In this document: positions 1 through 49,664 of the stretch, piece after piece | How positions within the stretch are numbered: position 1 is the first letter of the stretch | Layout: each line of letters begins with the position of its first letter | Assembly: GCA_018433015.1 (NCBI GenBank) | Contig: JAHDSB010000082.1 | Coordinates: 1-49,664, forward strand | Length of the DNA: 49,664 nt | Origin: Clostridia bacterium | GTDB taxonomy: Bacteria > Bacillota > Peptococcia > DRI-13 > SV3-B141 | Direction of reading: 5' to 3' | The notes under the pieces: generated by a model | Databases searched by the model: none | What the model was told of the DNA's origin: nothing | Seen by the model: only the letters and a program-made list of their open reading frames with translations | Program-made: the position numbers and the translations under genes

Positions 1-87
1 ATCGCTTTAGAAAGAATTACTAAGCTATTTGGGGCTATTTGTGTTTTTATAGAGAGAGATAAATTATTACGAAAATTTTTTATGTAA
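1..87 (+). CDS. C-terminal fragment of an upstream gene (unidentified)
   Basis: Frame 1 is open from the window edge to a TAA at 85-87 and gives 28 residues ending IERDKLLRKFFM. The segment is too short to assign to a family. It ends 7 nt before the GTG proposed for the next gene, so it may belong to the same agr-like operon, where a response regulator would be expected. That is inference only; the frame could also be fortuitous. Confidence 0.4.
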   Translation: MALERITKLFGAICVFIERDKLLRKFFM

Positions 88-94
88 GGATTGT

Positions 95-616
95 GTGTGT
101 GGGATGTGTGAATTTATGGATAAGATGCCATTTTTAGCCGTGCTACTACAGTCTTTTCCTGAAAGTATTCTTTTATTTTCCTTAGGCTGTGCAGTTTGGG
201 GGATGAAACTAAATTTCAAAAAAATAATACCTGCTGCTGCAATTTCTGCTCTTGTTTCTTGGGGTATAAGGGCTTTGCCCTTTCCCTTTGGTGTACATTC
301 ATTAATTGGTTTAATATTACTTACTATTTTATATTTATTTATCTTTAAGATGCCTGCAATTGAAGCAGTGGTTGCAACTTTTTTCTCTTTAGGTAGTTTA
401 TGCACTATAGAAGTAATAGCTCAACCACTTATTAATATCGTATTTAACATTGATAAATTTAGTGAATACTGGAATAGTACTTACCTTCGTATTGTTGCTT
501 TTATCCCCGTATTAGTATTAATGACCTTGCTACTTCTTATAATGAAAAAGTTTGATTTTAATATTAAAAAATTTATTAAAGGGGAATTACGGGGGATAAA
601 AAAACATGATATATAG
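95..616 (+). CDS. small polytopic membrane protein, possible receptor half of an AgrC-like sensor
   Basis: Encodes 173 residues with about five hydrophobic segments (roughly residues 15-35, 42-58, 68-86, 90-112 and 135-155) and a basic C-terminus. No family is recognised. The GTG at 95 lies 5 nt after AAGGA; in-frame ATGs at 104 and 116 are alternatives. It overlaps the following histidine kinase by 11 nt, so the two are translationally coupled. AgrC proteins carry a polytopic sensor fused to a GHKL kinase. Here the next gene has only about two membrane segments before its kinase domain, so this protein may supply the missing membrane sensor as a separate chain. That role is inferred from layout and topology, not from homology. 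Confidence 0.6.
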   Translation: MCGMCEFMDKMPFLAVLLQSFPESILLFSLGCAVWGMKLNFKKIIPAAAISALVSWGIRALPFPFGVHSLIGLILLTILYLFIFKMPAIEAVVATFFSLGSLCTIEVIAQPLINIVFNIDKFSEYWNSTYLRIVAFIPVLVLMTLLLLIMKKFDFNIKKFIKGELRGIKKHDI

Positions 617-1451
617 TACTAACAAGATTCTAATAGCATTATTAATGGGACAAATTTTTGTTATTGGTTATATTGCATTATTATTACAGCATCACAATGT
701 AATTAAGGGATATTACGTTTCTATAGTAGCAATATGTATTTCATTAAATTACGTGTTTAGTACATTAATTATGAGAAAGTTATTTCAGAATCAATATTTA
801 CAAAATACTGTAAAAGAAAAAGATTTAACGTTACAAAAAGCAGAAGGTTTGTTGAAGAATATTCGTATACAGCGTCATGATATCCTCAATCACATGCAAA
901 CTATTTATGCCTTAATGCAGATGGGAAAAGATGAACATGCTAAAAAATATATGAGCCAGTTATATTTAACTACGATCAATACTAATCAGATAGTTAGGTT
1001 GGATGATCCTGTAGTAGCTTCGTTCTTACAAAGTAAGCTGAACCAGGCTAATGTCAAAGGGATTGCTATGAATATTGAGGCCAATGCAAGTTTAAATAAA
1101 TGTCCCGTAAAACCTAATTTTTTAATTTGCATATTTGGAAATTTGCTGGATAATGCCTTTGATGTCCTGGATAAAGTGGCGGAAGAAGAGAAACTGATAG
1201 ATATAATTATTACTAAAGATGAGCTAAATTATATTATTAAAGTAGCTAATACGGGACCTTCAATTAGTTATGAAGTGATAGAAAACATGTTTACCTCGGG
1301 TTACTCTACTAAAGGTACCGGGCGTGGTTTTGGTTTAGCTCTGGTAAAAGAAACCGTTGATAATTATGGGGGAACGATTACAGTAGAGAAAAATCCCACT
1401 ACTTTTATTATTAAATTTCCTCAACTAACAGGTGAGCAAAATGATTCATAA
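606..1451 (+). CDS. GHKL sensor histidine kinase, AgrC/Spo0B-like
   Basis: 281 residues. Two hydrophobic segments (about 8-27 and 36-56) precede a coiled linker and a Spo0B-type dimerisation helix with His91 in RHDILNHMQ, the likely phosphoacceptor. A GHKL ATPase domain follows, with an N box (GNLLDNAFDV) and a G box (GRGFGLALVKE). Classical AgrC proteins are about 430 residues with six membrane helices, so this one is short on the membrane side. It overlaps the upstream membrane gene and slightly overlaps agrB downstream. It is expected to detect the peptide made from the downstream agrB-agrD pair and to phosphorylate a response regulator that is not visible in the window. Confidence 0.85.
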   Translation: MIYSTNKILIALLMGQIFVIGYIALLLQHHNVIKGYYVSIVAICISLNYVFSTLIMRKLFQNQYLQNTVKEKDLTLQKAEGLLKNIRIQRHDILNHMQTIYALMQMGKDEHAKKYMSQLYLTTINTNQIVRLDDPVVASFLQSKLNQANVKGIAMNIEANASLNKCPVKPNFLICIFGNLLDNAFDVLDKVAEEEKLIDIIITKDELNYIIKVANTGPSISYEVIENMFTSGYSTKGTGRGFGLALVKETVDNYGGTITVEKNPTTFIIKFPQLTGEQNDS

Positions 1452-2067
1452 TTTAGCAGTACGCTGTGCTGCATATATTGCAGCTAATCTTAGTATGGAA
1501 GTTAGCCAACAGGAAGTTGTAGCTTATGGCTTGGAAGTAATAATAGGAGGATTATTAAAACTTATTGCTTTAATAATTTTTTCCGTGTTTCTAGGTATAA
1601 TACCTCAGCTGTGGACAGCTTATATTGTTTTGGCTTTCTTTCGATTATCTGCAGGAGGGCCTCACTGTTCTACATACTATGGATGTATGATATGGACTAT
1701 TATTTCCCTGAGCTCCATTGGAGTTATAGCTAAATATATAACTGTAGATATTTTAGTACTTAATTTAATGTTCTATATAGCCATGATAATAGGGATAATT
1801 GAAGTTATTATTTTAGTACCTGCCGATACGGAAACTAAACCTATTACAAGGGCTGAAGATAGACGTAGAAATAAGTTATGGACATTGGCTGTATTTTTTG
1901 GTTATTTTTGTTTATGGCATGTTCTTGATTTGCCTAATAGTTTAAGGTTATCGGCTTGTTTGATCCTTTTGTTTCAACAATTTATGTTAACCCCTTGGGG
2001 ATATAAAATGATGGCCCAGCTGGATAAGCTTCTCATATTTAGGCCATTACGTGAAGAGGAGGTGTAG
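1441..2067 (+). CDS. agrB: AgrB-type accessory gene regulator peptidase
   Basis: Membrane cysteine endopeptidase of the AgrB family, about 208 residues. The catalytic pair is visible as His75 and Cys82 in RLSAGGPHCSTYYGC, matching the His-X6-Cys spacing of staphylococcal AgrB (His77/Cys84). Several hydrophobic segments surround it. ATG 1441 is preferred because AGGTGAGC lies just upstream; the in-frame GTG at 1432 lacks a ribosome site. The start overlaps the kinase gene by 11 nt. AgrB proteins remove the C-terminal tail of the AgrD precursor and cyclise it, and the AgrD-like gene begins 2 nt downstream. Confidence 0.93.
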   Translation: MIHNLAVRCAAYIAANLSMEVSQQEVVAYGLEVIIGGLLKLIALIIFSVFLGIIPQLWTAYIVLAFFRLSAGGPHCSTYYGCMIWTIISLSSIGVIAKYITVDILVLNLMFYIAMIIGIIEVIILVPADTETKPITRAEDRRRNKLWTLAVFFGYFCLWHVLDLPNSLRLSACLILLFQQFMLTPWGYKMMAQLDKLLIFRPLREEEV

Positions 2068-2069
2068 TT

Positions 2070-2192
2070 ATGAAAAGATTGTTGTTGGCTCTCACTGCTA
2101 ATGCAGCAGCATTAATTGCTTTCTTTGGTATTGGTGCAGCTAGCTGGATTACTAATTATGAACCAGAAATGCCTGAATCTTTAAAAAGATAG
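2070..2192 (+). CDS. agrD: AgrD-like cyclic-lactone autoinducer precursor
   Basis: A 40-codon ORF with an excellent ribosome site (GAGGAGGTG) immediately after agrB. It starts with an amphipathic, Ala/Leu-rich leader (MKRLLLALTANAAALIAFFG) and ends in an acidic tail, EPEMPESLKR. Aligned without gaps to S. aureus AgrD on the conserved E-x-E-x-P motif, Ser25 falls exactly where the thiolactone Cys lies, giving a predicted ring of S-W-I-T-N, possibly with Tyr30. Ser-based lactones are known for some staphylococcal AgrD peptides, so the product is predicted to be a lactone. The N-terminal processing site cannot be read from the sequence. Confidence 0.88.
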   Translation: MKRLLLALTANAAALIAFFGIGAASWITNYEPEMPESLKR

Positions 2193-2219
2193 GTTAAAGA
2201 GAAAGGATTTTTTTACCCT

Positions 2220-2253
2220 AAATAACCCATAATATTGAATTTATGGGTTATTT
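2220..2253 (+). terminator. terminator of the agr-like operon
   Basis: A perfect 13-bp stem (AAATAACCCATAA with TTATGGGTTATTT) and an 8-nt loop, 28 nt after agrD. The downstream T tract is weak. The hairpin separates the signalling operon from the riboflavin operon. Confidence 0.65.
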
Positions 2254-2282
2254 AACAAAGGAGAACTAACATTTCTAAACGG

Positions 2283-2311
2283 TTGCATATTTGGAGCTCT
2301 TGCTGTAGAAT
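2283..2311 (+). promoter_or_regulatory. sigma-A-type promoter for the riboflavin operon
   Basis: TTGCAT (-35) and TAGAAT (-10) are separated by exactly 17 nt. Transcription would begin near 2318, just ahead of the FMN riboswitch. Confidence 0.6.
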
Positions 2312-2343
2312 AGTTACAAATCATGCTACAACTGAATAATGAT

Positions 2344-2468
2344 TTCTTCGGGGTTTGGTGTAATTCCATACCGGCGGTGATCTGCAAGATTATGCAGTAG
2401 TCCGCGAGCCGTAAGGCAGGATTCGGTGAGATTCCGAAACCGACAGTTAAAGTCTGGAGGGGAGAAGA
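2344..2468 (+). ncRNA. FMN riboswitch (RFN element)
   Basis: The conserved RFN blocks are present in order: TTCGGGGTTTGGTG, CCGGCGGTGAT, AGCCGTAAGGCAGG, GATTCGGTGAGATTCCG and the closing CCGACAGTTAAAGTCTGGA region. RFN elements bind FMN and switch off riboflavin genes by transcription termination or by blocking translation. An intrinsic terminator follows and ribD is downstream, which fits the termination mechanism. Confidence 0.96.
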
Positions 2469-2503
2469 AATAATGTTTAATCTGTTTTAGGGTTAATACT
2501 ATT

Positions 2504-2541
2504 CCCGGAGGATATTTTTATCTTCCGGGTTTTTCTTTTTT
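2504..2541 (+). terminator. riboswitch-controlled terminator ahead of ribD
   Basis: An 11-bp stem (CCCGGAGGATA with TATCTTCCGGG, one G-U pair) is followed by TTTTTCTTTTTT. It lies between the aptamer and ribD and is expected to form when FMN is bound. Confidence 0.88.
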
Positions 2542-2592
2542 CCAGTTTGCTGGTTGATTCAAGTATTAGTGTTTGGCAAGGAGAGATTTGAT

Positions 2593-3693
2593 ATGGAAAA
2601 GGAATATATGAAGTTAGCTTTGTCATTAGCTCAAAAAGCTCAGGGCCGTACTAGTCCCAATCCTCTAGTAGGAGCGGTGATAGTAAATAATGGAGAAATA
2701 GTAGGGACCGGGTACCATCGCAAAGCTGGTACTCCCCATGCGGAAGTTCATGCTTTACGGGAAGCCCAAGATAAAGCCCAAGGTGCTGACCTCTATGTAA
2801 CTCTGGAACCTTGCAATCATCAGGGAAGGACTCCTCCTTGTACGGAAGCCCTAATTAAAGCTGGAATTAAACGGGTTTTTCTGGCCTTAAAAGATCCTAA
2901 TCCCTTGGTCCGGGGCCAAGGGATTGAAAGATTACGTCAGCAGGGGATAGAAGTACACATCGGTATCTTAGCCCAAGAAGCACAGAAACAGAACGAAGTA
3001 TATTTAAAATATATTCAAACTAAACTACCTTTTGTCGCTGTTAAAGCAGCTATGACTTTGGACGGAAAAATTGCAGCTCAAAAAGGAGTTCCTTTAGAGA
3101 TTACGGGAGCCCCAGCAATATCCCACAGCCATATGCTGCGCAATATTTATGATGCTATCTTGGTGGGGATAGGTACAGTGAAAGCCGATGATCCTCGCCT
3201 TACCTGCCGCCTTCCTAAGCAGGAGGGGAGGGACCCGGTACGTATTATCGTAGACAGCAAACTCTCTATTAGAGAAGAGGCGCAAGTATTGACGGTAGAC
3301 TCTTCTGCACCGACCCTTATTGCTGTTACTAATCAAGCACCGGAAAGTAAAATTAAGAGGCTGCAAGGCAAGGCAGAGGTGTTAGTAGTAAATGAAGGGA
3401 AACAAGTTGATTTACCAAGGATGATGGAAATCTTAGGCCAGCGGGGTATAACAAGTATCTTGGTAGAAGGAGGAAGCTTGATTAACGGAGCTTTTTTAAA
3501 AGAAAACTTAATTGATAAATATTATTTATATTTTGCACCCAAGATAATAGGGGGAGATCCGGGACCGGGTACTTTTGGAGGGGAAAAATCACCCCTAGCA
3601 GATAAAATTACAGAGCTGGTAGATATAGATTGGCAAAGTTTAGGTAAAGATCTGCTGTTAACTGGATATCCGCTTAGAAAGGAGGGAGACTAA
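2593..3693 (+). CDS. ribD: bifunctional riboflavin deaminase/reductase RibD
   Basis: Bifunctional diaminohydroxyphosphoribosylaminopyrimidine deaminase and 5-amino-6-(5-phosphoribosylamino)uracil reductase, steps two and three from GTP to riboflavin. The N-terminal zinc deaminase shows HAEVHAL and PCNHQGRTPPC; the C-terminal half is the RibD reductase (KAAMTLDGKIA, VEGGSLINGAF). ATG 2593 is chosen because AAGGAGAG lies 7 nt upstream, giving 366 residues, the usual size; the longer frame from TTG 2554 begins close to the terminator. It is the first gene of the rib operon and overlaps ribE by 1 nt (TAATG). Confidence 0.97.
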   Translation: MEKEYMKLALSLAQKAQGRTSPNPLVGAVIVNNGEIVGTGYHRKAGTPHAEVHALREAQDKAQGADLYVTLEPCNHQGRTPPCTEALIKAGIKRVFLALKDPNPLVRGQGIERLRQQGIEVHIGILAQEAQKQNEVYLKYIQTKLPFVAVKAAMTLDGKIAAQKGVPLEITGAPAISHSHMLRNIYDAILVGIGTVKADDPRLTCRLPKQEGRDPVRIIVDSKLSIREEAQVLTVDSSAPTLIAVTNQAPESKIKRLQGKAEVLVVNEGKQVDLPRMMEILGQRGITSILVEGGSLINGAFLKENLIDKYYLYFAPKIIGGDPGPGTFGGEKSPLADKITELVDIDWQSLGKDLLLTGYPLRKEGD

Positions 3694-4358
3694 TGTTTAC
3701 AGGAATTGTAGAAGATTTGGGACGAGTTAAATCCCTGGTAAAGGGAAAAAATTCAGCCCAACTCTCTCTTGTTTCTCCCCTTATTGTTTCCGATATAAAG
3801 CTAGGAGACAGTATAGCTGTTAATGGCGTCTGTCTTACTGTTACATCTTTCGATTATCAAAGTTTTACCGTAGATATAATGGCTGAAACCTTGGATAAGA
3901 CGAATTTGGGAGCACTAAAAAAAGAAGATAGAGTGAATTTGGAACGGGCCCTGCGCCTAAGCGATCGCTTGGGAGGCCATCTTGTTAGCGGACACGTGGA
4001 TGATTTGGGTACTATTACCGGCAAAGAAAAACAAGATATAGCCATAATAATTGAGGTTACTTTTAATCCTAGCTTAAATAAATATTTGGTTCCTAAAGGA
4101 TCAGTAGCCCTTGATGGTACAAGTTTAACAATCGTAGCTGTAGATAAAAATAAGTTTACAGTTTCCTTAATTCCTCACACTAGGGGTCAAACAACTTTAG
4201 GGTTCAAAGATGTTGGTGATAAAGTCAATTTAGAGATGGATATTATAAGTAAATACTTAGAAAAGTTAGGTACAGGCGATAACAATGGGACTGGATATGA
4301 GCTGGGGAACACAAGCAAAATAGACCGCTCATTTTTAGCGGAAAGAGGATTTATTTAG
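3693..4358 (+). CDS. ribE: riboflavin synthase alpha chain
   Basis: Catalyses dismutation of two 6,7-dimethyl-8-ribityllumazine molecules to riboflavin plus 5-amino-6-ribitylaminouracil, the last step of the pathway. It begins [10 protein letters not shown], the family signature, and contains the two lumazine-binding repeats (about residues 1-95 and 96-200; [13 protein letters not shown] and [13 protein letters not shown]). At 221 residues it is close to normal length. AAGGAGG lies at 3679-3685. The gene follows ribD directly, so the FMN riboswitch controls it too. Confidence 0.97.
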
Positions 4359-4377
4359 GAGAAGGAGTGATTTAGTT

Positions 4378-5586
4378 ATGGAAGAGAAAACACTATTTAA
4401 TACCATAGAAGAGGCAGTAGAAGACATTAAACAGGGGAAGATGGTAATTGTAGTAGATGATGAAGACCGGGAAAATGAAGGGGATCTGGTTATTGCTGCC
4501 CAATTTGCTACTCCCGAAGCTGTTAACTTCATGGCTAAATATGGTAGGGGGCTAGTCTGCTTGCCCATCATTGGAAAAAGATTAGATGAATTAGATATTG
4601 CTCCCATGGTAATGAAAAATAGTGATAATTTAGGAACGGCTTTTACTGTATCCGTCGATGCCGGAGAGACCAAGACAGGCATATCTGCTTTCGAGAGGGC
4701 GGAGACTATTAAAAAAATATTACAACCTACCTGCAGTGCCCAAGAGTTAAGAAGGCCCGGGCATATCTTCCCTTTACGTTATATGGAAGGAGGCGTATTA
4801 AGGCGCAGTGGACATACAGAGGCTGCTGTAGATTTGGCCATATTGGCAGGACTTTATCCCGCCGGTGTAATTTGCGAGATAATGAATGAGGATGGAACGA
4901 TGGCCCGTGTGCCTCAATTAAAAGAATTTGCCCGTAATCATAAGTTGAAAATAATTACTATCGCAGATCTTATCGAATATAGAAGGAAAAAAGAAAAATT
5001 AATTAATAAAGAAACTATAGTTGATTTACCTACTAAATATGGGCATTTTAAAGTCCATGCTTATACCAGCATATTAGATAATGATGTCCATTTAGCACTA
5101 GTTAAAGGGGATGTTGCAGGGAGTGAACCCGTCTTGGTTCGTGTCCATTCCGAGTGTTTAACAGGGGATGCTTTAGGTTCCTTGCGCTGTGATTGTGGGG
5201 ATCAGTTAGCAAATGCCTTGTTAGCTATAGAAAAAGCAGGACGTGGGGTTTTGTTGTATATGCGCCAGGAAGGGCGGGGAATCGGACTATTAAATAAAAT
5301 TAAGGCTTATCATTTACAGGATCAAGGCCTGGATACCGTGCAAGCTAATGAGTCCTTAGGATTCCCTGCTGACTTAAGGGACTATGGCGTGGGAGCGCAA
5401 ATCTTAGTAGATTTAGGGATTAGAAATATAAGGCTTCTGACGAACAATCCCCGTAAAATAGCGGGCCTGCAAGGCTATGGGTTGACAGTAACAGAACGGG
5501 TACCTATTGAGATTTCCCCCGGTTCATATAATATTAAATATTTGCAAACCAAAAAAGAACGGTTAGGACATCTCTTAAACAAATAA
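4378..5586 (+). CDS. ribBA: bifunctional DHBP synthase / GTP cyclohydrolase II
   Basis: Provides both starting materials of riboflavin synthesis. The N-terminal half (about residues 1-205) is 3,4-dihydroxy-2-butanone-4-phosphate synthase, with the acidic [12 protein letters not shown] metal site and [13 protein letters not shown]. The C-terminal half is GTP cyclohydrolase II, with the zinc site [17 protein letters not shown] and RQEGRGIGL. The 402-residue length matches fused RibBA. An AGGAGAAGGAGTG region precedes the ATG. It lies between ribE and ribH in the usual Firmicute order. Confidence 0.97.
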
Positions 5587-5617
5587 AAATTCTATTTAGA
5601 TAAAAGGAAGTGACTTA

Positions 5618-6085
5618 ATGAGTAAAGTGTATGAAGGGAATTTGGTAGGAGCCGATATTAGGGTAGGTATTGTAGTTAGCAGGTTTAATGAATTTATTAC
5701 TAGTAAGCTATTAAGCGGTGCCCTTGATGGGCTACAACGCCATGGTGTAGTGGAAAATAACATTGAGATAGCTTGGACACCGGGAGCTTATGAAATACCT
5801 TTGACAGCCAAAATGATGACTCAAAAGGGCTATGATGTAGTACTTTGCTTGGGGACGGTCATCAGAGGGGCTACACCTCATTTTGAGTATGTGTCGGCAG
5901 AAGTCGCCAAAGGTATTGCCCAAGTTAGCCTCTCCAGTGGTATTCCGGTAATTTTCGGTATTCTTACTACAGATAATATTGAACAGGCTATTGAAAGGGC
6001 AGGAACAAAAGCGGGCAATAAAGGATTTGAAGCTGCTATGGCGGGAATAGAAATGGTCAATCTTTTTAAAAATATTAAGGGATAA
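5618..6085 (+). CDS. ribH: 6,7-dimethyl-8-ribityllumazine synthase
   Basis: Condenses 5-amino-6-ribitylaminouracil with dihydroxybutanone phosphate to form the riboflavin synthase substrate. It is 155 residues, the normal size, with family motifs [41 protein letters not shown] and [12 protein letters not shown] (catalytic His in TPHFEYV). AAAGGAAG lies upstream. It is the last gene of the rib operon and is followed by a good terminator. Confidence 0.97.
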
Positions 6086-6090
6086 TTAAC

Positions 6091-6124
6091 AAAAGCCGGG
6101 TTTAACTTAGCCTGGCTTTTTGTA
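6091..6124 (+). terminator. terminator of the rib operon
   Basis: A 10-bp stem (AAAAGCCGGG with CCTGGCTTTT, one G-U pair) and a 10-nt loop, running into a T tract just after ribH. Confidence 0.85.
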
Positions 6125-6244
6125 ATAAGTATATTAATAATATTTTCTTCTAATTATATTGGAACAAAATCATATGTGGGGCGTCTAGTAATATAGGAGT
6201 AGTATATTTTTAGCTGCTATGTTTGGTATAGGGATGGTGTGCGT

Positions 6245-6346
6245 ATGAATTATAAAACAAATATATTTGATATGGCATGTATAATCTTACTTATTTTCCT
6301 CATGCTTACTTTACCTATCTGGATAGATTATTTTATTAATATGTGA
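6245..6346 (+). CDS. putative 33-residue single-pass membrane peptide
   Basis: An ATG ORF giving a peptide with a hydrophobic core (ACIILLIFLMLTLPIWIDYF, about residues 11-30). The ribosome site is only moderate (AGGGATGG region). No family is recognised. It could be a real small membrane peptide or a chance ORF in an AT-rich spacer. Confidence 0.3.
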   Translation: MNYKTNIFDMACIILLIFLMLTLPIWIDYFINM

Positions 6347-6411
6347 GTAAAAAATAATTTTTTGCAAATCATAAAGTTAGGTTAAAAGTGCAGTAGATAG
6401 GTGTTTTAGCA

Positions 6412-6582
6412 ATACCGGATAAAATAAAGGAGTTAATAGAAAACATCGAGGTTCTGCGCAAAAAATTAGTGGAGATTGCCAGCGATAAAGGTATTGCCGA
6501 TGAAAAAGTTTTGCAGGCCAGTAGAAGGCTGGATGAGGAGCTGAATAAATATTATCATCTACTTAAAGAGAGAGAAAAATAG
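6412..6582 (+). CDS. Spo0E-like aspartyl-phosphatase, no canonical start codon
   Basis: The frame ending at TAG 6580-6582 encodes a short two-helix protein. It contains ENIEVLRKKLVEIASDKG and EKVLQASRRLDEELNKYY, which matches the Spo0E family: a short helix with LRxxL, a loop, then an SQELD-like motif (here SRRLD). Spo0E proteins dephosphorylate Spo0A-P and delay sporulation. After the in-frame TAG at 6394 there is no ATG, GTG or TTG before the conserved first helix. Candidates are ATA at 6412 (8 nt after AGGTG), 6424 or 6436. The gene either uses a rare start or has lost its start. A terminator follows 3 nt after the stop. Confidence 0.65.
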   Translation: MPDKIKELIENIEVLRKKLVEIASDKGIADEKVLQASRRLDEELNKYYHLLKEREK

Positions 6583-6585
6583 TAG

Positions 6586-6608
6586 AAGCCGTCAATCTGA
6601 CGGCTTTT
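6586..6608 (+). terminator. terminator after the Spo0E-like frame
   Basis: A 9-bp stem (AAGCCGTCA with TGACGGCTT), a 3-nt loop and TTTT. It begins 3 nt after the stop codon, which supports the Spo0E-like frame being or having been a real gene. Confidence 0.8.
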
Positions 6609-6649
6609 CAGTTATTATATAAGAAAATTATGGAAATAAGGACTGAATA

Positions 6650-6817
6650 CTAAGAACGTGTTGTTGGTCTAAAATTATCTAATACTCCTAATACTACATG
6701 AGCTAATCCGAAACCTGCTACCCCTGCTCCCAAGTTACCGCCTAATAGTGCACCAACCCCTGTTACTGCAGCACCTACACCCGTGACGATATAACTAGTT
6801 GTGTTTTTCTTATTCAT
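6650..6817 (-). CDS. 55-residue glycine-zipper hydrophobic peptide
   Basis: The ATG at 6815-6817 (minus strand) is preceded by AGGAGGTGA, one of the best ribosome sites in the window. The peptide starts MNKKNTTSY and continues as a glycine/alanine-rich hydrophobic stretch (about residues 10-47) containing TGVGAAVTGVGALLGGNLGA, then a basic tail FRPTTRS. The GxxxG spacing favours tightly packed membrane helices, as in some two-peptide bacteriocins, holin-like and membrane-associated peptides. No cleavable leader, immunity gene or transporter is adjacent. The function is unknown. Confidence 0.65.
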   Translation of the reverse strand: MNKKNTTSYIVTGVGAAVTGVGALLGGNLGAGVAGFGLAHVVLGVLDNFRPTTRS

Positions 6818-6965
6818 TTACTCACCTCCTACTGTTATTATTGCTTGGAAAAGTACTATTATGTAAACAGACACAATAAAAAAATATTCAAATAATATTA
6901 GATAATAGTATTTGGATATTTTATAATAATAATAATGTCGAATATATTATTAACAGGAGGGTTAT

Positions 6966-8243
6966 ATGGGAAATTTAACTTATGAAGATATCTTTGGAAA
7001 GCTAGTAAAATCTGCATATAAAGGCTATTTATCTAAAGAAATGACCCGTTTAAATCCCCAAAGTGATGAGACTCTGGCCCGTTACATAGAATCTGCAGCA
7101 GGGCAGGGGGATAAAAAGACAATAATAAATAAAGTTAAAGATTGTCCCCCTATTCCCGAAGGAGAAGAATGTAAATGTCAGGTTGCTTGTCTTTTTGATG
7201 CTATAGTAAAGGATGAAAAAGGCAATGTGGTAATAAAGACTGATGCTTGTACAAGCTGTGGTCAGTGTGTTAAGGTATGTTCCCATGATGCTTTAATTGA
7301 TAAAAAGGAGTTCATCCCTTTAGTTGAACTCTTAAAAAATAAAAAAACACCTGTATTTGCCATTGTAGCCCCTGCTTTTGTCAATCAGTTTGGTAAAAAT
7401 GTAACTTCAGGAAAGTTGCGGGCCGCATTAAAAAAATTAGGGTTTTATGGCATGGTGGAAGTAGCCCTCTTTGCGGATATGCTTACTTTAAAAGAAGCAT
7501 TGGAATTTGATCTTCATGTTCAAAAAGAAGGAGATTTTGTCCTTACAAGTTGCTGTTGCCCCATGTGGGTGGCTATGATTAAAAAAGTATATAACAAGCT
7601 AATCGAACATGTATCACCTTCTGTATCTCCTATGGTTGCCTGTGGAAGGGGTGTAAAAAAATTACATCCTGAGGCTAAAGTTGTTTTTATTGGTCCCTGT
7701 ATTGCTAAAAAGGCCGAGGCTAAGGAACAGGATGTAAAGGATGCAGTAGATGCCGTATTAACCTTTCAAGAACTACAACAAATCTTTACAGCAGTGGAGA
7801 TTAACCCGGAAGAAATGGCAGAGGATGAAAGTGAACATTCATCTACCGCCGGTAGGATATATGCTCGTACAGGTGGTGTTAGCGAAGCAGTAGCAGCTAC
7901 ATTACAGCGAATTAGACCTGAAAGAACTATTAACATTAAAGCCGTGCAAGCTGATGGAATTAGGGAATGTAAAAAAATGTTGCAAGAAGCTTTGGAAGGT
8001 AATATAAATGCTAACTTTTATGAAGGTATGGGTTGTGAAGGAGGGTGTGTAGGAGGACCCAAGGCCCTTATAGATCGAAAAGAAGCAGCAGTAAAAGTAA
8101 ATGAATATGGTGACAGTGCTTTAAGCAAGACTCCGGCAGATAATAAATATGTACTGGAGTTATTGAAACAGTTGGGATTTAAAGAGATAGATGAGTTGTT
8201 AGAAGGAAGAAAATCAAATATGTTTAAAAGAGATTTCAAATAA
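6966..8243 (+). CDS. [FeFe]-hydrogenase-family protein (monomeric, H-cluster domain)
   Basis: 425 residues. A cysteine-rich N-terminal region (about 58-115, including CTSCGQCVKVC) should bind [4Fe-4S] clusters. The H-cluster domain follows, with L1 TSCCCPMW, L2 GPCIAKKAEA and L3 EGMGCEGGCVGGP. L3 with GMGC and GGCVGGP, rather than MACPGGC, is what I recall for non-group-A (group B/D-type) hydrogenases, whose catalytic or sensory roles are less well defined. AACAGGAGGG precedes the ATG. It stands alone, with no NADH-linked or maturation partners, so the electron donor is not indicated. H2 production is possible but not proved by the sequence. Confidence 0.85.
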   Translation: MGNLTYEDIFGKLVKSAYKGYLSKEMTRLNPQSDETLARYIESAAGQGDKKTIINKVKDCPPIPEGEECKCQVACLFDAIVKDEKGNVVIKTDACTSCGQCVKVCSHDALIDKKEFIPLVELLKNKKTPVFAIVAPAFVNQFGKNVTSGKLRAALKKLGFYGMVEVALFADMLTLKEALEFDLHVQKEGDFVLTSCCCPMWVAMIKKVYNKLIEHVSPSVSPMVACGRGVKKLHPEAKVVFIGPCIAKKAEAKEQDVKDAVDAVLTFQELQQIFTAVEINPEEMAEDESEHSSTAGRIYARTGGVSEAVAATLQRIRPERTINIKAVQADGIRECKKMLQEALEGNINANFYEGMGCEGGCVGGPKALIDRKEAAVKVNEYGDSALSKTPADNKYVLELLKQLGFKEIDELLEGRKSNMFKRDFK

Positions 8244-8255
8244 GCAATTAAATTA

Positions 8256-8297
8256 AAAAGATGAGACTTTCCTTTCGTGGAAAATCTCATCTTTTTT
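8256..8297 (+). terminator. terminator between the hydrogenase and degV genes
   Basis: An 11-bp stem (AAAAGATGAGA with TCTCATCTTTT) ending in six T residues. The A-rich left arm also allows use from the convergent degV gene. Confidence 0.85.
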
Positions 8298-8319
8298 GTT
8301 GAGATTATTTAGCTGATAT

Positions 8320-9192
8320 TTAAATATGTCGATTTTTCCCTAAAAAGAACAGAGCCATTGTTCCGGGCCCGGAATGGGAACCAATAACAGGTCCGATACA
8401 ATTAATAATAACATCTTTGAAAGAAAAGTCTTTAAGTAAAATATTCTTCAGGTGTTCAGCGTCCTGCAAGCAATCACCATGACTTATGGCAATTACTTGT
8501 TCCTCAGGGTTAACTATTCTTTCACTGAGGTTTTCTGCCAGGCTTCTCAGAGATTTTTTGCGACCTTGGACTTTTGCTACAGGAATGAGTCGTCCTTCAT
8601 CATCAACATGAAGAATAGGTTTAATGTTAAGAATATTACCTACAAAAGCAGTAGTGCTGGATATTCTTCCCCCTCTTCTTAAATGATCTAGGGAATCTAC
8701 TGTAAACCAGTGGTTCATTTTTAGTTTATTTTCTTCTAGCCAGGTTACGATTTCATCTTTTGAACAGCCTTTATTTAACATATCAAAAGCATAATAAGCC
8801 AAGAGACCTTCCCCTAGTGAAGCACTCCTGCTGTCAATGATAGTAATATCAGCATCACTATATTTTTCCAACACCATATTTTTGGCGATATTTGCTGTGT
8901 TATAGCATCCGCTTAAGGCAGAAGAAAAGCAGAGATATATAACTTCTTTTCCTTCTTGGGCGTATTTAGTAAATACATCAATATAGTCTTGTAACTTTGC
9001 TTGAGAAGTTGTAGGCATTTCTCCTACCCTTACAGCTTCATAGAATTCATGATAATCGTATGATTTGCCGAAATCGTCTTTATAGTCGCGACCTTGAAAA
9101 TGATAGATTACCCCAAAAGAGGTAATACCATGCTCCTCAACATATTTTAAGGGAAGGTCACTGCATGAATCAATTAATATAATGGGTTTCAT
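8320..9192 (-). CDS. DegV family fatty-acid-binding protein
   Basis: 290 residues from the ATG at 9190-9192, which has AGGAG upstream; the TTG three codons earlier sits on the ribosome site itself. DegV/FakB motifs are clear: ILIDSCSDLPLKYVEEHG at the N-terminus, GEMPTTSQ, CFSSALSGCYNTA and the C-terminal HSGPGTMALFFLG. DegV proteins bind a fatty acid and, with FakA kinase, pass it into phospholipid synthesis as acyl phosphate. No FakA gene is nearby, so the specific role is open. It is convergent with the hydrogenase gene. Confidence 0.93.
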   Translation of the reverse strand: MKPIILIDSCSDLPLKYVEEHGITSFGVIYHFQGRDYKDDFGKSYDYHEFYEAVRVGEMPTTSQAKLQDYIDVFTKYAQEGKEVIYLCFSSALSGCYNTANIAKNMVLEKYSDADITIIDSRSASLGEGLLAYYAFDMLNKGCSKDEIVTWLEENKLKMNHWFTVDSLDHLRRGGRISSTTAFVGNILNIKPILHVDDEGRLIPVAKVQGRKKSLRSLAENLSERIVNPEEQVIAISHGDCLQDAEHLKNILLKDFSFKDVIINCIGPVIGSHSGPGTMALFFLGKNRHI

Positions 9193-9465
9193 AGTTGGCA
9201 ACTCCTAATCATTTTTTCTCACATTCCTATGTTAACAAGAATGGTGTTTTGTATCAATACACTAAACGGTTTTACTGAAAATATTTTCCTTTTTATTTAT
9301 AGGGAAGAAGAGAGAACCGTGTAGTACATACACCAAAGTTTTTGCTGTGAATAAACTAACTTACGAAATGAGGGTGTTATAAAACAAGGTAGCGGTCAGT
9401 AACTGGAGGTGGGTTAAAACTTGCTGCCGCTCCAACGTCGATGTTTCGTGAGGAGGGAAAGTTTA

Positions 9466-10464
9466 ATGAAAAAGATTAGTTTGCTTATCATATTTGTTAT
9501 GCTCATGAGTCTTGTGGCAGTAAGTACAGTAGGTTGTGGGGAGCAAGAGTTAACAAAAGTACGTCTAAATGAAGTTACCCATTCAATATTTTATGCGCCT
9601 ATGTATGCCGCTTTAAATTTGGGTTTCTTTGAACAAGAAGGTTTAGAGGTAGAATTGACCAACGGAGCAGGGGCCGACAAAGTTATGACGGCAGTATTAG
9701 CCGATCAGGCAGATATAGGTTTTATGGGACCGGAAGCATCAATTTATGTATTTAATGAAGGTAAAGAAGATTATGTAATTAACTTTGCCCAATTAACCCA
9801 AAGAGATGGATCTTTCTTAGTAGCCCGTGAGCCTGACCCGGAATTTACTTGGGAAAAATTAAGAGGTAAAACAATTATTGGCGGGAGAAAAGGCGGAGTA
9901 CCTGAAATGACCTTAGAATATGTTCTCAAAGAAAAAGGTCTGGAACCCGGTAAGGATGTAACAGTTTTAACAAATATCCAATTTGCTTTGATGGCGGGAG
10001 CTTTTACCGGTGGTACCGGTGACTATGTTACCTTATTTGAACCTGTAGCTGCTGCCTTAGAACAAGAAAGTAAAGGATATGTGGTAGCATCGGTAGGAAA
10101 AGAAGGTGGAGAAATACCTTATACAGCTTTTTGCGCTAAGAAGAGTTACATAGAAGAAAACCCAGAGATAATTGAAAAATTTACAAAAGCTGTAGCTTTA
10201 GGACAAAAATGGGTTGCAACCCATAGCCCTCAAGAGATAGCTGAAGTACTTAAACCATCTTTCCCGGATAGTGATTTAGAAATACTAGCTAAAGTAGTGG
10301 AAAGATATAATGAACAAGATACCTGGTGTACCACACCTTATTTTAAAAAGGCAGGTTTTGAGCGGCTGCAGGATGTTATTGAGGAAGCGGGTCAATTAAC
10401 TAAACGTGCACCTTTTGAAAAGCTGGTAACCAACGAATTTGCTGAAAAAGTTGTGATCGAATAG
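9466..10464 (+). CDS. ABC transporter substrate-binding lipoprotein, SsuA/THI5 (NMT1) type
   Basis: 332 residues from ATG 9466, with AGGAGGG upstream; the longer frame from 9421 has no ribosome site. A lipoprotein signal peptide ends at Cys24 (VSTVGC). The mature part has the SsuA/NMT1-like pattern FYAPMYAALNLGFFEQEGL, QADIGFMGPEASI and WEKLRGKTIIGG. Relatives bind nitrate, sulfonates, taurine or pyrimidine precursors of thiamine. The ligand cannot be chosen from sequence, and no biosynthetic gene nearby points to one. It forms an operon with the ATPase and permease downstream. Confidence 0.9.
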   Translation: MKKISLLIIFVMLMSLVAVSTVGCGEQELTKVRLNEVTHSIFYAPMYAALNLGFFEQEGLEVELTNGAGADKVMTAVLADQADIGFMGPEASIYVFNEGKEDYVINFAQLTQRDGSFLVAREPDPEFTWEKLRGKTIIGGRKGGVPEMTLEYVLKEKGLEPGKDVTVLTNIQFALMAGAFTGGTGDYVTLFEPVAAALEQESKGYVVASVGKEGGEIPYTAFCAKKSYIEENPEIIEKFTKAVALGQKWVATHSPQEIAEVLKPSFPDSDLEILAKVVERYNEQDTWCTTPYFKKAGFERLQDVIEEAGQLTKRAPFEKLVTNEFAEKVVIE

Positions 10465-10489
10465 AAGGCATAACAAAAGGAGGGGGGGT

Positions 10490-11263
10490 ATGGTGGAACT
10501 CAGCAATATCGTAGAAGTAAAGAATATTTCCGTTAATTACCATACTTTAACAGGAGAAACCGTTGCTATCAAAGATCTATCTTTAGTAGTTGTAAAAGGA
10601 GAATTTGTGAGTATTATAGGACCAAGTGGCTGTGGGAAGTCAACCCTTTTATCGGTGCTAGGTGGGTTAGTGCAGCCATCAAAAGGAGAAGTTTTCATTA
10701 AAGGTGAATCAGTAAAGGGAACTAACCCTATAGTTGGTTATATGCCCCAAAGGGATCAGTTATTTCCTTGGCGAAATATTCTACAAAATGTTCTCTTGGG
10801 TTTAGAAGTGCAAAAAAAACTAACGAAAGAAACCCGCCAAAAGGCCATAGAGTTATTAGAAAAATACGGTTTAGGGGAATTCCTTCACTATTATCCTTAT
10901 CAACTATCGGGAGGCATGCGCCAGAGAGTGGCTTTGATTCGCACCTTAGCCATAGATCCGGAAATATTGCTTTTGGATGAACCTTTTTCTGCTTTGGATT
11001 ATCAGACCAGGTTAGCCGTATCCGATGAGGTCAGAACAATTATCTACAATGAAAATAAAACCAGTATCCTTGTTACCCATGACATTGCGGAAGGAATTTC
11101 CATGTCTGATAGAATAGCTGTTTTGACTAGTAGACCTGCAGAAATAAAGAATATTCATGATATAAAGCTGAGCTGTGAGGAAATTTCTCCTATCAAAAAG
11201 CGGGAAGCTCCTGAGTTCCGACATTATTTTAATCGCATATGGAAGGAGCTGGATATTAAATGA
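10490..11263 (+). CDS. ABC transporter ATPase (nitrate/sulfonate/THI5 type)
   Basis: 257-residue cytoplasmic ATPase with Walker A GPSGCGKST, Q-loop MPQRDQLFPW, signature LSGGMRQRVAL, Walker B ILLLDEPFSALD and the switch histidine in LVTHD. The MPQRDQLFPWRNI stretch is typical of SsuB/TauB-like ATPases. AGGAGGGGGG precedes the start. Its stop overlaps the permease start (ATGAG), showing translational coupling. It powers import of the unidentified ligand of the upstream lipoprotein. Confidence 0.94.
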   Translation: MVELSNIVEVKNISVNYHTLTGETVAIKDLSLVVVKGEFVSIIGPSGCGKSTLLSVLGGLVQPSKGEVFIKGESVKGTNPIVGYMPQRDQLFPWRNILQNVLLGLEVQKKLTKETRQKAIELLEKYGLGEFLHYYPYQLSGGMRQRVALIRTLAIDPEILLLDEPFSALDYQTRLAVSDEVRTIIYNENKTSILVTHDIAEGISMSDRIAVLTSRPAEIKNIHDIKLSCEEISPIKKREAPEFRHYFNRIWKELDIK

Positions 11264-12069
11264 GGGAGAAAGTTCAAGCTGTTTCCCAGGAACATCAACT
11301 TTATTTAAATAAAGTCAAACAGGAAAGCATCAGAGTACTAGCAACCAGGGTAGCAATTTTATTAATATTTGTTGTAGGATGGGAATTTATGGGGCGTACC
11401 GGTATCATCGACCCGTTCATTACCAGCCAGCCCTCACGTATTTGGCATACACTAGTTAATCTCTATGCAGAAGGGGTTCTGTTTAAACATATAGGCTATA
11501 CACTTTTGGAAACAGTATTAGGTTTTATTTCCGGCACCATGCTAGGAACCTTTATGGCAATTGTATTATGGTGGTCTCCCTTTATTTCCAGAGTATTAGA
11601 TCCCTATTTGGTGGTATTAAATGCCTTACCTAAAATTGCCCTAGGTCCTATCCTGATAGTGTGGATAGGTAATGGACCCCCGGCTATAATTACTATGGCT
11701 CTATTAGTATCTCTTATTGTGACAATTATCACTGTTTACACAGGATTTAGTCAGGTAGATATGGATAAGATTAGACTATTACAAAGTTTTGGAGCTACCA
11801 AGTGGCAGATTTTAAGATTAGTTATTTTACCTGCCAGTATTCCTACCATAATTTCCGCTTTAAAAATAAATGTAGGCTTGGCCTGGGTAGGTGTAATTGT
11901 TGGAGAATTTCTCGTATCACGAGCAGGACTGGGTTATCTTATTGTATACGGAGGTCAGGTGTTCAGACTCGATTTAGTAATGGCCAGTGTTATAGTTCTA
12001 GCTATCTTAGCTGCCATTATGTATCAAGGAGTTCTTTATTTGGAAAAACATATTGCCAAGTGGCAGTAG
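11260..12069 (+). CDS. ABC transporter permease (SsuC/TauC-like)
   Basis: 269 residues with about six membrane helices and the binding-protein-dependent transport signature near residues 165-200 (LLQSFGATKWQILRLVILPA, with the EAA-like G-A-x3-W-x3 pattern). It overlaps the ATPase gene by 4 nt. The order of binding protein, ATPase and permease is a complete importer; the substrate is unknown. A terminator follows 17 nt after the stop. Confidence 0.94.
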   Translation: MREKVQAVSQEHQLYLNKVKQESIRVLATRVAILLIFVVGWEFMGRTGIIDPFITSQPSRIWHTLVNLYAEGVLFKHIGYTLLETVLGFISGTMLGTFMAIVLWWSPFISRVLDPYLVVLNALPKIALGPILIVWIGNGPPAIITMALLVSLIVTIITVYTGFSQVDMDKIRLLQSFGATKWQILRLVILPASIPTIISALKINVGLAWVGVIVGEFLVSRAGLGYLIVYGGQVFRLDLVMASVIVLAILAAIMYQGVLYLEKHIAKWQ

Positions 12070-12086
12070 GAATTAACCGTGTTATC

Positions 12087-12111
12087 AAGTCGCTGTTTAG
12101 CGACTTTTTTT
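12087..12111 (+). terminator. terminator of the ABC importer operon
   Basis: An 8-bp stem (AAGTCGCT with AGCGACTT), loop GTTT, followed by a T tract. Confidence 0.87.
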
Positions 12112-12445
12112 GTGCACAAACTGCCCGGGAACGTTGCCTTGTAATGTAGAAAAATAGCAAAAATGCTCAAAAAATAGGAAAATATGAAGGAAATATATGT
12201 TAATTTTAGTCTAGGAAAATACAGTTAGATGTTGTAGTATATAAAGTGTAGACTAGTTTAAAATATTTAGAAAAAACAAAAGATAATTTAAAATTCGCAA
12301 AAATAGATAGAATATCTTCCCCAGATAGGTATAGAATTTAATATGATAACTCATCAAGTTTCTTCCTAACTCTGAAGACGGAAAATTATGAAACAGTATT
12401 TTGAATAAATGATTACCCTCAAAGTTGCTTAAAGAAGGTGATCAA
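12112..12445. other. AT-rich spacer without a recognisable gene
   Basis: About 330 nt of A/T-rich sequence between the importer terminator and plsY. I see only very short ORFs, no convincing ribosome site other than that of plsY (AAGAAGGTGAT, 12432-12442), and no clear promoter pair. Confidence 0.5.
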
Positions 12446-13045
12446 ATGCTAAACTATGTTATTTTCTTAAGTGCGTCATATTTAATCGGGTCCCTCTCTC
12501 CGTCCTATTTAATTTGTAAATATTACTATGCTGTAGATATACGCTGTTATGGTAGCAATAATCCCGGAAGCACAAATGTATTAAGAGTTGTCGGCCCTAA
12601 AGCTGCCTTAGTTGTGTTTTTATTGGATCTATTAAAAGGATTAATAGTTGTGGCCCTGGCTAAACTTTGGGGTGGAAACATTCTCCCTTTATTGTGTGGT
12701 ATAGCAGTTGTTATAGGGCATAATTGGTCCATATTTCTTAAATTTAAAGGTGGGAAAGGTATAGCCACAAGTCTTGGTGTTATTCTTGGTGTCGCCCCGG
12801 CCATCACCCCCTTTGTTTTTTTGGTTGGTATAGCAATGATATTTTTATTTCGTTATGTGTCGCTGGGGTCTATTACTGCAGCAATTTCTTTACCAGTATT
12901 GCTTTACTTATTTGATTATTCTGGGGAATATTTACTTTTTGGGCTAGCGCTAACGGGAATGTCACTTTATCGTCATAGAACAAATATCAAAAGATTACTA
13001 AAAGGAACAGAAAGTAAAATAGGTCAAAAAGCGAAGTACCAGTAA
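12446..13045 (+). CDS. plsY: glycerol-3-phosphate acyltransferase PlsY
   Basis: Integral membrane enzyme that transfers the acyl group of acyl phosphate to glycerol 3-phosphate, the first step of phospholipid synthesis. Motif 1 is CYGSNNPGSTNVLR, motif 2 GHNWSIFLKFKGGKGIATS; about five membrane helices; 199 residues. ATG 12446 follows AAGAAGGTGAT; the TTG at 12425 lies ahead of the ribosome site. It precedes the sigma-54 promoter of the glycerol operon, so it is not part of that transcript. A DegV fatty-acid-binding protein 3 kb away belongs to the same acyl-phosphate route. Confidence 0.93.
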   Translation: MLNYVIFLSASYLIGSLSPSYLICKYYYAVDIRCYGSNNPGSTNVLRVVGPKAALVVFLLDLLKGLIVVALAKLWGGNILPLLCGIAVVIGHNWSIFLKFKGGKGIATSLGVILGVAPAITPFVFLVGIAMIFLFRYVSLGSITAAISLPVLLYLFDYSGEYLLFGLALTGMSLYRHRTNIKRLLKGTESKIGQKAKYQ

Positions 13046-13146
13046 ACATTGATAGAAATTACCAAGAAAAACTTAGTGGGCAAGGGGATTGGGTAAATAT
13101 TACCAAGGTCGATGGAAGGAAAGCTATTAATATATGGATTAGCTAT

Positions 13147-13162
13147 TGGCATGATTTTTGCT
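13147..13162 (+). promoter_or_regulatory. sigma-54 (-24/-12) promoter of the glycerol operon
   Basis: TGGCATGATTTTTGCT matches the consensus TGGCACG-N4-TTGCW with one mismatch and has exactly 10 nt between the invariant GG and GC. Transcription would start near 13174, ahead of the glpP ribosome site. A sigma-54 activator is encoded further along the same operon. Confidence 0.8.
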
Positions 13163-13196
13163 AATAATATTTAGCAAATGACAGGGAGTGATTTAG

Positions 13197-13787
13197 TTGG
13201 GGGGAGTTTTACAGGACCTTAAAAAGTATCCTGTTATAGCAGCAATTCGCGATCTTGAAAAAGTTGATCTGGCTTTAGAACATACTATTCAATGTATTTT
13301 TCTACTGACGGGAACCATATGTGATGTTAAATATGTGGTAAAGCACATTAAAAGAGCAGGTAAGAGAGCCTTTATACATATTGATTTATTAGAGGGTGTT
13401 AGTAAAGACAGCATGGGTATTAGATACGTCTCTCAAGAAATAAAACCTGATGGGATAATAACTACCAGAGGTAACTTAGTTAGTAGTGCTAAAAGTGAAG
13501 GGATTTTTACTATTCAAAGGGTGTTTATATTAGATAGCTTAGCTAAAGATAGTGCAGATAAATCTATTAAACAGGTTGATCCCGATGCAGTGGAAGTATT
13601 ACCGGGAGCCATACCTAAAATAATAAGAAAAATACATAATGATGTTAGAAAACCCCTAATTGCCGGGGGACTTATAGAAAATATGAATGAAGTGCAAGCG
13701 GCTATAAATGCAGGAGCCTTAGCTGTGTCCGTTAGCAATGAAAAATTATGGGAACTGAATAACATGGAAAAGAGGGCTTGGAGATGA
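13197..13787 (+). CDS. glpP: GlpP-type glycerol-3-phosphate-responsive antiterminator
   Basis: 196-residue TIM-barrel-like RNA-binding protein. Family motifs include PVIAAIRDLEKVDLAL, FIHIDLLEGV, PDGIITTRGNLV, QRVFILDS and PLIAGGLIE near the phosphate site. In Bacillus subtilis, GlpP bound to glycerol 3-phosphate allows RNA polymerase through leader terminators of glp genes. A TTG start at 13197 fits GGGAGTG upstream and the usual length. It is the first gene after the sigma-54 promoter, and a GlpP-type leader overlaps its stop codon. A second leader follows glpK. Confidence 0.92.
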   Translation: MGGVLQDLKKYPVIAAIRDLEKVDLALEHTIQCIFLLTGTICDVKYVVKHIKRAGKRAFIHIDLLEGVSKDSMGIRYVSQEIKPDGIITTRGNLVSSAKSEGIFTIQRVFILDSLAKDSADKSIKQVDPDAVEVLPGAIPKIIRKIHNDVRKPLIAGGLIENMNEVQAAINAGALAVSVSNEKLWELNNMEKRAWR

Positions 13788-13840
13788 GGAGAAGGTCCTC
13801 CCATGGTGATAGTTTATCTATTGCCGTGGGAGGATTTTTG
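13781..13840 (+). promoter_or_regulatory. GlpP-type antiterminator leader 1
   Basis: The box GAGATGAGGAGAA (13781-13793) is followed at once by a terminator hairpin (TCCTCCCATGG, 13796-13806, with CCGTGGGAGGA, 13824-13834) and TTTTT. The same box with one change precedes another terminator at 16319. The element overlaps the glpP stop codon. It is inferred to stop transcription after glpP unless GlpP plus glycerol 3-phosphate is bound. Confidence 0.8.
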
Positions 13841-13962
13841 AATTCAATAAATTCTAGTGGGGTTAAAAAATTTTGCCGATAAAGTTCTGGGAAGGAGGTG
13901 ATTATCAAAAGGTTTTATAATGCTTTGGGACTAATAAGAAAAATATGCATGGAGGTGAAATC

Positions 13963-14343
13963 ATGAAACAGTTAGGCTCAATTATTGGTTATGCAATAGC
14001 GGGTATTTTTGTAATGTGCGTGTGGGGTGTTTTCGCAAACAAATATGGAATTGGTGGCGGATGGTTTGCAGGATTTTGTATAATTTCTATTAATTGGTTT
14101 ATCAATCACTATATTGGTATTATTGATAACCAAGGTGCGACTGTGGATATGGCCCTAGGCATTGGTATTGCCGGAACAATGCGGGATGTATTTGTTATTG
14201 GTGGTCAGGCAGGTGTGGAATCTCTCCCAACTTTAGTAGTAGTATGTATTGGTGGTGCTTTAGGAGGTTTAACTGCTGCTGCTTTAACAAAATATTTGAA
14301 TGAAAAGAAAGTTGCCGAAGCTTCCAAAGATGTAGCGGCTTAA
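13963..14343 (+). CDS. small membrane protein, Lin0368-type putative glycerol transporter subunit (first copy)
   Basis: 126 residues with about four hydrophobic segments. ATG 13963 follows GGAGGTG; the in-frame ATG at 13945 is upstream of that site. It aligns along its length with the next gene: GGGWFAGFCIISINWFINHY, GIIDNQGA and DMALGIGIAG here, against AGGWLAAGF, NHGVGLIYQSGPA and DMAWAAGIGI there. I recall a Lin0368 family annotated as putative glycerol transporter subunits, found beside dha and glp genes. No MIP-type NPA motifs are present. The place between glpP and glpK argues for glycerol uptake; no activity is proved. Confidence 0.75.
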   Translation: MKQLGSIIGYAIAGIFVMCVWGVFANKYGIGGGWFAGFCIISINWFINHYIGIIDNQGATVDMALGIGIAGTMRDVFVIGGQAGVESLPTLVVVCIGGALGGLTAAALTKYLNEKKVAEASKDVAA

Positions 14344-14371
14344 GACATAGTTTGAAAGGAGGTATGTGTTT

Positions 14372-14725
14372 ATGACAGCTCAAATGATTATTGGGACCCT
14401 TGCTGGAGCGTTTATATTTCCATTCTTTATTTGTATGGCGTGGGGTAGACTAGTTGACGACTTTGGCCCTGCAGGCGGTTGGTTAGCTGCTGGTTTTATA
14501 GTAGGTACATGTTGGGCACTTAATCATGGTGTTGGTCTAATTTACCAATCCGGACCAGCATGGATTGATATGGCCTGGGCTGCAGGCATTGGTATTTTAG
14601 TTAATGGATTAGTATCAGGGGCTAATTTTGGAAAAACTTTTCCCAGCATTATAAATGCGATATTAGGCGGTATTTTAGGTGGATTCATCCTAGCCTGTTT
14701 ATTTACTTACAATCCTCCCTGGTAA
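14372..14725 (+). CDS. small membrane protein, Lin0368-type putative glycerol transporter subunit (second copy)
   Basis: 117 residues, about four hydrophobic segments, paralogous to the preceding gene (shared GGW near residue 35, NH in the second helix region, DMAWAAGIGI, and a C-terminal GGxLGG helix). ATG 14372 lies 8 nt after AAAGGAGGT; the GTG at 14366 is too close. Two unequal small subunits encoded in tandem suggest a heteromeric membrane complex. It is followed 60 nt later by glpK, so imported glycerol would be trapped at once by phosphorylation. Confidence 0.75.
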   Translation: MTAQMIIGTLAGAFIFPFFICMAWGRLVDDFGPAGGWLAAGFIVGTCWALNHGVGLIYQSGPAWIDMAWAAGIGILVNGLVSGANFGKTFPSIINAILGGILGGFILACLFTYNPPW

Positions 14726-14782
14726 GAAAATACACTGAAAATAAAGAGTATTGAGATTTTTAAATAAAAAAGGGAGGTATAG

Positions 14783-16279
<1,497 letters not shown>

Positions 16280-16318
16280 TAATCAACCTATAAGTAAATA
16301 TAGTTTCAAGTTGTGGTG

Positions 16319-16372
16319 GAGACGAGGAGAACCACACCTTTAGAAAACAAAGGTGTGGTTCTGTTTTTTTTT
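16319..16372 (+). promoter_or_regulatory. GlpP-type antiterminator leader 2
   Basis: The box GAGACGAGGAGAA (16319-16331) differs by one base from that at 13781. It runs straight into a perfect 12-bp terminator stem (AACCACACCTTT, 16330-16341, with AAAGGTGTGGTT, 16349-16360) and a long T tract. It sits between glpK and the glycerol-3-phosphate oxidation genes, so it should let GlpP control the distal operon separately. Confidence 0.82.
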
Positions 16373-16410
16373 AGCCAAGTCCTATCAGCCTGGAAGAAGG
16401 GAGGAAAATA

Positions 16411-17853
16411 ATGGATGATGTCATTATTATTGGAGGCGGCGTTGTAGGTTGTATGATTGCCAGGGAATTATCTAAATATAATTTAGCTATTACTCTTGTA
16501 GAGAAGAATGAAGATGTAGCCTGTGGGACTAGTAAAGCCAATAGTGCAGTTATTCATGCGGGATTTGATGCTAAACCGGGAACTCTGAAAGCCAAATTAA
16601 ATGTTAGAGGCAATACATTCTTTCCGGCCTTGTGTGAAGAATTAGACGTGCCTTTTAAAAATAACGGTTCTCTTGTCTTAGCTTTTGATGATGAAGAGAT
16701 AAATACTGTGGGCGAACTAATGGAGAGAGGTAAAACTAATGGTGTGCCGGGCTTAGATTATTGGGATACTGACAAGATTTTGGAAGTTGAGCCTTATCTC
16801 AAGAAAACAGTGCGTAGAGCTCTTTATGCTCCTACTGCCGGTATTATTTGTCCTTATGAGTTTACTATTGCTTTAGCAGAAAATTCTTATCAAAATGGAG
16901 TGAAATACTTGTTTGAGGCCCCGGTAACCGGGGTGGAGAAGATCACGGATGAGAACTTAGTGGTTAGAACAAGTAAGGGTGATTTACAAGGAAAGTATGT
17001 CATAAATGCGGCAGGCTTATTTGCCGATGAAATATCTAAGTTAGCAGGTGCGGAAGAATATCAAATAATCCCTCGAAAAGGCGAGTATTTGATATTTGAT
17101 AAGGAGTATGGTTATTTAGCCCAGATGGTGTTATTCCCTACCCCCTCTAAAATATCTAAAGGTATTCTTGTTTGTCCCACAGTAGACGGTAATGTTTTTA
17201 TAGGGCCTAATTCCAATAACATTGATGATAAGACGGATGTTAGTGTACAGAGAGAAGGAATAGAAGAAATAATTAGTGGTGGGAAAAAAATAGTGCCCGA
17301 TTTACCCTTGAAAAATATTATTACATCATTTGCCGGTTTACGGGCTTCTTCAACTAAGGGTGACTTTATTATTGAGGCATCTCAGAAGGTAAAAGGCTTT
17401 ATTAATGTGGGAGGAATAGAATCTCCCGGTTTTACTTCATCACCGGCTATAGCAGAAATGATAGTAGAAATTTTGATAAATGAAGGTCTTAAATTAGAAA
17501 AGAAAAATAATTTTATACCCCACAGGCCAAGAAAATACAGATTTAGAGAAATGGATAATGAGGCCAGGGAAAAGTTAATAAAACAAAATCCTGATTTTGG
17601 TCATGTGATTTGTCGATGTGAAACTGTAACAAAAGGTGAGATAGTAGATGCTATCAGAAGGCCCTTAGGCGCTAGAAGTATTGATGGAATTAAAAGAAGA
17701 ACGCGGGCAGGCATGGGCAGATGCCAGGGCGGATTTTGTTCACCCAAAGTGTTAGCTATTTTGGCAGAAGAGTTGAAAGTTAAGCCAACTGTAATAAGAA
17801 AGGCTAACGGAGGTTCGGAAGTCCTTTTAGGAAAAATAAAGGAATATCTTTAG
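16411..17853 (+). CDS. FAD-dependent glycerol-3-phosphate dehydrogenase with BFD-type Fe-S domain
   Basis: 480 residues. The N-terminus is an FAD-binding DAAO/GlpA-like fold (IIGGGVVGCMIARELSKY, VEKNEDVACGTSKANSAVIH). The C-terminus is a BFD-like Fe-S domain with Cys401 and Cys403 (CRCETV) and Cys438 and Cys443 (CQGGFC). Together with the next two genes it forms a module common in Firmicutes next to glycerol kinases, and in this operon oxidation of glycerol 3-phosphate to dihydroxyacetone phosphate is the obvious reaction. Unlike the aerobic GlpD enzyme, it probably hands electrons to Fe-S and flavin partners. L-2-hydroxyglutarate oxidase relatives share the N-domain, so the substrate is inferred from context. 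Confidence 0.85.
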   Translation: MDDVIIIGGGVVGCMIARELSKYNLAITLVEKNEDVACGTSKANSAVIHAGFDAKPGTLKAKLNVRGNTFFPALCEELDVPFKNNGSLVLAFDDEEINTVGELMERGKTNGVPGLDYWDTDKILEVEPYLKKTVRRALYAPTAGIICPYEFTIALAENSYQNGVKYLFEAPVTGVEKITDENLVVRTSKGDLQGKYVINAAGLFADEISKLAGAEEYQIIPRKGEYLIFDKEYGYLAQMVLFPTPSKISKGILVCPTVDGNVFIGPNSNNIDDKTDVSVQREGIEEIISGGKKIVPDLPLKNIITSFAGLRASSTKGDFIIEASQKVKGFINVGGIESPGFTSSPAIAEMIVEILINEGLKLEKKNNFIPHRPRKYRFREMDNEAREKLIKQNPDFGHVICRCETVTKGEIVDAIRRPLGARSIDGIKRRTRAGMGRCQGGFCSPKVLAILAEELKVKPTVIRKANGGSEVLLGKIKEYL

Positions 17854-17868
17854 TGGGGGGGTGAAAAT

Positions 17869-19146
17869 ATGATTTACAAGGAGCTAGTTGTCATTGGAGG
17901 AGGACCGGCCGGCCTTTCGGCAGCGATTCAAGCCTATGAAGAAGGTGTCCAAGATATCTTATTAATTGAAAGAGATTTTGAACTGGGAGGCATTCTCAAG
18001 CAGTGTATTCATAATGGTTTTGGGTTACACATTTTCCAAGAGGAATTGACAGGCCCTGAATATGCGGAAAGATTTATTAAGGAACTAAAGAAAATGAATA
18101 TTGAGGTAATTCTTGACACTATGGTGTTGGAGATAACTAATGAAAAGAAAATTATTGCAGTGAATAAAGAGTTAGGGATCTTAAATATTCAAACCCAAGC
18201 TATTATTTTGGCCATGGGCTGCAGGGAGAGGACAAGAGGTGCTTTAAATATTCCTGGTTTCCGGCCTGCAGGGATTTTTACGGCAGGGACAGCACAGAGA
18301 TTTGTAAATATAGAAGGTTATATGCCGGGTAAAGACATAGTTATTTTAGGATCCGGAGATATAGGCTTGATAATGGCTAGACGCTTTACTTTAGAAGGGG
18401 CTAAGGTACGTTGTGTTGTAGAATTGATGCCTTATTCTAATGGGTTAACGAGAAATGTAGTTCAGTGTTTAGAGGATTATGACATACCCCTATATTTAAG
18501 ACATACCGTTATAGAAATACATGGTAAGGATAGATTAGAAGGCGTTACTGTTGCTGAAGTTGACGATAATAATCTCCCTATTTTAGCTACTGCTACTTAT
18601 ATCCCTTGCGATACTTTACTTTTATCTGTAGGTTTAATTCCCGAAAATGAGCTCTCCAAACTGGCTGAGGTTAAGCTTGATGATAGAACGGGTGGCCCTA
18701 TAGTAAATCAAAGAATGGAAACATCCACCCAGGGGATATTTGCTTGTGGAAATGTTTTGCATGTTCATGATTTAGTAGATTTTGTCACTCAAGAAGCACG
18801 ACTAGCAGGGAAAGGAGCTGCAGATTATTTAAGTAAGGGGAAAGTAGACAATTATGCCGATGCTATACCGGTTCGTGTTCTAAAAGGTGTGAGATATATT
18901 GTGCCCCAGTATTTCCAAGGCAAGGAAATGCTAAATGGTAGACAAGAACTGTTTATGCGTAGTGTAAAACCAATGGATAAGGCCAAGCTCATAATAGATT
19001 CTGATAAGGGAGTAATTAAGACCAAAACTTTGAACTATGTTAAACCTAGTGAGATGATCAATGTGGCCCTTCAAAAAGAGGAGCTTTGTCAGGCCAATCC
19101 TAATTATCTGGAGATATCTCTACAAGAAGTGGGTGATAGGTCATGA
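17869..19146 (+). CDS. NAD(P)/FAD-dependent oxidoreductase partner of the glycerol-3-phosphate dehydrogenase
   Basis: 425 residues, pyridine-nucleotide-disulfide-oxidoreductase fold. Two dinucleotide-binding motifs are visible: VVIGGGPAGLSAAIQAYEEG near the N-terminus and IVILGSGDIGLIMARRFTLEG in the middle, plus ATG-like and GD-like motifs (MGCRERTRG, GIFACGNVLHVHD). A GGGGGGGTG ribosome site lies upstream, and its stop overlaps the next start (ATGA). It is inferred to pass electrons between the flavoprotein/BFD subunit and NAD(P) or another carrier. It may correspond to a GlpB-like role by position, though the sequence type differs. Confidence 0.85.
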   Translation: MIYKELVVIGGGPAGLSAAIQAYEEGVQDILLIERDFELGGILKQCIHNGFGLHIFQEELTGPEYAERFIKELKKMNIEVILDTMVLEITNEKKIIAVNKELGILNIQTQAIILAMGCRERTRGALNIPGFRPAGIFTAGTAQRFVNIEGYMPGKDIVILGSGDIGLIMARRFTLEGAKVRCVVELMPYSNGLTRNVVQCLEDYDIPLYLRHTVIEIHGKDRLEGVTVAEVDDNNLPILATATYIPCDTLLLSVGLIPENELSKLAEVKLDDRTGGPIVNQRMETSTQGIFACGNVLHVHDLVDFVTQEARLAGKGAADYLSKGKVDNYADAIPVRVLKGVRYIVPQYFQGKEMLNGRQELFMRSVKPMDKAKLIIDSDKGVIKTKTLNYVKPSEMINVALQKEELCQANPNYLEISLQEVGDRS

Positions 19147-19514
19147 CAGAAGAAAAGTTTGTAACCTGTATAGTCTGCCCTAAAGGCTGTAGGATTAAAG
19201 TTATATTAGATGAGGGAGATATATTAGATATCTTAAATTATGGTTGTAAGAGAGGGGTAGAATACGCCCGGGAAGAAGTAATGGCGCCTAAAAGAATTTT
19301 AACAACCACCGTTGCCGTGCAAGGACAAAATATACAAATGTTGCCAGTGAAAACAGAAGATGCTATACCGAAAGAGCTTTTAAAAGTAGCTATGCATGAA
19401 ACGAAAGATTTATCTGTAGAACCGCCCATAAAGATCGGTGATGTCATCTGGCCTAATATTGCAGGCACTGGAGTTAATATAATTGCAACTCGTACACTGG
19501 ATGCTAATGTTTAA
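19143..19514 (+). CDS. DUF1667 cysteine-motif protein of the glycerol-3-phosphate oxidation module
   Basis: 123 residues. The N-terminal Cys9, Cys12 and Cys16 (CIVCPKGC), with Cys34 in YGCKRG, suggest an Fe-S or zinc site. The C-terminal part is a small beta-rich domain (PVKTEDAIPKELL). DUF1667 proteins almost always accompany the two preceding oxidoreductases, and the 4-nt overlap here shows coupling. The biochemical role is not established; electron-transfer subunit is the simplest idea. Confidence 0.88.
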   Translation: MTEEKFVTCIVCPKGCRIKVILDEGDILDILNYGCKRGVEYAREEVMAPKRILTTTVAVQGQNIQMLPVKTEDAIPKELLKVAMHETKDLSVEPPIKIGDVIWPNIAGTGVNIIATRTLDANV

Positions 19515-19538
19515 TTATTTAGATAAGAGGTGGGGGCC

Positions 19539-20846
19539 TTGGTACAAAAAATAATAGCAAAAACTATAGATGACTTGGAAAATACCTGGGGTAACCTCTC
19601 CATTCGTAATAATTTTGGGAGAACAGTATTTTCTACCGATTATCTAGCAAATATCCTTGGTAAAGAACATTGGCAAAATAATGAAAAACAGGATATAATT
19701 GATATAGTGAATAAACTTAGCTTTTATGAGGCCGTAGTTATTATAGGTTTTGACAAAATGGATTTGATAGGCAGGAGAATAAACGAAATAATCCCTGACA
19801 TTGAAAAAGAAGCTACACAAATATTCAGAACTAGGAATACTGGATTTGAGGTTAAGAAAGATGATAACCAGTATAGTCAGGCGAGACTATTAGATGAAGC
19901 TTTTGAGGATCTGATTGGTGATAGCTATAATTTTAGAAATGCGTTGATGGTTGCAGCAAAAGCCGCAGAAACAAAATCTACTGTCCTTATTAGAGGCGAA
20001 AGTGGTACAGGTAAGGAATTAGTTGCTAAAGCTATACATATGGCCAGCAAAAGAAAAAATAAGCCCTTTATAAGTATAAATTGTCCTGCCATACCGGAAA
20101 ATTTAATGGAAAGTGAACTCTTTGGGCATGAAAAAGGGTCCTTTACAGGGGCTATTTATCAAAAAATTGGTAAAATTGAATTAGCTCATGAAGGAACCAT
20201 CCTCTTAGATGAAATAGGGGATTTAGACAAAAACATGCAGGCTAAAATTTTACGCTTTCTGCAAGAAAAAGAATTTGAAAGGGTGGGTGGGACCCAGACC
20301 ATAAAAGTCGATGTCAGAATTATTGCTGCCACCAATAGGAATCTTGAAGAATTAGTGCAAAAAGGAGAATTTAGAGAGGATCTATATTATCGCTTAAATG
20401 TGGTACCAATAAACCTCCCCGGTTTACGGGAAAGAAAACAAGATATACCGGAGCTTGTACAACATTTCGTAAAAAAACTAGGCCTGGAAACAGGCAAACA
20501 TAAGAAAGGGGTTTCTAGTGAAGCTCTACAATCCTTAATTAGGTATGAGTGGCCGGGAAATATTAGAGAGCTAGAAAATGTGATTGAAAGAGCAATCAAT
20601 CTTTCTGAACACGATATTATAGGTATTCATGATATTCCCAGCAATATCACGGGGAAAAAGAGGAAAGCTCAATCCTTAATTAATTTAAAGGAAGATGGAA
20701 GTTTAGCTTCTTTTGATGAATACGATAAAGAGATTATTAGGCAAGCTTTAGAAAAACATAAGAGCTTTAATGGTGCTGGGAAAGCCTTGGGGATAACCCA
20801 TAAGACAGTAGCAGCTAAAGCAAGAAAGTTTGGACTAATCCCCTGA
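19539..20846 (+). CDS. sigma-54-dependent transcriptional activator of the glycerol operon
   Basis: 435 residues from TTG 19539, which lies 9 nt after AGAGGTG; a GTG at 19530 overlaps that site. An N-terminal region of about 130 residues shows no receiver domain and no family I recognise. The AAA+ domain has Walker A GESGTGKE (about residue 153), sigma-54 contact loop GSFTGA, Walker B TILLDEIGD and the arginine-finger region FREDLYYRLNV. A Fis-type HTH closes the protein (GAGKALGITHKTVAAKARKF). GSFTGA replaces the usual GAFTGA. It lies inside the operon that has the sigma-54 promoter at 13147, so positive autoregulation is likely; the effector is unknown. Confidence 0.92.
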   Translation: MVQKIIAKTIDDLENTWGNLSIRNNFGRTVFSTDYLANILGKEHWQNNEKQDIIDIVNKLSFYEAVVIIGFDKMDLIGRRINEIIPDIEKEATQIFRTRNTGFEVKKDDNQYSQARLLDEAFEDLIGDSYNFRNALMVAAKAAETKSTVLIRGESGTGKELVAKAIHMASKRKNKPFISINCPAIPENLMESELFGHEKGSFTGAIYQKIGKIELAHEGTILLDEIGDLDKNMQAKILRFLQEKEFERVGGTQTIKVDVRIIAATNRNLEELVQKGEFREDLYYRLNVVPINLPGLRERKQDIPELVQHFVKKLGLETGKHKKGVSSEALQSLIRYEWPGNIRELENVIERAINLSEHDIIGIHDIPSNITGKKRKAQSLINLKEDGSLASFDEYDKEIIRQALEKHKSFNGAGKALGITHKTVAAKARKFGLIP

Positions 20847-20880
20847 GAAATTTCCTAATAATATTATAGGAGGGATTTAG

Positions 20881-21879
20881 GTGAAAAAACTGATTAATAA
20901 CCCTGATTTTGTTGTGGAGGAAATGTTGGCAGGATTTGAAGCAGCTTACCCGGAGTATATTCGCAAGCTGCCTTTTCACAATGTGGTAGTTAGAAAAGCT
21001 GCCCCAACCAAGGGAAAAGTTGCTTTAGTCAGTGGAGGAGGTAGTGGACACGAACCTTCCCATGGTGGTTTTGTTGGGAAGGGTATGCTTGATGCGGCCG
21101 TTGCGGGGGCAGTATTTACTTCACCCACCCCAGATCAAATACTCGAAGCTATTAAAGAGGTAGGGACAGAAGAAGGGGTCCTACTAGTTATTAAGAATTA
21201 TACGGGCGATGTGATGAATTTTGAGATGGCGGGAGAAATGGCCCAATTAGAAAATATTAAAGTAGCTAGCGTAGTTATAAATGATGATGTGGCTGTAGAG
21301 GATAGTACTTGGACTACTGGTAGAAGAGGAATAGCCGGTACCGTCTTTGTACATAAGATAGCCGGAGCTAAGGCAGAAGCAGGAGGAACCTTAGAAGAAG
21401 TTAAAGAAGTAGCAGAAAAAGTTATCGCTAATACCAGAAGCATGGGAATGGCTCTAACACCATGCATAGTACCGGCAGCAGGAAAGCCTACATTTACTTT
21501 GGATGAAAATGAAATGGAAATTGGAATGGGAATCCATGGTGAACCCGGTACCCATAGAGATGCTATCAAAACTGCTGATGAAATAACGGAACATTTGCTA
21601 TCTAAAGTATTAGCTGATATGTCTTTAGCTGACGGGGAAGAGGTAGCAGTTATGGTTAATGGATTGGGATCAACCCCCTTAATGGAGCTATTTATTGTTA
21701 ATAGAAAAGTGAAAGAGATCCTTACAGAAAAAGGTATCAACATATATAAAACTTTTGTGGGTGAATATATGACTTCTTTAGAAATGGCAGGTTGTTCAAT
21801 TACACTACTGAAACTTAATGCAGAATTAAAAGAGCTGTTAGATGCACCTGCAGATACACCGGCTTTTAAAATCATTTAA
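20881..21879 (+). CDS. dhaK: dihydroxyacetone kinase subunit DhaK
   Basis: Binds dihydroxyacetone covalently as a hemiaminal on a histidine; His219 in GMGIHGEPGTHR is the expected residue (His218 in E. coli). Other motifs are KVALVSGGGSGHEPSHGGFVG and NYTGDVMNFEMA. 332 residues, GTG start 6 nt after AGGAGGG. It starts 34 nt after the sigma-54 activator and heads the dhaKLM set. The phosphate comes from DhaL-ADP, recharged by DhaM, so dihydroxyacetone is converted to its phosphate at the cost of PEP. Confidence 0.97.
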   Translation: MKKLINNPDFVVEEMLAGFEAAYPEYIRKLPFHNVVVRKAAPTKGKVALVSGGGSGHEPSHGGFVGKGMLDAAVAGAVFTSPTPDQILEAIKEVGTEEGVLLVIKNYTGDVMNFEMAGEMAQLENIKVASVVINDDVAVEDSTWTTGRRGIAGTVFVHKIAGAKAEAGGTLEEVKEVAEKVIANTRSMGMALTPCIVPAAGKPTFTLDENEMEIGMGIHGEPGTHRDAIKTADEITEHLLSKVLADMSLADGEEVAVMVNGLGSTPLMELFIVNRKVKEILTEKGINIYKTFVGEYMTSLEMAGCSITLLKLNAELKELLDAPADTPAFKII

Positions 21880-21895
21880 TAAAGGGGATTAGAAT

Positions 21896-22561
21896 ATGTT
21901 ATCAGCGTCAGATGTAATTTATGTTTTAGAAAAAATGGGTACTGTTATCGCGGAAAATAAAGAATATTTGACTGAGCTTGATTCCGCTATTGGTGATGCT
22001 GACCACGGGATAAATATGACCAAGGGATTTGACGCGGTAAAGAGCAAGCTGGAGGATATTAAACAAAAAAATATTGATAATATAGGGGAAATTTTAAAAA
22101 TTACAGGTATGACTCTAGTATCTACAGTAGGAGGAGCTGCAGGGCCCCTTTATGGTACAGCTTTTATGAAAGCTGCCTTAGCAGTAATGGGTAAAACAGA
22201 AGTGGATATTAGGGACTTTCAGAATATCATGGAGGGTGCTCTTGCTGGTGTGAAAATGCGGGGAAAGGCAGAAATAAGTGATAAGACGATGGTTGATGCC
22301 TTAGAACCGGCAGTTAATATCTTACGGGAATCAAAGGATAAAGAGCTTAATGAAATAGAGCTTTTAAATAATGTTCGGCTTGCTGCTTTACAGGGTATGG
22401 AATACACGAAAGGTATTCAGGCTCGTAAAGGAAGGGCCAGTTATTTGGGAGCTAGAAGTATTGGACATCAAGATCCGGGGGCAACCTCCAGTTATCTTTT
22501 ACTAAATACTATTTACCAAACTGTTGAAGAAATAAAAGGGAAAGATATAAATGGAGGTTAA
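21896..22561 (+). CDS. dhaL: dihydroxyacetone kinase subunit DhaL (ADP-binding)
   Basis: 221 residues. The Mg-ADP site is visible as LDSAIGDADHGINMTKGF, with the GDADHG aspartates, followed by GGAAGPLYGT and the C-terminal GRASYLGARSIGHQDPGATS. In PTS-type DhaKLM the ADP stays bound, is phosphorylated by DhaM and gives its phosphate to dihydroxyacetone on DhaK. The ribosome site is modest (AAAGGGG). It lies between dhaK and dhaM with short gaps of 16 and 2 nt. Confidence 0.97.
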   Translation: MLSASDVIYVLEKMGTVIAENKEYLTELDSAIGDADHGINMTKGFDAVKSKLEDIKQKNIDNIGEILKITGMTLVSTVGGAAGPLYGTAFMKAALAVMGKTEVDIRDFQNIMEGALAGVKMRGKAEISDKTMVDALEPAVNILRESKDKELNEIELLNNVRLAALQGMEYTKGIQARKGRASYLGARSIGHQDPGATSSYLLLNTIYQTVEEIKGKDINGG

Positions 22562-22563
22562 AA

Positions 22564-22956
22564 ATGGTTGGTTTAGTTGTTGTATCTCACAGTCCTAAAA
22601 TTGTGGAAGGAATTAAAGATTTGGCTTTGCAGATGATCCCTGAAGAAATTCCCCTAGCTCTTTCCGGAGGTACAAGTGACGGACGGTTAGGAACGGATTT
22701 TCAAAGGATTTTAACAGCCATTAATCAAGTATATTCCGAAGATGGTGTTTTGATTTTGTATGATCTAGGCAGTGCTTTAATGAGTGCAGAAATGGCAAAA
22801 GAAAGTTTACCTCCGGAAAAACAACAAAATATTTCCATACTAAAGGTTCCTATCGTAGAAGGGGCTGTTACTGCGGCAGTTGAAATTAGCTTAGGTAAAG
22901 ACATGAATTCTATTATAAATGCTTTCAAGGAAGCAGGCCTGGAAAAGAGCTTTTAA
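22564..22956 (+). CDS. dhaM: PTS-dependent dihydroxyacetone kinase phosphotransferase DhaM
   Basis: 130 residues, only the EIIA-mannose-like domain. His9 in GLVVVSHS is the phosphorylated residue. Other conserved parts are LSGGTSDGRLGTDF and LYDLGSALMSAE. The E. coli protein also carries HPr-like and EI-like domains; this short form, usual in Firmicutes, takes phosphate from general HPr. GGAGG lies just before the ATG and overlaps the end of dhaL. Confidence 0.96.
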   Translation: MVGLVVVSHSPKIVEGIKDLALQMIPEEIPLALSGGTSDGRLGTDFQRILTAINQVYSEDGVLILYDLGSALMSAEMAKESLPPEKQQNISILKVPIVEGAVTAAVEISLGKDMNSIINAFKEAGLEKSF

Positions 22957-22969
22957 ATAAGGTGAGATA

Positions 22970-24721
22970 ATGCGTAAAACAAAAATAATTTGTACAATCG
23001 GCCCAGCCAGTGAAAAAGTAGAGACTTTAAAAGAGTTGCTCATGTCCGGGATGAATGTAGCCCGCTTGAACATGTCTCACGGCAGTCATGAGGAACATCA
23101 GAAGCGTATATATAACATAAGGAAGGCATCAGCTGAAACAGGAATTCCAGTAGCTATTATGGTAGATACCAAAGGTCCCGAGATTAGAATAGGGCTAATT
23201 GACAAAGAAAAAATATCTTTAAAAAGACATGAAGAGCTTACCCTTACTACGCAAGAGATAATAGGAACAAAAGGGCGTATTCCCGTTAATTATCAAAATT
23301 TAGCATGTGATTTAGAAGCCGGTGATCAGATCCTTTTAGATGATGGCCTGATTTCTCTACTAGTTAAGAAGATAGAAGATACAGAAATTTTATGTCTAGT
23401 GGAAAATGAGGGGGATTTAAAAAGCAGGAAAAAAGTAAATGTACCGGGAAAGATTTTGAATTTACCGGCGTTAACATCCCAGGATATTGCTGATATCACC
23501 TTTGCAGTTAAAGAGGAGGTAGACTTCATTGCAGCTTCTTTCATTCGCGCTGCTGCTGATGTATTAGGGATACGCAAGGTTTTAGAAGATTTAAAATCGG
23601 AGATTAGTATAATTTCTAAAATAGAAAATTACCACGGTATAATAAATCTACAAGAAATAATTAAAGTATCTGAGGGGATCATGGTAGCCCGCGGAGATTT
23701 GGGAGTAGAGATACCTGCGGAAGATGTCCCCTTAGTACAAAAAGAACTTATTGAAGCTTGCAACTTAGCAGGCAAACCTGTTATAACAGCAACCCAAATG
23801 CTGGAATCCATGATCAGAAACCCACGTCCTACAAGGGCTGAGGCCAGTGATGTAGCCAATGCCATTATCGATGGTAGTGATGCCATCATGCTATCGGGCG
23901 AAACAGCTATCGGCAATTACCCCGTAAAAGCAGTAAAGACAATGGCCACAATAGCTATGCGTACTGAAGAAAATATAAACTGGGAACAAATTATTAAAAA
24001 AAGAGTGTCCCATGCTGCTATATCTACCACAGAAGCAATTAGTTCCGCTACTTGTGACGCAGCCTATAGCCTAGGAGCAGCTGCCATTATCACAGCTACT
24101 GAATCGGGGTCTACGGCCAGACTTGTTTCTAAGTATAGGCCCCATACACCCATAATTGCAGTTACTCCCAAAGCCTCTGTTTTTCGACAACTTTTGTTAG
24201 TTTGGGGTATTATACCTTTGATTTCATCTCCCAGTGAAAGTACGGATGAGTTGTTAGAGATGTCCATTAGTACAGTACTGGAAGCAGGTTTTATTAAGGA
24301 TGGCGATCTAGTAGTTATTACAGCCGGCGTGCCTTTAGGTGTACCGGGAACTACTAATTTAATTAAGATTCATACGGTAGGAAAGGTTTTAGCCAAGGGT
24401 ACGGGGGTAGGATGTAAATCTGTTTCAGGCCGAGTAGTTATTACTAATAAAGGAGAAGAAGCAGTGGCCCGCCTAAAAAAAGGTGATATCCTTGTTACCA
24501 CTTCTGTCGATCATAGTTTTATACCTGCCTTAAAAAAAGTGGGGGCTTTAATTACAGAAGTAGGAGGGCTTACCTCTGAGGGGGCTGTGATAGGAATAAA
24601 TTTGGGTATCCCTGTCGTTGTAGGGGTAGAACATGCGCTTATGAAGCTTAAAGAAGTTCATTCCGTAACAGTAGATCCTGTAAGGGGTTTAATTTATAAT
24701 GGTTATACAAAAGCATTGTAA
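22970..24721 (+). CDS. pyk: pyruvate kinase with C-terminal PEP-utilising-type domain
   Basis: 583 residues: catalytic pyruvate kinase (TKIICTIGPASEKVETLKEL, MVDTKGPEIR, substrate-region MVARGDLGVEIP, TATQMLESMI) plus an extra C-terminal domain of about 110 residues (GVGCKSVSGRVVIT, GALITEVGGLTSEGA). The Bacillus-type extension resembles the mobile domain of PEP-utilising enzymes. It begins 13 nt after dhaM and ends the operon before a strong terminator. In this place it would turn PEP made from dihydroxyacetone phosphate into ATP and pyruvate, and would compete with DhaM for PEP. Confidence 0.96.
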   Translation: MRKTKIICTIGPASEKVETLKELLMSGMNVARLNMSHGSHEEHQKRIYNIRKASAETGIPVAIMVDTKGPEIRIGLIDKEKISLKRHEELTLTTQEIIGTKGRIPVNYQNLACDLEAGDQILLDDGLISLLVKKIEDTEILCLVENEGDLKSRKKVNVPGKILNLPALTSQDIADITFAVKEEVDFIAASFIRAAADVLGIRKVLEDLKSEISIISKIENYHGIINLQEIIKVSEGIMVARGDLGVEIPAEDVPLVQKELIEACNLAGKPVITATQMLESMIRNPRPTRAEASDVANAIIDGSDAIMLSGETAIGNYPVKAVKTMATIAMRTEENINWEQIIKKRVSHAAISTTEAISSATCDAAYSLGAAAIITATESGSTARLVSKYRPHTPIIAVTPKASVFRQLLLVWGIIPLISSPSESTDELLEMSISTVLEAGFIKDGDLVVITAGVPLGVPGTTNLIKIHTVGKVLAKGTGVGCKSVSGRVVITNKGEEAVARLKKGDILVTTSVDHSFIPALKKVGALITEVGGLTSEGAVIGINLGIPVVVGVEHALMKLKEVHSVTVDPVRGLIYNGYTKAL

Positions 24722-24743
24722 AGATAAGAAAAATAAGAAAATA

Positions 24744-24790
24744 AAAAAGTGCAACTTAATTATAAACAAAATTAAGTTGCACTTTTTTTT
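24744..24790 (+). terminator. terminator of the glycerol operon
   Basis: A 17-bp stem (left arm 24744-24760, right arm 24771-24787; core GTGCAACTTAAT with ATTAAGTTGCAC), a 10-nt loop and eight T residues. Confidence 0.93.
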
Positions 24791-24886
24791 GTACTTTTAT
24801 AGAATAGGCTTTAGTATGCACCAAAACATCGCTGAGTTAGTATATGTATAAAAATATTATTATGAATATTTACAGGAGGTTAAAAA

Positions 24887-25372
24887 ATGAAAATCACAGC
24901 AAAAATGATAACACGTAGCGCATTACTTTTAGCATTGGCCATAGCGATTCAAGGTGTTAAACTACCTCAATTTATTACGGGGCCTTTAATAAATACCATT
25001 TTGTATATAGCGGTAGCTTTGGTTGGTACAGTAAGCGCAGTTTTAATCGGGATTTTTACACCGGTAATAGCTCTTTTATTTGGCATAATGAAACTTCCCC
25101 CTGCTGTGCCCGTAATTATAGCAGGTAACACAGCTTTAGCATTAGTTTTTGGTAAATTCAAACAAAGTCCTGTGACAGGTGTTTTAACAGCTTCTGTAGC
25201 AAAGTTTGCAGTGATGTTTCTTGGTGTAAAGTATATCTTACCTGTTTTGTTTAAAATTAATTTACCTGCCCCAGGTATAGCCCTGCTTACCACTCCCCAA
25301 CTTTTTACTGCTTTGGCAGGAGGAGTACTGGCAATAATAATATTAAAAGTCGTACAGAACTTGCAAAAATAA
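24887..25372 (+). CDS. ECF-transporter S-component-like membrane protein
   Basis: 161 residues, nearly all hydrophobic, with about five or six helices. The N-terminus (KMITRSALLLALAIAIQGVK) resembles substrate-capture S-components of energy-coupling-factor importers. CAGGAGG precedes the ATG. No vitamin gene or ECF ATPase is adjacent, so a shared energising module elsewhere is assumed and the ligand is unknown. It stands as a single gene between two terminators. Confidence 0.7.
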   Translation: MKITAKMITRSALLLALAIAIQGVKLPQFITGPLINTILYIAVALVGTVSAVLIGIFTPVIALLFGIMKLPPAVPVIIAGNTALALVFGKFKQSPVTGVLTASVAKFAVMFLGVKYILPVLFKINLPAPGIALLTTPQLFTALAGGVLAIIILKVVQNLQK

Positions 25373-25469
25373 ATAAATAGAAAAAAATACAAGGGGTAAC
25401 ACTGGAATTTCAGGAAATATATACACTTTTCAAAATAACATACTAAACTATTAAAAGGGAAAGATAAGT

Positions 25470-25554
25470 ACAGGCTGGCAACTGATTCTCAGGAATCTAG
25501 CGAGGTTAACACACTTGGTGTTTACCGTTAGTTAGTTCCGGTTGTCCAGCCTGT
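25470..25554 (+). ncRNA. highly structured leader-like RNA of unknown class
   Basis: A closing stem (ACAGGCTGG 25470-25478 with CCAGCCTGT 25546-25554) encloses a second long hairpin (CTAGC-x2-GGTTAACAC with GTGTTTACC-GTTAG) and further short pairings (GGAAT with GTTCC). A separate intrinsic terminator follows 9 nt later. The aptamer-then-terminator layout is riboswitch-like. It does not match the FMN, TPP, SAM, c-di-GMP-I/II, THF or glycine consensus that I can recall. Confidence 0.5.
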
Positions 25555-25563
25555 CTTTGTTTT

Positions 25564-25595
25564 AAAGAGCAAGATTAATTAGTCTTGCTCTTTTT
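25564..25595 (+). terminator. intrinsic terminator after the structured RNA
   Basis: An 11-bp stem (AAAGAGCAAGA with TCTTGCTCTTT), an 8-nt loop and a T tract. Confidence 0.88.
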
Positions 25596-25634
25596 AGTAT
25601 TAACAGAAATCTAAAATTAAATTTTTTAATATTT

Positions 25635-25698
25635 TTTGTCGAAATTTGTTTGAAAAAATAGGACCAAAGAAGGGAGGATTTCGACAATATTTGTCAAA
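25635..25698 (+). promoter_or_regulatory. cluster of candidate Spo0A boxes
   Basis: Three matches to the Spo0A box TTTGTCGAA: TTTGTCGAA at 25635-25643, its reverse complement form TTTCGACAA at 25679-25687, and TTTGTCAAA at 25690-25698. They lie 70-133 nt before the chemoreceptor start, as expected for a promoter control region. Confidence 0.6.
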
Positions 25699-25767
25699 AA
25701 ATATAATAATAAACTGTGGCCAAATTTAGCATAGCTTAATTTTAGAATATAAGAGGAGATGTAAAAC

Positions 25768-27537
25768 ATGGGAAAAAAAGGATCCACAAAAAAACGAAGC
25801 TTTACATTGAAACCCCACTTTAAGTTTAAATTTAAGACATTGTTTAAACTTAAACTCAGCACACAAATCGTAAGCATAATATTGTTAGCCACTATTATTG
25901 CTGGGGTCATTGGTGCTGTGGGAACATTACAATTACAAAAGTTAAATAATTCTGTAGACTTTCTATATGAGAAGTCGGTAATAGGATTAATGAACTTAAG
26001 TGATGTTAAATATTTATTGCAAGATATAAATCAGCTTACTTTAATGTGTTTGTTAAGTGAAGATAGCGAGCAACAAACAGCTTTAAAAAGATTAATTGAC
26101 GAAAATTATGTAAATATGAAGAAAAGCTTTGAAGAATATAAAAAACTAGCTTTTGATGATGTGCAAAAGATTAATATAGTTCCCATCGACAGAAAGTTAA
26201 AGGAATTTGAAGAATATACAGATGAATTGATGCTACAAATTAAAAGTGGAGAAAAAGATGATAATTGTCTTAATGAATTAGCTCAGAAAAAAATTTCCGT
26301 GCTAAATAACTTAGTTAATTTAGAAAAGCGCCAACAAGAACTTAGCGAAGAATTGTACCAACAGAGTGATGTCATATATAATTCTTCCCGCACATTATTA
26401 TTTACTATAATTATAATTGGTGCCATTTTAATTATAAGTTTGGGAGCTTTAGTTTACAGGTCAGTGGCAAAACGTCTAAATAGCTTGATAACAGCAGCAA
26501 ATAAGCTGGAGCAAGGGGATTTGCAAGTTAGTATTAATTGTGAAGAAAATAAAACAGAGGTGGGTAAGGTCCTAACTGCTTTTGGCAATGCTATTTTAAA
26601 TCTGCGACAGTTAATCAGCGAGATTAATGAAAATACAGAGGGTGTAGCCCATGCCAGTAATGAACTAAAGAAAGCGGCAGAGGAGACGGGAACAGGTTCC
26701 GAACAGGTAGCCAGGGTTATTGAGGAATTAGCCAGAACTACTCAGGAACAAACCCAAAAAACTACTTATGTAACTGAAGCTGTAGAACATATGCTGGATG
26801 CTGTCAACAACATTATGGAAAGCTATAAAAAAGCCCAAGAGAATACAGAGAATGCCAATGATTTAGCGGAAAACGGGAAAGAAAACATAGACAAAGCAGT
26901 TGATCAAATGGAAATAATTAGAGACGTATCTGCTGATATGGGTGGTAAAATAGCTGGATTAGGTGAATTATCTCTTAAAATAAGTGATATAGTAGACATT
27001 ATTAGAGATATTGCTCAACAAACGGATCTATTAGCCTTAAATGCAGCTATAGAAGCGGCAAGGGCAGGTGAACATGGATTGGGATTTGCCGTAGTTGCTG
27101 ATGAAGTTAAAAAATTAGCAGAACAATCGGCAGAGTCAGCAAAGCAGATTTCCGACATAGTTGTAAATATCCAAAATGAAGTAGATACTACGATTAATGT
27201 TATGCATAAAGGCAGCGAGGAAGTTAATGCAGGCTTAAAAGCCATAGAAAAGAGTGGTACTTCATTTATGAAGATTAGAACTGCCGTAAATAACAGCAAA
27301 GTAGCAATGGGAGATGTGGGTACGGCTACAGAAAGAATAAGTGAAATAAGTAATAAAGTTAAAGAAAATATCGAAACAATAATACATGCTTATGAAGGTA
27401 CCACATCCAGCATACAGGAAGTTTCCGCTACAGTTGAAGAACAATCAGCAGCTATGGAAGAAGTTGTTGCATCTATTAGTGAATTATCTAATATAGCCGA
27501 TAAATCAAAAACAGCTACAGAACGTTTTAGTATATAA
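25768..27537 (+). CDS. methyl-accepting chemotaxis protein
   Basis: 589-residue membrane chemoreceptor. A basic/aromatic N-terminal tail of about 30 residues is followed by TM1 (about 32-54), a four-helix-bundle-type sensor, TM2 (about 212-232), a HAMP domain and a long cytoplasmic coiled coil with the conserved tip [18 protein letters not shown] and [20 protein letters not shown]. It should signal to CheA/CheW, which are not in the window. AGAGGAGATG precedes the ATG. Three candidate Spo0A boxes lie upstream, so control by entry into sporulation or stationary phase is plausible. Confidence 0.95.
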
Positions 27538-27545
27538 CTAACATT

Positions 27546-27577
27546 AACCCCCTTTTTCCTTAGAAAAAGGGGGTTTT
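27546..27577. terminator. bidirectional terminator between the chemoreceptor and the propeller gene
   Basis: A 13-bp perfect stem (AACCCCCTTTTTC with GAAAAAGGGGGTT), loop CTTA, with A- and T-rich flanks that suit use in both directions. Confidence 0.88.
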
Positions 27578-27604
27578 CTTGATTACGGCTAATATAATTA
27601 ATAA

Positions 27605-28900
27605 TTAGGGCATTATTGGCTGTAGGGGTTCTTCAAAAGGTTCTGCCAGAAAATATATAAATCTTGTTCCCACGGCATGCTCCGGTAGATATCCTGCTGC
27701 TTTAGGCGTTAGTATAGGAGCTCTATAATCTGAAGAAAAACGTAATTCATAAATAGTATTATTAAATTCATCCCAGAAAAATAAGGTACCGTGGGATGAC
27801 CATTGCAGATTGCGAATGGGAGTGATAAAGGAATATATTTTATGCTTATAACCATTTGAAGTGTCTAACAAATATAGATCTTCTCCAATACCCCTGGCTG
27901 TTGTGTAAGCCAGTAGTTTATTTTCCTTATTAATAACAGCATTCTGATATCCCTTTTTATTAGAAGGTAGTAGTTCCGTGGAGCTATCTGTTTTTATATT
28001 CCATACAATTCCTTTGCTAGAAGATCCTTCAGGATCAGATAATATTATAAAGAGTATGGAATCTTCTGATAACCATAGGGCTTTGCTTTGATTAGAGAAG
28101 GTTTTCTTAGCAATTGTCTGACCTTCCTTGTTAACAACAATATTTTGAAAGACATTGCTTCCTACGTTAGGATAATCCTGTAAAGCAGTGCAAAGCAAAT
28201 ATTTACCTTCTTGGCTCCAAGCCAGATTAGTATAAGTCGTATGTATTTCTTGTGGAATATCTATATCAGTACTTTTATCGGTGTTAGATCCCTCGTTCAT
28301 ACTGAGAATATGTTGTGTTTTATCTTTTAAATCAAGATGGTAAACTACTAATTTATTATCGGAAATATAAGCTATTTCTTTTCCCGTGTGGCTCCATGTT
28401 GCTGTGGGGGAGGAAGAAAGATAAAGAGGAGCAACCTTATTTTCTATGGAGTGGAGAAAAAGGCCGGTATGGTAATTAAAAAGTAGATAATAATTGTTAT
28501 TAGGACTCAATAGAGCGTTATGTCCATAACCTTGAAGAGGGGATCCCGGGACTTCTTTGAACGGTTCATAATGATTGCGGATGGCGCGCACCTTATTTTC
28601 AGCAGTTATAAAAAAATCAGCTTTAACATTGTGAGGAAATTTACTTATGGGTAAAATGTAACCTGAATGGGTACCCATAATTGCTACAGTAGGTTCTGAT
28701 AATAATTGCAATTTGTTTTGCTTTTGGGCAGTTTGTACGTAAATGTGATCGCCTTCTATTTTTGTCAGAAAGCCTGTTATTAGTTGTTCTCCTGTGCTAA
28801 GTACCCAAGGGCAGGTTGGGTTAGCTTGAACAGGTAAGGAAGAAATAAAAAAGAAAATTAATAATAATGGTAAAACAAAATGTTTATTTCGCATTTTCAA
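27605..28900 (-). CDS. exported beta-propeller-like (WD40/TolB-type) protein
   Basis: About 431 residues. A TTG start at 28898-28900 lies 8 nt after GGAGG; an ATG two codons later (28894) is possible. An N-terminal signal peptide (HFVLPLLLIFFFISSLPVQA) is followed by repeated blade-like segments such as SHTGKEIAYISDNKLVVYHL, AWSQEGKYLLCTAL and WSSHGTLFFWDEFNNTIYEL, the pattern of TolB/WD40-like propellers. No catalytic site is visible. The role outside the membrane is unknown. Confidence 0.75.
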   Translation of the reverse strand: MKMRNKHFVLPLLLIFFFISSLPVQANPTCPWVLSTGEQLITGFLTKIEGDHIYVQTAQKQNKLQLLSEPTVAIMGTHSGYILPISKFPHNVKADFFITAENKVRAIRNHYEPFKEVPGSPLQGYGHNALLSPNNNYYLLFNYHTGLFLHSIENKVAPLYLSSSPTATWSHTGKEIAYISDNKLVVYHLDLKDKTQHILSMNEGSNTDKSTDIDIPQEIHTTYTNLAWSQEGKYLLCTALQDYPNVGSNVFQNIVVNKEGQTIAKKTFSNQSKALWLSEDSILFIILSDPEGSSSKGIVWNIKTDSSTELLPSNKKGYQNAVINKENKLLAYTTARGIGEDLYLLDTSNGYKHKIYSFITPIRNLQWSSHGTLFFWDEFNNTIYELRFSSDYRAPILTPKAAGYLPEHAVGTRFIYFLAEPFEEPLQPIMP

Positions 28901-28968
28901 TGTAATATCCTCCAGAGGTTTTACTGGAATAATTTTACATTTGAATGCCAAATTCCTGCTAAAAAGGG

Positions 28969-28997
28969 AAAAAAAAATTAACCCATAAATGGGTTAA
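28969..28997 (-). terminator. terminator of the minus-strand tRNA-like transcript
   Basis: A 9-bp stem (TTAACCCAT with ATGGGTTAA), loop AA. On the minus strand it is followed by nine T residues, a classical intrinsic terminator 33 nt beyond the tRNA-like domain. Confidence 0.85.
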
Positions 28998-29029
28998 TAG
29001 TATGATGCACCCTTCTGGATGCCGCCGAG

Positions 29030-29103
29030 AAGAAAGGTGGGAATCGAACCCACGTAATCAGGTGCCACGTACCTGAGTGCTACCACTACACCACGATCTT
29101 CCC
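29030..29103 (-). tRNA. tRNA-like RNA, nominal anticodon GUG (His), atypical
   Basis: On the minus strand it shows GGGAAGA, TC, a D-arm (GTGGTGTAGTGGTAGCAC), an anticodon stem CAGGT/ACCTG with loop ACGTGGC, a 5-nt variable region and a perfect T-arm (GTGGG-TTCGATT-CCCAC). Deviations are serious. The loop has C where U33 should be. At canonical spacing the acceptor stem has three G-U pairs and an A-C mismatch. A much better acceptor (TCTTCTC) exists only if 3 nt are inserted after the T-arm. No CCA is encoded. It has its own promoter and terminator. It may be a decayed tRNA-His or a tRNA-like regulatory RNA. Confidence 0.6.
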
Positions 29104-29121
29104 TTCAACGTGCTTGTCCAT

Positions 29122-29150
29122 ATTATAGCAAGCTATTACTAATTTTTCAA
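29122..29150 (-). promoter_or_regulatory. sigma-A-type promoter of the tRNA-like gene
   Basis: On the minus strand TTGAAA (29145-29150) and TATAAT (29122-29127) are separated by 17 nt. The start point would fall near 29115, about 12 nt before the tRNA-like 5' end. Confidence 0.78.
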
Positions 29151-29243
29151 TTGGTTCTTTCTGGACAATTATTATTTTAACATAAAATAGAAATTTAGTG
29201 TCAAAAAATATCAAATTAAATTTGTATATATTGATAGACTTAT

Positions 29244-29272
29244 TTGACAATCACTATATCTCAACTTATAAT
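29244..29272 (+). promoter_or_regulatory. sigma-A promoter of tRNA-Val
   Basis: Consensus TTGACA and TATAAT with a 17-nt spacer, 16 nt ahead of the tRNA gene. Confidence 0.88.
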
Positions 29273-29288
29273 ATAATCAATGAAAAAT

Positions 29289-29365
29289 GGGCGGTTAGCT
29301 CAGATGGTTAGAGTGTTGCGTTGACATCGCAAAGGTCACTGGTTCGATTCCAGTACCGCCCACCA
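29289..29365 (+). tRNA. tRNA-Val (GAC)
   Basis: Full cloverleaf: acceptor GGGCGGT with ACCGCCC, a D-arm with AGCTCAGATGGTTAGAGT, an anticodon arm TTGCG-TTGACAT-CGCAA giving anticodon GAC, T-arm CTGGTTCGATTCCAG and an encoded CCA at 29363-29365. A consensus promoter precedes it and a terminator follows. Confidence 0.96.
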
Positions 29366-29394
29366 TATAAGATTAATGATATATAGAAAATAAG

Positions 29395-29424
29395 AGGCAT
29401 TCGCTTTATAGCGAATGCCTTTTT
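29395..29424 (+). terminator. terminator after tRNA-Val
   Basis: An 11-bp perfect stem (AGGCATTCGCT with AGCGAATGCCT), loop TTAT and five T residues. Confidence 0.92.
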
Positions 29425-29457
29425 GTAAAAGGAGTCAGCAGAGGCTAATTGTTAGTC

Positions 29458-30861
29458 TTACATCATAATAATGTTGTTCACCATGGGACCCACCAGGCTA
29501 ATAAGTATGCTGAAGATGCCTAGGCAAAGGAGGCCGAATCTGCCATTTATTCCTAGGGCCAGGGACCAGGAACTACGTCCCGATAATCCGGAAGTAACTA
29601 GGGAAACAGCAGAGAAAGGTGAAATGAGGTTGGATAAAAGCCAGCCCGTCATAATTGTAAGGGCAAAGGAATAAACATCCATACCGATGGAAGCCGGTAT
29701 GATGGTAGAAACCAGAGCTGTACCGGTAACGACAGGATGTACGCCTAGCAGAGCAGGAATCATCATAATAATGATGATAGCGGCACTGAGCAGGGCTGAG
29801 TGAGAAAAGAGCCAGGAGGGAAGTAACTTGGGTAACAGGTCTCCCACTCCTGAAAGCTCTAAGGATTTACCAAGGAAGCCGGCGGCGGTAAAAAGAGCAA
29901 CCACACTTTGTACTTTAATTAAAGACTCATTGTAGTATTTTTGCATACCAGTTTTATATTCTGGCAGGTGCTTCTGGAAGATACCGCAGAAGATAGGGAA
30001 AACGATGGACACCAGGGGAATAATAATTAAGAGGTTCCAAGGGCTAGCAATACTGGCGATAATAATGGAGGAAATTAGCACCACGGCTAGTACCGTCATG
30101 GTACGAATCTTTCCCCAGTTTACGACTGCACCTTCTTCAGGTTGCAGTCGCTTAAAGTTCTCGGGATTCCGCCAGATTTTATAAGCAATTCCAGCTAGAT
30201 TGATGCCGTTATATATAATGGTAAAAATAATACCTACCGGTATAAGGGATACCCAGGATATATCGGTTTGGGCAGTTATAACGAGAACTGAGGCCCAGGC
30301 CGGGGACCAAAAGCCGGAAGAACAATAACTCCGTAGCAGTGTTCCCAAGAAGGTATCTTCGGAATTATAAAGCTTGGCATTAGGGGCCATCAGATCGTAC
30401 ATTACTGAAATGGCACCAATGCTGATTAAGACGCCCAGAATGTGGGTACAAAGGGTTACCAGGAGACAAAAGGGTAATATAGTTTGCATCCGGGTTTGAG
30501 CGACAATTTTAAGCTGCCCCTGATAATCTTCATAAAAAAAAGGCAGGGACATCATAGGAACGCAGATAAAGAGGGTAACCAGGTTAGCATTTTTCATCAG
30601 AGCCGTAAGCCATAGAGCCGGAGGAATTTTGGCCCAAAGCAACAGAATTGCGCCTATACAGAATAATAGCATAACAATTCTTCGGTTAACTTTTGGCAAC
30701 CAAAATATTGCTCGAATAACAATATAGAGCAGGAGGCTAGCTATTATATAGTTTAAGGCAGGAAGCCTCAGGAAATAATTACATAAGTAAAGGGCCGCAA
30801 AAATAATAAGAGTAATCCTTAGAATATGGTTATGGATACTATCGGTATTTGCTGATGTCAT
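29458..30861 (-). CDS. polytopic membrane permease, ion-transporter-superfamily-like
   Basis: 467 residues with about ten to twelve hydrophobic helices, a central cytoplasmic loop (IWRNPENFKRLQPEEGAVVN) and a C-terminal half containing GVHPVVTGTALVSTIIPASI and NLISPFSAVSLVTSGLSG. The two-half arrangement with polar, Pro/Ser-rich re-entrant-like segments resembles the IT superfamily (citrate, gluconate or dicarboxylate carriers), but the exact family and substrate are not clear. AAAGGAGATGGAG precedes the ATG. It is divergent from a Crp/Fnr-type regulator. Its G+C content is visibly higher than that of neighbours (33 of 60 bases in the line 29521-29580). Confidence 0.65.
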   Translation of the reverse strand: MTSANTDSIHNHILRITLIIFAALYLCNYFLRLPALNYIIASLLLYIVIRAIFWLPKVNRRIVMLLFCIGAILLLWAKIPPALWLTALMKNANLVTLFICVPMMSLPFFYEDYQGQLKIVAQTRMQTILPFCLLVTLCTHILGVLISIGAISVMYDLMAPNAKLYNSEDTFLGTLLRSYCSSGFWSPAWASVLVITAQTDISWVSLIPVGIIFTIIYNGINLAGIAYKIWRNPENFKRLQPEEGAVVNWGKIRTMTVLAVVLISSIIIASIASPWNLLIIIPLVSIVFPIFCGIFQKHLPEYKTGMQKYYNESLIKVQSVVALFTAAGFLGKSLELSGVGDLLPKLLPSWLFSHSALLSAAIIIIMMIPALLGVHPVVTGTALVSTIIPASIGMDVYSFALTIMTGWLLSNLISPFSAVSLVTSGLSGRSSWSLALGINGRFGLLCLGIFSILISLVGPMVNNIIMM

Positions 30862-30938
30862 AACTCCATCTCCTTTATTTGATTATGCGACATACGATTT
30901 ATATATTTATATAGTAGCATAAATAAGCTTTACGTTGA

Positions 30939-30952
30939 TTAACCTGTGTTAA
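30939..30952. promoter_or_regulatory. candidate operator between permease and regulator
   Basis: The perfect inverted repeat TTAAC-CTGT-GTTAA in the 183-nt divergent spacer. Crp/Fnr-type proteins bind comparable short palindromes. Assignment rests on position only. Confidence 0.35.
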
Positions 30953-31044
30953 TAATATTAAAAATACTTAGGTTTACCGAACAAAGAGGAATATATTTTT
31001 TAGTTGCCGAAGTAATCAAAGCAGTGCTTTAGGGAGGTAATAGG

Positions 31045-31608
31045 ATGGATGCCAGTGAGTTCAAAAACCAGGTTTTACGCGAAATTCCCTTTCAGATACT
31101 GGAAATAAAGAAAAAACAGTTCTATACTTTGTCCTTTGGTGCAGATGGCTATCTCTGGTTTGTCCAAAAAGGGTTATTGATGACGGCCCGCAATACGAAA
31201 GAAGGCAGGGTTAAAGGTATAGGTCTTTATGATATCAACTCTATGATTGGTGTAGGTGGAATTCACAGCCCAAGACGTGATATTGTATGTTACGCTTTGG
31301 GTTCCAGCACCTTACACTATGTACCTACTAAGCTATTTGATAATCTGATGCAGCGACGTCCAGATCTTTGCTATTACATGATGTGCTATATCAGCAGTAA
31401 TTTGTTGGAGGTGTTCAACGATTTAGAAGTTAGCGTTCTGGGCACTTTGGAGGAACAGATCGTAGCTTATGAGGAGTATATTAGCGGTAAAATTTTACCC
31501 GAAGATGTGACAATTTCAGAAATATCTCTGGCCATGGCCATAGGTGCACACCCCGGTAGCATTAGTCGAGCCCGGCGACGGTTAAAAACACAAGAGCCTA
31601 GTTGGTAA
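31045..31608 (+). CDS. Crp/Fnr-type transcriptional regulator (short)
   Basis: 187 residues. The N-terminal part (about 15-110) looks like a degenerate cyclic-nucleotide-binding-type jelly roll (FGADGYLWFVQKGLLMTA). A long helix follows (LMQRRPDLCYYMMCYISSNLL), then a C-terminal helix-turn-helix ending with ISEISLAMAIGAHPGSISRARRRL. Crp family proteins are usually 210-230 residues, so the DNA-binding domain is trimmed at the end. GGGAGG precedes the ATG. The divergent permease is the likely target. The effector is unknown. Confidence 0.72.
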   Translation: MDASEFKNQVLREIPFQILEIKKKQFYTLSFGADGYLWFVQKGLLMTARNTKEGRVKGIGLYDINSMIGVGGIHSPRRDIVCYALGSSTLHYVPTKLFDNLMQRRPDLCYYMMCYISSNLLEVFNDLEVSVLGTLEEQIVAYEEYISGKILPEDVTISEISLAMAIGAHPGSISRARRRLKTQEPSW

Positions 31609-31649
31609 CTTTTATAAGGTCAGAGAATTTATCTAAATAAGGAAAAATT

Positions 31650-31683
31650 AAAACCTTATGCAAAAATGCATAAGGTTTTATTG
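31650..31683 (+). terminator. terminator after the Crp/Fnr-type gene
   Basis: A 13-bp perfect stem (AAAACCTTATGCA with TGCATAAGGTTTT), loop AAAA, then a T-rich end. Confidence 0.85.
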
Positions 31684-31773
31684 TGGGCAAAATAATTGTG
31701 AGCCAACGACTAAAAGCGCTTACTGCCGTTAACTAAAATTTGATATTAACAAAAGTAGAATGAATATAATGAT

Positions 31774-32349
31774 TTAAGACAAAGGACAATCTCTTATTTC
31801 AACGCCCTGTCCTGTTAAAGGTACGAGATTAGTTCCTGTATCAAAGATAATAACATCCGCCAAATCTTTAATAGTGAGACTAAAAGCGTTGAGAGTTTCA
31901 TTAACTTTTAATATGAATGTAACATCCTGCCGATTTGTTCCGGAACCAAAAGTACCACTCCCCGTAATAATGGCTATAGTATTATCTTCAAGACATTCCA
32001 GGGAAAGAAGATCGCGGCCGAACAGTACTTGAGCTTGATTATTGAACATTGTAGAAAATGTTACATTAGCTCTAAAGTTGCATCCGGGACAGGCATTGAA
32101 GCCAAGGCTAGCTCTTTCTCCTCTAGCACTTATAGGGGTGGTGTCATTAGGTAATATACCTGTGCCTCCGCCTGTGGCAAAACAATCACATTCTTCGGGT
32201 GGGGGTTCCACAGGACATAGACAAGCTAAGAGTTCTTCTTCAAGGGCGACTTTCAATATTAAATTAGTATTGATACTCTCTAGCAAATTAATGATTAGTT
32301 TGATAGGGCACTTTTTTTTGAATTTGTCGGAACACTCTTCATTATGCAT
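31774..32349 (-). CDS. cysteine-rich protein of unknown function, possibly spore-surface
   Basis: 191 residues. The N-terminal third is helical and charged, followed by a Cys/Pro/Glu stretch (CLCPVEPPPEECDCFATGGG) and a beta-rich C-terminal half with paired cysteines (FNACPGCNFRANV, SLECLEDN, EIRDCPLS). No signal peptide, membrane helix or catalytic motif is seen. Cytoplasmically made, cysteine-rich beta proteins with such linkers are common among spore coat and exosporium components, but that is only a guess. The only nearby ribosome-like site (AAAGGA) is rather far from the ATG. Confidence 0.65.
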   Translation of the reverse strand: MHNEECSDKFKKKCPIKLIINLLESINTNLILKVALEEELLACLCPVEPPPEECDCFATGGGTGILPNDTTPISARGERASLGFNACPGCNFRANVTFSTMFNNQAQVLFGRDLLSLECLEDNTIAIITGSGTFGSGTNRQDVTFILKVNETLNAFSLTIKDLADVIIFDTGTNLVPLTGQGVEIRDCPLS

Positions 32350-32546
32350 AACTAAGTATCAGTCCTTTACACTTTATTAATTTAATTATATGTTTGTAAA
32401 GGACAAAGAGTGTTTAAAAAAATACTTAAAATATTAATACATAGAGTACATAAAAAAATTAAAATATAAAATATATTCTTATATATAGATTATAATTAGT
32501 GTAACAAGTTCTTTAAAATTGTTATGCTTAAAGAGGTGTAAAGGAT

Positions 32547-33239
32547 ATGGCCTTTTTACAAATACCGATTATTATCAATAAAAAAACAGTTATAAAAAAA
32601 ATGGGACATGAAAATGTGACGGATATTCCAGGAAATATCCTGGCAGAAGTGGAGCAGGCGTTGCATGAGGCCCAAGAATATCTTGATCCCTGTATTTGGT
32701 ACGAAAAATTAAAATTTGTTAAAGATGAAGAACATGAAAGACTAATACTACCAGATGGTAGTTACTTTTCAGGAAAGCATGCCTATAATAACCTTTATTT
32801 GGCTGATTATTTAATAGTTGCCATAATCACTGTGGGAGATAAGCTTGGTAGCGTTAGTAGAGCCTGTTTTCAAAAGGGTTATTATTTGAAGGGGTTGATT
32901 TTTGATATTATCGGTAATGTTGCCTTAGATAATCTAGGTTATAGTTTTTGGTTGAAGATAGTAGAGGAAATAAAAAGTAAAAACTTAGGTATTACCTGTC
33001 GCTTATGCCCTGGAGATAATGATTGGAATATTAAAGAACAACAAAATATTTTTTCTTTAATAAAGGATAACGGTGTAAAGGTACAGTTAAATAAAAATTA
33101 TATGATGGATCCCGTAAAATCTGTATCTCTGGTATATGGAGTAGGGAAGAATGTTGAATTCACTAGAGCTGGGCATGATTGCGCTGTTTGTTCTTCTGAG
33201 AGATGCCCTTACCGAGAATGTCCCGCAGACAACAGTTGA
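32547..33239 (+). CDS. stand-alone B12-dependent methionine synthase activation-domain-like protein
   Basis: 230 residues. It matches the MetH reactivation domain pattern: DNLGYSFW region, CRLCPGDNDWNIKEQQNIFSL (the PGY-x-DW-x4-Q-like motif), MMDPVKSVSLVYGVG, and a Cys-rich end with CAVCSSERCPYREC. In MetH this domain binds S-adenosylmethionine and helps reductive methylation of oxidised cob(II)alamin. Clostridia often encode it separately, next to split corrinoid methyltransferases. No such partner is in the window. The terminal C-x2-C-x4-C-x3-C may add an Fe-S or metal site. Confidence 0.85.
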   Translation: MAFLQIPIIINKKTVIKKMGHENVTDIPGNILAEVEQALHEAQEYLDPCIWYEKLKFVKDEEHERLILPDGSYFSGKHAYNNLYLADYLIVAIITVGDKLGSVSRACFQKGYYLKGLIFDIIGNVALDNLGYSFWLKIVEEIKSKNLGITCRLCPGDNDWNIKEQQNIFSLIKDNGVKVQLNKNYMMDPVKSVSLVYGVGKNVEFTRAGHDCAVCSSERCPYRECPADNS

Positions 33240-33328
33240 GAAGTTTATTACCATTAGTAGGCCAGGTATATTAATTAGCAGAAGGAATAATGATAACATA
33301 TAGATAATAGGATAAACAGGGGTTGGAA

Positions 33329-34261
33329 ATGGATAAAATTACGGTTTCTGTCGAGGAGAAGGAAATAACTATAACTAACCCTAATAAATATTTATGGAAA
33401 GAGGAAAAGATTACTAAGCTTGACTATATCCATTATTTAATCATGGTAGCACCTTATCTTTTACCTTATACAAGCAATAGATTGCTTACCATGATCCGTT
33501 ACCCCGATGGAGTCCAAGGGAAATCATTTTATCAGAAAGGAATACCGGCCTATGCTCCCCAATGGCTTACTACAGTAGAGTATAAAGATAAAAACTATGT
33601 ATTGTTAAATGATTTGGCAACTCTGGTTTGGGTTGGCAGTCAGGCGGCCTTGGAGCTTCATGTGCCTTTTAATACGTATTTTAGAGAAAACTATCCTTCG
33701 GAAATGATTATTGATTTGGACCCCATGGAAGAAAATAATTTTAATCTAGTTCAGGAAATTGCTCTGCAAACTAAAGAGACCTTAGATTCTTTTGGCTTAA
33801 ATAGTTATGCAAAAACTTCGGGAGCTACAGGGTTGCAGATATATATACCCCTTAAACCTAACTATACATATGAAGAAACCAGAATGGTTGTTAAATTTAT
33901 TGCTGATTATATTACTGAAAAAAACCCTTTAAAAGTTACTGTAGAAAGGAGTATAAAAAAGAGAGGTAGCTTACTTTATTTTGATTACTTACAGTTTTGG
34001 CGAGGGAAAACACTACCGGCACCTTATTCCGTCCGGGGGAGGAACAAAGCAACCGTTTCGGCACCTTTGGAATGGGAAGAAGTTCAGCAAAAAAAAATAA
34101 GACCGGAAGATTTTACAATACTGACCATGAAAGAAAGAATCAGCAGGAAAGGAGATGTGTTTAGTAAACTTACTACTACGAGGAACGAACAAAATATAGA
34201 TGAGATCTTAAGATTTATAAAAACCCATGAAGATACCATAGGAAATAATGGCAATATATAG
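33329..34261 (+). CDS. LigD-type primase/polymerase domain protein
   Basis: 310 residues from ATG 33329, preferred over TTG 33323 because of the AGGGG spacing. It corresponds to the polymerase/primase domain of bacterial NHEJ ligase LigD: ITNPNKYLW at the N-terminus, the catalytic acidic motif IIDLDPM, SGATGLQIYIPL (the SGxxGxH-like motif with Gln in place of His), and a C-terminal VRGRNKATVSAPLEW. It has no ligase or nuclease domain, and no Ku gene lies nearby. Separate LigD-Pol proteins are known in spore formers, where they help repair DNA breaks. Confidence 0.9.
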   Translation: MDKITVSVEEKEITITNPNKYLWKEEKITKLDYIHYLIMVAPYLLPYTSNRLLTMIRYPDGVQGKSFYQKGIPAYAPQWLTTVEYKDKNYVLLNDLATLVWVGSQAALELHVPFNTYFRENYPSEMIIDLDPMEENNFNLVQEIALQTKETLDSFGLNSYAKTSGATGLQIYIPLKPNYTYEETRMVVKFIADYITEKNPLKVTVERSIKKRGSLLYFDYLQFWRGKTLPAPYSVRGRNKATVSAPLEWEEVQQKKIRPEDFTILTMKERISRKGDVFSKLTTTRNEQNIDEILRFIKTHEDTIGNNGNI

Positions 34262-34413
34262 TAAAATATATAAGTGGATATGGATACTTAATAGTAAGAC
34301 TAGTACAAATAAAATTATAATATATATAAAAAATATTGAATATATAAAAAATAAGATAAAAATTAATAATATTACAAGTAAATGTGAAAATAGATTTAAA
34401 GGGGGAGAATTTT

Positions 34414-35127
34414 TTGCAGAATGATACTCCTTATAAGTGGCTAAAAAAAATTGGAAAGGAGAGAGTTCAAGCTTTTCAAGATTCTTTCGCTAAATCTTTT
34501 GAAATTAGTTTATGTCTATTGGGTTTAAATGGGGAGGTTCTTACAGTTTGGTCAAATTCGTTAATGTTTTGTCATTATATGATGAAAATAAATGGAAAGC
34601 GGTGTTTGCAAGAGCGTAAAAATGCCATAAATCATGTTATTAAGAATGAAAAACCCCATATTTTTAAGTGTTATATGGGTTTAACCTTGTTCATGTGTCC
34701 TATTTATTATTGTCGGGAAATAACTTGTATTGCTATGGGGGGAGGTGTTTTTTCTGCTGAAGATAAAGATAATACTAAAAAATTAGCTGATAGCAATATA
34801 CCTATTTTGGCGAATAAAAAGGTTGAAGATATTATAGATCTTTTAGGGGCAACCTTTAATATGTTAAATTGTGAGGAAGAATTGCAAGAGAGTGATAATA
34901 AAGGTGCTCAGGTTATAAATATCGGTTTGTTGCAAAATAGATTAAGTAGAAGAGAGTTAGAAATTGCCGATTTAATAACGGATGGAATGACTAATAAAGA
35001 GATTTCAAAAAAATTGTATATTAGCGAAAAAACAGTTAAGACTCATGTCAGCAATATTTTAGCAAAACTGGAAATGAAGGATCGTATGCAGTTAGTGCTA
35101 TTTTGCAGTCGCAATAAAGGACTATAG
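34414..35127 (+). CDS. PocR-domain LuxR-type transcriptional regulator
   Basis: 237 residues from TTG 34414, which lies 7 nt after GGGGGAG; the GTG at 34384 has no ribosome site. The N-terminal 150 residues fit a PocR sensory domain (FQDSFAKSFEISLCLLGLNG, FCHYMM, CLQERKN, KCYMGLTLFMCPIYY, MGGGVF), a family that binds small organic ligands and often has metal or Fe-S cysteines. The C-terminus is a LuxR/GerE HTH (LSRRELEIADLITDGMTNKE, SEKTVKTHVSNILAKL). It is followed 19 nt later by a histidine kinase and then a response regulator, and the three lie directly upstream of hpdB. Confidence 0.9.
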   Translation: MQNDTPYKWLKKIGKERVQAFQDSFAKSFEISLCLLGLNGEVLTVWSNSLMFCHYMMKINGKRCLQERKNAINHVIKNEKPHIFKCYMGLTLFMCPIYYCREITCIAMGGGVFSAEDKDNTKKLADSNIPILANKKVEDIIDLLGATFNMLNCEEELQESDNKGAQVINIGLLQNRLSRRELEIADLITDGMTNKEISKKLYISEKTVKTHVSNILAKLEMKDRMQLVLFCSRNKGL

Positions 35128-35146
35128 ACAGACGGAGGTACCCCTT

Positions 35147-37192
35147 ATGTCTATTAATAAAAAAATGTTAATTTTTGTTGTTGCTCTCGTAATTATACCT
35201 ATGTTGCTCTTATTTTTTATATCTACCTCAGTACTAGATAAACAAATAGAGAAGAGCGCCCAAAGTTTTTTGGAAAATGCTTTGAAAATTGGTCGCAATA
35301 GAATGTTAGGTCGTCTCCACGAAATGAATAAAGGTTCTCAAGTCATGGTAAACTCGCAAGAGTTTCAAGAGGCTGTATTACATAAAGATGAGAATGTTCT
35401 TGCCTCCGAGATCCGGAAATTCAAGGGTATATATGGTTATACAGATTTTATTATAATACTGGATAAAAACAAAAATATTATAACAAGTTTTCCCCAACTA
35501 CCAAGTAATAAAGTGAGAATCTTTGAGGGTATAGTAAATAAAGCATACGAAGATCAAAGCGGTTTTTCTACGGAAACAGTATTTAATTTAGCTGAGTTAT
35601 ATCAGGAAGATTCGGAAGAATACAACAAATTTAAAGTTAAATTTATAAATAATTATGGAACTAGTAAAGGGGAGGATGGATATTTTACTAAATGTTTAGC
35701 AGGAATGGCCGCTGCTCCTGTTATTGTCAAGGATACTAATACGGTACAAGGTTATTTCATCATAGGAGATATAGTGAACAATGATGATTATTATCCTCGC
35801 ATATATAGTGCAAGTGTAAAAGACTCCTATTTAGCATTATCTGTTGATGGAATTCGGCTAACTTCTAATATACAAAGTCCCACAAAAAGGAATTATATAG
35901 GAAGCAAAATCCCTATTTCCATGGATAGCTTGGAAGGCCCTATGGATTCATACTTTGGTTATGTTAATTTTGGTGATGAGATTCATGTATTTTTGGACGA
36001 GCCTATTCTCGACTATAAAGGAGAGATAATTGGTGCTTTAGGAGTAGGTATACCGGAACATAAATTCTGGGTACTCATTGAGACTAACAGAAAGATAATA
36101 TTTTGGATAACTTTTACATGCTTAGTTTTTATGATAATAATTGGACGTCAGGTATCAATGCGGATAACAAGACCAATTATGCAAGCAACAAAATGTGCCG
36201 AATCTATCGTAAATGGTGAGCTTGATTTGGTCATAGACAAAAAACTAATGGATGGGAATAAAAGTGAAACAGCAATACTATTAAAAACTTTTCAAAAAAT
36301 GGCCAATGATCTTAAAGATAATGAAGAAGAAAGAAAGCAATTTTTAGAAAAGCTGAAAAAAGAACATGAACATCAACAGCATTTAACTTATCAATTAAAA
36401 GAAATTAACGATGAGTTGGAAGAAAGGGTAGAGGCCAGAACAAAAGATTTGAGATTTGCCATCAAAGCCTTGAAAAAAGCGGACGAAGTCAAATCCCAGT
36501 TTCTTGCCAATATGAGTCATGAGCTGAGAACGCCTCTCAATGCTATAATTTGTTCCTCGGAAGTTTTGCAGGATAGAATTTTTGGCTTTTTAAATGATAA
36601 ACAGGAAAAATATATACAAAACATCTTAAACAGCGGTAAACATCTACTGCAATTAATCAATGATATCTTGGATATTTCTAAAATTGAAGCGGGTAAAATG
36701 ACTTTATCATTAGGAAATTTCTTAATAGCAGATATAGTTAATAACAGCTTAACAATAGTTAAAAGTTTAGCATACCGTAAAAATATAGAAGTTAAAACTA
36801 AAATAGTACCGGAAAATTTTACTGTTAAAGCAGATGCTAAAAAAATAATGCAGATTTTTTATAATCTTTTGTCTAATGCCGTCAAGTTTACCCCTGATAA
36901 CGGACAAGTGGAGGTTGAAGTATACAAAAGAGCTGAATTCATGCAGGTAATAGTGAGGGATAATGGGATTGGTATTAATGAAGGAGATCAGGAGCGAGTC
37001 TTTAATGAATTTGAACAAGTAGACAGTTCCTATGAAAAATCCCATGAAGGAACAGGCTTAGGCTTACCCTTGACTAAAAAACTTGTAGAAATGCATGGAG
37101 GTGAAATATATTTGAAAAGTGAAGTTGGACAGGGAACAGAAGTAATTTTTACAATACCTATTGATACGGAAGGATTTTTAGCAAAAAAATAA
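35147..37192 (+). CDS. Cache-domain sensor histidine kinase
   Basis: 681 residues. TM1 (about 6-28) and TM2 (about 312-333) flank a 280-residue extracellular Cache-type sensor (YTDFIIILDKNKNIITSFPQ; GYVNFGDEIHVFLDEPILDY). A HAMP domain, a coiled coil, a HisKA domain with His458 in SHELRTPLNAI and a HATPase domain (NLLSNAVKFTPD, GTGLGLPLTKKLVEMHGG) follow. GGAGGT lies before the ATG. It precedes the REC-HD protein by 20 nt, so the two probably form a phosphorelay. Cache sensors of this kind commonly bind organic acids or other small molecules outside the cell. Confidence 0.93.
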   Translation: MSINKKMLIFVVALVIIPMLLLFFISTSVLDKQIEKSAQSFLENALKIGRNRMLGRLHEMNKGSQVMVNSQEFQEAVLHKDENVLASEIRKFKGIYGYTDFIIILDKNKNIITSFPQLPSNKVRIFEGIVNKAYEDQSGFSTETVFNLAELYQEDSEEYNKFKVKFINNYGTSKGEDGYFTKCLAGMAAAPVIVKDTNTVQGYFIIGDIVNNDDYYPRIYSASVKDSYLALSVDGIRLTSNIQSPTKRNYIGSKIPISMDSLEGPMDSYFGYVNFGDEIHVFLDEPILDYKGEIIGALGVGIPEHKFWVLIETNRKIIFWITFTCLVFMIIIGRQVSMRITRPIMQATKCAESIVNGELDLVIDKKLMDGNKSETAILLKTFQKMANDLKDNEEERKQFLEKLKKEHEHQQHLTYQLKEINDELEERVEARTKDLRFAIKALKKADEVKSQFLANMSHELRTPLNAIICSSEVLQDRIFGFLNDKQEKYIQNILNSGKHLLQLINDILDISKIEAGKMTLSLGNFLIADIVNNSLTIVKSLAYRKNIEVKTKIVPENFTVKADAKKIMQIFYNLLSNAVKFTPDNGQVEVEVYKRAEFMQVIVRDNGIGINEGDQERVFNEFEQVDSSYEKSHEGTGLGLPLTKKLVEMHGGEIYLKSEVGQGTEVIFTIPIDTEGFLAKK

Positions 37193-37212
37193 CACAACAA
37201 AGAGGGAGAAAA

Positions 37213-38118
37213 ATGGAACGAGTACTTGTGGTAGATGATAATGAGCAAAATTGCGAATTAATGACAGATATCCTAGCAAATTGGGGCTATGATGTGTTCA
37301 AAGCAGTGCAAGGAAAAGAAGCCATTAACCTTACCTTGAGATACAAACCTGATATAATTTTACTGGATGTTATGCTTCCAGGTATGAATGGGTTTGAAGT
37401 ATGTTATGAATTAAAAAATAACCAGCAAACACAGAATATTCCTATTGTAATGTTAACGGTATTGAATGATGTAGAAGATCGGATCCGAGGTTATAAAGTT
37501 GGAGCAGAAATTTTCTTATCTAAACCTATAAATTATAATGAGCTGAAATATAAAATTCAATCATTAATTAAGCAAAAAAAGATACTGGACAATATGGAAC
37601 AACGATGGGCAGTTGTAAACACTATCTTGAATATAATGGAAAAACAAGATTATAAGCTTTATATACACTCCTGCAGAGTGAAAGATTATTGTCATAAGGT
37701 GGCAAAATTGCTTGCCCTTGCGGACCAGCAATACGAGCGCTTAATGGTGGGAGCTTGTCTTCATGACGTTGGAAAAATCATTAATGAATCATATTTGGAA
37801 CATGTTCATACAGGTGCAGAAATTATCAAACCACTAAAAATAAGCCATTGGCTGGAAGAGTTCGTAAAACGTCATCATGAAAAATTAAATGGGCAGGGAT
37901 TTCCTGATGGTTTGTTAAAACAAGACCTTTCCAATGAAGTACAGGTTTTAGCATGTATCAATCGATTTGTAGAATTGTGGGAAGCAGAGGGAAACAAGGA
38001 TAAAGCTGTGGCAATAATAAAAGAAGAAGCAGAAAAAGATGATTGGAACATTAATGCTGTTTCAGCCTTGGAACAAGTCTTGGAAGATGAGAAATTTATT
38101 GAATATTATTTTAAATAG
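37213..38118 (+). CDS. response regulator with degenerate HD-GYP-like output domain
   Basis: 301 residues. The receiver domain (about 1-120) has Asp52 in ILLDVMLPGMNGFEVC. The output domain contains an HD pair (His184-Asp185 in HDVGKI), a His-rich part (LEHVHTGAEI) and RHHEKLNGQGFPDGLLKQ (residues 220-237), where HD-GYP proteins have DGxGYP. Active HD-GYP enzymes hydrolyse cyclic di-GMP. The GYP position here reads GFP, so activity is uncertain. It has no DNA-binding domain, so the pair with the upstream kinase would act on a second messenger or protein rather than directly on a promoter. Confidence 0.88.
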   Translation: MERVLVVDDNEQNCELMTDILANWGYDVFKAVQGKEAINLTLRYKPDIILLDVMLPGMNGFEVCYELKNNQQTQNIPIVMLTVLNDVEDRIRGYKVGAEIFLSKPINYNELKYKIQSLIKQKKILDNMEQRWAVVNTILNIMEKQDYKLYIHSCRVKDYCHKVAKLLALADQQYERLMVGACLHDVGKIINESYLEHVHTGAEIIKPLKISHWLEEFVKRHHEKLNGQGFPDGLLKQDLSNEVQVLACINRFVELWEAEGNKDKAVAIIKEEAEKDDWNINAVSALEQVLEDEKFIEYYFK

Positions 38119-38146
38119 AAAAGGCCGTCATATGATGGCTTTTTTG
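38119..38146 (+). terminator. terminator of the sensory operon (first)
   Basis: An imperfect hairpin (AAGGCCGTCAT with ATGATGGCTTTT, containing G-U pairs) and T residues starting right after the stop codon. Confidence 0.75.
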
Positions 38147-38165
38147 TTTATAGCTTGTTTTAAAT

Positions 38166-38205
38166 GCCACTGTTAGGGGAGAAGAAAACTGACAGTGGCT
38201 TTTTA
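38166..38205 (+). terminator. terminator (second) before the hpd locus
   Basis: GCCACTGTTAG pairs with CTGACAGTGGC (one bulge) and TTTTT follows. With the previous hairpin it insulates hpdB from the sensory operon. Confidence 0.78.
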
Positions 38206-38486
38206 TTATAGCGGCGTAAAGAATATAACCTTTACACTGAACCGTTGGTAAAAGCTTGTGAAAGTAGTACTAAAGATGTAGGAATATAAAAAGATCGTAC
38301 TTTTTTCCAACCTACGGCTTATACAATAAAATGCCTAATCAAATTAGACTAAATATCAGGAAGTAATTAATACTTATTAACTCATTAAGGGTATTTTTTC
38401 TGGAGGAGGTGAATTGCATTTATTTATAATGTTATTCCATGAATCCCTTAATGGATATTAAAAAAGAAAGGTAGAGGAGGATCTGG
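38206..38486 (+). promoter_or_regulatory. hpd leader region, with a possible 15-codon leader ORF
   Basis: This 281-nt stretch must hold the hpdB promoter, but no clear sigma-A or sigma-54 pair is seen. Near its end, GGAGGAGGTGA (38402-38412) is followed by a TTG ORF at 38414-38461 (MHLFIMLFHESLNGY), whose stop lies 25 nt before hpdB. hpdB has its own ribosome site (GAGGAGGAT). The short ORF may be a leader peptide or a coincidence. Confidence 0.35.
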
Positions 38487-41198
38487 ATGGTTAAGAAACT
38501 CGCTGATATCTTAGCAGAAAAAGGGTTGGACATCAATTTCCAGTACGGTGGGAAAGCACCGGAAGAAATGATCGACAGAGAGGTTAAAAAAGAGCCATTC
38601 CCAAGAGTTAAAAAACTGAAAGATCAATATTATGCTACGTTATCGTCAGCTTCCTTGGAATTTCCTTATTGGTACACTCGTAAATACAAAGAATTAGAAC
38701 ATGAAATTCCTGTTGTACGGAGAGCCGCTGCTTTAAAACATGCTTTTTCCCATATAAATCCAACTATTTGGCCCGGAGAATTAATAGTCGGAGGGAAAAC
38801 TTACCATTATAGAGGTTCCTTCCCAATGCCTTGGGAATCTGAGGGCTATTACATGGCTAAGGAAGATGAATTGTATCAATCTGCTTTAGCTAAAGGTAGT
38901 GCAAGTTCCGGTGAATTGAGTAGATTTGGTAGTGGTGGTGGTAATGTTACCAAGAGTTTTGGTAAAGTTACTTCTATCGCCGGTAAGTTCGGTATTCGCA
39001 GTGAAGAAGTACCTGCTTTGATTAGGTGTGCTAAAGAATGGGTCGGTAAATCAGTTGATGATTTAGGCAATAAATATGAGAAAATGGTTCCCGAATATGA
39101 TATTAAAGAAAAAGTAATGAGAAGCTTAATCTGTATGTTTGACTCTGGGTTTACACTCCCCTTAGGCCGTGAAGTTATTAACTATTATTATCCTCTCCAA
39201 TATGGTTTTGGCGGCTTAATTGAAATGTGTAAAGAAAGAAAGAATGAAGTAGCCGGTAGAGCAGATGGTGACGGAGTTACCGGTATGGATCGTTTATATT
39301 TCTATGATGCGGCCATTATGGTGTTAGAAGGAATTCAAGCTTGGGTTAAAAACTACTCCAAAGAAGCTGCTAGATTAGCTGCTATTGAAGAAGATCCTCA
39401 ACAGAAGAAAGAATATGAAGAAATAGCAGAAATCATGGATTGGATTTCTACAAATCAACCTCGTACTTTCCGTGAAGCATTACAGATGACTTGCATGATT
39501 CATTTTGCTGTATTAAATGAAGATGCTATATCTGGTATGTCTCCTGGTAGAGTTGGTCAGGTTCTATGGCCTTGGTTTGAACAGGATATGGAAGCAGGCA
39601 GAACCGACGAAGGTCAAGTTCTGGAACTTTTAGAATGTCACAGAATGAAGTTTACTTTGATTGACTGCTTTGCTTGTACCGGTGTTGTTGGTGGAGTTCT
39701 TTCCGGTAATACCTTTAATAACCTGAGTATGGGTGGATTAACAAAAGATGGTAGGCCTGCCTGCAACCGTTTGGAAATGTTAATAATTGAAGCAGGTATG
39801 ACTAACCAAACTTCTCAACCCACACTATCGGTATTGTACGATGAAAAATTACCAGAAGATTTCCTTTTGAAAGCCATCGAATGTAATAAGACAGGTACAG
39901 GGTATCCTGCTTGGATGAATAACCAGAATGCTATACAATTCTTAACGAAACAATATGGACCGGAAGGCATGGATCTGGAGGAAGCTCGTTCCTTTGCTAT
40001 TGGAGGATGTCTGGAAACCTCACCTTGCTGCTGGAAAGAATTAACCCTGAATGGCAAGAAATATAATATCCCGGGCGGTGCCGGACAGCCCACTAGTGTT
40101 GGTGTTCACTTTATCGCTAACCCCAAAGTATTAGAACTTGTGTTATTTAATGGATACGACTACAGAATGAAAGAACAGTTATTACCACCCCATAATAAAA
40201 AATTAGAAACATATGAAGAATTAGAAGAAACCTTTAAAGAATATTATGAAATGATTGTAGATTGCTTAACTACTTGTAACAATATTCAACATGATATCTG
40301 GCGGAAACAAAACATGTGTCTCTTCTTATCAATCCTCAAGCCCGATTGTTTAGATAAAGGACAGCATATCGGTAATCTCGGTTATCGTTATAACGGAACA
40401 TTCAACGTAGAGTCTTGTGGACAGATTACTCAAGTTAACTCTATGGTAGCTATCAAAAAATTAGTTTATGACGATAAGAAATATACTTTGGAAGAATTAA
40501 AAGATGCTCTTATGAACAACTTTGGCTTTAAGACAGCAGCAGAAGTTGATAGCTTCTCCCTGGCAGCTCAAGAGAAGAAAGACGAAACAGGAAAATATGA
40601 TGAAATTCATAGTGACTGCTTGAGAGCTCCTAAATATGGTAATGACGATCCTTATGCTGATCAAGTATTAAAAGACTATGAAGACTGGTTCTGCCCCATG
40701 TGTACTAAATATGAATCCCTCTATGGCAGAAATCTGTACTCTTGCCAAATCTCCGTTTCCACTCACGGACCTCAGGGTGCAGCTACCCTAGCTTCCGCAG
40801 ATGGACGTTTAGCAGGAACTACTTATGCAGACGGATCAATGTCGGCATATCCTGGTACAGATAAGAGCGGCCCGTATGCCCTCTTTACATCAGCTACTTG
40901 TTGGGATCACACACAATCACAAAACTCCCAGATGAACTTAAAACTCCATCCCAATGCTGTTAAAGGTTTAGAAGGTTCTAAGAAGCTGCTGGATTTAACT
41001 CGTGCCTATATGAGACGCGGCGGTTTCCATATTCAGTACAACGTAGTTGACTCGAAAGTCCTGAAAGATGCTCAAGAAAAACCAGAAAACTATCGTGAAT
41101 TATTAGTTCGTGTTGCCGGGTTCACCCAGTACTGGGTTGAAATTGGTAAACACATTCAGGACGAAGTAATTGCCAGAACTGAATATGAAGGCGTTTAA
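38487..41198 (+). CDS. hpdB: 4-hydroxyphenylacetate decarboxylase large subunit (glycyl radical enzyme)
   Basis: 903 residues, the size of HpdB/CsdB. It decarboxylates 4-hydroxyphenylacetate (from tyrosine fermentation) to p-cresol and CO2 by a radical mechanism. Visible residues: thiyl Cys508 and Glu510 in GGCLETSP, His541 in VGVHFIANP, Glu642 in [10 protein letters not shown] and the radical Gly878 in RVAGFTQYW. These stand at a uniform +5 offset from Cys503, Glu505, His536, Glu637 and Gly873 recalled for C. scatologenes CsdB. The small Fe-S subunit and the activating enzyme are encoded downstream, as expected. A related arylacetate substrate, for example phenylacetate, cannot be fully excluded. 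Confidence 0.95.
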
Positions 41199-41219
41199 AA
41201 AAAAGGGGAGGGCTGTTTA

Positions 41220-41486
41220 ATGAGTAAGGCTGAATTAAGACATGATGATTGCAGAAACTTTATACCCATTGATGTAGCTAAAGGGTTTTGTAATGCCAAG
41301 AAAATGAATGTCATGATTGATACTCCTGTTTGTGGTAAATTTGAAGCTTTGCCAAAGTGTAAGAACTGTGCAAACTTTAAAGATGCAACAGAAGATAATA
41401 TGGGTAAATGTGTAGGATTTGATGATGGATATTGGGCTTTTGCTGATTTGAAGGCTGCAAATTGCGAAAAATATGAAGCTAAGTAA
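41220..41486 (+). CDS. hpdC: 4-hydroxyphenylacetate decarboxylase small Fe-S subunit
   Basis: 88 residues. It shows one His and seven Cys in the spacing of the HpdC/CsdC subunit: His8, Cys11, Cys24 and Cys38 for one [4Fe-4S] cluster (His being the odd ligand), and Cys47, Cys50, Cys64 and Cys82 for the second. The small subunit is specific to this decarboxylase among glycyl radical enzymes; it is needed for the active hetero-octamer and is thought to protect or tune the radical. GGGGAGGG precedes the ATG, 21 nt after hpdB. Its presence is the best single argument for the hpdB assignment. Confidence 0.95.
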   Translation: MSKAELRHDDCRNFIPIDVAKGFCNAKKMNVMIDTPVCGKFEALPKCKNCANFKDATEDNMGKCVGFDDGYWAFADLKAANCEKYEAK

Positions 41487-41503
41487 TTGTTGAAATTAAT
41501 TGA

Positions 41504-41533
41504 AGAAGGGTGCAAAATGGCTTGCACCCTTCT
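41504..41533 (+). terminator. hairpin after hpdC (attenuator or RNA-end structure)
   Basis: A 12-bp perfect stem (AGAAGGGTGCAA with TTGCACCCTTCT) and a 6-nt loop but no T tract. It may be a partial terminator or a stabilising 3' end that favours hpdBC over the downstream genes. Confidence 0.6.
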
Positions 41534-41594
41534 AACCTATCAACTGCAAGTAATATCTGAATTATCTATAACTTTCTCATAAAGTGAAACTTCC

Positions 41595-41625
41595 ATCAAT
41601 GGGAGTTTTCTTCATCCCCATTGAT
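41595..41625. repeat. inverted-repeat element ahead of the MFS gene
   Basis: ATCAATGGG and CCCATTGAT form a 9-bp stem with a 13-nt loop. Further pairing sequence follows (CGG-TGTTAACA-TCCG near 41642). It lies in a 259-nt spacer without a gene. It could be a regulatory hairpin or a dispersed repeat. Confidence 0.45.
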
Positions 41626-41745
41626 GATTAGTTGAACCAATCCGGTGTTAACATCCGTGATCAGAAGCGGAGTGCTGGCCATAATGTTTTAAGAAGATAA
41701 GGATTAGCAGTTCGCTAGCGGATAAATAACTAATGAGGTGAGAAT

Positions 41746-43029
41746 ATGGATGAAAGTAGAGCTAAAAAACTTGGTTATATGGTTGTAATATCATCATGGT
41801 TAGCTGTATTTGTACTATTTGGCTATAGAGCAACATTCTCAGTTCTTTTAGGTCCCATGTCGGAGAGTATGGGTTGGAGTGTCAGTCAGACTTCTTTAGG
41901 TTACTCTTTGATGATGTCTGTTTATGCTATTACGGCGTTCTTTAGTGGAATGATTATTGATAAATGGGGTACCAAACCAGCATATTTGATTGGTTCTGTT
42001 TTTGCTGCTTTGGGCTTTTATGTAACAAGTTTAACTAGTAGCTATGTTCAGTATTTGGCTGCCTACGCTATCCTGGCTGGCATTGGAACAGGTATGTTGT
42101 GGGTATCGTCAACGATTTCCGTTCGTAAATGGTATGTTGGTAAATACTACGCTAAAATGTGGGGATTAGCTTTCATGGGTGCTCCTGTGGCCCAGGTAAT
42201 TTTAAGTTTAAAGCTAAAACAGGCCTTGTTGACCATGGATTGGCGTGAAGCTATGCAAGGTTTATCTTTGGTGGTATTAGTAGCTTTAATCATTGCTGCT
42301 ATAATTGCTAAGAAGAGTCCGGAACAATATGACCTAAAACCCTTTGGCTTGGAGACATTAGGACCGGCCAAGCCTGAATACAATTGGACTTTGAAGGAAG
42401 CATTCAGTAAATACGCTATCTGGGGCTCCATTTTCGCTTTCTTGACCAGTATGGTAGCTGAATTTTTAATCTGGACACAAATTATTATGTACTTAACCAA
42501 CGATGTTAAGATGTCCTTAGATGGAGCAACAAATCTCTATGTAACAATTGGTATTGCAGGAATATTTACTATGCCTTTGATGGGAATTGTTGCTGACCGT
42601 GTTGTAGGAAAACTTGGACATGAAATCAAAGGACGTAAAGCTATGTTAGTATTTGCACCGGCAGTGGGAGTTATTGCTTGTATTTGCCTGCTTTTAACTT
42701 CAAATGCTATGGCTTTAGGCATAATTGCTTGTCTGTTATTTGCTGTATATTGGGCTATTGAGCCAGGTGGAGTTGCCGGTTATGCCGGAGCTATTTACGG
42801 AAGAAAAAGTCTTGGCAAAATATGGGGGCTGGCTACTCTAATAGTTATGGGGATTGGTCCTGCCGTAGGTAGTTTTATGGGTGGATATTTGTATGATATA
42901 TCAGGTTCCTATTTTAATTCCATCGTCTTTGCTCTGTGTGCTTTCGTAGCTTCTGCTATAATAGCATTCCTGCTACCTTTGAGTGCAGAACCGTCACGTA
43001 CTACAGAGGATGTTGAGCTTAAAGCCTAG
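41746..43029 (+). CDS. MFS transporter within the hpd locus (oxalate/formate-antiporter-like)
   Basis: 427 residues with about twelve membrane helices. Features are an MFS loop 2-3 motif (GMIIDKWGTKPAYLIG), GIGTGMLWVSSTISVRKW after helix 4, and GVAGYAGAIYGRKSLGKIWG in the second half, as in the OxlT/monocarboxylate-like MFS subgroup. GAGGTGAG precedes the ATG. It sits between hpdC and hpdA, so uptake of 4-hydroxyphenylacetate, or exchange with another acid, is the most likely role. Export of uncharged p-cresol should not need a carrier. The substrate is inferred from position only. Confidence 0.82.
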   Translation: MDESRAKKLGYMVVISSWLAVFVLFGYRATFSVLLGPMSESMGWSVSQTSLGYSLMMSVYAITAFFSGMIIDKWGTKPAYLIGSVFAALGFYVTSLTSSYVQYLAAYAILAGIGTGMLWVSSTISVRKWYVGKYYAKMWGLAFMGAPVAQVILSLKLKQALLTMDWREAMQGLSLVVLVALIIAAIIAKKSPEQYDLKPFGLETLGPAKPEYNWTLKEAFSKYAIWGSIFAFLTSMVAEFLIWTQIIMYLTNDVKMSLDGATNLYVTIGIAGIFTMPLMGIVADRVVGKLGHEIKGRKAMLVFAPAVGVIACICLLLTSNAMALGIIACLLFAVYWAIEPGGVAGYAGAIYGRKSLGKIWGLATLIVMGIGPAVGSFMGGYLYDISGSYFNSIVFALCAFVASAIIAFLLPLSAEPSRTTEDVELKA

Positions 43030-43125
43030 GGTGCTAATAAATTATTAGGGGAATGAATTAATTTTTTCATTCCCCATTTTTGAAAATTATATTTTAAAAT
43101 ATAATAATCCTTAGGAGGTAAAACA

Positions 43126-44076
43126 GTGAATGAAACAAAAGGTTTAATATTTGATATTCAAAGTCACTCTGTCCATGATGGTCCCGGTAGCAGAACATTA
43201 ATATTTTTAAAAGGCTGTCCTTTACATTGTGAATGGTGTGCTAATCCCGAAGGTATGGAATATCGACAGAGGCCTTTATATAGGGTAACGAAATGTGTGC
43301 ACGTAAAACAGAAATGTGTGCGCTGTATAGAAAAATGTCCTTATGGCGCAATAAAGTCTAGTGGAGAAGAAGAGTTACCTTTAATTATTGATTGGGATAA
43401 ATGTGAAAAATGTACTACCATGGACTGTATTAAAGCTTGTCTCAATGATGCCTTTGTAATGTGCGGTAAGTATTATTCCGTAGCAGATCTTATGCGTATT
43501 TTTACCAGGGATATTAATTTTTGGGGAAGAAATGGAGGAGTCACATTTAGTGGAGGTGAACCTCTGGCCCAAAAAGAGTTTATTTTAGAAGTACTTAAAC
43601 AATGTAAAGAAAAGTATATACATACTGCCATTGAGACATCAGCATATACCTCCCGAGAGCATTTTTTGAATGTATTTAAATATATTGACTTTGCTTTTAT
43701 TGATATTAAACATATGGATTCTGATAAGCATAAGGAAAAAACAGGTGTAGGTAATGAAAGAATACTCGAAAACATAACGGACTTAATCGAATCAGGTTGG
43801 CCCGGTCGCTTAATAATACGTATGCCGGTTATAGAAGGATTTAATGACACAGATGAAAATGCTATTGCTACCGCAGAATTTATGAAAAACTTAGGTTTAC
43901 GGGAGATGAATATTTTACCTTTCCATAGATTAGGAGAATCAAAATGGAGACAGTTAGGTAAAATATATCCTTATAAAGACTGTGAAGGAACAACTGACGA
44001 GGTTTTAGGGCGCATTCAGGATATATATTTAGATAGGGATATCTTATGTTATGTTAGCAGTGATACTCCTTTTTAA
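43126..44076 (+). CDS. hpdA: 4-hydroxyphenylacetate decarboxylase activating enzyme (radical SAM)
   Basis: 316 residues, the length of known HpdA. Radical SAM cysteines are Cys31, Cys35 and Cys38 (GCPLHCEWC). A ferredoxin-like insert adds Cys64, Cys67, Cys71 and Cys93, Cys96, Cys101, Cys105 for two auxiliary [4Fe-4S] clusters, typical of activases for decarboxylating and dehydrating glycyl radical enzymes. FSGGEPLAQ binds S-adenosylmethionine. It abstracts the Gly878 hydrogen of HpdB through a 5'-deoxyadenosyl radical. GTG start with AGGAGGT. It is separated from hpdBC by the MFS gene, unlike the contiguous order in C. difficile. Confidence 0.94.
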   Translation: MNETKGLIFDIQSHSVHDGPGSRTLIFLKGCPLHCEWCANPEGMEYRQRPLYRVTKCVHVKQKCVRCIEKCPYGAIKSSGEEELPLIIDWDKCEKCTTMDCIKACLNDAFVMCGKYYSVADLMRIFTRDINFWGRNGGVTFSGGEPLAQKEFILEVLKQCKEKYIHTAIETSAYTSREHFLNVFKYIDFAFIDIKHMDSDKHKEKTGVGNERILENITDLIESGWPGRLIIRMPVIEGFNDTDENAIATAEFMKNLGLREMNILPFHRLGESKWRQLGKIYPYKDCEGTTDEVLGRIQDIYLDRDILCYVSSDTPF

Positions 44077-44103
44077 AAGAGGGAAAAAATCATGATAGAG
44101 CAA

Positions 44104-44136
44104 ATACAACCTGCATTTATACGTGCAGGTTTGTAT
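44104..44136 (+). terminator. hairpin after hpdA
   Basis: AACCTGCA pairs with TGCAGGTT, extended by ATACA/TGTAT with a bulge. The T tract is weak, so termination is likely but not certain. Confidence 0.55.
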
Positions 44137-44164
44137 ATATAAAGAGAAGTCTAACTGTTCAGCA

Positions 44165-44199
44165 CCCCAAATGTTAGTTTTGGCATCTAGCATTTGGGG
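44165..44199 (+). terminator. strong hairpin between the hpd locus and the coat genes
   Basis: A 13-bp stem (CCCCAAATGTTAG with CTAGCATTTGGGG, one G-U pair), a 9-nt loop and a short T run. It probably ends hpd transcription. Confidence 0.65.
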
Positions 44200-44310
44200 T
44201 TTACTTCGTTGTATGGCCTTATTTTTTAATTTATATTTTTTATTTATGTATACATTAAATAATTAGAAATGACTCATCCTAATAGTGAATAAAGAAAGGA
44301 GGGTAATCAA

Positions 44311-44595
44311 TTGCAAACACAAGATATTAATGCTCAACAAATGGGTAAGGGAATGCAGCAAAATAGAATGCCGGAACCACCTCAAATAATAACTTCCAAG
44401 GATTTAAGTTATATTCGGGATGCGTTATCTTGGGAGTTGGCTGCAATTAAAAAATTTAATCATTTTGCTCAGGAAGCACAAGATGAGAAAACCAGATCCG
44501 TAATCCAAAAAGTAGGGCAAGTACATCAAAAGCACTATAATAACCTTTTGAAGCATCTTAATCCGGCTAACTCAGCCAGTAAGTTAAAATCATAG
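44311..44595 (+). CDS. small spore-coat-associated protein (CotF-like helical)
   Basis: 94 residues. A Gln/Met-rich N-terminus (MQTQDINAQQMGKGMQQNRM) is followed by a helical hairpin (SYIRDALSWELAAIKKFNHF; VIQKVGQVHQKHYNNLLKHL) like the ferritin-like helical cores of CotF-family coat proteins. TTG start after AAGGAGGGT. It lies 12 nt before a clearer CotF homologue, so the pair is probably co-expressed late in sporulation in the mother cell. Confidence 0.72.
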   Translation: MQTQDINAQQMGKGMQQNRMPEPPQIITSKDLSYIRDALSWELAAIKKFNHFAQEAQDEKTRSVIQKVGQVHQKHYNNLLKHLNPANSASKLKS

Positions 44596-44607
44596 GGAGG
44601 TGTAGAG

Positions 44608-44967
44608 ATGCAACAACAACAACAAAACATGATTCAGAATCCCCAAATGCCTAATGAACCCCAAACACAAAGTCCCGAAATGAGTGATCGAGATAGACTA
44701 AATGATTGCCTATCCACATGTAAGTATATAACAGACGGATTGAATGTTATGGCGCGGGAAGCCAGCCATAAAGTGCTATATCAAGATGTAGTCAACATGC
44801 TTACCGAGACTCATAACGGTGCACGGGATATTTTTAACTTAATGTTTGAACAGGGACATTATGCTTTTGAAGCAGCTGAAGAGCAAAAAATTCAACAAGC
44901 TGAGCAACAATTTAAACAATATGCTCAAAATCAATTTCCTAATAAAGGCATGGGAATGATGCAATAG
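44608..44967 (+). CDS. CotF family spore coat protein
   Basis: 119 residues: a Gln/Asn/Pro-rich head (MQQQQQNMIQNPQMPNEPQ), then the CotF-type helical domain (DRLNDCLSTCKYITDGLNVM, EASHKVLYQDVVNMLTETHN, DIFNLMFEQGHYAFEAAEEQ). GGGAGGTG precedes the ATG. CotF proteins are structural components of the endospore coat. A terminator follows 15 nt after the stop. Confidence 0.85.
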   Translation: MQQQQQNMIQNPQMPNEPQTQSPEMSDRDRLNDCLSTCKYITDGLNVMAREASHKVLYQDVVNMLTETHNGARDIFNLMFEQGHYAFEAAEEQKIQQAEQQFKQYAQNQFPNKGMGMMQ

Positions 44968-44982
44968 CAGATTTAGCTTAGA

Positions 44983-45015
44983 AAAAAGGAACTTATTACA
45001 TTAAGTTCCTTTTTC
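44983..45015 (+). terminator. terminator of the coat gene pair
   Basis: A 12-bp stem built on AAAAAGGAACTTA and TAAGTTCCTTTTT, loop TTACAT, with T residues. Confidence 0.85.
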
Positions 45016-45091
45016 TGATTAAATTGACATAAAGATTATCGTATATAAAAAAAGCTCCCTCATATAATAATCCTGCGGAGGGAGTGATTAT

Positions 45092-45976
45092 ATGGTGGAT
45101 CCTATTTCCATAGGTACTAATACAGTTCCTAACATTTTAACTGATAAATTAAAAAAAGAACTTATATTTTTGCAGAAAGAAGGGCTTCCTTTAGATATAG
45201 TCATGGACAACATTGGGGAATTTACTTTTTTAGATTGCTTAGTTTCCGATAAAAAAGGGAAAGGCAGAGAAAATCTGGAGACAATAAAGTCTTATATAGC
45301 TAATTGTCTTGCTGAAGTGATTGTTGATGAATGGGAAGCCAGGATTATCAGGAAGGTTATTCGTCATAATTATTATTATTACAATGAAGATGAAAAGCAG
45401 CATATTCTTTCTAAAGCTAAGGAAATCCTAAACCCAGTTGGTTTTGGCTCATATCAGAGATTACAACGCAAAGAAAAAGTAATGCAAAAAATCCTCGAAT
45501 ACTTGAATCTTCATAAAGAATTGATACTGGAGGGATTTATCAATTTTCGCCTTAAGGATTATCAGGAAGAACTAGAACAAATTGTTAATTCTGCAGTAGA
45601 CGAATTCCTATTAGAAAAAGAATATCTGGAGTTCATTAGACTATTAAAATATTTTGTTGATATACAAGAACCTAAAATTAAGCAGATAAAAATAATATTT
45701 AGGTCCAATGGTAAATTTGAATTACTGGATAGTGAAAATCAACCTGTGCAACATGAATGTTTACAGGGTTTGTTATTAGATTTAAAAGAAAATGAAATCA
45801 ACTATGATGATTTACTTATAAGTGCTTTGATTACTTTAGCTCCTGAAGAGGTTGAATTACACATAGAGGAAGGAGTAACTACAGGAGATACTATAAAAAC
45901 TATTGAAAATGTGTTCGGTAAAAGAGTTACAAAGTGTGAGGGCTGCGATATCTGCCGCCCTAATAAGAATAATTAA
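45092..45976 (+). CDS. ytxC: putative sporulation protein YtxC
   Basis: 294 residues, mostly helical. Its length and pattern fit the YtxC family of Firmicutes: a middle part IANCLAEVIVDEWEARIIRK, EGFINFRLKDYQEELEQIVN, and a C-terminal beta/Cys region FGKRVTKCEGCDIC. Sporulation linkage is known for the family, but the biochemical role is not. GGAGGGAG precedes the ATG. A terminator overlaps the stop codon. It is placed next to coat genes, in keeping with a sporulation role. Confidence 0.82.
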   Translation: MVDPISIGTNTVPNILTDKLKKELIFLQKEGLPLDIVMDNIGEFTFLDCLVSDKKGKGRENLETIKSYIANCLAEVIVDEWEARIIRKVIRHNYYYYNEDEKQHILSKAKEILNPVGFGSYQRLQRKEKVMQKILEYLNLHKELILEGFINFRLKDYQEELEQIVNSAVDEFLLEKEYLEFIRLLKYFVDIQEPKIKQIKIIFRSNGKFELLDSENQPVQHECLQGLLLDLKENEINYDDLLISALITLAPEEVELHIEEGVTTGDTIKTIENVFGKRVTKCEGCDICRPNKNN

Positions 45977-46005
45977 AGTTCACGTGAAAAGCGTGAACTT
46001 TTTTT
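45975..46005 (+). terminator. terminator of ytxC
   Basis: A 10-bp perfect stem (AAAGTTCACG with CGTGAACTTT), a 7-nt loop and a T tract. Confidence 0.9.
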
Positions 46006-46169
46006 ATCGTACGCCCGGTATGGGCTTGGAAAAATACATGGCAGTATGCGATAATAAACAAGAATACTAATAACAGTATTCTTCCTAAGTGAAGCCCGAC
46101 TAAAAGATAGTTTGCATAAGCCCGCACGGTTTTTTGTGAACTAGTGTATAGAAGTGGGGGGAGGTTTAC

Positions 46170-46223
46170 TTGGTGTTGACAAAGAAGAAACAGCACTATG
46201 CAGCAATGGAGGCAGTTAGATGA
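46170..46223 (+). CDS. possible 17-codon ORF coupled to the DUF445 gene
   Basis: A TTG ORF (peptide MVLTKKKQHYAAMEAVR) follows GGGGGGAGG closely. Its TGA overlaps the next gene's ATG as ATGA, which would couple translation. It is too short to recognise and may be chance. Confidence 0.25.
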   Translation: MVLTKKKQHYAAMEAVR

Positions 46224-46840
46224 AGGGATTTGTTATAATAATATTTATGGGAGTAATAGGTGCTTCTATAGGTTGGATTACAAATATTTTTGCTATTAAA
46301 CTTTTATTTCGCCCTTATTCCCGTGTTGAAATACCTATTATCCACTGGGGGATACAAGGATTAATCCCTAAAAGAAGAGCAGATATAGCTACAGCTTTAG
46401 GCAATATAGTAAGCACAGAATTAATAACGGGAAAAGATATAATGGCCAGTCTAAAGCAAAAAGAAGTGAAAATAAATATAGCCAAAAGAATGAAAAAGTA
46501 TATTCAAGAAAGAGTATTAGAACATCTTCCTTCCGTCATTCCCTATACTATTCAATTAACATTAGCCGAATATGCAGGGAATATTTTATATCAGGAAATA
46601 GATAATTTTTTGGATGACCCGGAACAACTAATTAAGAAAAGTGAAATGGAAGAGATAAAGGGGCAGATTAAAAGAATAGTAGAAGAGAAAATCTTATCTT
46701 TGGACATGGTTCAAATGGAGAGCCTTACATATCAATTAGCTAAAGCTGAGTTAAAGCACATAGAGATTTTAGGAGGAATATTGGGTTTCCTTATCGGAAT
46801 AATACAAGGCTTAGTTTACTTTTATATTTATCAGGCATAA
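46220..46840 (+). CDS. DUF445 family membrane protein (YheB-like, short)
   Basis: 206 residues. The N-terminal GVIGASIGWITNIFAIKLLF and GIQGLIPKRRADIATALG are the DUF445 signature; a central helical region and a C-terminal membrane helix (IEILGGILGFLIGIIQGLVY) follow. Related YheB of Bacillus is longer (about 375 residues), so this is a compact form with two terminal membrane segments. GGAGG lies 8 nt before the ATG. The function of the family is unknown. Confidence 0.85.
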   Translation: MKGFVIIIFMGVIGASIGWITNIFAIKLLFRPYSRVEIPIIHWGIQGLIPKRRADIATALGNIVSTELITGKDIMASLKQKEVKINIAKRMKKYIQERVLEHLPSVIPYTIQLTLAEYAGNILYQEIDNFLDDPEQLIKKSEMEEIKGQIKRIVEEKILSLDMVQMESLTYQLAKAELKHIEILGGILGFLIGIIQGLVYFYIYQA

Positions 46841-46873
46841 AAAAAGGTTGCATTTTTACATGCAACCTTTTTT
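46841..46873. terminator. bidirectional terminator between the DUF445 gene and the minus-strand small gene
   Basis: A 13-bp stem (AAAAAGGTTGCAT with ATGCAACCTTTTT) and a T tract. The A-rich left arm lets it serve the convergent gene too. Confidence 0.9.
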
Positions 46874-46879
46874 GGAAAG

Positions 46880-47059
46880 CTATAATCTTTTATCATATTC
46901 TTCAACAAGGCTATCTATAAGCTCACTGTAATTTGAAGTGTTATGGTTATGACAGGCTATAGCAAGATTATTGCGCCTTTGTAAATGAGTATATTTGAAA
47001 TAGGCAATCATTATTGCTATTGCAAACCATACTATACCGAATATTATAATTTTTAGCAT
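46880..47059 (-). CDS. 59-residue single-pass membrane protein
   Basis: ATG at 47057-47059 with GGAAGGGGGGAT upstream; the longer frame starts ahead of this site. One membrane helix (IIIFGIVWFAIAIMIAYF, about residues 4-21) is followed by a polar tail with several His and Asn residues and an acidic C-terminus (SELIDSLVEEYDKRL). No family is recognised. It is convergent with the DUF445 gene. Confidence 0.6.
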   Translation of the reverse strand: MLKIIIFGIVWFAIAIMIAYFKYTHLQRRNNLAIACHNHNTSNYSELIDSLVEEYDKRL

Positions 47060-47095
47060 TTGGTATCCCCCCTTCCTGCGCTTCGCTAAACCCAA

Positions 47096-47215
47096 CTAAC
47101 TCTACTAAAGATCAAGAGCGGGACCCTTAGGATGGAGCTAGTCTTCGTGTTTACCGCTTCCCTATTACGGTAGTAATAGGTGACACAGAAACAGCTATAA
47201 TACTTTAAGTGCAAG
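47096..47215. other. structured spacer without a gene
   Basis: A perfect 8-bp hairpin (CCTATTAC-GGTA-GTAATAGG) sits inside a longer pairing (AGCT-x4-TTC-GTGT with ACAC-A-GAA-x2-AGCT). The segment lies between two divergent genes and could be a 5' leader of either. It does not match a riboswitch class I can recall. Confidence 0.35.
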
Positions 47216-47349
47216 AAATATGCCAAGTTAATAATTATTTAAAGTAACAGGAATATTGAATAAAATAGTTAAATATAGTATGCAAAAATGAAAACTAATT
47301 TCCTTGGAGAAAACATTAATATAGTCAAATCAAGGTTTATTGGTAAGCA

Positions 47350-47383
47350 AAATTGCATATAGTTAGAAAATAAATTGCATATA
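47350..47383. repeat. 12-bp direct repeat with 22-bp period upstream of the sigma-54 activator
   Basis: AAATTGCATATA occurs at 47350-47361 and 47372-47383. The 22-bp spacing is about two helical turns, so both copies face the same side of the DNA. This suits an activator or repressor site for the gene starting at 47411. Confidence 0.5.
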
Positions 47384-47410
47384 AATAGGTGAGAAGAGGA
47401 GGTGATAGCT

Positions 47411-48808
47411 TTGGAAAAACTACTATTAAAAAAAGAAAATGAGCTTTTATATAAGATTATTGAATCTTCATATGATGGGATTTTCATGGTTGATAATAAA
47501 GGTAAAATAGTTTATTGTAACAGCGCATATCTGCGTATCTCCGGTTTAAATAAAGAGAAAATAATGGGGCGCTATATGCAGGACCTTATAAACAAGCAAG
47601 AAATTCCCGATGCGGCTTCTTTAGATGTTTTAGAAAGCAAAAAACATGTTACAAAAAATATAGATTATTATAATGGAGTGTCGGCACTGGTTACTAGTAC
47701 GCCTATATTCGATGATTCTGACAACTTAATTCGTGTTTTTTCAAATGTAAGGGATATTACTGAATTAATCCACTTAAGAGAAGAATTAAAAAATACAAAT
47801 GACCTTAATAAAGAGTATCAACAACAATTATGGAAAACTCAATATGGGTCTAAGGGAAATAATCAATTCATTGTGAAAAGCGCGGTTATGCAAAATATTG
47901 TCCGTTTAGCTTTACGAGTAAGTCATATTAGCTCCCCTGTTTTAATACAAGGTGAATCAGGGGTGGGAAAAGATATTATTGCTAGATTTATACATAACGG
48001 AACTGAAAAAATAACAGCACGACCCTTCATCCACATTAATTGTAGCGCAATTCCTGAAACATTATTGGAGTCAGAGCTTTTCGGTTATGAGTCAGGAGCC
48101 TTTACCGGCGCTGCTAAAGGAGGAAAAAGGGGGCTATTTGAACTAGCTAACGAAGGTACTTTATATCTTGATGAGATAGGGGAGATGCCCCTAACTACTC
48201 AAGTTAAATTGCTTAATGTATTACAAAATAATAAATTTTACAGGCTTGGTGGGACAAAAAAAATAAGCGTTAACTTTAGGATTATTGCTGCTACTAATAA
48301 AAATTTAGAAGAAGAAGTAAAAAGTAGCAGGTTTAGAGAAGATTTGTATTACCGTCTCAATGTAATACCTATTTATATTCCTCCCCTACGTGAACGTCTT
48401 GAAGATATTGTACCCCTTATAATGCATTTTGTCGAAACTTATAATGGCAAATTTGGTTTTAATAAGAAGATTCTATCTACCACAATAGAATTCTTAACCG
48501 GTTATAAATGGCCTGGTAACGTGCGGGAGTTGAAAAATGTAGTGGAAAGAATGGTTGCCCTGGCTGAGAGTGACATTATTGATGAGCAGTGTATACCACA
48601 CTATATAAGAAAGGAAACCGGCAAGCAGCAGTATATCTATACCCCAGATTATTTTGATTCTTTTAACTTAAAGGATATAATGGGTAAAGTAGAATGTGAA
48701 GTAATAAGTAAAGCATTAAATACTTTTGGTTCTTTACGTAAGACGGCGTATCATTTAGGGATTGATCTTTCTACATTAGTGCGTAAAAAGAAAAGGTACA
48801 AGTTATGA
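47411..48808 (+). CDS. PAS-domain sigma-54-dependent transcriptional activator
   Basis: About 465 residues from TTG 47411, which follows GGAGGTGAT; the GTG at 47402 lies within that site. The PAS domain (about 15-125: IIESSYDGIFMVDNKGKIVY, FSNVRDITEL) is followed by an AAA+ domain with GESGVGKD, the sigma-54 loop GAFTGA, TLYLDEIGE and FREDLYYRLNVIP. The C-terminal Fis-type HTH is FGSLRKTAYHLGIDLSTLVR. No receiver domain, so the PAS domain senses the signal. No good -24/-12 promoter is seen nearby, so the target may lie outside the window. Confidence 0.93.
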   Translation: MEKLLLKKENELLYKIIESSYDGIFMVDNKGKIVYCNSAYLRISGLNKEKIMGRYMQDLINKQEIPDAASLDVLESKKHVTKNIDYYNGVSALVTSTPIFDDSDNLIRVFSNVRDITELIHLREELKNTNDLNKEYQQQLWKTQYGSKGNNQFIVKSAVMQNIVRLALRVSHISSPVLIQGESGVGKDIIARFIHNGTEKITARPFIHINCSAIPETLLESELFGYESGAFTGAAKGGKRGLFELANEGTLYLDEIGEMPLTTQVKLLNVLQNNKFYRLGGTKKISVNFRIIAATNKNLEEEVKSSRFREDLYYRLNVIPIYIPPLRERLEDIVPLIMHFVETYNGKFGFNKKILSTTIEFLTGYKWPGNVRELKNVVERMVALAESDIIDEQCIPHYIRKETGKQQYIYTPDYFDSFNLKDIMGKVECEVISKALNTFGSLRKTAYHLGIDLSTLVRKKKRYKL

Positions 48809-48924
48809 CTACAGAAAATTCTGATTTAACTATAAATAACGAAAATATAAAAGATATTTAAACCTATTATAATTATTAAAGCTATAAGAGTAAGGTCTGA
48901 AATAATGGGAGAGGGGGACATTAG

Positions 48925-49113
48925 ATGAAAAATATTGGTCAAACAGATAAATATCTTAGATTAGTAATTGGTTTAGGTATTATGGCTTGGGGATTATACA
49001 TTCATACTATGTGGGGCTTGCTTGGTTTGTTACCCCTTTTTTTCATGGTGCTTGGCTGGTCACCCTTATATGCTGTTTTAGGTATTTCTACTTTAAAAAA
49101 GAAAAAGAATTAG
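48925..49113 (+). CDS. DUF2892 (YgaP-type) small membrane protein
   Basis: 62 residues: NIGQTDKYLRLVIGLGIMAW, two membrane helices, WGLLGLLPLFFMVLGWSPLYAVLGIST, then a lysine tail. This is the DUF2892 pattern, also found as the membrane part of the YgaP rhodanese. GGGAGAGGGGG precedes the ATG. It follows the sigma-54 activator gene by 116 nt. Its role is unknown. Confidence 0.85.
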   Translation: MKNIGQTDKYLRLVIGLGIMAWGLYIHTMWGLLGLLPLFFMVLGWSPLYAVLGISTLKKKKN

Positions 49114-49146
49114 CTAGTTAATACAATATTTCGATAAGATATAGAA

Positions 49147-49194
49147 AAAGGGCTATTACATATTGGATTATTTGTCCATGTATAATAGCCCTTT
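49147..49194 (-). terminator. terminator of the serine dehydratase gene
   Basis: AAAGGGCTATTA and TAATAGCCCTTT form a 12-bp stem with a long loop. On the minus strand it is followed by a T run. It may also end the convergent DUF2892 gene. Confidence 0.8.
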
Positions 49195-49216
49195 CCACAA
49201 ATTATAGTAAATCTGT

Positions 49217-49664
49217 TTATCTGCGGGCATCTCTTAGATCTTGTTCTTGGGCAAGTTTGCATCCTGTTGGTGTCAAACAAAGGCCTCCATTACATGTACA
49301 TCTTAACTCACTAGGCAATTGGGCTCCTATTCTAAACATGGTTTCGGTTACTTCATCAAGGGGGATACAAGGATCAAAACCACCCATGATAATATTAGCT
49401 GATACCACTGCGTTTGCGCTAGCACTAACGTTTCTGCTAATACAAGGAACTTGGACAAGACCCGCTACAGGATCACAAATGATTCCTAGTATATTTTGAA
49501 GAGCTACTGAGGCAGCAGCAAGTGCTTGGTGTGGTGTACCTTTTAAATAATGGATTAGTCCCCCGGCAGCCATAGCTGATGCGGCACCGGGTTCAACTTG
49601 ACATCCATAGAGTTCGGCGGAGAAGTTACAGTCTTTGGCCATGCAAACACCAATAATGGCAGTA
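49217..49664 (-). CDS. sdaAA: L-serine dehydratase alpha-type, C-terminal part (5' end beyond window)
   Basis: The frame stays open to the window edge, so the gene is truncated here; 148 residues are visible (first residues TAIIGVCMAKDCN). They match the C-terminal half of the Fe-S L-serine dehydratase alpha domain: GCQVEPGAASAMAAGGL, the hallmark CDPVAGLVQVPCISRN with cluster cysteines, and GGLCLTPTG near the end. The enzyme deaminates L-serine to pyruvate and ammonia. The end of the domain reads RCTCNGGLC, richer in Cys than usual, so a specialised relative is possible. A terminator follows the stop. Confidence 0.85.
   Translation of the reverse strand, partial: TAIIGVCMAKDCNFSAELYGCQVEPGAASAMAAGGLIHYLKGTPHQALAAASVALQNILGIICDPVAGLVQVPCISRNVSASANAVVSANIIMGGFDPCIPLDEVTETMFRIGAQLPSELRCTCNGGLCLTPTGCKLAQEQDLRDARR

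Follow-up and report, generated by a model that had tools for sequence, protein, structure and literature searches.

Directly ahead of glpK, we found two small adjacent genes, A and B, which probably encode the two subunits of one permease for glycerol, or a similar small polyol, that replaces GlpF in this operon of the window (the whole 49,664-nucleotide stretch of DNA analyzed here). We put the probability of this reading, which draws on sequence and gene context, at roughly three in four. Both proteins fall in DUF6905, a family whose function has so far been putative. The constant pairing of the genes, their exchange with glpF at one operon position, and their opposite charge bias together make a two-part glycerol or polyol permease the most likely explanation. 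Glycerol uptake by bacteria is generally taken to mean GlpF. If our reading is true, the pair is a second, unrelated solution to uptake that has changed places with glpF several times. Proteins now annotated as "hypothetical" in Listeria, Enterococcus, and many anaerobic Firmicutes would then receive a corrected name, and a minimal transporter (~120 aa per chain) would be at hand in which to study the way antiparallel subunits conduct a neutral solute.

A and B are paralogous members of DUF6905

ORF A (positions 13963 to 14343, + strand) encodes 126 aa from an ATG that follows GGAGGT; a longer reading frame with a start at 13945 is possible. ORF B (14372 to 14725, + strand) encodes 117 aa from an ATG, or 119 aa from an alternative GTG start at 14366. 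The genes are 28 bases apart, and each has a ribosome-binding site ahead of it. Both proteins matched Pfam PF21846 (DUF6905), with 109.9 bits for A and 125.1 bits for B against a gathering score of 27, and they covered the profile almost end to end (positions 2 to 105 and 1 to 105, respectively, of 106). At an E value of ≤1, DUF6905 was the only Pfam family matched by either protein. Judged by sequence, A and B are members of DUF6905 and not of the MIP, CrcB, or SMR family.

The original prediction described A and B as tandem paralogs of 126 and 117 residues that share GGW, NH, and DMA-GIGI motifs and lack the NPA motifs of aquaglyceroporins. Our results agree. The two profiles aligned in hhalign with a probability of 99.6% at 30% identity, the GGW, NH, and DMA..GIGI motifs are common to both chains, the NPA motif is absent from both, and neither chain matched the MIP profile (PF00230). 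The residues that never vary in the 38 chains of 19 pairs (A/B numbering) are W21/24, GG32-33/35-36, W45/48, H49/52, D62/66, G71/74, G97/99, and G102/104, and the Asn of the NH motif is kept in 36 chains.

No NCBIfam model was specific to either protein, and a PDB sequence search with A gave no match. A scan of viral contigs with both profiles found no relatives, and a contig scan found one, Clostridiaceae bacterium M8S5, whose operon has the identical order. The name given in the original prediction, a "Lin0368 family putative glycerol transporter subunit," did not turn up in the NCBIfam release or in the literature searched, and the Listeria homologs are annotated "hypothetical protein." In that literature, mostly outside subscription journals, we found no paper on DUF6905 function and no description of its topology or of its exchange with glpF.

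The pair lies in a glycerol operon behind a candidate GlpP antitermination site

The gene order around the pair is plsY, glpP, A, B, glpK, glpO type, NOX type, DUF1667, sigma-54 activator, dhaK, dhaL, and dhaM. The first gene (12425 to 13045, + strand), a conserved neighbor, encodes a plsY-type glycerol-3-phosphate acyltransferase (PF02660, 182.7 bits). It is followed by glpP (13197 to 13787, + strand; PF04309, 219.9 bits), for a glycerol-3-phosphate-responsive antiterminator, which in most relatives precedes either the pair or MIP. The glycerol kinase gene glpK (14786 to 16279, + strand; TIGR01311, 776.8 bits against a cut-off of 590) starts 60 bases beyond B. Downstream of it, and conserved there in relatives, is a glycerol-3-phosphate dehydrogenase-like (glpO) FAD-dependent oxidoreductase with DAO and BFD [2Fe-2S] domains (16411 to 17853, + strand; PF01266 and PF04324). 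Next come an NAD(P)/FAD oxidoreductase of the NOX type (17869 to 19146, + strand; PF07992), which is also a conserved neighbor, and a DUF1667 protein (19143 to 19514, + strand; PF07892). The stretch at 20881 to 22956 (+ strand) we take from its sequence to be dhaK, dhaL, and dhaM, for PEP-dependent dihydroxyacetone kinase; this gene set is conserved in relatives and occurs in the pair operons of Listeria and Enterococcus. Between DUF1667 and dhaK, inside the operon, lies the gene for the sigma-54 activator (19530 to 20846). It is kept in most relatives and suggests a second layer of control over dhaKLM.

GlpP antitermination is established for Bacillus glp genes. In the window, the leader between glpP and A (13774 to 13840, + strand) contains the motif GGRCTnGGAGAnnnGGAGAA at 13774 to 13798, and the 3' part of this motif runs into the 5' arm of an intrinsic terminator hairpin (~13793 to 13840, followed by a T run; −36.5 kcal/mol, z = −6.8). 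The motif was present in 12 of 12 aligned leaders, 9 ahead of pairs and 3 ahead of MIP genes. Rfam held no family for the leader and returned a chance miRNA match alone. A motif that overlaps a terminator downstream of glpP fits GlpP antitermination, and this leader is probably a GlpP-controlled site.

The pair and MIP genes exchange in the slot before glpK

A glpF gene elsewhere in the same genome had been named as a case against the original prediction. We found none in the source genome (3.75 Mb, 99.3% complete, 197 contigs), searching for MIP at an E value of ≤10. In a sample of 398 genomes of the phylum, DUF6905 occurred above the profile cut-off in 14, every time as an adjacent pair. Two lone subthreshold matches (G150 and G294) were disregarded because they fall in long unrelated frames. 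The pair was not mostly away from glycerol genes, the other case named against the prediction: it is immediately upstream of glpK in 11 of the 14 carriers, and it lies within dhaMKL operons in Listeria and Enterococcus. The predicted co-occurrence with glpK was borne out in 14/14 carriers versus 193/398 genomes (P = 3e-5), and MIP was found in 0/11 genomes with a glpK-adjacent pair versus 66/182 other genomes with glpK (P = 0.017); because the sampled genomes are related, these Fisher tests overstate independence.

In the other 3 carriers, MIP lies ahead of glpK and the pair is elsewhere. We therefore rejected a general exclusion of MIP by DUF6905 (3/14 carriers have MIP; P = 0.39). Exclusion holds for the slot beside glpK and not for the whole family. 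Thus, the claim that the pair replaces GlpF stands for the glpK-adjacent pairs and fails as a statement about DUF6905 as a whole.

Of the 22 genomes of one order, 12 had the pair beside glpK and no MIP, 3 had MIP in the glpK operon, and pair and MIP were never found together in the glpK slot. The operon of genome G176 is the same gene for gene as those of G298 and G201, save that MIP stands in place of A and B. A GlpK tree of 37 operons, picked for the two labels (pair or MIP), called for at least five changes between pair and MIP (5 to 6 over bootstraps). These exchanges in otherwise identical operons support the claim that the pair stands where glpF is expected.

Two other occupants of the slot were considered and rejected as glycerol transporters, a P-type ATPase (G129 and G258) and an alpha/beta hydrolase farther upstream (G095). 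In G081, the gene directly before glpK (locus L093, 629 to 1495) encodes 288 aa that match no Pfam family; its product is a possible third occupant.

Other gene contexts of DUF6905 pairs

We found the arrangement dhaM-[A-B]-dhaK-dhaL in Listeria innocua, L. monocytogenes, and Enterococcus gilvus, where the pair is labeled hypothetical in all three. The records are filed as plasmids, and the operon matches the Listeria gol/dhaK2L2M2 operon (lmo0344 to lmo0351), in which the pair (lmo0350/lmo0349) sits between dhaM2 and dhaK2. In L. monocytogenes, expression of lmo0349 and lmo0350 changes together with that of dhaKLM in the cold (PMC5491136). Like the window, the Listeria operon joins an A-B pair to a glycerol/dihydroxyacetone pathway. 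The two differ in that the Listeria pathway oxidizes first, with a dehydrogenase followed by DhaKLM, whereas the window has glpK, and in that a DeoR/GlpR-family regulator adjoins the Listeria operon in place of GlpP.

A second branch of pairs accompanies FGGY kinases of the xylulokinase type (G250 C4 and G407 C45). On G407 C45 (L056, 7624 to 13338), an aldehyde dehydrogenase, A and B, the FGGY kinase, and homologs of dhaK and dhaL (53% and 41%) stand in a row; this row resembles an uncharacterized polyol pathway. The pairs of G341 and G403 adjoin DeoC-type aldolases, an SDR, and an FGGY kinase, and the DeoC part is seen in G381 as far as the contig end. The SDR of the G341 and G403 operons is closest to the GolD/DthD subfamily, under its cut-off. 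On G384 C15 (L047, 8340 to 9046), no polyol kinase is close to the pair, whose neighbors are a GH3 glycosidase, a GNAT protein, and an unassigned 233-aa protein; this pair possibly has a different substrate.

The dhaK2L2M2 contexts in Listeria and Enterococcus, together with the FGGY kinase, SDR, and DeoC contexts, suggest that DUF6905 is probably a family of small-polyol permeases with a glycerol branch that includes the window's member. The FGGY and DeoC operons and the one pair without a recognized polyol gene imply that the substrate of the family is not strictly glycerol. The glycerol label of the original prediction thus suits the window's member and is too narrow beside the xylulokinase-like kinases and DeoC aldolases.

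These contexts also favor the rival reading that A and B carry another small polyol or a triose (dihydroxyacetone, a tetritol, or a deoxy-pentitol), with glycerol at most one substrate. The Listeria and Enterococcus pairs adjoin not just dhaKLM but also fsa, tkt, and rpiB, and an SDR and an FGGY kinase are found beside the DeoC pairs wherever the sequence reaches far enough. We nevertheless consider this reading unlikely for the window, where the partner is a true GlpK and where glpF holds the same slot in sister operons. Glycerol would fit the Listeria operon too, if its first enzyme is, as we assume, the glycerol dehydrogenase GolD.

A and B have opposite charge biases

We scored charge bias as Arg plus Lys in the termini and loop 2 minus those in loops 1 and 3. 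Over 16 pairs, with four transmembrane (TM) segments assumed and their limits placed by eye, the bias was 0 to +3 for A and −1 to −5 for B; the window's pair scored +3 and −2. The zero values, with the N-terminal amine uncounted, came from three A proteins of other branches. The pairs of Listeria (+7/−2) and Enterococcus (+7/−3) gave the same signs. Adjacent paralogs with opposite Arg/Lys bias, the pattern that marks antiparallel paired small transporters, are thus found here. The opposite loop bias of A and B is new here. By analogy with those transporters, it should be the signature of an antiparallel heterodimer of fixed topology.

A and B formed two clades (99/97) with matching inner order, and the distances within A correlated with those within B (r = 0.95). 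This is what is expected of obligate partners. It appears improbable that A and B each act alone or as parallel homo-oligomers and that the duplication is a dosage effect. The same invariant residues are kept in both chains, as such a reading would have it, but no singletons were found above the cut-off in the phylum sample, and one old A/B split is kept in all lineages together with the opposite charge bias.

Structure models were built from just 4 sequences and are weak. The AlphaFold2 model of B had helices at residues 3 to 31, 33 to 53, 63 to 82, and 86 to 113 with low confidence (pLDDT, 68.2), and the model of A was poor (pLDDT, 53.6). Searches with a low-confidence single-chain model gave a best Foldseek E value of 0.41 and a best VIA Z score of 8.5, the latter to a designed helical bundle. 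The matches (photosystem PsaL, FtsX, and designed bundles) were within chance for helical bundles and were rejected.

Comparison with known systems

We found neither an adjacent pair nor MIP in 116 of the 193 genomes with glpK. Thus, glpK requires neither, and uptake by diffusion or by other proteins must be possible. This leaves some room for a nontransporting role in which the pair forms an accessory membrane complex, such as one that scaffolds or regulates GlpK/DhaK or the glycerol-3-phosphate oxidase. We regard such a role as quite improbable. An accessory complex should co-occur with glpF, and repeated exchange with glpF would be unexpected of it. In addition, where glpF is present in G341 and G381, the pair lies outside the glpK operon, and the pair also accompanies unrelated kinases.

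GlpF and other MIP proteins share with the window's pair the operon slot, the leader, and the partner GlpK. They differ in architecture: a single MIP chain is built of two inverted 3-TM repeats, whereas A and B have 4 predicted TM segments in each of two genes. Twin Fluc proteins are adjacent paralogs with converse Arg/Lys bias, and activity requires the two together (PMC3755343). A and B resemble these small 4-TM CrcB/Fluc paralogs in their arrangement and bias and differ from them in sequence, motifs, and gene context. Paired SMR proteins such as MdtIJ are encoded by pairs of ~100-aa 4-TM genes and form obligate antiparallel heterodimers, with opposite bias in over 95% of adjacent pairs (PMC9574504). 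A and B are likewise a small 4-TM gene pair with opposite bias. SMR proteins transport cations or drugs by means of a glutamate in TM1; unlike them, A and B have an invariant His and Asp at TM2/TM3. By analogy, then, A and B would follow the design of a paired small transporter and fill the role of GlpF.

It is very improbable that the pair is a divergent form of a known four-helix channel (CrcB/Fluc or SMR) or a split aquaglyceroporin, since, despite the shared size, four helices, paired genes, and opposite bias, DUF6905 was the sole Pfam match above chance, with no match to CrcB (PF02537) and none to SMR (PF00893; E ≤ 1 for A, B, and 16 B members), hhalign gave 0.4% against CrcB of the same genomes and 2.1% and 1.1% against MIP, NPA is missing, and Foldseek found nothing under an E value of 0.4 with the low-confidence model.

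Proposed mechanism

In the two-part permease that we favor, A would insert with both termini inside (N-in/C-in) and B with both outside (N-out/C-out), and the two would assemble as an antiparallel pseudo-twofold heterodimer or as an oligomer of such dimers. The invariant His at the end of TM2 and Asp at the start of TM3 would then lie near the cytoplasmic face in A and near the outer face in B. Together these sets may form a polar path that binds the hydroxyls of glycerol. Incoming glycerol would be trapped by GlpK; in operons of the Listeria type, it would instead be oxidized by an SDR dehydrogenase and then phosphorylated by DhaKLM. GlpP would sense glycerol-3-phosphate and let transcription pass the leader.

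Transport by facilitated diffusion would be the simpler case, and proton coupling through the His and Asp residues is possible. More tentatively, and with the odds against it, DUF6905 may be an unrecognized class of antiparallel polyol permeases, unrelated to aquaglyceroporins, in which one His-Asp site per face couples glycerol uptake to protons. If so, the pair could concentrate glycerol, where GlpF can merely equilibrate it.

Probable horizontal acquisition of the operon

The genome of the window is the only carrier of the pair among 25 in its order, and its GlpK is 89.5% identical to those of G341 and G381, genomes outside its class. This suggests that the glp-dha operon (12425 to 24721) was probably acquired horizontally. 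Upstream of it, positions 9421 to 12069 encode an ordinary set of an NMT1/THI5-type binding protein, an ABC ATPase, and a permease. In G250, which has two intact pairs, we also observed a broken third DUF6905 pair with an in-frame TAA (L041, contig C10, ~60605 to 61093).
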